Shown in pieces: positions 1 to 64,000 of a stretch of DNA of 64,000 nt. Numbering within the stretch: the stretch's first letter is position 1; every line of letters starts with the position of its first letter. The stretch is from Scenedesmus sp. ARA3 (lineage: Eukaryota; Chlorophyta; Chlorophyceae; Sphaeropleales; Scenedesmaceae), in assembly GCA_004335835.1 (NCBI GenBank), contig RWJK01001605.1:1-64000 (forward strand). Reading direction: 5' to 3'. Under the pieces are notes generated by a model. The model was not told the DNA's origin. It did no database searches and saw only the letters and a list, made by a program, of their open reading frames with translations. Made by a program: the position numbers and the translations under genes.

Positions 1-412
1 CGCCACCACTAACACCTGAAAGGATTGGAAGCTGCAAACAGCTCAGCTCGGGCTGTCACTCAAGGGAGGTTCAACTCTGCCATGTCAGTGAGAGTCAGTG
101 GTGGGCGGGCACAGCATTGCGTGGCGAACTTTAATGCTATTGTCATGCAAGTTCTTTTTTTCAATTGCAGCTGTCATGAGGTGAAGTCAAGCCGGAGGCA
201 TGGTTGGTTAGCGTTCATGTGCAATAATGCTGCTGCTGCACTGTAGCAGGTGCAGGGAAGACGGTGGCACCTGCACAGGTACACACCTTGCAGTAGACTT
301 TCTGCCGTGACTGGATGTGGTGCTGTGCTACGCCCGGCAGACTCTTTGCGGTGTCTGCCACCTCTTTGAGACATGCTGGTGCTGTGAGGTGTCACCCCTT
401 GTTGCCCTGCTA

Positions 413-443
<31 letters not shown>

Positions 444-960
444 CCTGGTGCTGGAGCCGCCGTCTACCTAAGCAACACAGAGTGTATTATAGAGGCCCAG
501 GCTGTTGTAAGAGTTGATGTTCAGCTCGCCAATGCGTCAAACGGCGACTGAGTGCCAAGCAGGGTTTGTGCGTGTCGTCAAAGCAAACGAGCGGAGAAGG
601 GTAGCTTTTTACGCTGAAGGCAGTGATCAGGAGCCACGACCAGCACTCGACTAGCGCAAGCACATGTTGTCCAGGCAGTGATACTGTCCGATACGAGTGT
701 CATACCCTGCAGTACAAAGAGGTACGCTTCCTCTCTTGTCGCGTAGCATGTCTATCTGCATCTCATCCAACCGCCACACCGGCTCTGGTATTAGTTTTTC
801 AATTGACAAACGCTGCCATCAATAAGCACCTTTGATATCGAGCACACACGCCAGCATCTCAGTTACACATCCAGCCTGGCCAGCAGTTGCCATAACCTCC
901 AGCTGCTGCTGTGCCCGCTGGTTCCCAAGGGTCCAAACACCAACCACCAGCCGCAGCCTT
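1..960. other. Intergenic / COQ3 3' flank
   Basis: No gene can be supported here. Short open frames on both strands have no recognisable domain and no consistent splice partners. The stretch holds a CTG run at 413-439. Its right end is the 3' flank of the COQ3 gene on the minus strand, including a candidate UGUAA poly(A) signal. Confidence 0.6.
863..867 (-). terminator. Candidate UGUAA poly(A) signal of COQ3
   Basis: The minus strand reads TGTAA here, about 95 nt beyond the COQ3 stop codon. UGUAA is the established near-upstream poly(A) element of chlorophyte algae. Assignment rests on motif and distance only. Confidence 0.4.
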
Positions 961-1122
961 CTATGCCGAGGATGTCTTGCTGAGCATGGCAGCGTAGTTG
1001 ATGCTGGTGTCCTGCCCCAGGCTGAACTGGCCGCTGCCAGGCTGCAGGCTCATGCCTGACAGCAGCTCCAGCCGCAGCCCTGCATCAGTGCCCATCATGG
1101 CCAGCTCCTGCAAGCAGCACCA

Positions 1123-1161
<39 letters not shown>

Positions 1162-2479
1162 GACAAGTGTTGGCGGTCCAAATTGTGGGGGTGACACTAG
1201 TCAGGTCAATGCTGGGCAGGCTGCTTCGCGACATATTCTGTCTGATGCAGATGTCAAAACCGTACAAAGTCAACCGTCCAAGAATGCAGCATCAACAGCG
1301 CCGGCGTCTGCCACAGCCAACACACCCAGTCACTTGCTGGCACACAGCTGTGCCAGTCGTGGCAAGCACTGCCGCGCACGCAGCCACAACAACACGCCAT
1401 CTGCAGCGCACCTGTGGCGTGATGAACTTGTGCCAGTCATGCGTGCCAGCCGGCACGAAGCGCAGCAGATACTCCGCCGCCACGATGGCCAGGCCATACG
1501 CAGCCGGCGTGCGGTTCAGCGTGGTGATGAACACCTGGCCGCCTGGCGCTGCTGCTGCTGCCAGGTCACACAGGAACTGGCCAGGCTGCTTCACGTGCTC
1601 GATCACTTCTGAGGCCATGACCACATCATACAAGGCTGCAGCGCCAGGGCTGGCGAGCAGCTGCTCCAGGGTGGTCTTCTGGTACCTGCAGTTTATGCGA
1701 AAGGCAGCACTTTAGATTGAGGTGGTTGGTCGTAAATTCAGGGTGTGTGGAGTATGACAATGCTGTGGCTAGCTGTTTCGCACCTGCTTTGGCAACAGCA
1801 ACAGCATCCATGCAGTGAGCTATGATACTGCAAGTGACACAAACAGCAAGCAGCGCATCCAACCCAGCCACAGCATGCTGAGCAGCCATGCAGATGGCAG
1901 CACTGAGCTGCAGCTCACTGCTGGCCTGCATGCTGCTGCTGCTGCTGCGACTAGCCAGCGCTCTAAGCACAGCGCACATTGCTTCATGGCAGGCTGCCAC
2001 AGTCCAGCAGGCTAACACTCAACACATGCACTGCAAACGCCACGATGAAGTGACTAAACAGCATGCAACCTGGCCCATGAACGCTGCTGCAGCCAACCCC
2101 AAACGCATCATCTGCTGCCCCGCCCACCTGATGCGCTCAGCCAGCAGCGGGTCACCAGCAGCATGCGCGGCAGCAGCTGCCACGCCTTCGTCAGACACGT
2201 CAATGCCATGCACCTGCGCCCCCAGCCTGGCAACTGCCTCGCTAAGTAGGCCGCCGCCACAGCCCACATCAAGCACCCGCAGGCCACGCAGCGGCTGCGC
2301 CTGCTGCTGCTGCAGCCCGCGCAGGCCGCACAGGCTGCTGCGCAGGAATGCCACACGCGCTGCGTTGAGCGCATGCAGCGGCGCAAAGGGCCCCCCTGTC
2401 GAGTCCCACCACTTGTCTGCCAGTGCTGCAAACTTGGCAGCTTCCTTCTTGTCAAGTGAGCTGCGCAGCCGCTGCCGCG

Positions 2480-2527
<48 letters not shown>

Positions 2528-2964
2528 GTGTGTGGCCGGGCATGTCTGCTGCTGCAGGAGAGGCGGGGGTGGCTTGACTTGAGGCAGGAACACCAGCAGG
2601 GAAATCTGCATGCTGCAAGCCACTGCTGCTGCCAGCTGAAGTTTGACTATCACTGCTGTTGCAGCAGGAGCTGGTGTACATGGTTCTGTGCCACTGCGTA
2701 GGGGCACCATGGGCGGCTAAAAGAGTGCTGCTGCTGCTGCAAATCAGGGATCCTGCGGACTCCTGCTGTAGCTGCAGCAAGCTGCTGAGCTGTACATGTG
2801 GCTGCAGCTGTGTGGTGTACAGGCACCTGCATGCATGGCAGCAAGAATGCTGTTGCTGCCTTCGAACAGGCGAGAAGGGGCTCAGCAGCAAGCCACAGGA
2901 TCAGCATTGTCACCTTGTTGTGCTTAATTGCAGCTGTTCTGCTGCTTGCAGCACTGGTCCGCAT
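961..2964 (-). CDS. COQ3: Ubiquinone biosynthesis O-methyltransferase (COQ3)
   Basis: COQ3 is the SAM-dependent enzyme that makes both O-methylations of the ubiquinone ring in mitochondria. Proposed exons on the minus strand are 2964-2914, 2762-2128, 1685-1412 and 1107-961 (368 residues, all junctions in frame). The family signature AKFAALADKWWDSTGGPF is followed by SAM-binding motif I, VLDVGCGGGLLSEAVARLG, then ASEVIEHV, the THDWHKFITP block and a C-terminus with DTSINY, all typical of UbiG/COQ3. The N-terminus is rich in Arg, Ser and Ala, fitting a mitochondrial presequence, and holds a poly-Ser run encoded by the triplet repeat at 2482-2526. The first exon is inferred; without it the first in-frame ATG is at 2681. 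The last intron has a long CTG run just before its acceptor. Identity is secure; the exact start is less so. Confidence 0.9.
1124..1160 (-). repeat. CTG microsatellite in last COQ3 intron
   Basis: About 12 triplets, reading CTG on the sense strand of COQ3, lie about 17 nt upstream of the AG acceptor of the last exon. The run sits where a polypyrimidine tract is expected. Confidence 0.9.
2482..2526. repeat. Exonic triplet run (poly-Ser in COQ3)
   Basis: Fifteen uninterrupted CTG units on the plus strand. On the COQ3 sense strand they read in AGC phase and encode a serine run in the N-terminal extension before the methyltransferase domain. Confidence 0.9.
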
Positions 2965-3511
2965 AATCGCCTAAGCTGCATCAGGCAGCCAGCCATTGTG
3001 TGGAGATGCAAGCTGGGGAAAGGTGCTGGAGCAGCTGGGCTGCACTGTGTTTGCGCTGCAGGTTATTGAACCAAAACCAGCTACAAGTTGATCTGGTGTT
3101 CACAGTTTATGACAAAGTGGCCGCAGGAGAGAGCAGCACTCAGCAACTTATCAAGAATGCACATGTGATGTGCCAGTGTTCATGGTTCAGTACATTTGTC
3201 ATGACCACCCAGCTGCTCTGTTCAAACACTTCACGCACCATTGGACTGGTAGCGATTACCCTCCCACGTGTCATCATAGCTGTGCCGTTCGGCTTAGCTC
3301 CCTTTGCCCAAACTTGCGAAACTGACGGGGCAGAGCTTCTGCGTTCATTACGCATACCGCGTGGTCAGGCAATCAACTTGTTGACGCCGTATAAAGACAT
3401 AACATCACGTAGTTTGAGCTGGCTTGTGCCATCACGCTGGGACTGACGAGAACTGACTGAGCTGTAGTAGCTGAAGGCATCTAGGGCTCCTTCAACCGCA
3501 TAGCAGCAGCC
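2965..3511. promoter_or_regulatory. Divergent intergenic region COQ3 / CHMP2B
   Basis: This 547-bp head-to-head region must hold the promoters of both flanking genes. A TATA-like box, TATAAAG at 3390-3396, lies 116 nt upstream of the CHMP2B start codon. No coding exon can be supported inside it. Confidence 0.45.
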
Positions 3512-4973
3512 ATGAAGCTCTTTGCTAAGAAACCAGACATCAAAGGTGCTTCATACATCTAGTTGACAGCAAGCAGTAGCTGTGAATTGCAGCTCAGGCC
3601 TGCTGACATGCACTGGTCATGGCATTTGCAGAGACTGTGAAGACTTCACAGCGGGAGATCAGGAAAGGAGTGAGAGGTGAGCAACCAGTATGTTTGCATG
3701 CCCCAGATGCTGTTGATGATGCAACAGTGCCTTGCATGCATGTGTTTTACTTGTGCCTTGTACACGTAGGCACGTGTTGCCATGGGCACCTCCTCCCTCT
3801 CCTGCAAGCATGCTGACCTTCTTGCTCTCTTCATTGCCAACTGTTGCAACGGCAGACCTTGATAGAGAGGTGCTGGCACTCAAAAGGGAAGAGGAGAAGC
3901 TCATCAGGGAGATCAAGGCAGCTGCAAAGACAAACAACCAGGCTTCGTTGAAGATCCTGGCCAAGTCGCTTGTGCGGCTGCGGGCGCAGATAGCCAAGCT
4001 GCATGGCAGCGCAGCCAACCTCAAGGGCGTGTCAACCAACCTGACAGTGCGTGGCTGCTGGTGGATCTTCGCAGCAGTGCAGCAGCACAGTGCAACAGCA
4101 TCAGTCCTAACGCTGGAAGCCGTGATGCACTGGGCAGCGCAGCAGGTGCAGCTGCATCTCCTCTCTGCAACAGCATCAACCTTCCTTGCTAGAAATGCAG
4201 CAGCTTGCAATGTGTTTCAGTGCGACGACAGAACTGCCTTTACATCGCCTGCAGTACATGTGCTGGGCTGCACAGCGCCTGTCGTCTCAGTGCTTCCCTT
4301 CCCTCAGCAATGCTGTGGTCTTGCCGTCCCTGCCTGCAGACCGCCGCAGCAGCCACCACAGTATCGCAGTCCATGGCCACAGCCGCGGGCGCGATGAGCA
4401 AGATGCAGCAGCAGATGAACCCGGCCAAGGTGCAGCAGACGGTGCAGCAGTTTGCCAAGGAGAACGCCAAGATGGAGATGGCGCAGGAGATGGTGGGAGA
4501 CACGCTGGACTCTGCGCTGGATGACGATGAGACTGAGGAGGAAACTGGCGAGCTGGTCAGCCAGGTGAGCTGGGGGCTGGGCAGACTGAGTACAGTACAT
4601 GCTGTGTACGTGCTGTGTATACGCAGCCAAGAGTGGGTGCGGGCGTGAGCGCTGCAGGCAGGAGCCCTAGCTCCTAACAGCAACCAATCAAGACTGACGA
4701 TGCATGCAACGTCTGCAGCAGATATGCTGCCACAGCTTCAACCAGCAGGTCTTGCCCGTGCTGCATGTAATTGACTGTTTCCCTGCCGCGCTGCTCTCCT
4801 GCCTGCTGCAGTTGCTGGACGAGATTGGCGTGGACTTGTCAGCAGCCATGGGCTCAGCCCCGCAGCGCAAGGTGGCAGCAGCGCAGTCATCGAAAGCAGC
4901 AGCAGCAGCAGCAGCAGATGAAGAGTCAGAGCTGCAAGACCTTGCAGCGCGCCTGGCAATGCTGCGCAACTGA
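3512..4973 (+). CDS. CHMP2B: ESCRT-III subunit CHMP2B / VPS2-like
   Basis: A Snf7-family ESCRT-III protein that polymerises on endosomal membranes for sorting and scission. Exons are 3512-3545, 3632-3676, 3856-4046, 4340-4564 and 4812-4973, giving 218 residues, close to the 213 of human CHMP2B. It starts MKLFAKKPDIKETVKTSQRE. The basic N-terminal helix is followed by LKILAKSLVRLRAQIAK, then KENAKMEMAQEMVGDTLD and an acidic linker. LLDEIGVDL then precedes the C-terminal ELQDLAARLAML, which resembles a MIM1 motif that binds the VPS4 MIT domain. An alternative acceptor at 4369 would shorten exon 4 by ten codons; 4339 is preferred because it restores the residues aligned with the CHMP2B helix. 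The VPS2.2/VPS2.3 group is more likely than VPS2.1, from the KENxKMEM and LDEIG stretches. Confidence 0.88.
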
Positions 4974-5685
4974 GCTGTGCAGCAGCTGGCGTGGTTCTAG
5001 GGTGGTGCGGCAAACGGTTGGCAGATGCGTGGCTGAAGAAGTAGGCAACACCAGGTGTGTGCGAGCAGCGGTCCAAGTTAACGCTGTGGCATTTTTGCAA
5101 TAGGTAGGGCAACAGCGGCTTGTCCACAGGCACACTTGGCCGGGCACACAAAATGTACATAATCTTGCTGCATGGCTGGGCATGTGGGACTGAACAATCG
5201 GCCTGCCACAGCCCTCTTACTCTGCAGAATGTGGTCCACGCAATACATCTACTTGCATGTGGCAAACACGCTGTGTTCTTGCGTATCTGCATCAGCATGT
5301 CGGTGTGCCTTGCTGCAAGTGCGCCCTGCAGTGCCAGGTGCTTGGCAGCGTATTGGTTGACACGGTATGGCTGGCAGCAGTGAGTTTGACAGCACCATTG
5401 TGTACTTGGCTTGTGTAGAGGCTTTTGCGATGCGCTGGCCCTAGTAATCAGGAACACTACAGTTGTGCACAGGTGCCGGCAGTGGCAACTGCTGTTGTGG
5501 TGAAGCACAGCAGCACGTGTTGGGCTGCGCAGCATGCTGACGATGTGCAACTCTGTTACATGTTACGATGCGTACAGCCACCAAACAACACAATCTATCA
5601 GCGATGCAGCGAGGCTGCTGCCGCGGTGTTCTCTTGACCTGGCTGGCCCACGAAGTCAACAAAGTGTAGACGCTGCAGCCCTCTA
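4974..5685. other. Convergent 3' region CHMP2B / EFHB
   Basis: The two flanking genes run towards each other here, so this should be mostly their 3' UTRs. No coding exon is supported. Confidence 0.5.
5556..5560 (-). terminator. Candidate UGUAA poly(A) signal of EFHB
   Basis: TGTAA on the minus strand about 126 nt past the EFHB stop codon, matching the chlorophyte poly(A) element. Motif and position only. Confidence 0.4.
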
Positions 5686-8600
5686 TCATACTAGCCCAGC
5701 TTGCTGCTGCAGCCAGCTCCTCCTGGCTGCCATAAACGCATCCAGGCTGCACCACAGCTGCTGCTGCTCGTCGCGCACGCCCTCCGCCTGAGCCAGCACC
5801 TCCTCAAACTCCTGCTGCCCCAGCGCCAGCCCCGCATCAGCCAGCAGCTGCGCCAGCTCATCCGGCGAGCGCAGCTCTAAAAGGTGCTCCTCCTTGACCC
5901 CCAGGTCCACGCACTTGGGGGGCGCAAGCAGCTGCCCTGCTGAGGGCTTGTTGCCGTAGTTCTTGGTGAAGGCCACGGAGCGGGTGGGCGGCAGCGGGAT
6001 GTCGTTGCGCACGCTGGGCACGCCAAACGTCTGCAGGCCAGCACCACACGCACGCACCAACAGATCAAGCCAATGGCTGAGTACAGGTGCTCAGCATGAG
6101 CCTAGAGAAGCAGCATCGGCAACATGCAGGCATGTCGCCGCAGGGTCCGCATTGGTCTGCCTGGTAGCAGCTGCTGGGCTCACCCTGCCTGACGCCTCCG
6201 TGTTCCTCCAGCCCTCACGCAGGCTCTTGCCTAGGTCAGGGTCGGGCGCCTGCTCCTCTGCCGAGTAGTAGCCGCGCATCAGCTCGCCTGCAGCAAGCAC
6301 CCAGGCAGCCACCAGCAGAAGTGGAGGCACATGCATGTCAATGAACTTACATGTACCAGAGAGCTGACGCCGTTCGCCGACTGGCTATGTGGCTGGCAAT
6401 GAACCAGCAGCCACAGAACAACAGTGAGCGTCAATCAATGCTGCCTTGGCACTGCCACCAGTGCTAGCAGCTTAGGCAGCTCAAGTGATGTGCCAGCTGC
6501 AGCTGCATATCGCATGCGGCTTCAGGGTGCATCCACTCCAAGCTACATGCACCGTACGGTCCTCGCTGCCCTGCCCACCCACCTACGCATGGCTCTGCCT
6601 CACGCGCGCTGCACTTGCCAAACACGTGGTCAGCCGGCAGCGCCCTGTTGCCCGCCCCCAGCAGCCGCGGCTTGCCCAGCTCGTCCCCCAGCGTGGCTTT
6701 GTGCCTGTCATACACGCTGGACACCACAGCTGCCTGCTTGGCGGCTGCTACTTGGTCAAGGTCGGGTTGCAGGATCTGCAGCAGTCGGCACAGCGCGCAG
6801 CTCACAGCATTGTGGCATCATGTTGCATGCTGCACTGACAGTGCACACATTCTGTTACCATGGGCAGCTGCGATGTGCGAAACACCTCCAAAATGGTGCA
6901 TTGCGTGTCACGCGCGGCAAGCTGCTGCAGCCTGTGCCTGCGGTGCCGCTGCTCACCTGCTTCATGCTGCTCTGCTGGCCCTTGCTGTCCACGCGGCCAA
7001 ACCTGTGCTGCTTGGGGTCTATCTTGGCCTTCGACCAGTCATAGTCACGCTTGCGCTGCTCCCCTGCAGCCAGGCAGCAAGCACGCGTCATCACCACGCA
7101 ATGCAACAGCGGCCTCAGACCCGCGAGTGTACCCTGGGCGCCAGTTAGGAACTCTGGTGGTGGCTAGACCTTCTGAAAAGGAGCATTGTGCACCTTGGGG
7201 ATTGCAAGTAAGCGTCATCAGCTGCCTAGGATCAAACAAAGTTGGCAAGTAGAACGCCACTGCGACCCAGACCTTCCTTGGACAGCTGCCAAGCAGCCGC
7301 AGCTGCTGAGCCAGGCGGCAGCTAGAACCACAGGTCCGGCAGCAGCGCACCTGGTGCAAACGAGCCATGGCTGGACACATACATGCTGTGCACTGGGGCG
7401 TTGTCATCATCATCTGCTGCCTGCTGCGGGAAGATAATGGTTTGTGTGCTGTTCTGCGCCTCTTGCTCCTGTACAAACACCAATTGCACAGCAGATGTTT
7501 GTTGGGTCACTCAGCAACCCTCTTGTGGAGCCTGCGGACAGCTGAAGCGTGTGATGGCATGCTGCGTACCGAGCTGGCAGTGTACACCCAGCGCTAGTGC
7601 TCTGCAATATGCCCCGCTCACTGCAACTGCCACCAGACAACAGGCATGCAGCGCTGTTGCAGGGCGCAGTTGCAATGCATGGGGCTGGCCCCAGCTGCCA
7701 CCACAGCAGCCCACCTTGACATGCAGGGGCCGCCCGAAGGGCACATCTGTGCCCAGCCCTGCCGGCATCTGGTAGCCCCTGCTGATGGTGCAGCCCAGCG
7801 GCTCCTTGTGCGTGCTGCAGGTGCACAGCAGCCAGCAGCGCCACCCAGAGCTCAGCAGCGCCACCCAGAGCTCAGCAGCGCCTGCATGAGGCTGTTGCTT
7901 TGACACACACGCGCAGCCATGCACACTACGTGCATAGTGCGGCTACCGGCCAAGTTCAGCTGTTGTGCTCGCTGTCTACTGCTCGTTGCTGTTCCAGCAA
8001 AGCGCAGGCAGCTTCCCTTTGCGCGCTCAGCTGCAAGTGTGACTGCCGCACCCACCTGGCATACACCTCCTCCCTCTGCTGCAGCTGCCAGCGGCCTATC
8101 TCGCTGCCAGGGTACGCCTCCAAGCACTCTGCTGCTGACTCCACCCCAACCCTGGTCTTGCAGCCAAAGGGGCCATCCCTCACTGCATCCCTGGCTGTGC
8201 CGAAGTGGCGCATGATGGCGCCTGCAGGACAGCCGAGTATAACAAGCAGCAGGCCCCGTGAGTGCTTGATACTTGCAGCAGGAATAGAGAAGTGTTGTCA
8301 TCTAATATGTGTGCCTGTAGTTGTCCAACTGCATGCTGCTGCAGATGCTCCTGTGCCCATGAGCTGCCAGTTTGCAGTGTTAAATAGCAGGACGCTGCAG
8401 ATATGAGCTGCACGTGTTGGTTCACCCAGCTGTGGACATGGCAGGTCCACCCAGCAGCCATGAAGCTGTCAGCTGGCTGCCGCACCTGCTGGCTGCCTGG
8501 CATAGTGCTGAAATGGCTTCTGCACCTCTGGCGTCGGTGGGCGCTCCTGCCAGGTGAGTGCATCCTTTGCTGTCTCAACCACGCTGCTGGTCACGCCTGC

Positions 8601-8937
8601 AGGAACCATGCGGAGGCACACGGTGTGAGCATGTGGTCCATGTCAGGCTGCCCAGGCTGAGGCTAACACTACTTAGCTGGCAGAACAACATGGTAGCACT
8701 GTCACGCGCTTCAAGCTGCCAAGCTTATAGCATTAGCAACCAGTAGTGCATGTATGCACTATGCAAAGTCACTCTCTGCCTGGGGACTTTGAGCTGACCA
8801 GTGCATGCCACATACGACTGGTGTGTGCATGTGCGTGCGTGTGCAACAGACGCACCTGCAGGCCTCAGCTGCTTCAGTGTCTCTGTGCTTTGGTACTCTG
8901 CCCTCCCTAGAGAGCTGTATAAGGAGGAGCTGAACAT
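5686..8937 (-). CDS. CFAP21: EF-hand domain protein EFHB / CFAP21, axonemal
   Basis: EFHB/CFAP21 is a microtubule inner protein of ciliary doublets. Nine minus-strand exons join in frame: 8937-8856, 8596-8486, 8221-8056, 7814-7715, 7468-7351, 7063-6957, 6775-6604, 6287-6184 and 6030-5686, giving 434 residues. Family landmarks appear in order: KQLRPAG near the N-terminus, RPPTPEVQKPF, RHFGTARDAVRDGPFG, THKEPLGCTISRGYQMP, YVSSHGSFAPGEQRKRDY, DPKQHRFGRVD, LPADHVFGK, ELMRGYYSAEEQAPDPDLGK and TFGVPSVRNDIPLPP with KNYG. The C-terminus (about 345-425) fits the EF-hand region, but no canonical calcium loop is visible, so the hands look degenerate. The start is the first ATG of exon 1, preceded by no clear extra exon. 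The gene implies that the alga has, or recently had, flagella. Confidence 0.87.
7834..7882. repeat. 20-bp tandem duplication in EFHB intron 3
   Basis: Two exact 20-bp copies (7834-7853, 7854-7873) plus a 9-bp partial third, in the intron just upstream of EFHB exon 4 on the gene's strand. Probably a recent slippage event. Confidence 0.85.
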
Positions 8938-9500
8938 CCTGGCCTGGCACACGGCTGTGATTATGACTGCCGCAGCAGGGCCTGCTGTGGTCCCAGGTTG
9001 TACTGCACCCCCTCCTCAGATAGCCTAGCCTACTGCACCAGCTGCGATGCTCCCCACTGTGATGTGACGCTTCTTTGGGTGAAAGAGGCTGTCGTATTAT
9101 CGCAGTAAGCAATGAAGCCCTTGTTTCATGGTACTGCTCCAGGCTAGCTCTGCCAGACACATGACGTTAACCTGAAGAAAACTTCAGCCAGCTTCAATAA
9201 ATGATGTTTGAATTCTTGCTTGACATTGCAGCTGAGATGCCTTGCAAGGACTCAAAAGGTGTCATGTTTCAGACTGGGACATCGTGGGTGCCAAATGTTA
9301 GCAGGGTGATCGCGTACGCGATATTGCTTTTTACGGCAAGCATACTGCTTAGCGTTTGCTATGTGAGAAGGCAGCGACGCGCAAAGTTGCCATTCGGGCA
9401 CTGGTGTGTGATCTACTCGACAGCCTATATTTGTTGATTTTGTGAAGTAGATCGTGCCGTATAAGTCGAGACAGGGCGCTGAGCGCCCAAGGCTTTACCC
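8938..9500. promoter_or_regulatory. Divergent intergenic region EFHB / SF1
   Basis: A 563-bp head-to-head region. A TATA-like TATAAG at 9460-9465 lies about 36 nt before the SF1 ATG. A 78-codon open frame at 9201-9437 with a hydrophobic stretch has no family match that I recognise and is probably chance. Confidence 0.4.
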
Positions 9501-12500
9501 ATGGAGAGCAACCAGCTCGAGCAGCTGCTGCCCCCTCAACCAGGGGCAGTGCCAGCTGACCAGGGCGTCGTAGGGGAACAAAACGGAGCAGCTGATATAG
9601 GCAGTGCACCTCTCGGAGCAGAGCATGCTGCAGCACAGCTAGGGGCAGCAGTGCCAGTGCCTGCTGCTGCTGCTGCTGGTGAGCCAACGGGTGCTGCAGG
9701 AGAGCAGCAGCAGGCAGATGCAGCGGCACCTGCAGAGCAGGCTGATGCCCCCAAGCAGCGCAAGCACAAGTGGGGCCCGCCTGCAGCAGGCGACTGGGAT
9801 GACGAGCAGAAGAAGAAGAAGCGGCGCAGCAGATGGGAGACCAGCACGGAGCTGATTGTGCCGACTGCCAAGGCAGGGGCCATCATCATCCCAGGGCAGA
9901 TCCCCAAGGAGATCACCATCTGCGGTGGCATCAAGGCAAGTGCATCATGGCAGCATGCGCAGCGAGCAGCTGATCACATGCCTGTCCGTAGCCAAGCAGC
10001 AGATCACGCACAGCCATCATGCATGCAGGACGAGCAGCAGCAGCGCAGCCTTCATGCAACACTTGCATCATGGTATAGCGTTGTGTGTGCTGTTACAAGT
10101 GCTATTGGTTGCAGAGGGTGCGGCGGTTGCAAGGGCTGCTTCATGTTGAGGCATGGGTGCTGCACCTGCCGTTACAGCATATGCTTGCATCTGCCACTGG
10201 TGCCCAGCCTGGAAAGCAGCAGCCTGACGTGCAACCGGTTTATCGATCTGTCATAAGCAAAGCTCTGCGCAGCAGTAGTGCAGGTGAACACTTGCATGCT
10301 TTGTGCTGGTGCAGACGCTGGCACTCTGCCAGTTGTGCAGGGTGTCTTAGCGTAAGCAGCGAACTGATGATGCTGCAAGCAGCCACAGTAACATTCAGTA
10401 GCGGCAGCAGCATCTTCAAGGTATGCGACTGCATGCCACGCAACATGGCTTAGTCCATGGCGCCTTACTCGCACTTCATACATGCACCTGCTCTCTGCTA
10501 CCCCATCCTCACGCTCCCCACCGCACACCCATCCCCGCACTCCCTGCAGGTGTCGCTTGCTGGCCCGGGTGCTGTGGCCCACTACAGCGACCCCAAGCTG
10601 CAGCGGCTGCATGAGAACCTCAACGAGCTCAACCGCAAGCTGACAGCAGGCGAGCTGGACATCCCGCCCGAGCACGAGCGCAGCCCCAGCCCAGAGCCCA
10701 TCTATGACGCAAATGGCGTGAGGCTCAACACACGCGAGATCCGGTGCGTGGGGGGCTGTGGGGGTAGGTGTATGAGGGCGGGTGCCTGGAGGGTGTGGGG
10801 GCTTGGGCAAGAGGAGCGCGGCAGTTAAACAGTCGTGGCAGATGGTGGTGGCAGTTGTTATGTCACGTTCATTCAGCGCAGCCCGAGGGTTTGAGCAGGA
10901 GGGGGATCAGCAGCCAAAATGCGGCAGCAGAGGGGTAGCAGTCACAGCAGAGGAAACGCTGTAGGGGCTGCTGCTCTGCCATTGGGGCAGTTGCTGTGCA
11001 ACTGGCTGCACGCGTTGTGCAGACCTTGGTGCCGAACGTGCTGTGGATGATTGTGAGCTGCCACCTGCTCGTGACAGGCTTATGTGCATTGGCGCTGACT
11101 CCTCTGCCCGCGCTGTGTCTGTCCCTGCTGTCTGCCTCCCTTTCTGCTATTGTACTCATGCCTGTGTGCAGTGCGCGCGAGAAGCTGACTGACAAGCGCA
11201 ACCGCGTGATCGAGGAGGTGCTCAAGGCTGACCCGGACTTCAAGCCGCCGGCCGACTACAAGCCGCGCAAGTTCACCAACAAGATCTACATCCCCATCAA
11301 CGAGTACCCGGGATACAACTTCATAGGTGCGCGCAAATGCCAGATGGCTTGATGCTGCTGCTGCAAGCTGTGGCGATGCAGAGGTGTACCTGCAGACGCG
11401 CTGACCAGTCCATGACGCCTCAGCCGTTGCTTACTCACCATCATGCTTGCTTGACGCGCCCCCCATCAACCGCCTGCAGGCCTGATCATTGGCCCGCGCG
11501 GCAACACGCAGAAGCGCATGCAGCGCGAGACCAACTGCAAGATTGCCATCCGCGGGCGCGGCAGCGTGAAGGAGGGCATCAGCAAAGACCCCAAGTACGA
11601 CTATGGCGAGGACGAGGAGCTGCACGTGCTCATCACGGGAGAGACGCAGGACGACGTGAGCGCCGCTGCCTGTTGTGGTTGGTACATGATGGCACCGCGC
11701 TTGTATATGTTTGATGCATCGGTGACCCCTGCTTGTGCGCTGCGGCCTGAACAGTGGTGAAGGATTGCTGTGGCAACTGTCTATGGTTGGTCATACCCAC
11801 CGCCTCGCCCTCTGCTGGTGCGCCTTATATTGCTGCAGGTGGACCGCGCCAGCGCCATGGTGGAGAAGCTGTGCACGCCGAGTGATGACGAGCACAATGA
11901 GCATAAGCGGCTGCAGCTGCGCGAGCTGGCTGCGCTCAACGGCACGCTCAAGGACGTGTCAGCCTGCTTCGTGTGCGGCGACGAGGGCCACGACGCGGAG
12001 CACTGCCCCAAGAAGGTGCGGGCCAGCACCCCGCAGGCTGCCTTTCTACATTACGAAGGGTGCAGCCTGATGTAACGCTGACTGCAGACTGCAAGCAGCA
12101 CTCTCTTGCCTGCTAGGAACATATGCACAGCAATGCATGCTGCAGCTTCAACCCTGCTGCAATCAACCTGCGCATTGACATGGGTGTACTGCGATTTTGT
12201 ACTGCCGCGCCCCTGCAGGCGCTGGAGGTGTACCGCCTGCCTGAGCAGATGCTGGGCAAGGTGCAGGAGCAGTACGAGCGTGATGTGGCACGCGTGCACG
12301 GCGGCGCAGTGGCCAGCAGTGAGGCTGAGTACAAGAGCTTCCTGGCGGAGCTGGGCGGGGGGCCACCCCCTGAGCTCATGGGCCTGGATCCTGCGACAGG
12401 TGGGCTTGTGAAGCGAGCGCTGTGCTTATGAAAAGATGACAGTCCATCTGTTGAAGCAGCCAACTGATTATAGCTGCTAGGGGTGCTAGGGGAGCCTGGA

Positions 12501-15500
12501 AGAGGGGGATAGCGTTTTGTGTGTTCCTGCAGGCTGTTACGGCTGTCCCTGGTGCGCGCGGTCACCACTCGACACTCAAAGTGAGTGTTCTGCACTCTGC
12601 CCTCCCTTCCGCTGCTGCTGCTGGTGCTGCAGGCGCGCCGCACAAGCAGCAGCTACCGGACGAGTGCAAGCTGTATGTGGGCAACCTGCCGCCCGCGTAT
12701 GACAGCGCCATGCTGCGGCAGCTGTTTGAGCCGCACGCGCGCGTGGTGCACTCCGCAGTCATTACGGAGCCAGGCAGCGGCAACAGCAGAGGCTTTGGCT
12801 TCATCCACATCCCTGACCCGGCTCAGGTGGGCTTGCTTTGCTGCTGCTGTTGTTGTGGCAGCTGGCATCTACTGCGCCTGCGTGTGTTGAACTTGGATGC
12901 TGTGTGTGGCGTCAATGGCTGCAAGGGGTGCGTAGAAATGGTTTCAATAGCGAAGAATAATTACCTGGCTGTGCCACGCTGGTAAGCGTTTGCTTACCAT
13001 GTGTGCATCTCGTGCGCGGCTGGGCAGTCTCTTTGCGATAGCACATCAGGGCTAGTCAGGTGGCCTGGGGCCCTGCTGGAGGCCGGGACACTGTTACAGC
13101 CCTGGCACATGCACCCCTGCAATACACACCAGCGCTCTGAAGGCGCTGCATCGTCCTTTTCAAAAACCACCGCGCTTGCAGTCCTGGGTCTAATCATCGT
13201 ACCTTGCCCATCACACAGACACAACAGCAACTCCTGCTGCCCATTTCTCAACTGAACCTCATAGATTAAACTTTTTTGTTTCTGTACACACGCCTGCCAC
13301 ACACGCAGGCCAAGGCCACGCGCGACCAGATGGATGGCACCATGGTCGACGGCAGGGCGCTGGTGGTGCGCCTGCGCAGCGAACGCGGCCAGCCCAGCGA
13401 GCGGCCGCACCGGCCCGCGCCGGGCGAGATTGACGACTGCAAGCTGTACGTGGCCGGGCTCACGCGCACGGTGCAGGAGCACGCGCTGCGCGAGCTGTTC
13501 AGCAAGTGAGTGCGGCTTGAGTGCGGCTTGACTTGCAGCGCTGCAAACATGCACAGAAAAGTGCGCGCGTGGAAAGGACACGGCAGCGTAGCCAGCTGTC
13601 ATTGATGTGTCTGCGGTGGGGCAGGAGTCTGCGCTCACAGCAGCTGCCAGCTCTACTGCAGCAGGACTGAGGCTGGCTGGTTGTGATTGCTGCTGCCGCC
13701 AGGGCCTCCAAGCACTCATGTGTCCTCAAAGAACGACCTGTTGAGGACTGCCATCCAGCAACTCACCTATCCAACTGCATGTCCGCTGCTGCTGCTGCTG
13801 CTGCTGCTGGCGCTGCTGCTTGCCCGTGCTCGCCGCAGGTTTGGGCACGTGACTGAGGTGCGCATCGTCACCGACAGGGAGACCAACATGTGCAAGGGCT
13901 ACGCCTTTGTGGGCTTTGCCACCAGGGAGATCGCCAACGCAGCACTCAACGGTGAGGCCCCGGGCGTGGAAGGGAAAACGCTGCTGCTGCTGCTGCTGCC
14001 TGGCGTGTACTTTCCTATGATGCGCGGTACCTTACTCGCCTGGTGCAAGCTCAGCTCTCGCTCTTAGACAGCAGCAAGGTTGTATCAGCTTGTCTACCGC
14101 TGCATCGACAGCGTGCTTGCTTACCGCTGCAGCTCACCTGTCATTGCTCTTGTCCTGCTGACACACCCTGCCCTTGTATCCTTCTACTGCTGCTGCCACC
14201 ACCGCACCAGGCATGGATGGCTACAAGATGGACGGCAAGTCGCTCATTGTGCGCATCGCGGGCCAGAAGGACGACAGGGGCCCGCGCGGCAGCACAGGCA
14301 GCTACAGGGGAGGCGGCCACGGCGACGGCGGCGGCGAGGGAGACAGGATGGGCGCGCTGCGGGGGCCACACGGCACACTGCACATGGGCGGCGCACCACA
14401 GCCCCCTCCGCCAGGTGGGAGCCGCTGTGCGCGCATGACTGTATGCATTTTGTTTGGGCACGTCTTAGTGTGTTTGGGCGCACTTGCTTCTTGCTGCGCT
14501 GTTGTGTGCATGCTGCAGTCCGCAGTGGGTGCAAATGCAGTTTGCCCAGTTGGTCGCACAGCATCGTAGGTGACATGTGTAGTGCGGAGCTCAGCCGCAG
14601 TAGCGCGTTCAAGGAATAGCACCTGCCCCGCCTGTCCTCTGCTGCTCACGCTGCACCTCGGCCGCTGCTACTGCTGGGCATGCAGGCGCCGCGCCGCCTG
14701 GGGCACCACCAGGCTACGGGCCACCCCCGCCTGGCTATGCTGGCTACCCCCCTCCGCAGCAGTACGGCGCGCCACCGCCATACGGCGCACCGCCGCCGTT
14801 TGACCCATATGGTGAGCAATCTGCTGCGGCATGTGGCTGCCAGCCCTGCGCAAGTCTGTTGTTTGGCCAGGTTGCTTATTCGGATTGTGCGCCTCGAGCC
14901 TGCATGCCTAGAAGATGCGCATAGTTGCCGGCTGCGCTGACGCTGTGCATTGCGCTGCCTGCCGCTGTTGTGTCGCGTACGTGTGTCTGCAGCTGCGCCG
15001 CCGCCTGCGTATGGGGCGCCGCCGCCAGGCTACGGGCAGCCGCCGCCATACGGTGCCCCGCCTCCAGCTGCCTACCCGTACGGTGCACCCCCGCCTGCCT
15101 ACGCAGACCCATACGGTAAGCCCCGGAACAGCTGTCACATGTGTTGTGTGTGTAGCCCTTCAGTTGCGGCGTTGCATCCAGTTACTTGCTGCAGCAAGCT
15201 CCATGCTGCTGGTAGTAGAGTAGAGCTCTCTCAGCGTCCCTTCACCACATCTGCTGCATGTATTGTGCTACCGCCCTTCTGCTGCCACCTAAATTTATCA
15301 ACCTGTCACGCCTGTATCAATCTGTTGTGCACAGGTGCACCGCTGCCAGGGCACTACCCGTACGGGGCTCCCCCGCCAGGTGCACAGCCGCCGCCGCCAG
15401 CGGGCAGCTACCCATACGGCGCACCACCAGCAGCACCACCACCGCTGCCGCCAGGCGCGCCGCCGCCGCTGCCGCCTGGGGCGCCGCCGCCGCTGCCTGG

Positions 15501-15642
15501 CGACCCAGCAGCAGCAGGCATGCCATGGGGGCAGCCGCCCCCGCAGCAGCAGCAGCAGCAGCAGCAGCCACCGCCTGCAGCGGCTAGTGCGCAGAGTGAA
15601 TATGAGAAGTTCATGCAGGATCTGCAGCGGATGAACCAGTAG
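9501..15642 (+). CDS. SF1: Splicing factor 1 / branchpoint-bridging protein with two RRMs
   Basis: SF1/BBP binds the intron branch point and U2AF in the early spliceosome. Thirteen exons join in frame (860 residues): 9501-9935, 10550-10743, 11172-11326, 11480-11655, 11839-12015, 12219-12399, 12633-12826, 13309-13505, 13839-13951, 14211-14414, 14686-14811, 14993-15115 and 15335-15642. Domains in order: a U2AF-ligand motif ([10 protein letters not shown], about 110-120); the SPSP motif in [14 protein letters not shown]; a KH-QUA2 domain ([30 protein letters not shown]); one CCHC knuckle ([14 protein letters not shown]); RRM1 ([20 protein letters not shown]); RRM2 ([21 protein letters not shown]); and a long Pro/Gly/Tyr-rich tail. 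Plant SF1 has an RRM too, but from memory only one. Intron 1 uses a GC donor. A split into two genes was considered, but every phase fits a single one. Confidence 0.92.
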
Positions 15643-16593
15643 CAGCAGCGGCGATGTACCCGCATTTGTCCTTGTATCGGTTTGTTGTGTTGCTGCTAGG
15701 ACGCGCAGCATATTGCAGTTTCATAAGCTGCTTGCTAAGCTGCAGTGGTGTGTGCTTGGCTGCCATGTTGTGTGCTTCGGCTGCGGTATCATGCGCTTTG
15801 ATGCAGTTGGTTTGCTGCCGTGTTGATTGTTGTGGACGTGCTGACAGGCATGGTGGGTGTGCGGACGCAGCTTACTTAACTGAGAGCAGGATGCGTGCAG
15901 GTTTTGACAGCACAGCTTCTGTTTGGGCTGGTTCAGAAATGCTACAGCACGGTTGGCTGGCTGTATCGCTGGATGGGGTTCTGATGGTGTGGTTGTTACC
16001 TCAGCAGCCCCTGGCATGTGCACTGCTTCATCCAGCGTCTGCACTCAAGACAGATATGTTCATGTCTTCACTGCGTGCTGCTGATGATGAGTGGTTTGAT
16101 GCACCATGTTGTGCGGCAGTGGCTGCTTGTGTGCCTGCATGCACAGGCATGTGCAGCAAGGATGTGCAGGGTCGGTGTGACCTGGGGTGGTAGCATGCGA
16201 CACGGGTTCTCATGGGACAGCTTCTGCAAGCCACTGATGGCTTTATCCCAGGGCTCACAACCATCCAGGAGCGGCACGATGGCTGTGTGGCTGCTATTGT
16301 AAGTGTGTAGTGCGCTGACGTCACCTGCGGTGCAGCTAGGGTTCAGCTGCAGCTGTATTGCTGTTTGTCAGGTGTTGCTGGCGCCCAGTTGGCCCTGTAA
16401 TGACGTGCAAGAAGAGAGTTGTGTTCGGTTTATCAGTGTGTGGCGTCGTTGTCTCTCCTGCTCCCCTCCTGCCTTCTGCTCTTCTAGAAAAGCACAGAGA
16501 ACAGCAAGCACAGGCGGCATCGACATCATCTTGAGTGAATCGCAATACATAAGTCAATAGATTTGAAGGCGTGTTAAACGCGACATCGCAGCC
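15643..16593. other. Intergenic: SF1 3' flank and Bax-inhibitor promoter
   Basis: No coding exon is supported. A TGTAA at 16298-16302, 656 nt past the SF1 stop, could end a long 3' UTR. The last 250 bp before 16594 should hold the promoter of the next gene, but no clear TATA box is seen. Confidence 0.4.
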
Positions 16594-19500
16594 ATGCTCG
16601 CAGCCCGCCAAACCTACACCGGTGAGGCCCGTTGCTCTGCACATGCAAGACGCCCTAGGATCCAGTGTTGGATGCGGTTCAGCCCCATAAATGCTTTTGA
16701 ATTGACATTTGTATGCCTCGTCTTATCAGTTCAGGCCTGTGTGGAGTTGCTGCTGCAGAGGGTGTCAGCGCCTGGCGTGCTACTGCTGTGTGAGCAGAGC
16801 ACCGTGCTGACCCGTGCACTCCCTTCTGCACTGCAGGTGCTGCGGCACCATGCCTCAAGCATACTGTCTACAGATGCTACAGCGTGCTGCCATGCCGCCG
16901 CAGCAGCAACAGCAGGTGCAGCAGCGGCAGGCGCAGCTTGCAAGTGTCTGCTGTCTTCAGCTCCAGCACCAGCAACCCCGCGTTCACATTTGGCAAAGTT
17001 GACTCTGCTCTTGCTGAGTCGCGGCGAGGCGGGCAGCCCATGACCATGGATGGCACAGTCAACAAGGCTGGCCTGCTGCTAGGCTGCTCCATCTTGACTG
17101 CTGCATACACCTGGTGAGCCTGTAGGCTGTCGCAGCCCTGCAGGAGCAGCAGCAGCAGCAGCAGCAGCATGGTACGGATACCTGGTATTCAGCGGCAGTC
17201 TCCAAACTGCCTATGTGCGGTTGCGGCGCTGTCACCCATGCATGTCTGTCACCTGGCAGTGCATCATGTATGCTTGCGCATGTGCGCTTGTACTTGCAGA
17301 TGCCAGCTGGCGCTGGTTGTCACAGCTCTGCTGCTGCTGCTGTTGCTGCAGGATGCAGATATTCTCTGGCAACGGAGCAGCAGCAATGGCTGCCTTGAAT
17401 GTGGCCAAGATTTCCGGCATGGTCGGCATGGCAGCAGCAGTGACGTCTATGTTCAAGCCGCAGTGGAGCCAGGTGCGGCACATGCAGCAGCTGCTGCAGC
17501 TGCAGGAGCGCTGACAGCAGCAGCTTGCCTGCAGGAACAGCCCGCAGAGTGAAGCCACGAAGTACGACTATGTGCTGGCTTATGTTTTGAGATTTCCAGC
17601 GTGACTACGTGTTGAAATGCTAGGGCAGTGAGTTCCAGCAGCTGCAGCTGGCAGCACCTCCAGCCGACGTAGTATGCTGCACTGAACTAACTGCAACTGT
17701 TTTGTTGCCTGCTGGCGTGGTTGTGCTGTCCTGCAGTACACCGCTCCAGTGTATGCGCTGTGCAAGGGCGTGGCTTTGGCTGGCATGTCAGGTGGGCTGC
17801 AGCAAGAGCAGCAGCGGCAGCGGCAGCAGCAGCAGGTGATCCATGGTGGCAGCGGCACCGGCAGTGCTAACAACAGCAGTCACAACAGCCACAGTTCTGG
17901 CTTTGTTCTGATCTGTATTTGCAGCATGCTCGCCATCACCAGCAACCATGCAGCTTGGCACGGCTTGCTGCTTGATCCTGCCGCGGGCACAGCTAGCAGC
18001 ACAGCAGTCTGTGTTCAGCTGGCGCTGTGTGCTGGTGCTGCTGGCGGCTTAGTGACGTGTGCTGGCTGCCGCTTTTGCCTGTCCTGCTGCTGCAGCTGTG
18101 CTGGAGATGATGTACCCCGGCATTGCCATGAATGCAGTGCTGCTCACCTTCAGCACAGCAGCAAGCTTGTGAGTGAGCTGCACACGGGTGCAGGAATCGC
18201 AGTCAGCAAGGCAGCGGCTCGCTTTCAACAGCAGTGTGAAGGGCAACAACAGCAGCAGTAGCTGCAAGCACACGGTTGGACTCAGCCGGTGGAGCAGCGC
18301 AGCAAACCTGCCTGCATCCAAGGGCGGCACTGGCACACGCCACATATGACTAGAATGCGGGTGCTTGCAGCACTCTGTGCAGCGCTTATGTAGGCTTGCA
18401 GCTGTGCCGCACAGGACATGTTCCTGCAACACAAATGTCTGCAGCTATCAAAGCGCTTCAGAATCATCACCTGGCTGTGCTGGCTGCTGTGGCAACTGCA
18501 GGTTTGTCGCGCTGAAGACGCGCATCATCACCATCACGGACCGATTTGCAGACACCGTGCGTGCTGTCACAGGTGAGAACCTGCACGCCCAAAGGCTGCT
18601 GCCATCGCAGCAGGCATCTCGCATGTGGCAGGATGCTGCAGCAGCTTACGATTGAGCTCCTTGGCACACACACAGCTGCCGCTGCTATGCACTGTGTCCG
18701 CAGCTTGAACATGCTGCCACCCATGACCAGATGCTACCGCTGCGCACAGTCAAGCATTGAGCAAGGTGGACGGCTTGAGCAGCGTGTGCTTGGCATGCAG
18801 CTGTCATACGCCAGTTCCACATGCCGCCATAGCGCTGACATCATCATTGCTGTTCCCTGCTGCTGTGCTCTGCTGTGCCGGCGGCCAGGCGGCTACTTTG
18901 TGGCCATCATGCTGGTGTTCCTAGGCAGCCTGGTGGGGCTGCGGCTGCCGGGGCTGTTCAGCGGAGGTGAGGGCGCAGCAGAGCGGCGCTGCGAAGCTTG
19001 CTGTGCACGTACATGACTCTTCATCGAAGTGTCAGATCTGCCCACACCTCAGTGTCGGATATGTTGTGTGACTGTATCAATCATGCGGCGTGCCCAAGCT
19101 GCTACACAGTGAAATTTAAACAGTCGTGCTGCGCGCCTGCAGCCTTGCCTAAGCCCTCAATCAAAGTTGAGTTGTACTTTGTTGTCACCATCCCGCTGCC
19201 GCCTGCTGCTGCGCTTTGTTGCTGCGCCTGCTGCACGCCGCGGCTTGCGTCCCGCCAGGCCCGCTGTCCATCTGCGTGCACATGGTGGCTGCTGGCCTGG
19301 CCGCAGCAAACCTGCTGGTGCGTGAGCTGGCAGGCTGATGGATTCTTGCATGCACAGCCATCAATTATGCACAGCGCTCTAGTGTCTTGCATGCTGAGTT
19401 GTGTGCGTTGCAGCTGCACTGCGTGTGGGCTGGGCAGCTTGTGCATGCCAGCCTGCCGCTTTGGCATTTATCAACAGGGCTTGCGGGTCTACCCTTTTAC

Positions 19501-19866
19501 AGTAAGCAGCATGCTGCTCACCTGCCTGGCTGAACCTGGCAGCCTGGCATAGCCATCGCACACAAAGCAGCATCTTAGCACCATGCATGTTGGCATGCTG
19601 GCCAGTCTTTCTCGTAAACTCTTCCGCCTCTGCCGCTGCCACTGCTGCCGCTGACGCTGACGCTGCTGCTGCTGCTGCTGCTGTTGCTGCTGCTGCCGGA
19701 CTTACTGCAGCTGGACTTTGACATGATTGAGCGCATGTCATACCAGCGGCTGCCCAAGTGGATGGAGTGGTACGGCGCGCAGAGCCTGATGCTGACGCTG
19801 GTGTGGATGTACACAGAGGTGCTGCAGCTGCTGTGGATGTTTGCGGGCGGCCGCAGGGACGACTGA
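16594..19866 (+). CDS. Bax inhibitor-1 / YccA-like membrane protein, probably plastid
   Basis: A multi-pass protein of the BI-1/YccA superfamily. Nine exons join in frame (305 residues): 16594-16621, 16837-17113, 17352-17472, 17737-17791, 18096-18168, 18502-18572, 18889-18966, 19259-19317 and 19711-19866. The first 45 or so residues are Arg/Ser-rich without acids and end RRSLQVSAVF, a typical chloroplast transit peptide and cleavage site. The mature part has the YccA-type signature MTMDGTVNKAG, then QWSQYTAPVYALCKG, MMYPGIAMNAVLLTF, KTRIITITDRF, and a C-terminus LDFDMIERM with PKWMEWYGA, separated by hydrophobic segments (about seven in all). Bacterial YccA modulates the FtsH protease; a similar plastid role is conceivable but is inference only. 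No neighbour suggests a pathway. Confidence 0.85.
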
Positions 19867-21007
19867 GCAGGCACAGGGCTGTGTGCTGGTTGATACCATG
19901 ACAGAATAAGATCAGGGTTGGGCGCAATGCAGTGTCCATGAGTTTCATGTGTACGGCGCTGTGGTTTGCAGCAGCACCACAGCTCAAATTGACAGATGCA
20001 TGCGCGCGGCAGCCCTCTGGCAACTGATCAGTTGGGTGTGGTCCTTAAAATTGGTGCAGAGCAGGAGCGAAGAGAGTGCTGGAGAGCGGAGTTGCACAGC
20101 ATTCTGTGCATGTGTGCGTTTGACATGCGCATGTGAAAGAGTGAGGGCTGAGAGCTGGAAGCATTGGTTGCAGCGCACCATGCACTGCATATTGGCATAG
20201 CAATACCAATACTGCTTGCACGTTGTACCAATTGAATACTATGGTACCCTGGCAGGGTGCCCCTGTGCACGAGTGTGCAGTGACAGCCGTTGAGTTGACC
20301 TGAGGGTGGTGTGCTTTTGACAGGGAGCTTTGCTGTGAGATACAGCTGCTGAGCACTGCAGCTGCTGTTGGCATGAGGGATTGAAACAGGCACTTTGCTA
20401 GAGCACGAGGGTGTGAGTGGAGTGCGTTCTGACAGTTTTCACGCTGTCTTCACTGAGTCTGGGCTGCACGTCTGTAGGAAGGCATGCAGGTAGCTGCCTG
20501 GCAGCGTCGTGATGTGTGCTTATCTGTGTGTCCATAGTAGCTGGGCAGTGTCTTGCCAGGGTCTGCCCATCAGGCAGTGTTCTGCTCAGCTGGATCTTGA
20601 GTTTGGCCCTCCGCGATTGTCCGTTACGTTGTGTATGCAATGGAAGGTCGTCATAAGATTATTTGCATGGAATGCTTGCTGAAACGCAAGCTTGCACTGC
20701 ACCACAGGTGGTCACTGGGAGAGTGCAAAACTATCTGTGCGGCGGTTGGGACTCGGAGTGCCCTGGTAACACATTCACATGTTTTTTAAACAACAATCTT
20801 TAAGAAAAGACATTCAATTGGTTTATTGCATGGCGTGTCAGGATTAGCTCCTGCCTAAGGGCGAGCTCAACCCCGGTGAACCCTGCCTACCCCAGATCAA
20901 GCTAAGATAGGTGGCTTTCGCTCCGCAGTCCCGCCTGCTGCGTGGGTTCCAAGTCTACCTACACGACTTGGTGCCGTTGCCACTGCACTCCACAACAGCA
21001 GCCCACC
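19867..21007. other. Intergenic between Bax-inhibitor gene and LIL3
   Basis: No gene is supported. An AT-rich patch at about 20770-20830 containing ATTGG (reverse CCAAT), 180-240 bp before the LIL3 ATG, is the likeliest promoter element. No transposon or repeat is recognised. Confidence 0.4.
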
Positions 21008-23439
21008 ATGATGCTCACTCGCAAGGCAGCTCCCTCTGTGCAGGGAGCACGCATTGCCAGCGCTGCGCGTCCTGCACGGTGAGATCTTGTTGCTTAATAA
21101 TAGTGTAGTGACGATCTGGCACGCCGTGACTTACCCAACTGTGGTCTTCGCATGCAGTGCCATTCGCCTCGCAGTGCGTGCAGAGGATGGTGCAGCAGCC
21201 ACCAAGGTGAGATTTGAATTCAATATGCATAATTGAAACACGTTGTGTTGGCGCAAAAGCGCTCGGCCATGCAGTAAGCGTTTGTCTGTCAGGCTGTAGT
21301 AGTGCTGCAGGCCATGCAAGCTCTTACCAATACCTTGCTGCGTGTTTTGCAACACAGGAGCGCAAGCTGGGTCCTCTGGAGAAGGGGGGGACCCTGAGCG
21401 GTGCTGCAGCTGCTGGCAAGGTGTGCAGCACTGATGTTGCTGTATAGGATTCCTGCAGCAGCCACAGCCTGCCTGCAGCAGCGCCAGGCAGTCCTCTGCA
21501 GTTCAGTCTGAGCAGATTAGCAAGCAACCGGCACTGTAGGCCCCCAGCAGAAAATAAGCAAATCTTGTTTTGCAGAGGGCAAAGAGATAGAGGCTGACAT
21601 GCCAGAACTGCTATGCACTTGGTGCTTTTTCACCTGCAGCAGCACCACCAGCAGCAACACTGTATGCGTAGACACCTCCAACGCTTCAAAGGGTTCTTAC
21701 AAAAATAGCAGCAGCTGCTGGGGTACTAAACTACTCAAGATTGGACGCACTATCACACAATCACTCCCACTGACATGCCAGCCATTTCAAGGCACACATG
21801 ATTCCCGCCTGCCGCCCTGTTGACACGTCCTGCCTCCTGTTGTGTTGTGCCGTGCGTGCCCCCAGGACGCGTCCACCAAGGCTGTGGCGGCCTTCACCGG
21901 CGCCTCCGCCACCGGCAACTACCTGCAGCTGCGTGACGGCCGCTTCATTGATGACCGCTGGGTGGGCGGCCGCTGGGACCTGAGCAAGTTCGCGGCAGCC
22001 AACGGCGAGACAGACTGGGACGCGGTAAGCGCTGCGCGCAGCAACCTGCGCCTCTGCTGCTTTGCATTTGATGTGCCACATAACAGCACGCGTGCTGGTA
22101 ACAGACGTGGCAGCGGCGCGTGCAGCTACGACCTGTCAACTGGCTATCCATACTCCGCAGGCCTTGCCTAAACACACAGCGGCATGGCTTGCACAGTGCA
22201 GGTTTCAATTGTGTGCACGTCCACGTCAGCATCGTAGCCAAACCATCTGCTGCTGCTCCTGCTGCTGCTGCTTTCACCCCCAGGTCATTGACGCAGAGAT
22301 GGCGCGCCGCCGCCTGCTGGAGGAGAGCCCCATCCCCTCCACCAACGAGGAGCCGGTGCTGTTTGACACCTCAGAGATCCCCTGGTGGGCCTGGGTGCGC
22401 CGCTTCCACCTGCCCGAGGTGAGCCCGGCACTCTTTTCAGGCGTGAATCACATTGCTGATTTGTTGAATGAAATGCGACATTGCAACTGGGCCAGCCAGT
22501 TGTGGCACAGGCCAGCATGACAAGCAGCCCTGGTGCTGGTCAGGTGGCTAGATGGTGGCAGCCAGTCGTCTGTCCTAGGTTCCTGCACCTGCGAGAAGAT
22601 CACTGTTCACCCGCCAGGATGGTTGGGTTGCTGCAATGAGGTCCTAACGCAGCCAAAGCTGCAGGATGGGGCTCTGGGCGACTGCAGTCAAGTGTGCTGC
22701 AGGACCTGTAGCAGCCTTGCGCTGCTCGGCTGCTGCCAGCGCCCACCTTCACGCACAGCCTGAGAGCGGCGTTTGACAGTGGCCCGACTTCCTGTTGCAG
22801 CACACTCAGGTGTTGACTTCCTCTTTGCTTTTCTGCTGTTCCGCTGCTGCTGCTGCCAACCCCACCAGGCTGAGAAGCTGAACGGCCGCGCCTGCATGGT
22901 GGGCTATTTCCTGGCGCTGGTGGTTGACCAGCTGACCGGCTACGGCCTGGTTGACCAGCAGGAGAGCTTCCTGGGCAAGCTGCTGCTGCACATCACCGTG
23001 TTTGGCGTGCTGCTGGTGCGCAGCACCGCTGACCTGGACAAGTACAAGAACCTGCTGGACGAGGCAACCTTCTACGGTGAGGGCGCGGGCAGCTGCTATG
23101 AGTCTGTTTTGTGGAAAGTAAGCAGTTTTGGTGGCATGCAGCTGGCAGACGGCTCACTTGCGATGTCCATCGTGCTGCTGTGCTGCGCATGCGGTGCCAT
23201 GCTGCCAGTGTTCGCGTTGATGGAAATGCCAGCTTGATGTGATCGTTGCTTTGTTGTAAGCTCGGCTTTTTCAGTGCATCTGGGCTTCCGGTATGGCAAC
23301 AGTGTATCGTTTTGCTGCGGTTGCTTACTCACTCTTTGTTCTTGTTGCTGCCCTGCGCTGCCCTCTTTGGCTGCCGGCAGACAAGCAGTGGCAGGCGACC
23401 TGGGCAGGCGTGCCCCGCCCCAGCGAAACTGAGCAGTAA
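21008..23439 (+). CDS. LIL3: Light-harvesting-like protein 3 (LIL3)
   Basis: LIL3 is a thylakoid protein with LHC-type helices that anchors geranylgeranyl reductase and supports chlorophyll synthesis. Seven exons join in frame: 21008-21078, 21158-21206, 21358-21420, 21866-22024, 22284-22418, 22869-23076 and 23381-23439, giving 247 residues, the family's usual size. The start ATG sits in a good context (CCACCATGATG) and opens a transit peptide, MMLTRKAAPSVQGAR. The conserved LIL3 domain follows: LQLRDGRFIDDRWVGGRWDL, DAVIDAEMARRRLLEESP, and [20 protein letters not shown], where the Glu/Asn/Arg of the LHC helix bind pigment. It closes with DEATFYDKQWQATW, nearly invariant in LIL3. One extra ATG lies directly after the first. 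No duplication or damage is seen. Confidence 0.94.
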
Positions 23440-24760
23440 TGCAGCCTAGTCATCAATTGGTGTTGTTCATTACGTGTGTCGGTTCTGATTGTTGTCGCAT
23501 GATTTGCATGGCTGATGTTGCGGCGCTCCCTAGTGCAGGGGGCTGCAGCATACGCCTGCTAGGCACCCAGCACGTGCTTTCTATGCATGAGGAGCGGGGT
23601 GGAGCAGACAGCTGCAGCACAGGGCTTGCCCGTGTAGGCCTGTAGCAGCAGCTGCTGCAGCGCTTGAGCAGGTGGCAGCAGCAGGTGGCGATTCAGCCAC
23701 ATCTGGGTGATTGAGTGAGGGTTAGTTTGCAGGAGGGGGGGTGGGGAAGCAGGGTGGCAGGCAGGGTTCATGAGGGATGCAGCAGGATTACAGCAGCTTT
23801 AGGCGCATGTCTGCTTGACTTCCACCGTCATCACACCCACAGCATGATGGTGCACGAAACACCGGACCAGCAGCCTGCATAGAGGGGCTTGCTGCATGGC
23901 ATTGACTCTATTTGTCATTCAAGTGTGACCGACGCTGTTGCGACAGGGTGGGCTGGTGTAACCAACGAGTGTGATGTCAACACAATGCACAGGCGGCATC
24001 ATGATGGCAGCAGCTGTCTTGCAGCCTCCAGCCTGAACATGGTCTGGGTCTCGAGTTGGTGCCAGCAGCACGCTGCTTCTATACCTCGAGCCGCTTGAGG
24101 TAGCTGCCTACCTACCTTCTATATCTATAGCGGCTACAGTCTGTGATGATATCGAGATCAAGCTGTGATGGGCGATGGCGTTTGAAGGTCAGCAGATTCC
24201 ACTGGTTGAGGTCTGGCAGTTGAAACCGCAGCAAACAGTTAACAAAGTCTGTTGTCATTGCAGTGTTACCTGCAGGTGGCAATAGATGCCAGTAAGGGAG
24301 TGCAAAACTCGCTGCCGGAAAGGCTCATGGCAGGTGCCTACAAGGCTTGCCAAGCGCCTTGCGGCCCTGCTATGCAAGTACAGCAGCAGTGTTCCAAACG
24401 CGCCAGGACACCAACACATCATGTGGCATAACGAGTTCTGCCTCCTGCAGTATCAATTGGGAGGCCGATGGAACAGCACAAAACCTCAAGCATGCACGTC
24501 CAAACAATAAATGCCGGGATTGTATTCAAGGCACCCGACAGCAGGCCAACTGCTGCACAGCTTTGCTTGCCAGCTGGAAACTGCTGTAACGCTGTCATGG
24601 CAGAACAACTTCCTCTCATGCGGCAGAAACAAAACTTGTCGGCCACACAAGTGCGAACTGACACAACGCACAGCCCAGGCTGCCTATCCATGCCCGGGGT
24701 AAAAGCATGCAACATGCTGGTACAGCAGGGGCAGGGGGGCTTCTGGTCCAGTGTTGCTTT

Positions 24761-24800
24761 CAGTTGTGCATTTACCATGCCAAAAACTGTCATATTACAG
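24761..24800 (+). repeat. Dispersed 40-bp repeat, copy 1
   Basis: This 40-bp sequence, ending in CTGTCATATTACAG, recurs at 63542-63580 on the same strand with one base missing and one mismatch. Flanks are unrelated. The 3' part is a short inverted repeat (CTGT/ACAG). Confidence 0.8.
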
Positions 24801-25312
24801 CATGCTTGTGACGTCCCCTTGCCTCAGGGGCTCAGCGTCTCAGCTGACCTGCTGCATCTCTGACAACAGGCAAGGCCTGAAGACAGCTGACTGCAAAACA
24901 TGGCACACGCAGGTGTGCAAACTGTGCAGGTGCTGGCACAGCACCAATACCATGTACACAATGATAGGTGATTGTGACGGTGATCATATAAGAATGATCA
25001 ATGCTGACATCGCTGCTGTAACCAGGTTAAATACAGCAAGGCCGCCATTGCTCAACATGTTGTCCACCATGTGGAAAGGGCATGTGCCCCAGGGGCCTGT
25101 CAGCGCACGCGTTCAGTGCTGCCACGCCCTGCTTTCAATACCAGAGCAGCATGCGCCACAGGCACTCAGCAGCTGCAACAGCCCGCGCCCCATAATCTAC
25201 GATGCATACATAGCACTTGTCTGTGGAGCTGAGTTGTTGGTGACATTGTGTTGTCAGCCGTCGTCTAAGTCAGTGTTGCTGCGGCACACCCACCACCGCT
25301 TGTCTCGAGCGG

Positions 25313-25314
<2 letters not shown>

Positions 25315-25344
<30 letters not shown>
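25315..25344 (+). repeat. CTG microsatellite (10 units)
   Basis: Ten CTG triplets in intergenic DNA downstream of the DFR-like gene. Confidence 0.9.
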
Positions 25345-25346
<2 letters not shown>

Positions 25347-25765
25347 GCATCAGTGCTGCCGAGCCATGCAGAGCACGGCGTGACCGCCCACACTTGTTTA
25401 TTCGCTATAAGCCTGGACACGACCCATGCAATACGCGCATGATGAACGTCACCAACATATTGAGTTATGCACACTGCTGCTGCCGAAGATGTACACCTCA
25501 GCACACATCCCTGCAGTCCCAACTGGTTGCCCCACCATCAGCAGGCCCCAGTCTTTCATGCTGCTGCTCATGCACCCGCATCTGCTGCACCACCACCAGC
25601 AGCACTACCACAAACAACTGCAGCACCAACAGACAGCTGCAGCACCAACACAAGCTGCAGCACCACCAGGCACACTGCAGCACCCTGCACCCTGCCACCC
25701 TCACACAATGTGGCAACTGCACACCCTTACAACCCATTCCAACCAACCACCGCACGCAATCAACC

Positions 25766-27338
25766 TCAAGCCGCCACGGTTTTGAACAGCGACAGCAGCC
25801 CCCACAGCAGCCCCGCCATGATCAGCACATCCAGGAACAGGATGGGTGCAGCCAGCGGCACCTTCCAGGCAGGCACCATGCCTTTTGCCAGCATGTCACG
25901 CGCCATATCCAGCACGCTCTGCTGCAGGCTGATGTAGCTGGTGATGCCCAGCTCCTTTGCGGCCTTGTCCACGCACACCAGCGGCTTCTTGCGGAAGGTG
26001 GCGCGGCTGATGTTGACAGGCAGACCCATCATGGGGCCAAACACAATCAGCGACAGCAGCGGCGGCTTCAGCACGGGCAGCCAGCGCTTGGGGTAGGCCT
26101 TGGACAGGATCTTTGCGGCAGTCGGCAGCACATACGTGGACTCGGAGTTCAGCAAATACCGCCCGGATGCAGACGGGATGACAGCTGCCAGGCAGTGCGC
26201 GAGCGCCACATCACGCACGTCAACGACGCCGACACCGAGTGGTGGACTCCAGGGCCAGAATGCGCCGCTGAGCAGGTCGATCATCTGGCCTACTGACTCG
26301 CCGTCGGTGCGGCTGCCGGTGGGCGGGCCCCAGATCGCGCCCGGATTGATGCTGCACAGCTGCCAGCGGCCGCGGGCCTCCTCACACATCTGGTACGCGC
26401 GCTTCTCCGCTGCGGTTTTGGAGTAGAAGTAGGGGAAGGCTGTTGGTGTGGCTGTGATGTTCCAGTCTGCCTCGCTGAACACGTGGCCCCTGCCGCGCTC
26501 GTGCGGGTCGCCCCAGACTGAGACAGTTGAGGCGGTGAGCACCACGCGCTTCACGCTGGGGGACTTGTTCACGGCTGCCAGCACGTTTTCTGTGCCGAAG
26601 ATGGCGGGCCGGATCATCAGCTCCTCCTCCTTGCCTGGATAAGAAAGATGCCGGGTGCAGCACAGCGGAGTTAGACATAGACAGTGCTGCGATGCAGGGC
26701 AACGCAGCTGCACAGCCAAAAGTCACATGCCCAGATACCAATTGCTCCGCTGCACTACACTGCGGCTGCTGATGTTGCTGATGCTGCTGGCATGGTGTAC
26801 ATGGGTTGTACAATGCACCGCCCAGAACTGCTGCTGCTCACCCTTAGGCACGTCCAGCTGGTAGGGCGATGCTGTATGGATGACCATGTCGCAGCCTGCC
26901 ACAGCCTCGTCAAATGCCCCTGGTGCCAGCAGGTCTGCCTTGAACAGCTTCAGCCGGTCTGCGCCCTCCATTTGGTGCAGGTGGGCTGTGCCTGCAGAGG
27001 AGGCGGGGTGGCGGGCTGTGCCATGCACTGTGTGGCCTGCTGCCAGCAGCCGCTTGATGATGTGCCTGCAGGTGCGAATGTGGTAGACAAGTGCGGGTAC
27101 GTGGAGGTGAGTGAAGTGGCTTGAATTGCACGTTGTAGCTCCAGAGGGCAGGGCACAGGAGCGAAGTTGTGTGCATTGCAGTAGGTTTTGTGGCAGGTGA
27201 ACAAGGCTCGTGGGAAGGGTTTAGGGGGTAAAAGTGATATGTTGGTACCACGAAGAGAACACGCCGTATGACTGGCCATTTTGCTGCTGAAGCATGTCTG
27301 CCTCTGGCCAGTGCTGCTGCTCGCACTATCTGCTGTTG

Positions 27339-27380
<42 letters not shown>

Positions 27381-27631
27381 TGACAATTGAGCTGCAATGA
27401 ACTGGAGAGACAGCTTGTTTAACCAATGACCTTGCAAAATCGATTTGCATTTAGGCTTTCCCCGTCCGGCCTGGGCATCAACCACACTCCTCTACTGCAT
27501 TATGAGGCTCCAGCCTGCACAGGGCTGACTTTTCCTCACCCAGCCAAGTAGCCTGTAGCGCCCGTCACGCAGATACGTAGCTTTTTTGATTTCTTCTCTG
27601 CATCTGTCAGGGCTGGAAAAACATCAGCCAT
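25766..27631 (-). CDS. Dihydroflavonol reductase / cinnamoyl-CoA reductase-like SDR
   Basis: An extended short-chain dehydrogenase of the DFR/CCR/3-beta-HSD group; the substrate is unknown. Three minus-strand exons join in frame: 27631-27540, 27065-26842 and 26634-25766 (394 residues). The N-terminus has the NAD(P)-binding glycine motif CVTGATGYLAG, then GHTVHGTARHP, DMVIHTASPYQLDVPKG, VVLTASTVSVWG with the catalytic Ser region, and YFYSK as the YxxxK active site. NPGAIWGPP and VVDVRDVALAHCLA follow, as in the family. After residue 365 a hydrophobic segment (APILFLDVLIMAGLLWGLL) predicts a C-terminal membrane anchor, unusual for soluble DFR/CCR. The start ATG is the first in frame. A long CTG run lies in intron 1. 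Algae lack lignin, so a CCR role is doubtful. Confidence 0.88.
27342..27377 (+). repeat. CTG microsatellite in DFR-like intron 1
   Basis: Twelve CTG units on the plus strand, so CAG on the sense strand of the gene. It lies mid-intron, about 280 nt from the acceptor, an exception to the usual CTG-sense arrangement in introns of this window. Confidence 0.9.
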
Positions 27632-28132
27632 GTTGCTGGGACTGCGGATCCGCTCCGCGTAAACGAAGTTTGACAGCAGGTATGATCAAGCCCCGTCGAC
27701 ACAAATGTAACCCTCTTAAGTCAAGGATTGCCCTGTGACGATGCTGATAGGGCGTACAGGGCTTCGTGTGGAGAGGGGTGACTGTGGCAAATTGCCCAGT
27801 GGCAACTGAAAACCAGGGCGTGGCCTGCAGCTGACGTGCCGCAAAACGTGTAAAAGCAGGTGTGTTGTGCACTGTATCGATGCCCTCGCATGCGTGAGCT
27901 CCAGCAACTAACTCATTATGACACCAAAAGTGCAGACACTGACAATGTGCAAGCCAGCTTAAGCATGTGATCGCACGGCGGACAGACCAAAGGCAAATAT
28001 CAACACGCTGGTTTGGTCCCTGTGAACTCTGCGCCTGCCAGAACCCTTTCTACTGCTGGTACCCGCCTCGAACCATCCGAACATTGTGTGGATCATTGCT
28101 GCTCATGCTGGGATTCGGTGTCATGTATTGAA
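27632..28132. promoter_or_regulatory. Divergent intergenic region DFR-like / RKP-like
   Basis: A 501-bp head-to-head region. No clear TATA box or coding exon is seen. It must contain both promoters. Confidence 0.4.
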
Positions 28133-31100
28133 ATGGGAGTTCCTTTGCCTGGCGAGGGCGTCGGCATCGCTGGGTTGTTGTCTGCTGACATGCATCACAA
28201 CATCACCACCCAAGGCAGCAGCAAAGTACTGAACCAAATTTTTGAGGCAGATGTGCAGTTGCAGGATGCAGGACAGGAAGAGATTGATTATCAGCACGTG
28301 GACACATGGCTGCAGCAGCATGTCGCTGAGTTGCAGCGCAGCGCAGCAGTTCAAACCCAGGCTTCTGACGCAGCGTCATCCAGTGCTGCAGCAGCACTGC
28401 CTGCCCAGCCACCAGGCAGGCTTGGACCAGCTGATGTGGTCGTTGACAGAGGCAGCGTGTGCGGGCAGTTTTCATACAGCAGCGACGGCATGACGATAGA
28501 GTCTTTGGGCAGCTTCAGCAGCTGCAGGGCCAACGTAGCAGTGTTCAAGGGCAAGTGGATGTATGAGTGCACAGTGCTCACACCTGGCATACAGCAGGTG
28601 CGCCACATGGCATGCAGTAGCACAAATCAACTCGTTTGCAGGATGTCAGTGCAGCGAATGCATCAGCTCTGCGCCTGCAGTGCTTGCAGGAACATGTGCC
28701 TGCGCAGCCGGAATATAGCAAGGCAGCAGCTCGTGTGTTGACTTCTCAGCCAATCAAGCGGTGCAAACAGCAGCTACATGCACTATTCGTGCCATGAGCA
28801 ACAGCGTCGCAGCCGCAGGACTTGGCAGAGTGATGCTGCTGTGTGCTGCCGATGTGCAGATTGGCTGGGCTACGATCCACTGCCCCTTCACTGCCGAAGA
28901 GGGAGTGGGTGATGCATCAGACAGCTACGCAGTCGACGGCAAGCGCCAACGGTGAGTGCAGGCGCACAACCAGCAGCAGCAGTAGCGGCAGCAGCTGGAT
29001 GGCCTGTTGTGTCGAACAGCAGCTGCACTGAGCACATGCCCGAGCTGTGTGTGCATGCAGCATTTGCAGCAGCACACAGCACATGCGCACAGCTGACCAG
29101 TGCCCCTTGCTGCCAAACCCTCTGCTGACTTTCTGCCGGTCTCCCGCTGCCTGTGGCTTGCACATGCTTGTGCGACACATAAACTCATGTGACTTTTGCC
29201 CTGCCAGCAAGTGGAGTGTCAAGCCGCAGCCATACGGGGAGCCCTGGGTGCAGGGTGATGTGATGGGGTGCGCGCTGGACCTAGACGCAGGCAGTCTCAC
29301 CTTTTACCGCAACGGCACCAGCATGGGTGTTGCGTATGACCGCATACGCACCATGCAGCCCAGCCTGGCCTACTTTCCTGCAGTCAGCTTGTCACACACG
29401 GAGCGCTGCTGCTTGAATTTTGGCGGGAAGCCGTTTGTGTACCCCGTAGAGGGCTACCAGCCGCTGCATGCGCCGCCTGCTGCAGCAGATCAGGCTGTAG
29501 CGTCGTACTACTGCAGCTGCTTGGGCAGGCTGGTGCGGCTTGCAGCAGAGCAGCAAGGCAGCAGCAGCAGCAGCAGCAGCAGTGGCGGCGGCAGCAGTAT
29601 GCTTGATGCTGCAGCAGGCACAGCAGCGGCAGCGATGCAAGATGCCGCATTGCACTTTCCTGCAAGCAGCAACAAGGTGCAGGATGACATGCAGCGCGGG
29701 TTAGCTGCGGCAGCAGCAGCGCCCGCTTCGCCGTCAGCAGCAGTAGCAGCAGCTGCTGCAGCTGAGCGGCTAGGGCTTGGCTACCCTACTAGCTGCTCCC
29801 CTAGGCAGTCGAGATCTGGCAGCTGGTGCCCACCGTACGCAGCATCAGCAACATCAGCAGTGTTATCAAGCGCTGATATGGTGCTGCTGGCAGCAATGCT
29901 GCTGGAGCCACTGGAGCAGCAGCTGGTGCTGCAGCCTTACCTAGTGCATAGCGCGCTGCTGCCGCTGCTGCTGGAGTTGCAGCAGGAAGGGGAGGTGGCT
30001 GGGCAGCAGCGGCCACTGCAGCTGCTGCTGCAGCTGGCGCTTGTGGTCTGGCAGCAGCAAGGCTTCACGCACATAGTGATGGCACTGCTGCAGAACCTGG
30101 CCTACAGGTGAGCTTGTTTTGCGGGTGACGCATATACTTGTTAACAGGTTACGACAATGCCATTGAACAGCACATGCGGAGCATGAATTGCGTACCCTGC
30201 AAGAAAAGCAAGCGCTGCACATGCCGCTTTGCTAGCACTGCATGTTGTGTTGCGCCCGCGCCAGCGGGATGAACGCGTATTTATATTTTGTGTCGTTGAC
30301 GGCTGCACTGCTGCATACATCAATGGTGCCAAAAGGCATGCGTCTGCGCCGTATTCAATGTACCGACAATATTCAATGTACTCCTTCGCCTGCTGCTTGC
30401 CCCTGCAGGTGCCAGGTGTCGCCGCTGCTGGCTCAGGAGTTCCCCAACACCGCAGGCTTCCCCTACCTGGCGCTGGCGGTGAGCCTGCTGCGCTGCCCCG
30501 CAGTGATGCGGCTGCTGGCGGGCCATGGCGACTTCTGCCCAGTGCTGGAGGGGCTGCTGGCACGCAAGTCACCCAGCCCAAAGGACCTGCAGGTGTGTGA
30601 TGTCACAACTGGCAAGAACAACTTTTTCTGTGTTATTGCCGCATCTGTTTTTGATGTGACTGTATGGTGTGCAGTGGTGCCTGCATCAGCACCAGCATTT
30701 CCTGTCCACCATTCGCTTATAGTGGCGGTGGCTCACGCAGATGCTTGTCATACACACAGCGCGCTGCATGCTTAGCTGGACTTCATGCGCTGCCGCTGTC
30801 CTGCAGGTGCTGCTGCCGCACGTGTGGTGGCCTGGCTGCAAGGATGAGACTGCCAGTGAGGAGCGGCTGCGGGCCAGCGTCAGCGTCATCACAGCAACGC
30901 TCAGCAAGGTGGAGCAGTGCCAGGCGGAGCTCATGGAGCTGCTGCTGGCAACACCCTTCCAGCAAAGCAGCAGCAGCAGCGGCAGTGCGGCTACAGACGA
31001 CGACGACTGCGCGCTGCTGGTGTTCCTGCGGTTCCTGCTGCAGAAGAACCGCTCCGCGCTGCGCGACGTGCCGCCGCCCGGCCTCAGCGAGCCCACTGTC

Positions 31101-32742
31101 ATAATGAGCACATTCTTCGGCCTGCTGCAGCTGCTGCAGCCGGCGCTGCGTGCTGCACAGGAGCAGGGCAGCGGCCCGCTGGCTGCATTCCCTGCTGCCG
31201 AGCTGCTGGCAGGCTCCGGGCCCTCTGCTGAAGCGCAGCCGGTGTTTGACGTGCCTCGGCTGGGTGGCACCATCAGCCATCTAGCACGGGAGCACCCAAC
31301 ATCGCAGCTGGAGCAGCAGCCGGTACAGGTGCTGCAGCAGCAGCAGCTCGGCAGCAGCAGCGGCGCAGCAGAGGCAACGCTGTTGAAGGATGCGTGGGTG
31401 CCTGAGCTGCTGAACAGCTGCATGCTGCTGTACGCGTGGCGCGTGGGCTTCAGCTACAAGATGATCCACAGCCTGAGCAGCAGCGTGGCCAGCAGCAGCG
31501 CAACATTGGACGAGCTGGACCGCATGATCGCGGAGAGCTCGGAAGCGCTGCAGGTGCGGCACCGCTGCGCGTAATTGCTGCGCATCCAGTCAGCAAATGA
31601 TTGTAGTGTAGCTTGCTGTTGTGATGTTGCATTCTGCCTTGTTTGCTTTCTGATTGCCGCATATGCTCCTGCACCTGGGAGGCCTTTCAACACCATGCCT
31701 GGCCTGCGCTGGCGTTGTTTGTTGCCATTGTGCATGCAGTCTTCGTCATGGCTGCTGGGCACGCGCAAGGTGTACCGGGAGGAGCTCACGCGCGACGTGC
31801 GGCTGCTCACGCTGCTGCGCGCCGCGTTCTTCAGCCCAGCCAAGCAGCAGGCGCTCAGCACGCTCAGCCGCTACCTGGCCATGCTGCTCACCAACGTAGC
31901 AGACATACCAGCGGCGCAGCCGACCCAACCCGTAGCAGCAGCAGCAGCAGCAGCTCGAGAAGGTGCAGCAGCAGGAGGTGCAACAGCGCACCAGCCAGCA
32001 GCAGGTAGCAGCATCACTGCAGGCAGCGCCAGCGCAGCAGCAGCGGCTGCTGCTGGCAGCAGCACAAGCAGCGGCGATGAGGATGATCAGTCGCACCTGA
32101 GCAACCTGCTGCGCTACGTGCCTGTGGTGTATGTGGAGGTGGTGGTGGACTACCTCACTGCGCTGCGGCGGCTGGACGAGCAGCAGCCAGGCGCATGCAG
32201 CACAGCACAGGTGCGCGCGGTTGTGCCGCAAGCACATGTCAGTACCATGCGTGGCTAGCCGTGCACGACTTGAGTGGTGGCTGGTTCGGTTGCTGCTGCT
32301 GCATAGCCGGTATGCTGGTGGCTGGCACCATGATTTGTCCCTTGCAGAGGATTGCCCTGTATGACTGGCCCCCTTCCCTGGCCTGAGCTGTTGCTGGTGT
32401 GGAGGTTATCGTGCTCTGCCCTGCGTTTGCTCCTGGCCCTTGTGTGCAGCCTGCCGGCGCGCGTGCGTACGTGACGTGGCTGTGCGGCTGCCTGAACGAC
32501 GCGCGCATCGCCAACCCAGACGTGCAGGAGAGCCTGCTGCAGGTGCGGCGCGGTCCCAGCGGTGGTGGCTGCAGCGCTGATGCATTGGTTTTGCTGCATG
32601 CTGCATGGGAGGCGTCATCATCATCATCATCATCATCTCGTCATCAAACAAGCCTTGAGATATGCCATGCAGGGAGCCACCAAACAGCGCCTGCATGTGT
32701 CAGCTCACACAGCTATGCCACAGGTGCTTTGCAATCACTCTG

Positions 32743-32775
<33 letters not shown>

Positions 32776-35574
32776 GGCTGTCGCTGCTGCAGGTGGTTGG
32801 CCTGCTGCTAGACCACCCCGGGTGGCGCTCAGTGCTGGAGGAGCAGCCTGGCCATGCGCACCAGCTGCTGGCTGCGCTGCTGGTCACATTCGATAGCAGG
32901 CTGTGGCACCCAGCTAGTGGCGTGCTGCTCAAGTAAGTATTGATGTAATGTCACTGCCAGGTGCTCTGGAAATCTTGTATGCTTAGTAGTAGAAGGAGCT
33001 CTGCGACTAAGCATGAGATGCTTGTGCATTTGGGAAGGTTGATGGCAATGTGCCTACTGCTGCTGCTGTTGCTGCTGCTGCTGCAGAGTCATCAAGGATT
33101 GCGGCTTTGGGCATGCTGCCTTTGGCGTCCAGCCGCCGCACGGCAGCTTGCAGCGGCTGCTGCTTGGCTTGTTGGAAGAAGGCTCCACAGCGCCAGCATC
33201 AGACCCAACAGCAGCAGCAAGCCCAGCAGCGGACGATGCAGAAGCAGCAGAAGCAGCAGGAGCGCACGTGCGCGGCTTCCTGAACAAGCTGTTCAACACG
33301 CTCAACTGGACGCTGACTGAGTTCAGCGTGAGCGTGGACGACCTGCACAACCTGCGCGGCCGCCGCAGCATCCTGGAGGCGCAGAACCAGTACCGCCGCA
33401 CGGGGCTCATGTTTGAGCTGAGCGTGAACTTCCTGCGCATCCTGGAGTTCACGGTGGTGAGTGACTAGGCACTTTTGGGTGGGCACATCCCTGGCAGCAG
33501 CTGCTCCAGCGTATGTTGGTGCATTGGAGTATCAGCGCGCTTTGTACAGGAACACGTGTTATGGTAGGTGGTGGCCCTACGTGGCTTCTTGACTAGTTTG
33601 GCAGGTGAGCAGGCAAGCGCTTACGTTTGCACACCAGAGAGCGCCGTGTATCATACTTGTGGCGCTAATGCCACCTCTGCCAATGCTTCCTGCTGCTCCA
33701 CTTGTGCTGCTGCAGCCCACGCATGCGTTCCTGGGCAGCAGCGTGAACTGCACCCGGCTGCGCGAGCTGCTGCAGTTTGCGCTGTCACACTTCACCAACG
33801 GCCCTGACGCACACCGGCTCAACGAGCTGCTGCAGGCCAGCCAAGCCCCGGCGGCTGGCAGCAGCGGCGGCGGCACTGCTGCTGCTGCTGCTGGCGGCGC
33901 TGCAGCTGGCTCAGGGGCAGCTGGCCCGCCGCGGGCTGGCGCTGCGCTTGCTGCTGCTGTGCCTGCGTACGCTGCCAGTGCAATGCGCTTTGAGAGCAGC
34001 AGCTTGAGTGAGCGCGTGCAGAAGCCTGTGCTGCTGGCGCCGCTGATGGGCATACTGCTGGCGATCTGGAATGCACACAGCTCAGCAGCAGCAGCAGGGG
34101 GCAGTAGTACAGCAGCTGCTGGCGCCGAGGCTGATGTGCTGGATGAGCTTGTGCAGATGGCTGATGAGCGCTTCATGTCGTCGCTGCAGTTCATGCAGGT
34201 GGGTGGCTTGGAGGTGGTGCGTTGCTGGCAGTGTTGTGAGGTTGTGCTGCAGTGCTGGGGCGGGCGGTGTGAGCAGCAGTGTTGATCTCAACCTGCAGTG
34301 CATGTGGAGGCACGCCACGGCGTGCAGCACAGTAATGGCACATGATGTCATGGGTTGTCATTGCCCAGTATGCAGTTGCTGCGGCTGGGGTGCTGAGGTG
34401 CGCTCACTTTCAAGGCAGCAAACAAGTGCTCTGCAGCTTTCACAGCAAGTGACCTGCAGCATATTTAAGGCTGGGCCCGTATCGGGTAGCTGGTGCGGCA
34501 CCTGTCATGATTTGATTATTATTGCACCCTGCGCTGTGCGTGTTGCCTGCCTGCAGGATGTGGACTGGTCTGCGGCCTTCCCCAGCACTCCGCTGTCGCC
34601 CTCGCTGCGCGCATTCGGGCAGCTGCTGGACGCGCTGGCAGCAGCGCGCGCAGCGCACGACAGCTCTGCTGCTGCTGCGCCGCTGCCTGAGGAGGTGCCT
34701 GATGAGTTCACCGACCCCATCACCATGGACATCATGCGGGAGCCGGTGCGGCTGCCTGACTCGCAGATCGTGGTGGACAGGTGAGCTTGGCATATGCATG
34801 CTAGTTACGGGCCTGGCTGGGGCAATAGTGTCACGACACTTGCATGCATGCGGGCATATGGCTGCCTGGCTCGCAGATCGTGGTGGGCCGGTGGGTGGGC
34901 ATGGCGTGCTGGCTGGCGTGCTGGGATGCATGGATTGGCAGGGTGAGTTTGCGGTGGAGTGAGGGGAGCACAGCAAGGGGCTTGTGGCGGGGTTGGCGTG
35001 CAGGATGGGGTGTGCGTGTGGTGGGCAGGGAGGCAGTTGTGTAGGGAAGGTGGGGTAGAGGTGCACACCTGCAGTTGTAAAGGGAGGCATTTAGACAAAG
35101 TCAGGATCCCGAAGGACGCTGGTAATGCACAGCTACAGCTGTGCCGGAGTTGCAGGTGATGCTCGACAGTGTGATCTGATCCACACATGCTTGTATGGCT
35201 GCTGAAGTACGGGTTGCCGTACCGCGGTAGCGGCTGGAACATCATCAGCATGGCAGGAGCTGTCTGCTGAATCATCATCATCAGCTGCTGCTGCCTACTG
35301 CCGCAGGAGCACCATTGAGCGCCACCTGCTGTCGTCAGAGACGGACCCCTTCAGCCGGGCGCCCCTCAAACTGCAGCAGCTGCAGCCTGACGAGCAGCTG
35401 AAGGCACGCATCCAGCAGTGGCTGGCCAAGTGCCGGCAGCAGCAGCAGCCAGCAGCAGCAGCAGCCAGCAGCAGCAGCAGCAGACAGTTGAAAGTGCGCC
35501 GGTGTTGCAAGAAGCCGCACGGGTGTCAGCACGCTGCGACTGGAGAGAGTTTTCTACATCTGAGCCAGCTGTGA
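28133..35574 (+). CDS. RKP: KPC1/RKP-type SPRY ubiquitin ligase with C-terminal U-box
   Basis: An orthologue of plant RKP and animal KPC1 (RNF123), E3 ligases known to target cyclin-dependent kinase inhibitors. Twelve exons join in frame (1,478 residues): 28133-28597, 28860-28951, 29208-30107, 30409-30592, 30807-31553, 31740-32210, 32450-32542, 32793-32932, 33087-33456, 33716-34198, 34557-34780 and 35307-35574. The N-terminal SPRY domain has [47 protein letters not shown] and [20 protein letters not shown]. The RKP body follows: [55 protein letters not shown] and [14 protein letters not shown]. Where RKP has a C3HC4 RING, residues 1363-1435 are instead a U-box: [20 protein letters not shown], then [20 protein letters not shown]. 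No RING cysteines are present. The first in-frame ATG is at 28133. A Gln/Ala/Ser run and a short tail follow the U-box. Confidence 0.92.
34860..34893 (+). repeat. Partial copy of the U-box exon end inside the next intron
   Basis: These 34 bp match 34750-34783, the end of exon 11 plus its donor, at 31 of 34 positions. The copy lies 80 nt into the following intron. It looks like a local duplication and carries GTGGGT in place of the real donor GTGAGC. Confidence 0.8.
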
Positions 35575-35792
35575 CTTGGGTGTGGCTCGTGCAGTTTGCT
35601 TCACGAGGGGATCCCCTCTGGCATGCAGAGTGCTGGTATGCTAGCATGTCACATAGCAGCAGGCATCGTCCGAGGCAGCAGGGCTGCCCGTGGAACGGCG
35701 TAGCTGGGTTCGTAGTGGCAATGTTGCTGATATATAGCTGCACACGGCGCTTGTACAATTTTGCATTGCCTTTGCTGTGCGCCGTTTGCTGT

Positions 35793-35797
35793 TGTAA
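35793..35797 (+). terminator. Candidate UGUAA poly(A) signal of RKP-like gene
   Basis: TGTAA 219 nt past the stop codon, the expected chlorophyte poly(A) element at a reasonable 3' UTR distance. Confidence 0.45.
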
Positions 35798-35929
35798 TGT
35801 TTCCAGGGATTATCCGACGGGAAGGTGACGCCCGCGCCAACCAAGGTTTGTTCTGCAGTATGATTAATTGCCTTGTGCTGCACCCGCACGGGCGTGACAA
35901 CGTTGAACGTGCGTAACCTGTGCGCATAT

Positions 35930-36035
35930 CACACCACCCTTTCCCCACCATTCCCCCCACCCCATCCACCCTTCCCCCACCCTTCCCCCTACCCTCTCTT
36001 ACCCTAGTTCCCTAACCCCTACCTTCCCCCACACA
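35930..36035 (+). repeat. C-rich polypyrimidine tract
   Basis: About 105 bp of almost only C, T and A with many CCCC and CCCT blocks, including CCCTAACCCCTACC. It lies in the gap between two same-strand genes. It is not a regular tandem array. Confidence 0.75.
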
Positions 36036-37131
36036 AAGAAGCTGCACAGGGTTACACATGACTGATGTGTGGCTGGCGGCACTCGGTTGCTGGGTCGCGC
36101 ACCCCGTTGTCAGCCTTGCCAAAAGCTGTTCTCGTGCCTCCGCTCAGCACCCGGATGCCTGGAACTGTACGGCACCCTGGCTCTGTAACCCATAAGCGCT
36201 AGCAAAGCAAGCCAGCAAGCAACGAAGCCAAGTAAACACAGGTCAAGGGAAACAAACGCTTTCTCTTGCTTTATAACGGCTGCAGGCGGGCTTGCGTCAC
36301 AGCTGCTGCGCACGATCTGACCGAGGGCACCAGGCGTCCCTTGGTGGGCGGTCCAGCGTGCCTGCAAGCAATGTTTACTGATGTCACTGAGATCAATCAT
36401 TTTACGGCTGTCGTGGTCCACGAGGTGCAGCATGTTAATCAAGAGGACCTTGGAATCTTATGTTCTGTGACAGCATCGTCGGTTCCAGCATGTTCAGTGT
36501 GCACTGTATATACCCGGCTGCCAGAGGTCTTTCTTCACCGGTGTGCTCAAGTTTGAGTAGCTGTGGTATCATCCAGCGCGGTCTGCCACGAGTTTGGCAA
36601 CTGTGTCCCACACCCACGCCCGGCGTCGAGGCAGTTTTGGCGGCAGGCGTTGAATCCTGGTGAGCCATAGATGCTAATGACTGTCTCAAAGATCTTCATC
36701 AAATGCTGTTCACGTTTTGGCCGGCGAGGGCTGCTTGGCGTAGCGATTACGAATATCGGAACATCGGAAGCATCCGCGATGATCCTCAAGCGCTGCCAGT
36801 TGCTTCAAACAAGCAGTCATTGAGCAGTTTAGCAAAAGCAGATGCCAGCAGGCTGTGCGTGCTGATCGGAAGCAGTGCCACGGTGCGATCTGAGCCGTCT
36901 GACTCAGCTGCAGCGCAGTCATTTCACAGTGACAAGCAGCAGAGCTCTGCGGGTGGTGCTTACTCAGCAGATTCAAGCCCTCTTATGTTATCACGGTCAA
37001 CGTATATCATGCACAAGTGCGTCGGATGGCCCGCAAGGAAGGCACCTCATGCTCAGCCGCATCTGTTCCTGCTGCTGCTGCTGCTGCTGCTGCCCACCGC
37101 CCCACCCAACCCCACCCCCGCCCACAGCACG

Positions 37132-40117
37132 ATGTCCTCCCAGTCCCTGCTGCTGCTGCTGGCCCTCGTGGCCGCAGCGCTGCACTTTGCCACCTGCCAG
37201 GATGAGGTGGACGCCGCCACCTGGTGGAAGAAGCCCGACCCCAGCCCCCCCACCTGGTGCAACAAGCACAACCTGCCAGGCAGGTACTACCGAGGCAAGT
37301 TCCGCCCAGGCAAGGGCTGCAAGCCCACACCCCCTCCCGCCCCCACCTGCCCTACCGGCAAGGTGCCCGTGGCCTACGTAAACCTGCTGCGCAGCAACGA
37401 CAGCCTGCCTGGCGTCAGCAGCAAGAGCGGCCCTGGCATGTTTGGCATGATGAAGGTGCGGGCGTAGCTTTTCATCTGTTGGTAACATTATCAACCATTT
37501 GATTGATTTGTGGCACATCTGAGTGCTTGCTATTTGTGTGGTCGTGCTCCACGGCGGTACCACAGAGCGGCACCTGAGGATCTGGGGCTAGCCTGCAAGC
37601 TGTGAATATTTTTGCTGTGCTGCAGCATCCACTTCATGCCACACTGCCAACTTTCCATCATTGCCGGTCTAGTTGATGCCCACTGCTGTTGTGGACTGGA
37701 TGTTATCAAGCTGCAACGTTGCAGTAAACTGCACAGGAGCCACACACCAACATCTGCGCCCCTGCACCTGCTGCCATCTGCTTGCAGGACAAGGATGGCC
37801 AGGACGTGTGGAGGGTCCTGCCCAACGCCAACGCAGCACAGGTCTACTCTGCCGTGCCCGCCAACGCCGGCGGCTACTCCTTCCCCGCTGGTGCCGCCTA
37901 CGGCAAGTTCAGGTCCTACTCCAACGCGCCCGACATCCCCACGCTGTTCCAGCGCGGCAAGGACGTGTACATGGTCAACCACTTCGAGTACAACCAGCCC
38001 GGCAGCGTGTGAGTGTGCATGAGACGCGCTGGGTGGCGCATGTGCACCTGCTGCATGTCAACGGATGCTGACTGAGAGCTGCATGTACTCGTGTGTGACA
38101 TGCCAGTGGTGCTCAAAGAACATGTAAAACCGGGTCATGCATAACCAGGGACATGCATAACCAGGACATGTAAAACCAGGACACGCATAACCAGGACATG
38201 CATAACCAGGACATGTATAACCAGCACATGTATAACCAGGACATGTATAACCAGCTGAGTACAACCAGCCAGGCAGCGTGTGAGTGTACGCCAGAGCTGC
38301 AGGGCCTGCCTGCTGAGCTCAAGCCGGCCCGCTGCGACTTTCATGTGCCAGGCCCTGTGGTCATTGTGGGCATGCAGCACCCCCTACAGTGCACTGCACA
38401 GCGCATCTCCTCCCGCTCACGCTGCTGTCATGCTGCGCCTGTTTGTTGCGTGCAGGTACCTGTCCAAGCTGAGCCAGGACAAGGCCAGTGGCAAGCTGAC
38501 CCCTGTGGCCACTGAGGCCATCAAGGACGGCCCAGGCACCTGGTTCCCCTGCTCCGGCACAATCACCCCCTGGGACAGCCACCTGGGCAGTGAGGAGTAC
38601 CCCGCTGATTGTGAGTGTAAAGAGATATACTTAAACAAGATGAATGCACAGCTGCGCACCTTGAGTGTGACCTGCTGCGAGCTGCATAACAAGAGGCTGC
38701 CTATTGGCCCAATACCCTACACCTAGTTGCTGCTTCCTTGCACCGCTTGCATGGGCAGAGCTTCTCAGAAGCCGACTGTCTTGCACACGCAAACCATGTC
38801 TGCGCTTCCGGTGTGACACCGGCATGCACTCCTCGCATGCCTGCCTGCTGCAGCAAGAGCGCATACAGTTTGCCGACTCTGCTGCCTCGTCTCGCTCCGC
38901 CTCTGCTGCCCGGTGCAGGCCGCGTGTACCAGGACACCATGCTGGCAACCACCTGCACCGCCAAGCCTGACTTCACTGCCTGTGGCTGGGCTGCTAAGGA
39001 CGGCTTCCCCGCTGACTCAGCCATGGGCATGTCTCGCAGCATTGGCGGCTGGGGCATGCACCCGGTGAGGGCCAGCCCCCAGCAGCATGATACACTGCGA
39101 GGCATGAGCGTATTGATTGATTGGTGTTTCGGATGATGCACTCATGCTGAGACCTGCTTGCCACTGTGATTGCCATGCACAAGCGATCACAGCTTCACAT
39201 CTGAATTGCGTAGCCCTGCCTGTGCTAGGTGAGCCGCCGTACACCGCAGACGTAGCTGTCCTGCTGCACCATCCTCGTTCTCATTCGCCTTCGCTCTGGT
39301 TGGCTGCGATCGTGCGCGCAGATCAGCGGTGATGACGAGGGCGTTGACCGCAAGGACGCTGACATCATCGCCTTCGAGTCTGCTCTCGGCTTCGGCAACC
39401 AGGCGGTGCTTGACAACTTCCGCAAGGAGTTCAAGTGAGCCGCTGCTCCCTGCTGCTGCCGCTGCTTCTGTATATGCTCAGCCTGATTTTGTGAAGAACT
39501 ATGGCAAAAGGCCAGGTGCTTTGCATGATGCTGGAAGACAGTTGTGTTAGGGCCATCAGGCCGCAGTTGTTGGCGGTGCTGACTGAAAAACACTGCTGTG
39601 AGGGCAGGATTTATGCATTGATGATGGCAACAGATTTAGCAGATTGTGTGCGCATGTAGGTCAGTGTGCTGGCAGCTGCCCAGCTGACAACATCACTCCC
39701 TTGCTGACGCTGCATGCAACTCACGTTGCCGCTGTGTGTGCTGCAGCTGCTACGCATACGGCTGGAGCCCGGAGGTGTCTGTTTCCAACGACGGCTCCGC
39801 CAGATACCTCAAGTGGTGAGCGCCCTGCCGGCCAGCATTTTGCTGAGTGTGTATACGTCCTCCTCTATGTCTATACTCTGTCAGTGTGACTGATGGATGT
39901 GACACAGGGTTACATTGCAGTGTGTGGTGCCGCGTGGCCTCTTCCCACATGCGTTATTGGCGGTCGTGTCGCATTTTGCTGCAGTGCAGCACGCCCACCC
40001 TGTCGTAGGCAAGTTGACAATGTGCGGGAACTGTGCGTGCAACCAAGGGGCAGGTTCTAGTAGTACAGGACGTGACTTGTCATCAGGCAGCATCGAATGC
40101 AGCCAGTGCTGTCGCTC

Positions 40118-40162
<45 letters not shown>

Positions 40163-43100
40163 CTGACACTGGGCCGCATGGCCCACGAGTCTGCCATCGT
40201 CATGCCTGACCTGAAGACTGTGTACACCACCGATGACGTGAGTATTTCAAATAGCTGGGCTGCTGCTGCGCATGCTGCTCAACAGACAATCCCTGATGCC
40301 GCCCACACAAGGACGTCAGTTAGCAGTAGTGCTGGCAGCATAGCCATGTATGCCGGCCGAACAGGCATCAGCAGTGAGGGCCGGGCATACCGCATGCAAC
40401 ACAGCTTGCTCGAAGATGATGCCATGGCATATGCACCTGCCACGGAGAAATGTGTCTGTGGAAGAAAGGAAGCGACAGGTCACAAGTGGATTTACTCATC
40501 AATCGTGTGGGTATCTGAGGTTTCATGCCTGCACTGCCGCTGCCGCTTCTGCTCCTGTCGCAATACAGGGCACCAACTGCGGCCTGTTCATGTTCAAGGC
40601 CGACAGGCCTGCCGACCTGAGCTCCGGGAAGCTGTACGCCGCCAAGTTCACCCAGGATGGTGCCGCTGACAACTTCAAGGTCTCCTGGATCCTGCTGGGC
40701 AACGGTGAGTGAGCAGCAACGATAGGGACAGGTTTCCAAAGGGTGAATTCTGGCATCCTCTTGACGAAAGCAGGAGCCACAATAGGAATGAATGAGTACT
40801 GTGTGTCTGATCACGCGCTGTGGGGGCCCGCGGCATGGCTGTGACCAGGAATGCTTGGCCAGTAGCAGGGAAGTGCTGATGCATGGTGTGTGGGGCCGGC
40901 CAGCTGGTGCTGTGACACACTGTGCATGCAATGCAGCTGTTACATCTGCATTACACATCATCCTCGCACTTGGCACGGCTGCAAGTAACACTGAAGCTCA
41001 CACGCGAGTCGATTGCGCCAACTTCTTGCATGGAAGCTGACAACAATCTGCGGCTGTCTCGCCCTGTTTCCCAAACGCAGGCAACCAGGCTGCTCTGGAG
41101 AAGCTTGTGGCCTCCAAGCCAAAGTTCAGCGACATGTTTGAGACTGCAGCACCCACCAACACCACGGCCAACTTCTGCCCCGCCGGCTTCAAGGCAACCA
41201 ACACCCCGGTCAGCCCCTACCTGACTACCGGCCCTGATGGCAAGTCCTTCTACATTGAGTGCCTCAAGATCAAGGTGAGGCCAGCGCCGCCTGAAGCACA
41301 CTCGTGCGGCCAGCTGCAGTGCAGGATCACATGAACGAGACAGCAGGGAGGTGTTGCTTCTCTGCTGCGAGTTTGCAGCACAGCGCCGCCGCACAGCCAC
41401 AGCACATCAGGATGGATTGTACGGCGCTGATCTGCTGCCTCAAACTGCAGAATACCCGCCAAATTCTGTTGCTGGGCTCGGCCACTCAGTCAGCAGAGTC
41501 AATACCAATGCCGACACTGCTGGCATGGTGACTGTTCCTGCTGTGGCTGCGCTGTGTTTGCAGCCTGGCATGGAGACTGCTGCTGCCTTCCTGGAGACCC
41601 GCCGTGTTGCTGCCATGATGGGAGCCACCACAGAGTTTGAGAAGGAGGAGGGCATCACCTTCAGCGCCAAGCACAACAAGGTGAGCATGCTGATGTGTTG
41701 TTATGTTGTTATTTCGCTGTCTCCTGACCAAACAGCTCCCGCCTTGCCGCAGCAGCTGCCCTCGCAAGCTGTACAGGTAACATATGTTGCACAGTGTGTT
41801 GCCCAGAGCGCTCCATGCTGGTGCTGATCTTCATGCCACACCTCCCGCCCCGCCTGCAGCTGTTCATTGCCTACACCAAGATCTCCAACGGCATGGTGGA
41901 TGATAAGAAGTACTCTGCGGGCCAGCCCGGTGACGTGAACATGCCTTCCAACGCATGCGGAGCCATCTTCACCTTCAACCTGGACTCCAGCAGCACAGCT
42001 GTGAACGCCAAGGTGCGCTGCTGGTGATGGAGTTGCTGGTGACGCAGTTACTAATTATAATATGTGGTGCAGCATTCAACAGGTGGCATTGCTCTGCTGC
42101 ACACACGAGCGGCTGCTATGACGTGGTCTGCTTATTTCATGGGTGGTATTGCAGCAATATCCTCATGAATTTTCGTCTCACATGGTCGAGTTGCTGTCAC
42201 ATTATAAGCAGCTGATCCTATTATAACGAGGGCTGTGCTGTGCCAGCTGCAGTGGGTATGGGTCCCCGCTGTGCGTGCGTGCCGTTGCTTTCTTGAGGCT
42301 ACTAGCCCGCAGCAAGTCTGCCTAATGACAGCTGGCGATCGAGCAGCTTCATGAGATGTGCTGCGCCTGCCCTGCTGCTGCTGCTGCTCTGCAGGCCATC
42401 CTGTACGGCACTCCTCTGGCTGCTCCCGATGCTGATGGCAACAAGTGCGAGCTGGGTGCCATCTCCAACCCCGACAACATCCACTTCACCAACGGCATCC
42501 TGTTCATCGCAGAGGACACCAGCAGCCACCTCAACAACGTGCTGTGGGCCTACGATGTGGACTCAAGTGAGCCACATACAGCACCTGCTGGCACGCGCTG
42601 GCAGCACGACTTATGGAAGCAGGATCTTCTGCAGCACTGGATTGCAACCTTGCCTCGTACTTAGCCAAGGGCCAAGGCCATGCGCGGTGCCACTGGTTGC
42701 TATGCTTGGCTGCAGCATGTGCCTGCAAGTGACGGGATTAGGCATTCCTGGTTGCCGCCTGCCGCAGCATCACATCCAGTGCTTATAACTAGCCGGTTGG
42801 CAGCCCTGCCGTGCATTCTCTGCCAGCACAAGCCGGGAGACGCACAAACACTGCTGCTGCTGCTGTTGCTGCTGCTGCTCTGCAGAGTCGCTGACGCGCA
42901 TTTTGTCCAGCCCCCGCCTGGCTGAGGTGACCGGCATCTACATCAGCTATGTGGGAGACTACGCATACCTTGCCATGGCCATGCAGCACCCAGAGGAGGA
43001 CACAGGACCCAAGGTGGGGCGCCGGCGCCGGCAGCATCAACAGTAGACGTCCTGTGGAGTGTTGTGCCGCAGTTTGTGGCCAGTGCACTTACGCATTCTT

Positions 43101-43815
43101 ATGCAGCTGCGCTGCAGCCGGCGGTATGCAATTCGACTGGCATGTGGCCTGTCAGTTATCGCTCTCAGCGTAGCACGCCCAGCTTGGCAAGGTTGGCGCA
43201 TGGAGGTTGTTGTGCTGCAGCAGCTCCCTGAGATTGTTCAGATGTGAGCATGCAGCTCTTGGTTGAAGATAGCAACTGCTGAATGGCGCATGCCGCACGT
43301 GGCCCCGCTGTTGTGTGCAGGACATCACCCAGCCAATCGCCGCTTCGCAGCGCGGATACGTGGGTTACCTAGGCCCCCTGAGCGCGGCCTGCCTGAAGGC
43401 TGGCAAGAAGCCTGTGTTTGAGGGCATTGCAGCAGCAAAGACGCCCGCAGAGAAGTCAGAGGTAAGTGCAATCACACGCGGTGCTGGCTTGACTGGATTG
43501 CTGCTGAGTCAGCGCAGCCTTGGCACACTTGCAGTAGTCAGACGTGATAGTGCCTGTGCTTGTCTGTGTATACCTGTCCTCTGCTCCGTGCCAGGCTGTG
43601 ATACTTGTTCACAGTTGCAGTAGTTGAACATGATAGTGCCTGTGCTTGCCTGTGTGTACCTGTTCTGGCACGAGACACCAGCTTTACATGCTGTGCGTGT
43701 GTGACCATGCATGCGCTTTGATCCACCGCTTCAGCATGGAGCCCTGCTGAGCGCCCCGGCTCCTGTTCATGTGCTGCTGCAGGTGCTCTTCTCCACCGCC
43801 GTGACCTACGTGTAA
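37132..43815 (+). CDS. Secreted PhoX-family (DUF839) phosphatase
   Basis: PhoX enzymes are Fe/Ca-dependent alkaline phosphatases exported to scavenge organic phosphate. Fifteen exons join in frame (725 residues): 37132-37455, 37788-38008, 38456-38610, 38919-39064, 39322-39434, 39747-39815, 40162-40237, 40569-40704, 41081-41274, 41564-41680, 41860-42012, 42395-42566, 42886-43013, 43321-43461 and 43783-43815. The start at 37132 opens a clear signal peptide (SLLLLLALVAAALHFATC). A Pro/Lys/Cys-rich segment (residues 25-80) follows. Family motifs are FPCSGTITPWDSHLGSEEYP, whose Cys and Glu pair match the iron/calcium ligand block of bacterial PhoX, then GRMAHESAIVMPDLKTVYTT with DD, LFMFKAD, NPDNIHFTNGILFIAED and GDYAYLAMAMQHPEED. 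An upstream in-frame ATG at 37010 would bury the signal peptide and is less likely. Phosphate-starvation control is plausible but not visible. Confidence 0.88.
38120..38286 (+). repeat. 15-bp minisatellite ending in an exon-end copy
   Basis: Nine units of about 15 bp (consensus ACATGTATAACCAGG) fill 38120-38255 in PhoX intron 2. They are followed at 38257-38286 by a 30-bp copy of the exon 2 end and its donor (37986-38015), with a single mismatch. The coding 15-mer GAGTACAACCAGCCC resembles the repeat unit. Confidence 0.88.
40119..40157 (+). repeat. CTG microsatellite before a PhoX acceptor
   Basis: Thirteen CTG units end four bases before the CCAG acceptor of exon 7, taking the place of the polypyrimidine tract. 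Confidence 0.92.
43529..43666 (+). repeat. Imperfect direct repeat in PhoX intron 14
   Basis: Two roughly 52-bp copies (43529-43580 and 43615-43666), offset by 86 bp and about 85% identical, lie in the last intron of the PhoX gene. No coding potential is seen. Confidence 0.75.
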
Positions 43816-46800
43816 AGCCCTTGGCGCATCTCTGCAACAGCTGCACCTAGCTGGCGCCTGCCCAAAACTCACCTCCAACCCATTTGAAGTGGCCCGAAGT
43901 TGAAGTGACGTTGTCACATGCTCGGACTGTGTGTCTGTGACGAATGACTGGACCGGAAAGCCCGCCACAGCACGCAGCAGCAGAAGTAGCAGCTGCTTGT
44001 CGGAAAGCAGCTTGCTTGGACAGCTGCAGCGGGCTGCAAGGGCGTCTCGGTCAGTGTTATTACACGTACTTTTATAGATTTCAAAATGAAGCGGCTGGCG
44101 ATGGGCTCTGCTTGTGATCCATCTGCAACCCAGCGCCCCGCAGTGCACTCCATTTTGTCTTGTTCTGTGCAAAAATACCAGCACTGTCTGCAGTAGGGTC
44201 TTATTGTTACTGCGCTGTTTGCCATGATTGGGTGATACTTTACTTGGGAGCATGTGGATTGGAATGCCCTGGCACCCTGGTGATGTGCAGCACATGATGT
44301 TTTGACTGCATGATCGTAGCATGCTGCTGGTGAATCTATAACTGCAGGTGCAGAGGCACCTTGCCAAACGACATACCAAGGAGAGAGGTGTGATCACGCG
44401 GTTGTATACAGTACGTACCCCTTGTGATCGATCACTCTTCACAAATGTGATTCATGCTTTTTGTGATGGCATCTGCACACCTGCATCCGCAAGGCATGTA
44501 CTGGTGGCTTCAGTGGCTGTGCTCTTTTTTCAGCTAGCTGCATGTGCACAACTTTTATACGCTCGTGATCTTGCAATGTGCACGCAGCTTCAGCTGCGCC
44601 CGCAGAGTGCGCATGCCTGAGGAGATGCGCCAGATGGTTGGATGTTCGGCAGTGACGTGCATATGAAGCATGGCAGTAGCCACTGCTAGTGCAAATAGTA
44701 CTGCGCAAGTGCCATGTGATTTCGGAGTGGCACAGGCAGGCCTTGTTTCAGAATGTCAGCATGCTGTGTTGGCTAACAGCTTTGAGTTCCATTATGTAAC
44801 GTCTACGGTACCAAGTTGGGCGTTATGCAAGAGACAACAGCTGCAGCCGAACTGTAGGTGCCACTGTGCATTCACAAGGTTATGCGGTACACCGCTACGT
44901 AGCACCGGCAGGTGATGCCCATGGTAAGAGCACACAGCTTCCCCGCTCAGTCAACATCCAATGGGTGCCACCTGTGGTCTCTACAGGTAACCAGCAAGTG
45001 TGTTCGAGCGCGCGTTGCACAAGGGCTGCCGCTGCCACAGGAAGGCACAAGCACGTCTATAAAGAAAGTTGCCGATTGCATGCATTACAAGCATAAGCAA
45101 GCATAATGCAACAGCATGCATACTCACGCCTGCTGGAAACAGCCCAAGCAGATGCATTGTGAGTATCAGCAGCCTGCTGATCGGATCAAAACCTTCCTTC
45201 AGTGACGGGCGGTCGCAGTTCCGGTACTACCGGAAGTTGGCAACTGAGCGGGCCATGTACAACACCGTGGTTAGGCACAAACAGCTGCATCAGCGCACAG
45301 ATCGTGTTCGTGTGCGGCAAGCTCAGCAGTGGCAGCCCAACTTCTGGTGAACTCAGGCACAAGTTACAGCTTGCGTGCGGCCCTGCAAACAACGCTCAAA
45401 CCTCAGCAGCATAGCGCGCATGCTGAGCCAGAAGGCACACAGAGCATCTACGTGTACAAGTTAGGCTGTGCAGCTGCTGCAACACCAAGCACACAAACAC
45501 CAACCACACGCAACCCACCAGCCCGTTCTGCCCCCTTTTGCCGTCCGCTACATTGTGAGAGCGCTGGAGCATTCAGCAGCAGGCATGTCCACAGAGCTGT
45601 CTGTGCGTCACCCCTTGCTGCAGCAGCTGCTACATGCTAAGATTGCTCACAGCACATGCAGCCCAGCCCCGACAAAGCATGCCCGCCCAGTGCGCCGCCC
45701 GTTGCAGCAGCTGCAATGGTTCCACAGAAGCACATGCTGCAAACAAGCCGTGAATGTTGCCCCTCGACTTGCAGCCAGGCACCCAACATGATAACAAACC
45801 AGACCACCAACAGCAGCACACACCAATGTTGATACTGAAAAGCTCGCGATTCAAACTCTCTGCTAGGTGACGGCCAGCCCGGCGCGCAGTTAGTACTGTG
45901 CGCTGCTGGCATCACGCCCACAAGCAGGCATCCTGCAACGGCAACACAATCGCTGCCACTACCATGTCTCAACCAAGGCCGCATTACATACACGCGCTGG
46001 CGCTCCCCCAGCACCCTGCCTGCCTACACACAATGCAGCAGCCACTTTTCTTGCTGCACGTTGCTTGACGCTGCGCTGCACATGGCATGATGCATGCGCT
46101 CACCATGCGCCTGCGCCAGCCAGCCCCGCACAAGGGGCTCGAACAACCAGCACATCATGCAGAAGTAGCGCATCATGCAAAAGCAAAGCGACAGACAACA
46201 ATCCTTGTGCCAAAGCCAACCTCTGCCCTCAACACAGCAACCGCCGCAACCCCGACAACAGCATATACAAGGCCATGCAACACGCCGGGGGGACTGCACA
46301 GCTGCGACGGCGCTTCCAGTGGTTCGTTTCCAACAATTGTACGACATCCACAGTTGCACTGCCATAACTCTGGATAAATCAGTTGTGTGACAACCTTACA
46401 CACTCCTATGCTACGGCGGCCACAGCAACAGTACTAAATGTGATGCCAGCGTCACCTGCAGCCTCCACAATGCCACATGAAGATGTTCACTGGCTCACCG
46501 AGCTGTTCACATAGCAAAGCCACAGGCCGACAAGCTTGCAGAGGCAGTTGCAGCACCAAGCACACAATGATACGCGACAAAACCATAACAACTCCGCGCT
46601 CTGCACAAGCCTCACAAGAGCCCTACAGCAGCAGTTTCCAAGCATAAACCATGATACAGCCAGCAGAGAGGGTCGCACGCCTGCTTGCTACCAAACCAAG
46701 TTCCAGTTTCCTCGAATAAAGGGCAGTGCGGGAGGCCCTCCACAACAAGAGAAACTCCAGCAAACAGACAGTGCACCTGCTCTGAATCAACCAACACATC

Positions 46801-46888
46801 AAGATGACACCTACACCCCATACCAACTCCACCACACCAACCACAATAACAGATGCTCCTCGCCATTCTACTCCTCAGCGACGCCACA
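43816..46888. other. Convergent intergenic region PhoX / DUF629
   Basis: A 3.1-kb gap, the largest in the window. Several open frames on both strands have no recognisable domains, no transposon signatures and no coherent splice chain. It should hold both 3' UTRs: TGTAA at 44795-44799 (plus) is distant, and the minus-strand TGTAA at 46396-46400 lies about 490 nt past the DUF629 stop. No ubiquitin-hydrolase domain could be found here. Confidence 0.45.
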
Positions 46889-49800
46889 TCACCTGCCCAG
46901 CTGCTGACCACGGCCCTGCTGCTGCTGCTGCTGCTGGTGCTGCTGCTGCTGCAGCGGCCACAGCCCCTGCAGCCCCAATCCCTGCAGCCCCATGCCAGCT
47001 CCACCACGCGCAGCCATCTGCTGCTGCTGCTGCATGGCAGCCATGGCAGCAGCAGCAGCCTGCTGTTGCTGCTGCTGCTGCTGTGCAGCAGCAGCAGCAC
47101 CTTGCTGCCAGCCCCACAGGCCCGCTGCAGCAGCAGCAGCTTGGTCAGCAACGCCAAAGCCGCCGCCAGCGCCGCCTGACAGCGGGCTCAGCATTGCTGC
47201 CCTGCTGGTGTCCAAGGGACTCAGCACACCAGGCGATGTGACGCCCCCAAAGCCGCCTGACAGGCCACCCATCACGCCCAGGCCACCAAAACCGCCCAGC
47301 GCTGAACCGCCGCCAACAACCGAACCACCCACCATCCCTCCACTGACCCCGCCAAGCATCCCTTGCCTGTTGACAGCGTACATGCCACCAGCAGCAGATC
47401 CATACCCACCCATGCCAGCATCACCAAATGCGGCTGCAGCTGCTGCAGCAGACGCCAGCGAGTCTGCCTGCTGGCGCGCCTTGGTGACGGCTGCCGTGGC
47501 AGCAGCTGCTGCAGCAGCAGCGAGGTTTGCCGCGCTCACATTCACTGCCTGCGAGGGATACCCCCCAGGGCTGCTGCCGCGCACCACACCAGCTGCCCCT
47601 GCAGGAGGAGTCCCCATGGAAAATGGCCCTGGAGAAGCAGAGGGAGATGCAACAGCCCTGCGGCCGTTCGCTGCTGCAGCTGCTGCTGCAGCGTTTGCAG
47701 CCATCTGCTGCCCTGCTGCACTCTTCACGCCAGGCGCGCCAGCTCTCGAGCCAGGCGCAGCAGCAGCAGCAGCAGCAGCAGCAATGGGAGAGCCTGCTGC
47801 AAGCCATGCTGCTGCTCCTGGTGCACCTGCAAACCCACCTGCAGCCTGGCCACCGCTGCTGCTGCGCCGGTCAGCCCCTGCTGCTGCCGCCGCCGCTGCT
47901 GCCGCCCAGCCTGCAGCTGCATCTTGCCCAGACCCCAGCGCGCCCCACGTGGCACCACCAAACCCAGCCAAGTGCTGCTGCTGCTGCTGCCGGCTAGAGA
48001 AGCTGCTCACGCTGTCAGCGCCTGTGCTGCTGCTAGCACTGCTGGGCCTAGGTGGCATATCTCCAGCAGCAGCTGCTGCTCCTCCTGCTGCGCTGGCTGC
48101 ATTGCTGGTTCCACGTGTGCCAGCCTGACCAGCAGCAGCAGGATTCAAGCCAGGAGGCGCCATCAGCTGCTGCTGCTGCTGCTGGCCCTGCTGATACAAG
48201 TCGCTGCTGCTTGCTGGTGCGGAGCCGCGCCTGTTGCCTGCTGAGGCACCTGCCGCGCGCCTGGTGCCGCCACTGCCGGCTGCTGCAGCTGCAGCACTGC
48301 CATCCCAGCTACTGCTGCTGCTGGCACCAGGAACAGGGCTCTGCGTGTTCTTACGCGCCTGCTGGCCCTGCTGCTGCCGCTGCTGCTGCCTGTCAGCCCC
48401 TGCATCTGCTGCTGCTGCTGCCAAGCCTGCACTGCCGGGCCGGCGGTTGCCCTGCTGCTTGCGGCCTCCGGGGCTCTTGCTGCGCCTGCCGCTGCTCTGC
48501 TGCGCTTGCTGCTGCTGCTGCCGCTGCTGCTGGCTGCTGCTGACGCCGGTGTCACCATCCAGCAGCGACATTATGGATAGGATGTGTGGTGCATCAGTGG
48601 GTGAAGTGCCCATCATCAAAGGAGAGCTCGGCTCCGCGCCAGCAGCAGCACCGTACGATAGCGCCGAACCACCGCCCGCCATAGCTGCATCAGGCCCTGC
48701 AGGATGCTGCTGCATGGTCAGGTTGCTGCACGCAGTAGAAGGCCTGGGTGGCAGCGCATGCCTGGCACCGCTGCTGCTGCCACCTGTTGGTGTGGGTAGC
48801 TCCATTGAAGGGCCCCTGCTCATCACACCTAGCGCAGCGGCATGCGCCCCTGGCCGGCCCAATGCAGCAACACCTAAGTCTGCATTCAGCGGAGCGCTGC
48901 CGGCACTCTGCAGCAGCAGGCCTGCCGGCCGCCCCTGCTGCTGCTGCTGGCCCGGCCGACCCAAGCTGCTGCCCGGCGCTGCTGCTGCTGCTGACGCTGG
49001 CGGCTGCAGCAGCAGCGCATCCCCAGGGCCGTAGCTGGACCCAAAGGGGTCGAAGCTGCTGCCTGCGCTGGCAGCAGACAGCAGCGGCATCATGGGTGCG
49101 CTGCTGCTGCTGTTGTGCAATGACATGGACAGCGGCAACTGCACAGAGCCGCCGCCACCCCTGCCCAAGCTCAGGGCAGATCCAGCTGCACTGGCAGCAG
49201 CAAGCCCTGCCAGGCCGCTGCCAGCTGCAGACAAGCCCACTGGCGGCCCGCCAAGCGCCGCATCGCTTGAATCCAACGGGTGCGACAGCGACAGCTGTGC
49301 TAGGTGGCTGCTAGAGCCGGCACCACCAGCTGGCATGTGCACAACCTCATCACGAGTGGACAGGCCAGGCCCTGCTGCTGCTGCTGCAGGTGGTGGGGCC
49401 AGGCTGCTGCCAGGCGCACGTGCAGCTGCTGCTCCCTCCTGCTGCTGTGTGAATGGTGACACAGCTTGATCTGCAGCAGCATGCAGTGCAGCTGCTGGCT
49501 CCGCTGCTGAGTTGTCAAAGGGTGTAGCAGCAGCAGGCGGCTGCGAGCTTCCGTCTGCTGCTGCACCATCAGGGCTTGCTCTGCCTGATGCTGCCTGCTG
49601 CTCCTTGGCTGCTGCTGCAGCTGCTGCTGCCTGCTGCTCCTTGGCTGCTGCATATGCCTCTGCTGGGGTGGGCCCAAAGTCAAGCAGCGAAGGAGCAGGC
49701 TGCTGCTGCTGCTGCTGTGGCGGCGGTGGCGGCGGCGGCTGATGCTGTGCAGCATGCTGCTGCTGCTGCTGCTTTGCTGCTGCAGCGTGCTGTGCAGCCA

Positions 49801-50869
49801 CTGCCGACAAAGGTCCCGTGCCTTTTGCAGCTTTCCTGCCCTGGCTGCCTGCTGCTGCTGCTGCCTGACCTGCCTGGCGCGACTGCTGCTGCTGCTGCTG
49901 CTGAGTAGCACGCTGCTGCTGTTGCTGCTGCTTGGTGGCAACAGGTGCAGCACCCTTGCCGGCCTTTGCTGCCGTTGGGCCGGCTGCAGCTGCCGTTGAT
50001 GCACCGCGCTGCTGCTGCTGCTTGTTTGCTTTCCCAGCAGCGGCAGGCGCTGCTGCTGGCTGCTGCTGCTGCGGTGACTGCTGGCTGCCCTTTGCACGCT
50101 GCGCAGCAGGAGAATTCACAGGTGACGAAGCGCTGCTGCCAGCAGCAGCAGCGCCAGCGTTCTTGCCGCTAGCTTTCTGCCCCTTACTCGCTGCCTGCCC
50201 TTTGCCAGCCCCGCCTGCTGCAGCCCCACTGCTGCTGCTGCTGCTGCTGCTGCCCTTGAGCACGCTCATGTCCCCAGAGCCAGCAGCAGCAGCCAGCACT
50301 GCAGCAGCATTAGCAAGCGCCTGCTGCTCCCGCATGCTGGCTTCCTGAGCACGCTTGAGCGCCTGCTCCTTCAAGCTCGCCTCTTGCGCTTGCTTGATCA
50401 GCTCTGCCTCTCGCTGCGCCTCAAGCAGCTCTAGCTCCCTGCGGCGCTGCTCTAACTCAGCCTCCAGTGCAGCTTCGCGCGCTGCCCTGGCTGCCTCAAG
50501 CGCCTGCCGTGCTGCATCCTCCTGCGCCTGCCGCTCCCGCGCACTCTCCTGCTGCTGCTGCTTGGACAGGGCGTCCTTGCCGGCTGCTGCCTGCTGGCCT
50601 TTGCCCTTCTTGCCTTTGGAGGCTTTGGAGGATGCTGCAGAGCCGGCTGCAGCGCCGCCGCTGCCAGCCGTCGCTGCTTGCGCCGCCTGCTGCTCCTGTA
50701 CATGCTGCTGTTGCTGCTGCTGCTGCGCCTTGACCGCCTCTTCTTCTGCTGCCAGCTCCTGCAGCAGCTGCTGCGAGCGCAGCTCCTGTGCGCGCGCTGC
50801 CTCTGCCTCCACCACCCTGCGGATGTACTTAAGGGCGGCCTCGTTGATGTCAAAGGTCAGGTCCACGCT

Positions 50870-50902
<33 letters not shown>

Positions 50903-53900
50903 CAGTCAGTAAGCAACTCACAAACACAACAGCAGGGCTACAGCAGTCTTACACCAGCAACTTTCACACCACAGGAAAGGCGCCAGTTGCGCAAGCAAAT
51001 CGAGGAAATCGAATCGCAACAACCAACCACCAGCAACCCCTGCTGCATCTCTGCCTGTCTCAACTCACCATGCCAGCTGCTGCACGCGGTTGCGCAGGTT
51101 GTTCAGGTCTTCCGCAGCAGCCTGGAAGGTGAGGTCGTACTCATCGCAGCACTCCTTCACCCACTTGCTGGCGCGCACCAGCAGCTCGTACTGCTTGCCG
51201 CGCGGCTCGTACTGCGCCTGGAACAGCTTCACTGCCTCAGCCACCCACAGCACGCGGTACATCAGGCACTCCAGCCGCTGCGCCCGCCACGACCAGCCCA
51301 GCTCAGCGGCAGTGCTGATGGCCGCTGGGTCCGTGGCCACAGCGCTGCTGCTGCTGCTGCCAGCTGTGGCGTTGGTGGCAGTTGGCAGCGCTATTGACAG
51401 CTGCTGCAGCGCAGGCGCGCCAGCAGGCGCAGGCGGGCAGCAGCTGCAGCCGGCTGCACCTGAGGCAGCCGCAGCCGCAGCTGCTGCTGTTGCTGCTGCT
51501 GCTGCTGCGCCTGGCACCGGCGCAAGCGCGCTGAGGTTGCCGGCGCTGCTGCTGCCGCTGCTGACTGCCGCAGCAAGCGCAGCCTCACTCAACGGCGGCA
51601 CAGGCGCTGACAGCTGCGCATTGAGGTCCTCCAGGTTCTTCTTGCGCGCTGCGATCTGCCGCGCCTGCTCACGAACGCGTGCCAGGTCACCCTGTGCATC
51701 AGCCGCCGCCAGGTCAGCTGCTGCTGCTGTCACTTCATCCTCACTGATCGCTGCCTTTGCTGCGTCTATCTTCGCCTTCAGATCTGCCAGCTTCTCCCGA
51801 TGCTCGGCCTCTTTTGTAGCCTTATCCAGGAAGTCCTTCTTGCGGTGGCTGGCAGGGCCCTCAGCAGTTAGCCTGCTGTGCTCAGCCTCAGCCGTGCTAA
51901 GCTCCGCGCGCCGCGCTAGCAGCCGCTCATTCGCTCCTGCAAGCTTCTGCCGCGCTGCTGCTGTGTCATCCTCTAGCATGGCCTCGATCAGTGACAGCAC
52001 AGCGAGCTCGCGCTCAAGCAAAGCCCTAGCATAACGCTGGCTCGCCTCACATGCGAGTGCAGGCGCAGCACGCACCACATCAACCGCAGGCTCACACAGA
52101 TACAGCGGCGCCAGCTGGTTCAGCCGCACCTGCAGCTGCGACACGGCTGCTGCTGCTGTAGTGCCTGCTGCCGCAGCTGGGACCACAGCCACCTGCTGCT
52201 GCGGCAGCTGCGGCTGATCTTGCGCTGCTGCAGGTGCAGCTGCTGCTGCTGCTGCTGCGGGCTGATCTTGCGCTGCTGCAGGTGCAGCTGCTGCTGCTGC
52301 TGCTGCGGGCTGTCCTGCCAGCCCTGGGGGCTCTGGCTCTAGCTGTGCAGCTGCAGCTGCAGCTGCTGCAGGGGGTGCAGCCAAGCAAAGCGAAGGCGGC
52401 GACGCCAAGCTCACGCCACCCGGCCATGCACCGTGCGCTGCTGCTAGCGCATCCCCGTTAGCAGCCGCGCTGCTGCTGCTTGGGTCGGCGCTGCTGCTGG
52501 CTGCCTTGCTTGCTGCTGGGTTGCTGCTGTTGGTGGTGCAGAGGCTGGTGAAGAGTGCCTCCAGGAAGGTGACTGCCTGCTGCGCAGTGCAGTGCTCGCC
52601 TGCCTCCTCTTGAGAGCGCACCACAGCAAACTGCGTCTGCAGGAGCAGCAGCAGAAGCAGTGCGGCACAGCAGAGGATGCGTGAGACCACCAGCCTGTGC
52701 GAAGCCGACCCAATCAATTCACAGCCACAGGCAGGCACAAGAATGGAAACTTGGCGCAAGCAGGTGGAAGGCAGGCGTATAAGTGACCGCAACCCCAACA
52801 TAGCCCCTTGCACCCCCGATGCCCACAGCCATCACATCCGCACCTTGATGTTCTGGCGCAGCTGCTCCAGCACGCGCCGCTTGTCTGCCACGCGCTGCAT
52901 GCGCCGCCAGGCATTGGCCATGCCTTCGTACAGCTCCAGCAGCGCTGTCTGCCTGTCCAGGTTGCAGCTCAGCGCTGCCTGGCCTGCCGCAAACTCCTCG
53001 GCCTGGCTGCTCACGATGTTGCCATACAGCCAGCGCAGCACGCGCTGGTCTGCTGCTGCTGCAGCAGGAGGGTCTGCTGCCTTGCCAGACTGCTGCAGGT
53101 GCTCCAGCCACCAGCTTGCAGGAAGCAGCTTCGGCTGCTCCTTGAGCTGCTGCTTCGCAGCTGCCGCGGCTGCTGCTGCAGCAGCAGTAGCAGCTGCGCT
53201 GGCGCCGCGTTCCGACTTCCCGAGTGCCGACAGCTGCTTGCTGCGCAGCTGCTGCGCTGCTTTGCCGCCCTTGCCAGCGCTTGCTGCAGCTTTGACGCTG
53301 CTGGCTGCTGCGCTGCCTGCAGTGCTGCTTGCAGGAGCGCCTGCTGCTCCCTCCTCAAGCTCTCCCGGCCAGATGTGCTCTACTAGCTGCTCAAAGCTCA
53401 GCTCATCGAGATGGTGCAACTGAAACAGCGGCATGCAGCCAGCATCGTCCTCCGGCAGCACGCTTTGACTGGCTGTGTCAGCCTCGCTGTCACTTTGACC
53501 GGGCTGCGTCATCGTGTCCTCGTGCTGCCGCACAACATACGCGAGCGCCATCTGCAGGTCGCTTGCAGGAAGGCAGCACAACGTCGCGTGCATCATCTCA
53601 GGAGACAGGTACGCAGCTTCTGGAGATGCCAGGAACTGCTGCACCAGCTGCAGCTCCCCTGGCGCAAGCAGCGCAGCAGTTGGAGGCAGCGCCAGCGGGC
53701 CACTGCTCGCAGCCTGCCCTGCAGCTGCACCAGCGCCTACTGGCCCGCTGCTTGCAGGACTGCTCTCCTTGCTGCTGCTGCTGCCACTGCTGAAGTATGC
53801 GCTGTCTGTATCACCCTGCGAGCCAGCTGCTGCTGCGCCAGGCCCCGCAGGAGCGGCTGCTGTGAGCGCGCTGCTGCTGTGGCCGCTGCTGCTGCTGCCT

Positions 53901-56900
53901 GGCCCTATCAGCTTCCTTCGCACAAAGTCCACCAAACAACCGAGTGTCATGTCTGCAACATCCTTGTCTGCTGCATACACCTGCGCCATGCAGCGGATAA
54001 TCTCATCCACAAGCACATCGCCGCCAGCAGCTGCAATGCTTGCATCAACTTGACCAATGCCTAGGGCACGGCTGGCGTCTGCTGCACCCTGCTGCACCTG
54101 CTGCACCAGGTCTGCTGGAACCGGCACCATCTGCTGTCCCGCTGCAGCAGCAGACACGCTGACCCCACCTGCACCAGCTGCTACTGCTGCTGCTGCAGAC
54201 CCCCCAGCAGTCACCAATTGCTTGGGAGCCCGTGAGACGTCCTGCTCAGCAGTGCTGTCAAGCTCAAGAGCAGCACAGCCGACTGCTGCTGCTGTGCCTG
54301 CTGCACCCTCAGGCCCCTGCACCTGCCTGGTTCCATCCTTGGCTGCAGGGGTCCTAGGAGAGCAAGGCGCGCTGCTAGGCCCCCGCCCTGCCACATCTGC
54401 TGCTGCGCCCTCCCCGCCCTGCCACGGCTGCACCTGCTGCCTGCTGCTGCTTGCGCCAGCACCGCCGCGCCCGCTGACAACGCCCGCAGTGCCATCGCTG
54501 TGCCGCCGCAGCACGCTCACGCCGCCTGCTGCTGCGCTGCTGTCGCGCTGGTCTGGCTCCGAGCTGTGCCTGGCCATTTGACCAAACAGCTCGTCATGTT
54601 GACCGCCCGCAGCCTCCTCCTGCCCTTCTTCACCCTCACTCCACTGCAGCAGCTTCTTCGGCAGTAGCCAGTCCCGCCAGGTGCGGCCAGATGCTGTTGG
54701 GGTGCCCATGTCTGCACCCGACACACTGCCAGCTGCAGAGCTGCATGCATCACCTGTGGCTGCGCCATCAGGCTGCCGTGCTGTGCCTAGAGGGGCCAGA
54801 GCAGGCAGCCCTGCGCTGCTGTCAGCGGCACCAGCCGCCTGCTGCTGCTGCTGGAGCTGGTTGAAGGCCGCGACCTGCTGCAGGAACGGCGCAGCTGCAG
54901 CTACTGCTGCGGCTGGCTGGCCTTGCAGGAACACCTTGCGCGCTGCGTGCACTGCCTCAAGCTCAGCAATAAGCTCAAATGACAGAGCATCCGCACCAGC
55001 AACGGCTGCCGTGCGGCTAGCAACACCAGCAGCAGCAGGAGCCTGTCCTGCAGGCAACCGGCAGCCAGCCAGTTCTGCTGCTGGTGCAGCACCACTGCTG
55101 CCGGCAGCCGTTGCTGCAGCAGCGCTGGTGCTGCTGCTGCCGGCGCCCTTGCTGCCAAAGACAAACATACCAGGCGCAGGCACAGGCATCTGATGCGCTG
55201 CCTCCTGCTGCTGCTGCTGACCAGCCTGCATGGACTGCTGCTGCTGTGGTGGCTGCGGCAACTGCTGCTGCTGCTGCTGCTGCACTGGGGCAGGCCCTGA
55301 AGCCACGCCTCGGTTCACTGCTGCTGACAGCCACGCCAGCTGGCGCTGCTGCTGCGCAGTCAGCTGCCCCTTGTTAGGTGGCAAGCGCGGCACGGCGCTG
55401 CTGTGCCTGCTGCTGCTGCCTGCTGCATGCGCTGCGCCGCTTGGGCTGTTGAGCTCGTCATCGTCCTCGTCATCTTCCTCGCAGCAGCTGCTGAAGCTGT
55501 CTCGTGTGCTGATGAACTCGCTGCCGCTCTCAGACCATGTGCTGCATCCCAGGCCAGGCGCATGTGGCGCCACGCGCGTGTAAAACTGCTCTGCCTTTAT
55601 ACAGCCCACAGTGGCTGCATACATGCGGTAGCACTTGAGGCACAGCTGCTGCGGGTCCTGCTGTGGCGGCGGCTGCTGGCCTGGCTGCTGCTGCTGCTGC
55701 TGCACGTTGCTGAAATACATGCCGACGACCTCAGCCTGCGACAACAGCGGAAGTAAACGACGTCAAGACAGCATCACCAGCAACATGTTGGCTGCCTGCT
55801 AGCTATACTCGGCTGAGATCACAGCCCTGCAGGCCAAAAAACACGCACCATACACATCTACGCAGGAGCACACACATAAGTCCTCCCATTGCTGACTCAG
55901 AAGCTAGGCTGCAGGCACTGACTTTGGAACATCAAGGCGCCTGGATCAAGCACGCTGCACTCACTTGTCATTCCGGTCAAACCAGTCAACCGCAAGCTCA
56001 CCTGGCACTTCCCACACGTCACATATGCCAGGGGAGACTGCCCCGATATGCTGCATGGCAGCAACTGCTGCTGCTGTTGCTGCTGCTGGTGTTGCTGCTG
56101 CTGCTGCTGCAGCTCGCGGTGCAGCTGCGCTGCCTGCGCCAGTATGCTGTTGGGTCCGCCCTCTGTCACCATGGCTTGCACAGCTGCTGCAGCATTTGCG
56201 CCAGCAGCTGCTGCTGCAGTCTGCGAGGCGCCGTTTGCCGCAGCTACGCTGGCAGCGATCGCTGCTGCCATCTGCCCGGGCTTATACATCATGCCCGCAG
56301 ACACCTGCTGCTGCTGCTGCGCTGCTGCCGGCGGCTGCTTGATTAGCACCAGCTGCTCGTGGCAGGCCTCCAGGTGTGCACTGAAGTCGCTGCTGGTGTG
56401 GAACTTGCGGTCACATGCAGCACACAGCCAGTAGCGGGCGCTGGTGTTGGCCTGCTCGCGCAGCAGCACCAGGCCCTCCATAAGCTCCTCTGCTGCTTCG
56501 CTGCCGCTCTCCTGCTTCACACCTGCAGCAGCAACACAGCCAGCAGCATGTGCGCAATCAGAAGCTGGGCTGATGAGATACTTACTGGCAGGTTAGTGCA
56601 GCTGAGCAGGAGCAGCAGCAGCAACAGCGGCATCCCAGGGTCCACTGCTAGCGGTGCAAGCATATGCACACCAGGCCTTAAAAGATTGCTTCAAATGAGT
56701 GCACAACTGCAGCAATGAGCAGCAGCACGCCAAGCCTGCCGCCCTCAGCAACACACCCCACCAGCAGTAGCTTTCAAGCACTCACCCTCAAGCAGCGGAG
56801 CCAGGGGCACCTGCAGCAGCTGGCTGCGCTGCTCTGGGCTGCAGCTGCGCCAAAAGCTCTCCACGTCCATAAAGCGCTCCCTCCTGCTGCGCTCGCGCTT

Positions 56901-58759
56901 CTTCGCTGCACCCGCTGCAACTGCAGCACGCCCCTTGCCGCCCCTGCCCTTGCCGCGCCCGGCGCCGGCACCTGCTGCTGCTTTCGGCGCTGCTGCTGCT
57001 GCAGCTGGCTTCGGAGGGTCCCAAGGCTTCTCCACAGACAGCGGCAGCGGCGCCAGATCAGCAGCATCTGCAGCGCCACCAGCAGCGCCAATAGCCGGAG
57101 GTGGATCACAGTCCGCTGTTGCTGTAGCAGGCGGCGGCCCGCCGCCTGCAGGGCGCAGCAGCCGCAGCAGCTCGCCTATCGCTGCGTGGTGCAGCTGCGC
57201 TGTGGGCAGCTGCAGGGCGCCGGTGCCGTTGGCGGGCGCGGGCCCAGCTGCTGCTGAGCTGCTGCCCACCCTGCTGCTGGCTAGCATCTGCTGCTCTGCG
57301 CCGTACGGCCTGCGCAATGCATGAGCAGCAATAAGCAGCACGTGGTTGAACTGATGCACAGCGGATACAAAGCATGCTGTCGCAGCGCTTCAACACTGCA
57401 TAAAGCATAGACAGTAGCATATCCGCAACTGCACATCACACGCATAGCCCGCCCTCAGCTGCCACTGGTGCGCTGCAGCAATCATCCCCCTACCACACGC
57501 GCAGGTTCAATCACCACTGCCATACAACCACGCCGCACCTGAGGATGTGTTGCAGCAGCTTGATGATGCTGTTCACCGGCACCTGCGTGCTGTCCAGCAG
57601 CGCGTAGCAGCTCTGCAGCACCTGCTGCATGCTGGTCAGCACGCTGCGCTTCTCAGCGGCAATCTCCTGCCAGCTGCCGTTCTTGAACCACTCCAGGATC
57701 TTCTCCTGCAGCTGCGGATAGTGAGAGGAGACAGCATCAGTCCACCAGCACAAGGCAGCAAACACAGCCGGGTGAAACAGCTGCAAGAATGCGGGCAGTG
57801 CATCTATGTCAACGCTGTGTCAGCAGTGGGTTGATGCTGCGACGTAGCTCCAACTGCTGTAGCAGCACGCAGCCCAGGCGAAGCTGCTGCCACACCTCAG
57901 TCTCCACAACACTAACACGTCCTGAAGCAAGTTGTAGCTACAACAACCACGCGTCCAGCAACTGCTGGCTGCCGCAACTGTGAGAAAATCCAAATGCACT
58001 GGCTGGCCCGAGGCAGCTGCTGCTCCTGCTGCTGCTCACCAGGCTGCAGGGGTCGCAGGTGGTGTGTGTTGAGGTTATCATTGTTATGACAGGCTCCACC
58101 ATGACTGGGCTGGCGTGCTCCAACGCTGTCCTGCAAGCATCAATGCTGCCCCTGAAGCGCTCCCGCAGCTCCTGGCACTTCTTGTCCAAGCTGGACATGC
58201 CCTGCCCCTTCTTGGCTGGCTTGTTGCTGGGGTTCAGCAGCGCAGACTCCTCCACCAGCAGGTTGATTGCAAGTGTGGCGCGCAGCGCGGCGCAGCTGAG
58301 GCTGTTGGGGGCGAGGCTGGTGGCTTCCACTGCATGCTCGTACGCCTCCTGCAGCAGCTGTATGCGCTTCAGGCTAGAGCCAGAGCCCACAGTGCCGGGG
58401 CTGATGGAGCCTGCCGCCTCATGGTATATCAGCCGAGCCTGCAGCAGGCAGCAGAGCGGCTCAGGCACCCGAGCATGGCAGAGGAGGCAGCAGCAGTGGC
58501 GTCCACAGGCACTGCCACACTCACCAGGTACCTCCGGGGCAGGGCCGAGCCTGTCTGCTTGGCGATCTGCTTGAGAGCCTTTTTGGCATTGGGCCTGCGC
58601 GAAATTACGGGCTTGTGTGAGTGCTGCGCCCCATTGTGCGGTGCGCCTGCTGGCGGTGGCCGGATCGCTGCGCATCGCCCACCTGACGCCTCTGCAATAC
58701 TCTCTGATGAGTGTATCACACTGACTAGCGGCCTTTAGGCCGTACTTGTCGGTATCCAT
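46889..58759 (-). CDS. Giant DUF627/DUF629 protein lacking the hydrolase domain
   Basis: This matches the plant 'ubiquitin C-terminal hydrolase-related' DUF627/DUF629 family, of unknown function. Nine minus-strand exons join in frame (3,400 residues): 58759-58683, 58594-58525, 58438-58040, 57711-57539, 57309-56786, 56522-56002, 55735-52844, 52636-51069 and 50867-46889. Residues 1-180 resemble the helical DUF627 (YEHAVEATSLAPNSLSCAAL). DUF629 follows: RFMDVESFWRSCSPEQRSQL, then a C2H2-like finger (CAACDRKF with HLEACH, Cys 448 and 451, His 464 and 469). Islands of order (DEIIRCMAQVYAADKDVADM; SWWLEHLQQ; a coiled coil around HREKLADLKAKIDAAKAA; QYEPRGKQYELLVRASKWV) sit between Gln/Ala/Ser runs. 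DLTFDINEAALKYIRRVVEA, near 2075, matches the plant segment just before the UCH domain. Here it is followed by about 1,300 low-complexity residues and a stop, with no UCH catalytic motifs. Confidence 0.82.
50868..50898 (-). repeat. CTG run abutting the last DUF629 acceptor
   Basis: On the sense strand the last intron ends in about nine CTG triplets followed directly by CAG and exon 9. The splice acceptor itself is formed by the repeat edge (CTGCAG). Confidence 0.9.
52225..52320 (-). repeat. In-frame 48-bp tandem repeat in DUF629 exon 8
   Basis: Two near-identical copies encode a 16-residue Ala-rich unit ending in AAAQDQP. The repeat is in frame, so length changes would not break the protein. 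Confidence 0.8.
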
Positions 58760-59106
58760 GATTATCTGTCCCAGCTCAGCTCATGTTTGTTCAGCAATCA
58801 TGCATCCTTAGAACCAAACACAGTGTCTAGCACCTATCTGCTTGTCCGGTGAGCGCAGGGAGGAAACAAGCAATGTTGGCGAAGTGTCATTCCCTGGCTC
58901 TGTTCGTCTGCAGCCGCTAGAAGGACGGTCACTGGTGACTGTCCATTATTCGATCGCAATGCTTGAAAGCTCCTGTCTTTTACTGCATATTGTTTTACCC
59001 TGCTTCTGCACTCGCTGGTGTTCGCCTCTTCTGCTCTGCTGTGCTGCTCCTGCTGCTGCTGCCCGTTTGACACACCCGTGATTGTTCAACTAGTGGGTGT
59101 ACCAGT
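58760..59106. promoter_or_regulatory. Divergent intergenic region DUF629 / HISN3
   Basis: A 347-bp head-to-head region that must hold both promoters. An additional 5' exon of HISN3 encoding more transit peptide could also lie here; the short frame from 58874 (MLAKCHSLALFVCSR) is a candidate but cannot be joined convincingly. Confidence 0.35.
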
Positions 59107-61267
59107 ATGCTTGGGCGTAAGAAACTGCAAGTTTCCTGCTCCTCACAGCCAGCAACGCAGTGTGTCAAGTTTCGGCCCTGTATAGACATCCACCAGGCAA
59201 GTTTGCAACTGCCAAATGCTTGATGTGAAAGCAGCTCTGTTCAGATGGATGACACCCTCACATTGTGCTCCTGTCACATTACAGGGAAAGGTTAAGCAGA
59301 TTGTAGGGTCTACATTAAAGGACTTGCCGTCAACCAGCAAGTGAGGCAGCAGGCAACAGCCTGACAGTCCAGCCGGCCCACTCGTGCATGCACATACTGG
59401 GACATATATCTGCACTACAGCTGTCAATAGGTTGAGCAGTGTGCAGGCTTGTTGCTGTGGCGTGTTGGTGGTGACAGAAGCAGGCATCAGTTGACACCAC
59501 ACTCACGTCAGCCAGCAGCTTGCAGGTTCTGGCTGGTGCCTGTACGCACATGCAATGGCGTGTCTGACTGGCTCCCCCTGTTGTTGATCACCTGATACCA
59601 TGAAGGGTTGAGCAGGGAGCAGCTGACCTGAAGACAAACTTTGTGTCAGACAAGCCGTCATCGTGGTATGCTGAGCTGTACCAGCGAGACCAGCTGACAG
59701 GCGGCCACGTCATCATGCTGGGCGCAGACGATGCAAGCAGGTGGGCCTTGGCAATCTTTGAAGTCCACGTACGTATCCTTGAGCGTCAGCAGCACTTGCA
59801 GCCTTTGATGCTATACATGCAGCAGCATGTGCTGCTATTAGCATGCCTCGGCAAAGAGAGGCCCGGCCAGACCTGCAACACTGTGCGGCAGGCAGGGCAA
59901 GGACCATCAGCCTCTGACTAGCTGAAACATCGACATGCAGGCCGAAGCTGGGGTACCTGCACCAGGCGGCAGCAGCTGATCACACTGCTGGTTACGCACT
60001 GCTGCTGTTGCTGCTGTGCAGGCAAACAGCGTTTGGCGCGTTGCAGGCGTGGCCTGGCGGGCTGCAGCTGGGTGGCGGCGTCACAACCGACAACGCGATG
60101 CAGTACCTGGATGCTGGCGCCAGCCACGTCATTGTAACGTCATTTGTGTTCCGGGAGGGGCGGCTGGAGGAGCAGCGCCTGGCAGACCTAGTGAGTGGCC
60201 AGCGCTGAGGATCAAGGCCGTCACAAACGCAACAGTAAAGCACTGTACAGCAACAGCTACTTCCATGCGGAGCTGCTCAGAGTGCTGCTCCTGTCGGCAG
60301 ATTGCTGTCCCCGCCAACTAGGATTTCTGAACAGTGTGTGAGACAGAATATTCGGCACACCCCCATAAATCTCAATCTTGAAGGCCACTTGCACAGGACA
60401 CCCGACGCGTGGCTGTACAGTACCCTTGCAGCTGCACGGCTCCCGACATTTACAAGCCAGCCACTTTGACAAGCCAACACCACCCCCATTCACGTGCAAC
60501 CGCGGCGTGTGTTGCCTCACCCCTGCAGGTCAAGCTCGTGGGCAAGCAGCGGCTGGTGCTAGACCTCAGCTGCAGGCAGCGCGACGGCCAGTACTACGTA
60601 GTGACAGACCGCTGGCAGCGCTTCAGCAGCCTCGCGCTGAGCGAGGAAACACTGGCCACACTGGCTGGCAGCTGCGACGAGTTCCTGGTGCATGGTGTTG
60701 ATGTGGAGGGTATGCAGCTGGGTATTGATGACGCACTGGTAGAGCTGCTGGGGCGGTGGAGCCCCATCCCTGTCACGTACGCGGGCGGCGCGCGCACGCT
60801 GGTGAGGGGGCACGCGGGCAGGGTTACCGTGGCGTAGGGTGTGCGCATGGTGGCGCGCTGAGGGTTGCGGGGTGGGAGTTTGTTTGTTGCGCTGGTGTGC
60901 TGGATGGCAGCGCTGGCCCAGCACTTACAACATCAGTCCGCAGTCACGTTGTTTGCGGCGCAGTGCGTCATGTCACCCAGCAGCTGGAGTGGCATTGCCA
61001 GCATGGCTGCTTGCTCAGCAGCGCATTACCTACGATCGCCGCTGTGGGCTGCTCACATTGAGTCTGATGTATCTTACAACACCACTGCCTCTTCAACATG
61101 TGAAAACGCTGACATGCTTGCAGGAGGACCTGGAGCGCGTAGCTGCTGCGGGCAGGGGCCGCGTGGACATCACCGTAGGCAGCGCGCTGGACATATTTGG
61201 CGGCAAGCTGCCCTACGCTGACGTGGTGGCCTGGCACAAGGCGCAGCAGCAGGCGGTGGCTGTGTAG
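59107..61267 (+). CDS. HISN3: Phosphoribosylformimino-AICAR-P isomerase (HISN3/HisA), histidine synthesis
   Basis: HISN3 catalyses the fourth step of histidine synthesis, the Amadori rearrangement of ProFAR, in plastids. Exons: 59107-59196, 59285-59340, about 59611-59740, 60022-60190, 60529-60801 and 61124-61267. The TIM-barrel starts [10 protein letters not shown] and continues [87 protein letters not shown] and [13 protein letters not shown]. Catalytic Asp residues fit CIDIH and HGVDVEG. Sequence is closer to plant/eukaryotic HISN3 than to typical bacterial HisA (inference). The first ATG in frame is at 59107; 20 residues precede the barrel, short for a transit peptide, so an upstream exon is possible. 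Intron 1 has a GC donor. Exon 2 ends in phase 2 but exon 3 has no AG acceptor in that phase, so a few bases are unresolved. Confidence 0.88.
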
Positions 61268-61318
61268 CATGCCGCAGCTGCTGGGGTGGTGGGCGGTGCT
61301 GGGGCAGTGCTGGCACGA

Positions 61319-61323
61319 TGTAA
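61319..61323 (+). terminator. Candidate UGUAA poly(A) signal of HISN3
   Basis: TGTAA 52 nt after the HISN3 stop codon, the expected chlorophyte element. Confidence 0.5.
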
Positions 61324-61975
61324 CATTTTTAGACTTGTGGAACTGCTCAGTGACAAGTGTCAGCACAGCCTAGGCTGAGCAGTGCCAGGCAGCATGGAGG
61401 TCTAGACGTCATTGCATGATAGCATGTCGTCTTGAAGGGTTTTGGCCGGCTGCGCAACCCGTGCTGCTGATGTCAGCTTATTGGCATGCACCAAAGCAAC
61501 AGTGTCCACCTTCGCTTGCGCTTGTTTCACTTCAGCCTGGCGGTCAAGCAGCCTAGCAGGGGACTCTTCTGCAATGCTGGGTTAATGTGGGGGCAGCAGC
61601 TGGGGCAACGGACTGCTGTGACAACCTGACCTGGTTGCGGAGTTTGGCAGCAAGTAGCCGCGGGTAACATAGCTCAGTGCATGGCTTGATGGCACACGTT
61701 GGCAGCAAGCGTCTGGGGCAGTCACTTCTGCACCTCACCCAGAGGGCCCCACCCCACTGGGCCGGGCCCTGGTGCAGGGTGAACCTCTACCTTGAAACCT
61801 GGCACAGTCAGGGCTTGGGGCTTGCTGCACATTGGCATCATAGTGCAAGGACGTGCCTACCCCGGCGTGCTTAAGCAGCTGATGTGCTTTATCGACGCTG
61901 TGAGGTTGGCTCAAGCACACTGCAGACAGCAGCACCTGTCTTTGAAGCCCAGCGCAGGTTTCTGCTGCAGGAAAA

Positions 61976-61982
61976 TATAAAT
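61976..61982 (+). promoter_or_regulatory. TATA-like box of NDUFS5
   Basis: TATAAAT in a locally AT-rich patch, about 110 nt upstream of the start codon; the spacing allows a 5' UTR of roughly 80 nt. Confidence 0.4.
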
Positions 61983-62090
61983 CGAAATATTTGTCTCATT
62001 GGTTGATCACAGATCAGCATTTGACGGGCAGGCAGCAGCAGGCACTAAGAGGGCATCAGCAGCGTTCAGTCACAAGGAGCGAGCAACAAG

Positions 62091-62850
62091 ATGGTGTTTA
62101 TGGGCATTCACGGTGGCCCGTCACGGTACGCAGTCTGCCCGTCGGCTGGCTTGAGCACCTATGCGCCTAGCCAACGAGCCTGGCTCTACAACACCAGCAG
62201 AGCTGTGCTGATCTGATCACGTTCTCCTGCAGGTGCTACAACTTCTGGATGGACTTCCAGGAGGTAAGTTACTGTTTACAAGTGTCTTGAGGCAGTGAAG
62301 CAGCAGCTTCAGGGCAGCCACAGCGCTGCACACGCAGTGGCAGCAGCAGTAGCAGCACAGCAGCTCTGAGCCGTGGTGCTGCACCCACTGTAAATTTACT
62401 CCGCCTGCATATCGTTGTTTATGTTGCAGTGCATGCACGAGAACAACGAGGAGCCGCTCAAATGCAAGGCAGTGGCTGATGACTACCTGGAGTGCCTGCA
62501 CCATCGCAAATACGTGAGCAGCCTGCCAAGCATCAGCAGACAGAATCAGGCACAGCCAGTATGCCACGCCGCCAACCAGCTGATCATTATATGTCCCAAG
62601 TGAAGGTATCCCATGGGTGGTGTGGTCAGCCGGCTGTAAAGCATGCTTGAGCTTGCAACTCAGTCGCGCTGCAGCAACATATGGCAGCATGCCGTGTCCT
62701 TGACTGCTGGAACAGCCAACATACTGCGTCCACCTCTTCTGTTTTGCATTGCCTGCTGCTGCTGTGCAGTATGAGAGGCAGCTAACTATCGAGCGGGAGA
62801 GGCGGCGCCAGGAGGCGGCAGCAAAGGAAGCACCCAAGGCACACCATTGA
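62091..62850 (+). CDS. NDUFS5: Complex I subunit NDUFS5 (15 kDa, twin CX9C)
   Basis: NDUFS5 is a small accessory subunit of mitochondrial NADH:ubiquinone oxidoreductase, on the intermembrane-space face of the membrane arm. Four exons join in frame: 62091-62125, 62233-62263, 62430-62513 and 62770-62850 (76 residues, typical size). The sequence shows two CX9C pairs, CYNFWMDFQEC and CKAVADDYLEC, whose cysteines form disulphides through the MIA40 import route. These are followed by LHHRKYYERQLTIERERRRQ, a charged C-terminal helix. RCYNFWMDF and DDYLECLHHRK are family hallmarks. As usual for MIA substrates there is no cleavable presequence. The ATG is the only one giving this frame. Confidence 0.92.
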
Positions 62851-64000
62851 TCACAGCTGGCAGCTGCTGCCAGGGAGCAGCGCTGACTCAGCTTTGCAGG
62901 CCATCAGCTTTGCAGGCCAGAGCAGAGCTTGCAGCTGCAGCTGATGTATGGATAAGCAGTGAACAGGCAGGTGACATGATGCTCTGTGCAGCAGCGGCAG
63001 CTGCCATTAGGGCACGCCAGCAGCGGCTGGTATTTGTGCGCATAGGCGGTGCATGAGAGTCTGATGCAGCCGTACAGCTTATGGCCTCAGGCACAGGCCA
63101 GCAGCAGCAGCTGAATTCCATGCTCAGCAAGCAGGCTGGGAGCTGATCATATGTCTACGGCATGCAGCTGGCTGTGCCTGAGCTTGCGTTTGCGGGAGCT
63201 GTGGATGCTGGCTGCATGGCGCATCCATGGTATCACAACAGCTGCACAACCTGTGGGTTATACTTGCACTGTAACCAGCTTGCCGGCCGCTGGCGCTTTG
63301 CAGTGGCTACACTATGTATGCAAGTAGCGTGCAGACGTTGCAGCTGCAGCGCAAGTGTGTATGCTCAACGTAGTCACCAGATAGACAGTGGTGAGGCTGC
63401 ATTTCGGGCATGGGTGGGTGCGATGTGCCGTGCCAGCCGCTGGCTTTGTGTGCACTTCGCATGCCTACTTTTGTGGTACACGGCGCATGGACATCGGACG
63501 TCCGAGAACTGTGCTGCGCAGCCTCTTGTCAGAGATGTATACAGTTGTGCATTACCATGCCTAAAACTGTCATATTACAGATGTTTAGAAGTTTGGTGTG
63601 ATACAGAGTTTGTTTGGTAACATAATCAAGGCACGAGGTCTGGTATGTTCCACTCTGACGCCTGAGCATCCTTGTTGCCAGCCGCAAGCTTGAGCAACAC
63701 AACGCAGTCAACGCAACATGGTTGCAGCACAGAAACAGCAGCTAGCAGTTCGTGAATGTGCCAGCGGCTAAAGTCGTGTGAAGTGCAGGATCCTGTCCTT
63801 GAACCGTGCTCCCAGCCACAACATGCTGCAGTCAACAGCGCTGTGCGCTAGCGGCAGCGGCGTGCCATCAATGCCACCGTGGCGTTGGTGAACATCACAC
63901 AAAAAGGTACATGCCGGTTCAACTTCCGCAATCATCGCATATAGTAGCCCATACGGGCCCCGCCAAAAAGGTCAACGAATGTCAGCGCTGAATACAGAAC
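62851..64000. other. 3' flank of NDUFS5 to window end
   Basis: No gene can be supported. A TGTAA at 63270-63274 lies about 420 nt past the NDUFS5 stop. The second copy of the 40-bp dispersed repeat is at 63542-63580. Open frames here lack recognisable domains; an exon of a gene beyond the edge cannot be excluded. Confidence 0.4.
63542..63580 (+). repeat. Dispersed 40-bp repeat, copy 2
   Basis: Same-strand match to 24761-24800 with one base missing and one mismatch. No target-site duplication or common flank is apparent. Confidence 0.8.

Follow-up and report, generated by a model that had tools for sequence, protein, structure and literature searches.

The question raised by this locus is what a conserved ubiquitin ligase looks like when it ends in another kind of E2-docking domain than its known orthologues. 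RKP of plants and KPC1 (RNF123) of animals have an N-terminal SPRY domain, a long helical TPR_RNF123 body and a C-terminal E2-docking domain, which in them is a C3HC4 RING; their partner is KPC2/UBAC1, a UBL-UBA adaptor, and their substrate is a CDK inhibitor. A gene with the same layout lies in a 64,000-nucleotide stretch of the genome of the green alga Scenedesmus sp. ARA3 (contig RWJK01001605.1; the whole stretch is called the window here), but its product ends in a U-box, a domain that shares a common fold with the RING. Most probably this is the alga's sole detected RKP/KPC1 (RNF123) orthologue, in which the RING has been replaced by an E4-type U-box to give a Ufd2-like ligase with a SPRY domain.

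As the original prediction had it, a 12-exon gene can be rebuilt from the sequence at 28133-35574 of the forward strand (Table 1): all 11 introns run GT...AG, the exons join in a single unbroken frame of 1,478 codons closed by a TGA at 35574, and an in-frame TGA at 27968 lies 5' of the ATG. The U-box is split by the border between exons 11 and 12 with phase 2 on both sides, so the earlier assignment of its two halves to the same gene holds. Exon 11 encodes a 27-residue tryptophan-plus-helix RKP block running directly into the U-box; in an alignment the same block stands before the catalytic domain in both kinds of RKP, the RING of streptophytes and the U-box of algae, and its tryptophan is present in 12 of 14 relatives (the exceptions are P0018 and P0007). 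Because one exon holds both RKP-specific sequence and the first half of the U-box, a chance join of adjoining genes is very unlikely. Two relatives, P0001 and P0002, cease to match RKP where exon 9 ends, which might be taken to mean that the gene model has fused an early-ending RKP to a separate U-box gene; given the content of exon 11, the fitting exon phases and the joining of RKP tail and U-box in at least 41 other proteins among the matches listed, some of them from transcripts, we rejected this artefact as scarcely credible. CTG/CAG runs are abundant in the introns and coding inserts of the window; they give the protein stretches of Ala, Gln and Ser, and as CTG tracts they also lie 5' of several acceptors of the gene (for example at 32745-32792 and 33058-33086).

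Table 1. Exons and domains of the RKP-type gene in the window (aa, residues of the predicted protein)
Feature	Position	Strand	Content
Exon 1	28133..28597	+	ATG, N-terminal region, first SPRY residues; GT donor
Exon 2	28860..28951	+	SPRY
Exon 3	29208..30107	+	SPRY remainder, start of helical body, low-complexity insert; matched by RKP query P0017
Exon 4	30409..30592	+	Helical body
Exon 5	30807..31553	+	Helical body; WWPG, PPPGL and PRLGG blocks; matched by RKP query in own-genome search
Exon 6	31740..32210	+	Ufd2-core-like helical body; Ufd2P_core match aa 801-1014, below cut-off
Exon 7	32450..32542	+	Ufd2-core-like helical body
Exon 8	32793..32932	+	Ufd2-core-like helical body
Exon 9	33087..33456	+	16-residue conserved RKP block
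Exon 10	33716..34198	+	End of TPR_RNF123 region
Exon 11	34557..34780	+	RKP-specific linker block, then first half of U-box
Exon 12	35307..35574	+	Second half of U-box, stop TGA
SPRY domain, aa 141-259	28553..29427	+	Spans exons 1-3; Pfam PF00622
TPR_RNF123 domain, aa 1095-1195	33277..33838	+	Exons 9-10; Pfam PF25576
U-box, first half	34695..34780	+	aa 1362-1389 and first two bases of codon 1390
U-box, second half	35307..35430	+	Up to aa 1431; TDPFSR with R1407

In Pfam the predicted protein matches SPRY (E 1.7e-27), TPR_RNF123 (E 2e-30) and the U-box (E 1.1e-26, aa 1362-1431), and no RING family. Together with the alignment around the exon 11 block, these matches confirm an RKP/KPC1-type ligase with the U-box exactly at the position of its relatives' RING. 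Two further matches stay below their cut-offs: RKP_N (the N-terminal domain of the plant form, PF19322; 18.3 bits against 27, E 0.0022), which may be a further difference from RKP beside the U-box, and Ufd2P_core (15.8 bits against 20.4, E 0.0049). At E<=0.001, RKP_N is found in 2 of 30 U-box RKPs versus 16 of 24 RING RKPs, and Ufd2P_core (by hmmscan) in 17 of the 30 and 19 of the 24, respectively. A RING exon spliced on 3' of the gene, a possibility raised in the original prediction, was rejected since 27000-40000 holds no RING pattern in any of the six frames (a scan that an intron-split RING would escape). A second, RING-type RKP was rejected likewise: among the best candidates scored, a TPR_RNF123 search of the 87-Mb genome reported the window as its sole match, and an RKP query gave six matches in the window and one RING elsewhere (C1475), which by its motif we take to be COP1-like. 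The window gene is, by these searches, the only RKP/KPC1 orthologue detected in the genome, and its product is classed as an RKP/KPC1 orthologue by its body, not as a KPC1 in the strict C3HC4 RING sense.

The C-terminal U-box is assigned to the E4 type (Ufd2/UBE4-like), the type that also ends UFD2, UBE4A and UBE4B. Its PDB matches are UBE4A (4.2e-20), yeast Ufd2 (about 7e-16) and UBE4B (1.7e-14). In a comparison with eight of the 15 U-box matches in its own genome it is 53% identical to the U-box of UFD2 and 28-33% identical to five others; a recount in six frames gives 54% for UFD2 and 30-33% for the four others at E<=0.001. A profile of RKP U-boxes matches one of UFD2 U-boxes at 6.7e-48. 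The RKP RING profile reaches 21.8% against the UFD2 U-box and 28.5% against the RKP U-box; since RKP RINGs resemble U-boxes so weakly, the U-box is unlikely to be a RING that lost its zinc, and decay of the RING in place was rejected. The canonical UFD2 of the same genome (G000:C1072, 37320-43070; L001, L018) has its U-box in one exon, so the intron within the RKP U-box is not common to UFD2. In a tree of U-boxes (with too few columns to resolve, and without the UFD2 P0172, which failed the U-box pattern), this UFD2 U-box groups, weakly, with those of green UFD2s (87/78), and a recent borrowing of the RKP U-box from the host's UFD2 was rejected on that ground.

Across an alignment of 30 U-box RKPs no variation occurs at the D-P, M, P-V, L-P, D-P-F and R positions of the U-box, and the window keeps every one of them, including the R of DPF-S-R (R1407), presumably the place of the linchpin arginine; this conservation would speak for function. 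A decayed U-box, leaving an adaptor without ligase activity, is hard to square with those kept positions and seems very improbable to us, even though P0001 and P0002 are short forms without a U-box. These two, a transcript and a gene model, are the nearest relatives of the window in a 41-row body tree; past the border of exon 9 and intron 9, P0001 continues for ~60 unrelated residues, and P0002 stops within a few. Intron 9 of the window (33457-33715), if read through, meets a stop after three residues (...ILEFTVVSD*), and in view of both observations a regulated short RKP form without the U-box may exist.

The original prediction had pointed to other chlorophytes as a place to look for U-box RKPs, and the search was fruitful. 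Relatives were taken from 230 listed proteins of three protein searches (two of which listed 120 of 196 and 120 of 169), a sample and not a census. With the window added, 127 of the 231 proteins match the RKP tail model; among the matches listed, 77 of these RKP-like proteins have a RING and no U-box, 42 a U-box and no RING (the window's included), eight neither and none both. The RKP tail and U-box share one reading frame, without SPRY, in the MMETSP transcripts P0130 and P0131. Eleven U-box owners are named (Sanguina, Ostreobium, Chlamydomonas sp. UWO 241, Gonium, Bryopsis, Edaphochlamys, Volvox africanus, Tetraselmis, Parachlorella, Elliptochloris and Chlorella vulgaris); six looked up in the taxonomy are core chlorophytes of four classes, and the other five we take to be chlorophytes as well. 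Named RING owners among the matches listed are land plants, Chara and animals, to which gene names presumably add Chlorokybus (P0017) and Cyanophora (P0007, a probable glaucophyte). No named prasinophyte was seen among the listed proteins. Judged from these proteins, the U-box RKP is spread through the core chlorophytes and is not a single-species oddity.

The body that carries the U-box was compared with UFD2 after removal of the catalytic ends, using 15 RING-type RKP/RNF123, 21 U-box-type and 36 UFD2 bodies. RING-type bodies match UFD2 bodies with 98.8% probability (E 9.9e-17, for a single comparison) over 725 collinear columns, and U-box-type bodies with 98.9% over 660 columns; reversed-sequence controls give 0.3% and 0.7%. 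Nine land plants taken separately reach 96.1% and three animal RNF123 only 80.8% (reversed, 0.1-0.2%). The SPRY-bearing initial 330 residues give 0.4-5.3%, and the last 260 before the RING yield no confident match to UFD2 (2.2% for animals, 41.4% for land plants); identity between RKP and UFD2 bodies is about 14-19%. With Foldseek, a U-box relative modelled with confidence has Ufd2 structures as its top matches, and Ufd2 is also found with a RING-type relative's model of modest quality (pLDDT 67.1); in a ranking by VIA's Z, Ufd2 comes below SPRY structures, whose values reach 28.1. Many RKPs among the matches listed already bear a precomputed Ufd2P_core label in the protein database, and a plant RKP, P0064, is named there 'Ubiquitin conjugation factor E4, core'.

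By these profiles and by the predicted fold of relatives, the RKP/KPC1 body looks like a Ufd2/E4-type scaffold, homologous and in the same order, and RKP/KPC1 itself appears to be a paralogue of the E4 ligases that docks its E2 through a RING in some lineages and through a U-box in chlorophytes. It is nevertheless distinct from UFD2 and UBE4, which have no SPRY: the window protein has one and sits apart in the tree, where a branch with support 100* separates RKPs from UFD2s, and the alga's UFD2 is a separate gene. This alters the original picture of a swapped docking module on an unchanged body: a U-box does stand in place of the RING, but the body is itself of the Ufd2/E4 type, so that the exchange, in whichever direction, would have taken place between homologous frames. 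Such an exchange would be made easy because the two ligases have homologous scaffolds, each ending in the domain that docks the E2. A broader proposition would make KPC1/RKP an unrecognised E4 (Ufd2) branch in all its hosts, humans included, with chlorophytes as the missing link (Ufd2 superhelix, U-box and SPRY arm together) and a docking end exchangeable between RING and U-box, possibly through recombination of RKP and UFD2 genes; we consider the case for and against it evenly balanced.

The direction of the exchange was approached with body trees built on selections from the 127 RKP-like proteins: one of 41 rows and one of 46 rows (without the long-branched P0011, P0001, P0002 and others), both rooted on animals by choice, and a UFD2-rooted tree of 29 RKPs and 12 UFD2s. 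The window groups with volvocalean U-box RKPs (100*, 46-row tree). All greens, whether with U-box or RING, fall together with support of 96* (41-row), 91 (46-row) and 89 (UFD2-rooted, a tree that came with a warning of long branches meeting), and this grouping regardless of the docking domain favours an ancestral RING, with the U-box gained in the green line. Within the greens, the best trees place the streptophyte RING group inside the U-box lines (90-93, unstarred). Forcing all U-box RKPs to form a single clade lowers the likelihood by 29.5 log units, a constraint neither rejected nor favoured (p-AU 0.07), so that a single simple swap is no more than a candidate history. The tests also fail to reject one clade for the green RING RKPs (p-AU 0.217) and, in the U-box tree, one for the RKP U-boxes (p-AU 0.436), although the latter occurred in 0 of 200 bootstraps. 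The RING protein P0011, with its long branch, fell among chlorophyte U-box rows in the 41-row tree. P0139 and P0147 are also RING-type RKPs; P0139 branches low in the greens and outside the streptophytes, and it would help in dating the exchange if it came from a chlorophyte or an early-diverging green alga.

The nesting of the streptophyte RINGs, the position of RKP U-boxes outside the green UFD2 U-box group (87/78), and a body homologous to the UFD2 core with its catalytic domain in the same place would also suit a Ufd2-like ancestor with a U-box, which chlorophytes kept (for a time beside a RING form), the RING being a newcomer elsewhere. We regard such retention as unlikely: animal, streptophyte and probable glaucophyte RINGs resemble one another over their full length, so the RING predates the split of these lineages; the bodies track the species tree and do not divide into an old RING family and an old U-box family; and, besides the absence of proteins with both domains, no named species with both forms was seen among the matches listed. 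The history we favour, with less certainty than the presence of the U-box at the RING's position, is that a U-box took over from a RING early in the green line; the course may have been one swap, one swap with a reversal, or a long coexistence of both forms.

The E2 choice, activity and substrate of the algal protein we infer by analogy with these relatives. The SPRY domain, probably with a UBL-UBA partner, would bring the substrate; the long Ufd2-like helical solenoid would hold it and set the distance; and the U-box would dock a Ubc4/UBE2D-class E2~ubiquitin without zinc and activate transfer. The E4B U-box reportedly activates UbcH5c~Ub. The 'UBE4-type E2s' named in the original prediction are a misnomer, since UBE4 proteins are ligases, and an E2 of the Ubc4/UBE2D kind would be the fitting one; structure titles show yeast Ufd2 solved with Ubc4-Ub. 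In fly KPC1 a small in-frame change in the SPRY reportedly abolishes binding of KPC2, a UBL-UBA adaptor (PMC7802972). Kinship with Ufd2 suggests a shared reason for such a partner: as KPC1 binds KPC2, a protein of the UBL-UBA kind (PMC7802972), so Ufd2 binds UBL domains, those of Rad23 and Dsk2 (titles of PDB 3m62 and 3m63).

Since scaffold and U-box are both Ufd2-like, the U-box form could instead be an E4 that lengthens chains on substrates which a different ligase has already marked, the SPRY serving as a second recognition site, and not a first-step E3. Structures of Ufd2 with Ubc4~Ub and K29-linked chains exist, by their titles, and yeast Ufd2 is reported to put K48-linked ubiquitin on K29-linked chains (PMC7724090). 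Against this role, which we think possible but doubtful, a canonical UFD2 is kept in the same genome, and RING-type relatives with the same scaffold are described as E3s (PMC7802972).

The original prediction knew of no described RKP with a U-box, a remark that needs qualification. In the passages available from open-licence PMC literature, including PMC12919000, PMC10378610 and PMC7617804, we found neither a U-box KPC1/RKP nor a link between KPC1/RNF123 and UFD2, and the relation of KPC1/RKP to Ufd2 appears to be unreported in the literature searched. SPRY/U-box proteins had, however, already been listed in Chlamydomonas: a 2015 survey gives SPRY among the extra domains of U-box proteins (CrPUBs), and its available sections nowhere mention KPC1/RKP (PMC4378952). 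As chlorophyte proteins with SPRY and U-box like the window's, the SPRY-bearing CrPUBs very likely belong to the same gene family. Chlorella vulgaris P0158 also has the SPRY, TPR_RNF123, Ufd2P_core and U-box of the U-box RKPs, and its name, 'E3 ubiquitin-protein ligase RNF123', is silent on the U-box. To our knowledge, in no other orthologous ligase do a RING and a U-box stand in for each other, and the U-box/RING RKP family may serve as a natural experiment on the contribution of the E2-docking module while the substrate arm is kept. RKP was treated as a single-gene RING group in a survey of plant RING ligases (PMC6118397), and KPC1 has been noted to resemble yeast Hel2 to a limited extent (PMC3343073). 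Among the best 60 of 68 PDB matches for oyster RNF123, the sole entry named RNF123 is its RING (2ma6); the relation to Ufd2 would provide a structural template for the KPC1/RNF123 body.

A second UFD2-core gene lies at ~198116-208201 of contig G000:C1017 (L017, L019), with Ufd2P_core matches of 7.3e-12, 2.7e-11 and 2e-11. Its core exons are followed on the same strand by exons of a UQ_con E2 (6.4e-22, exons joined by eye), and no U-box was detected there; it looks like a putative single gene fusing an E4 core to an E2. In the window itself, open frames at 25766-27220 on the reverse strand presumably encode a protein of the NAD-dependent epimerase/dihydroflavonol-reductase type, as we judge from a motif, and on the forward strand a likely secreted protein begins in the sequence from 37131 onward (MSSQSLLLLLALVAAALHFATCQDE...), which may represent the following gene.
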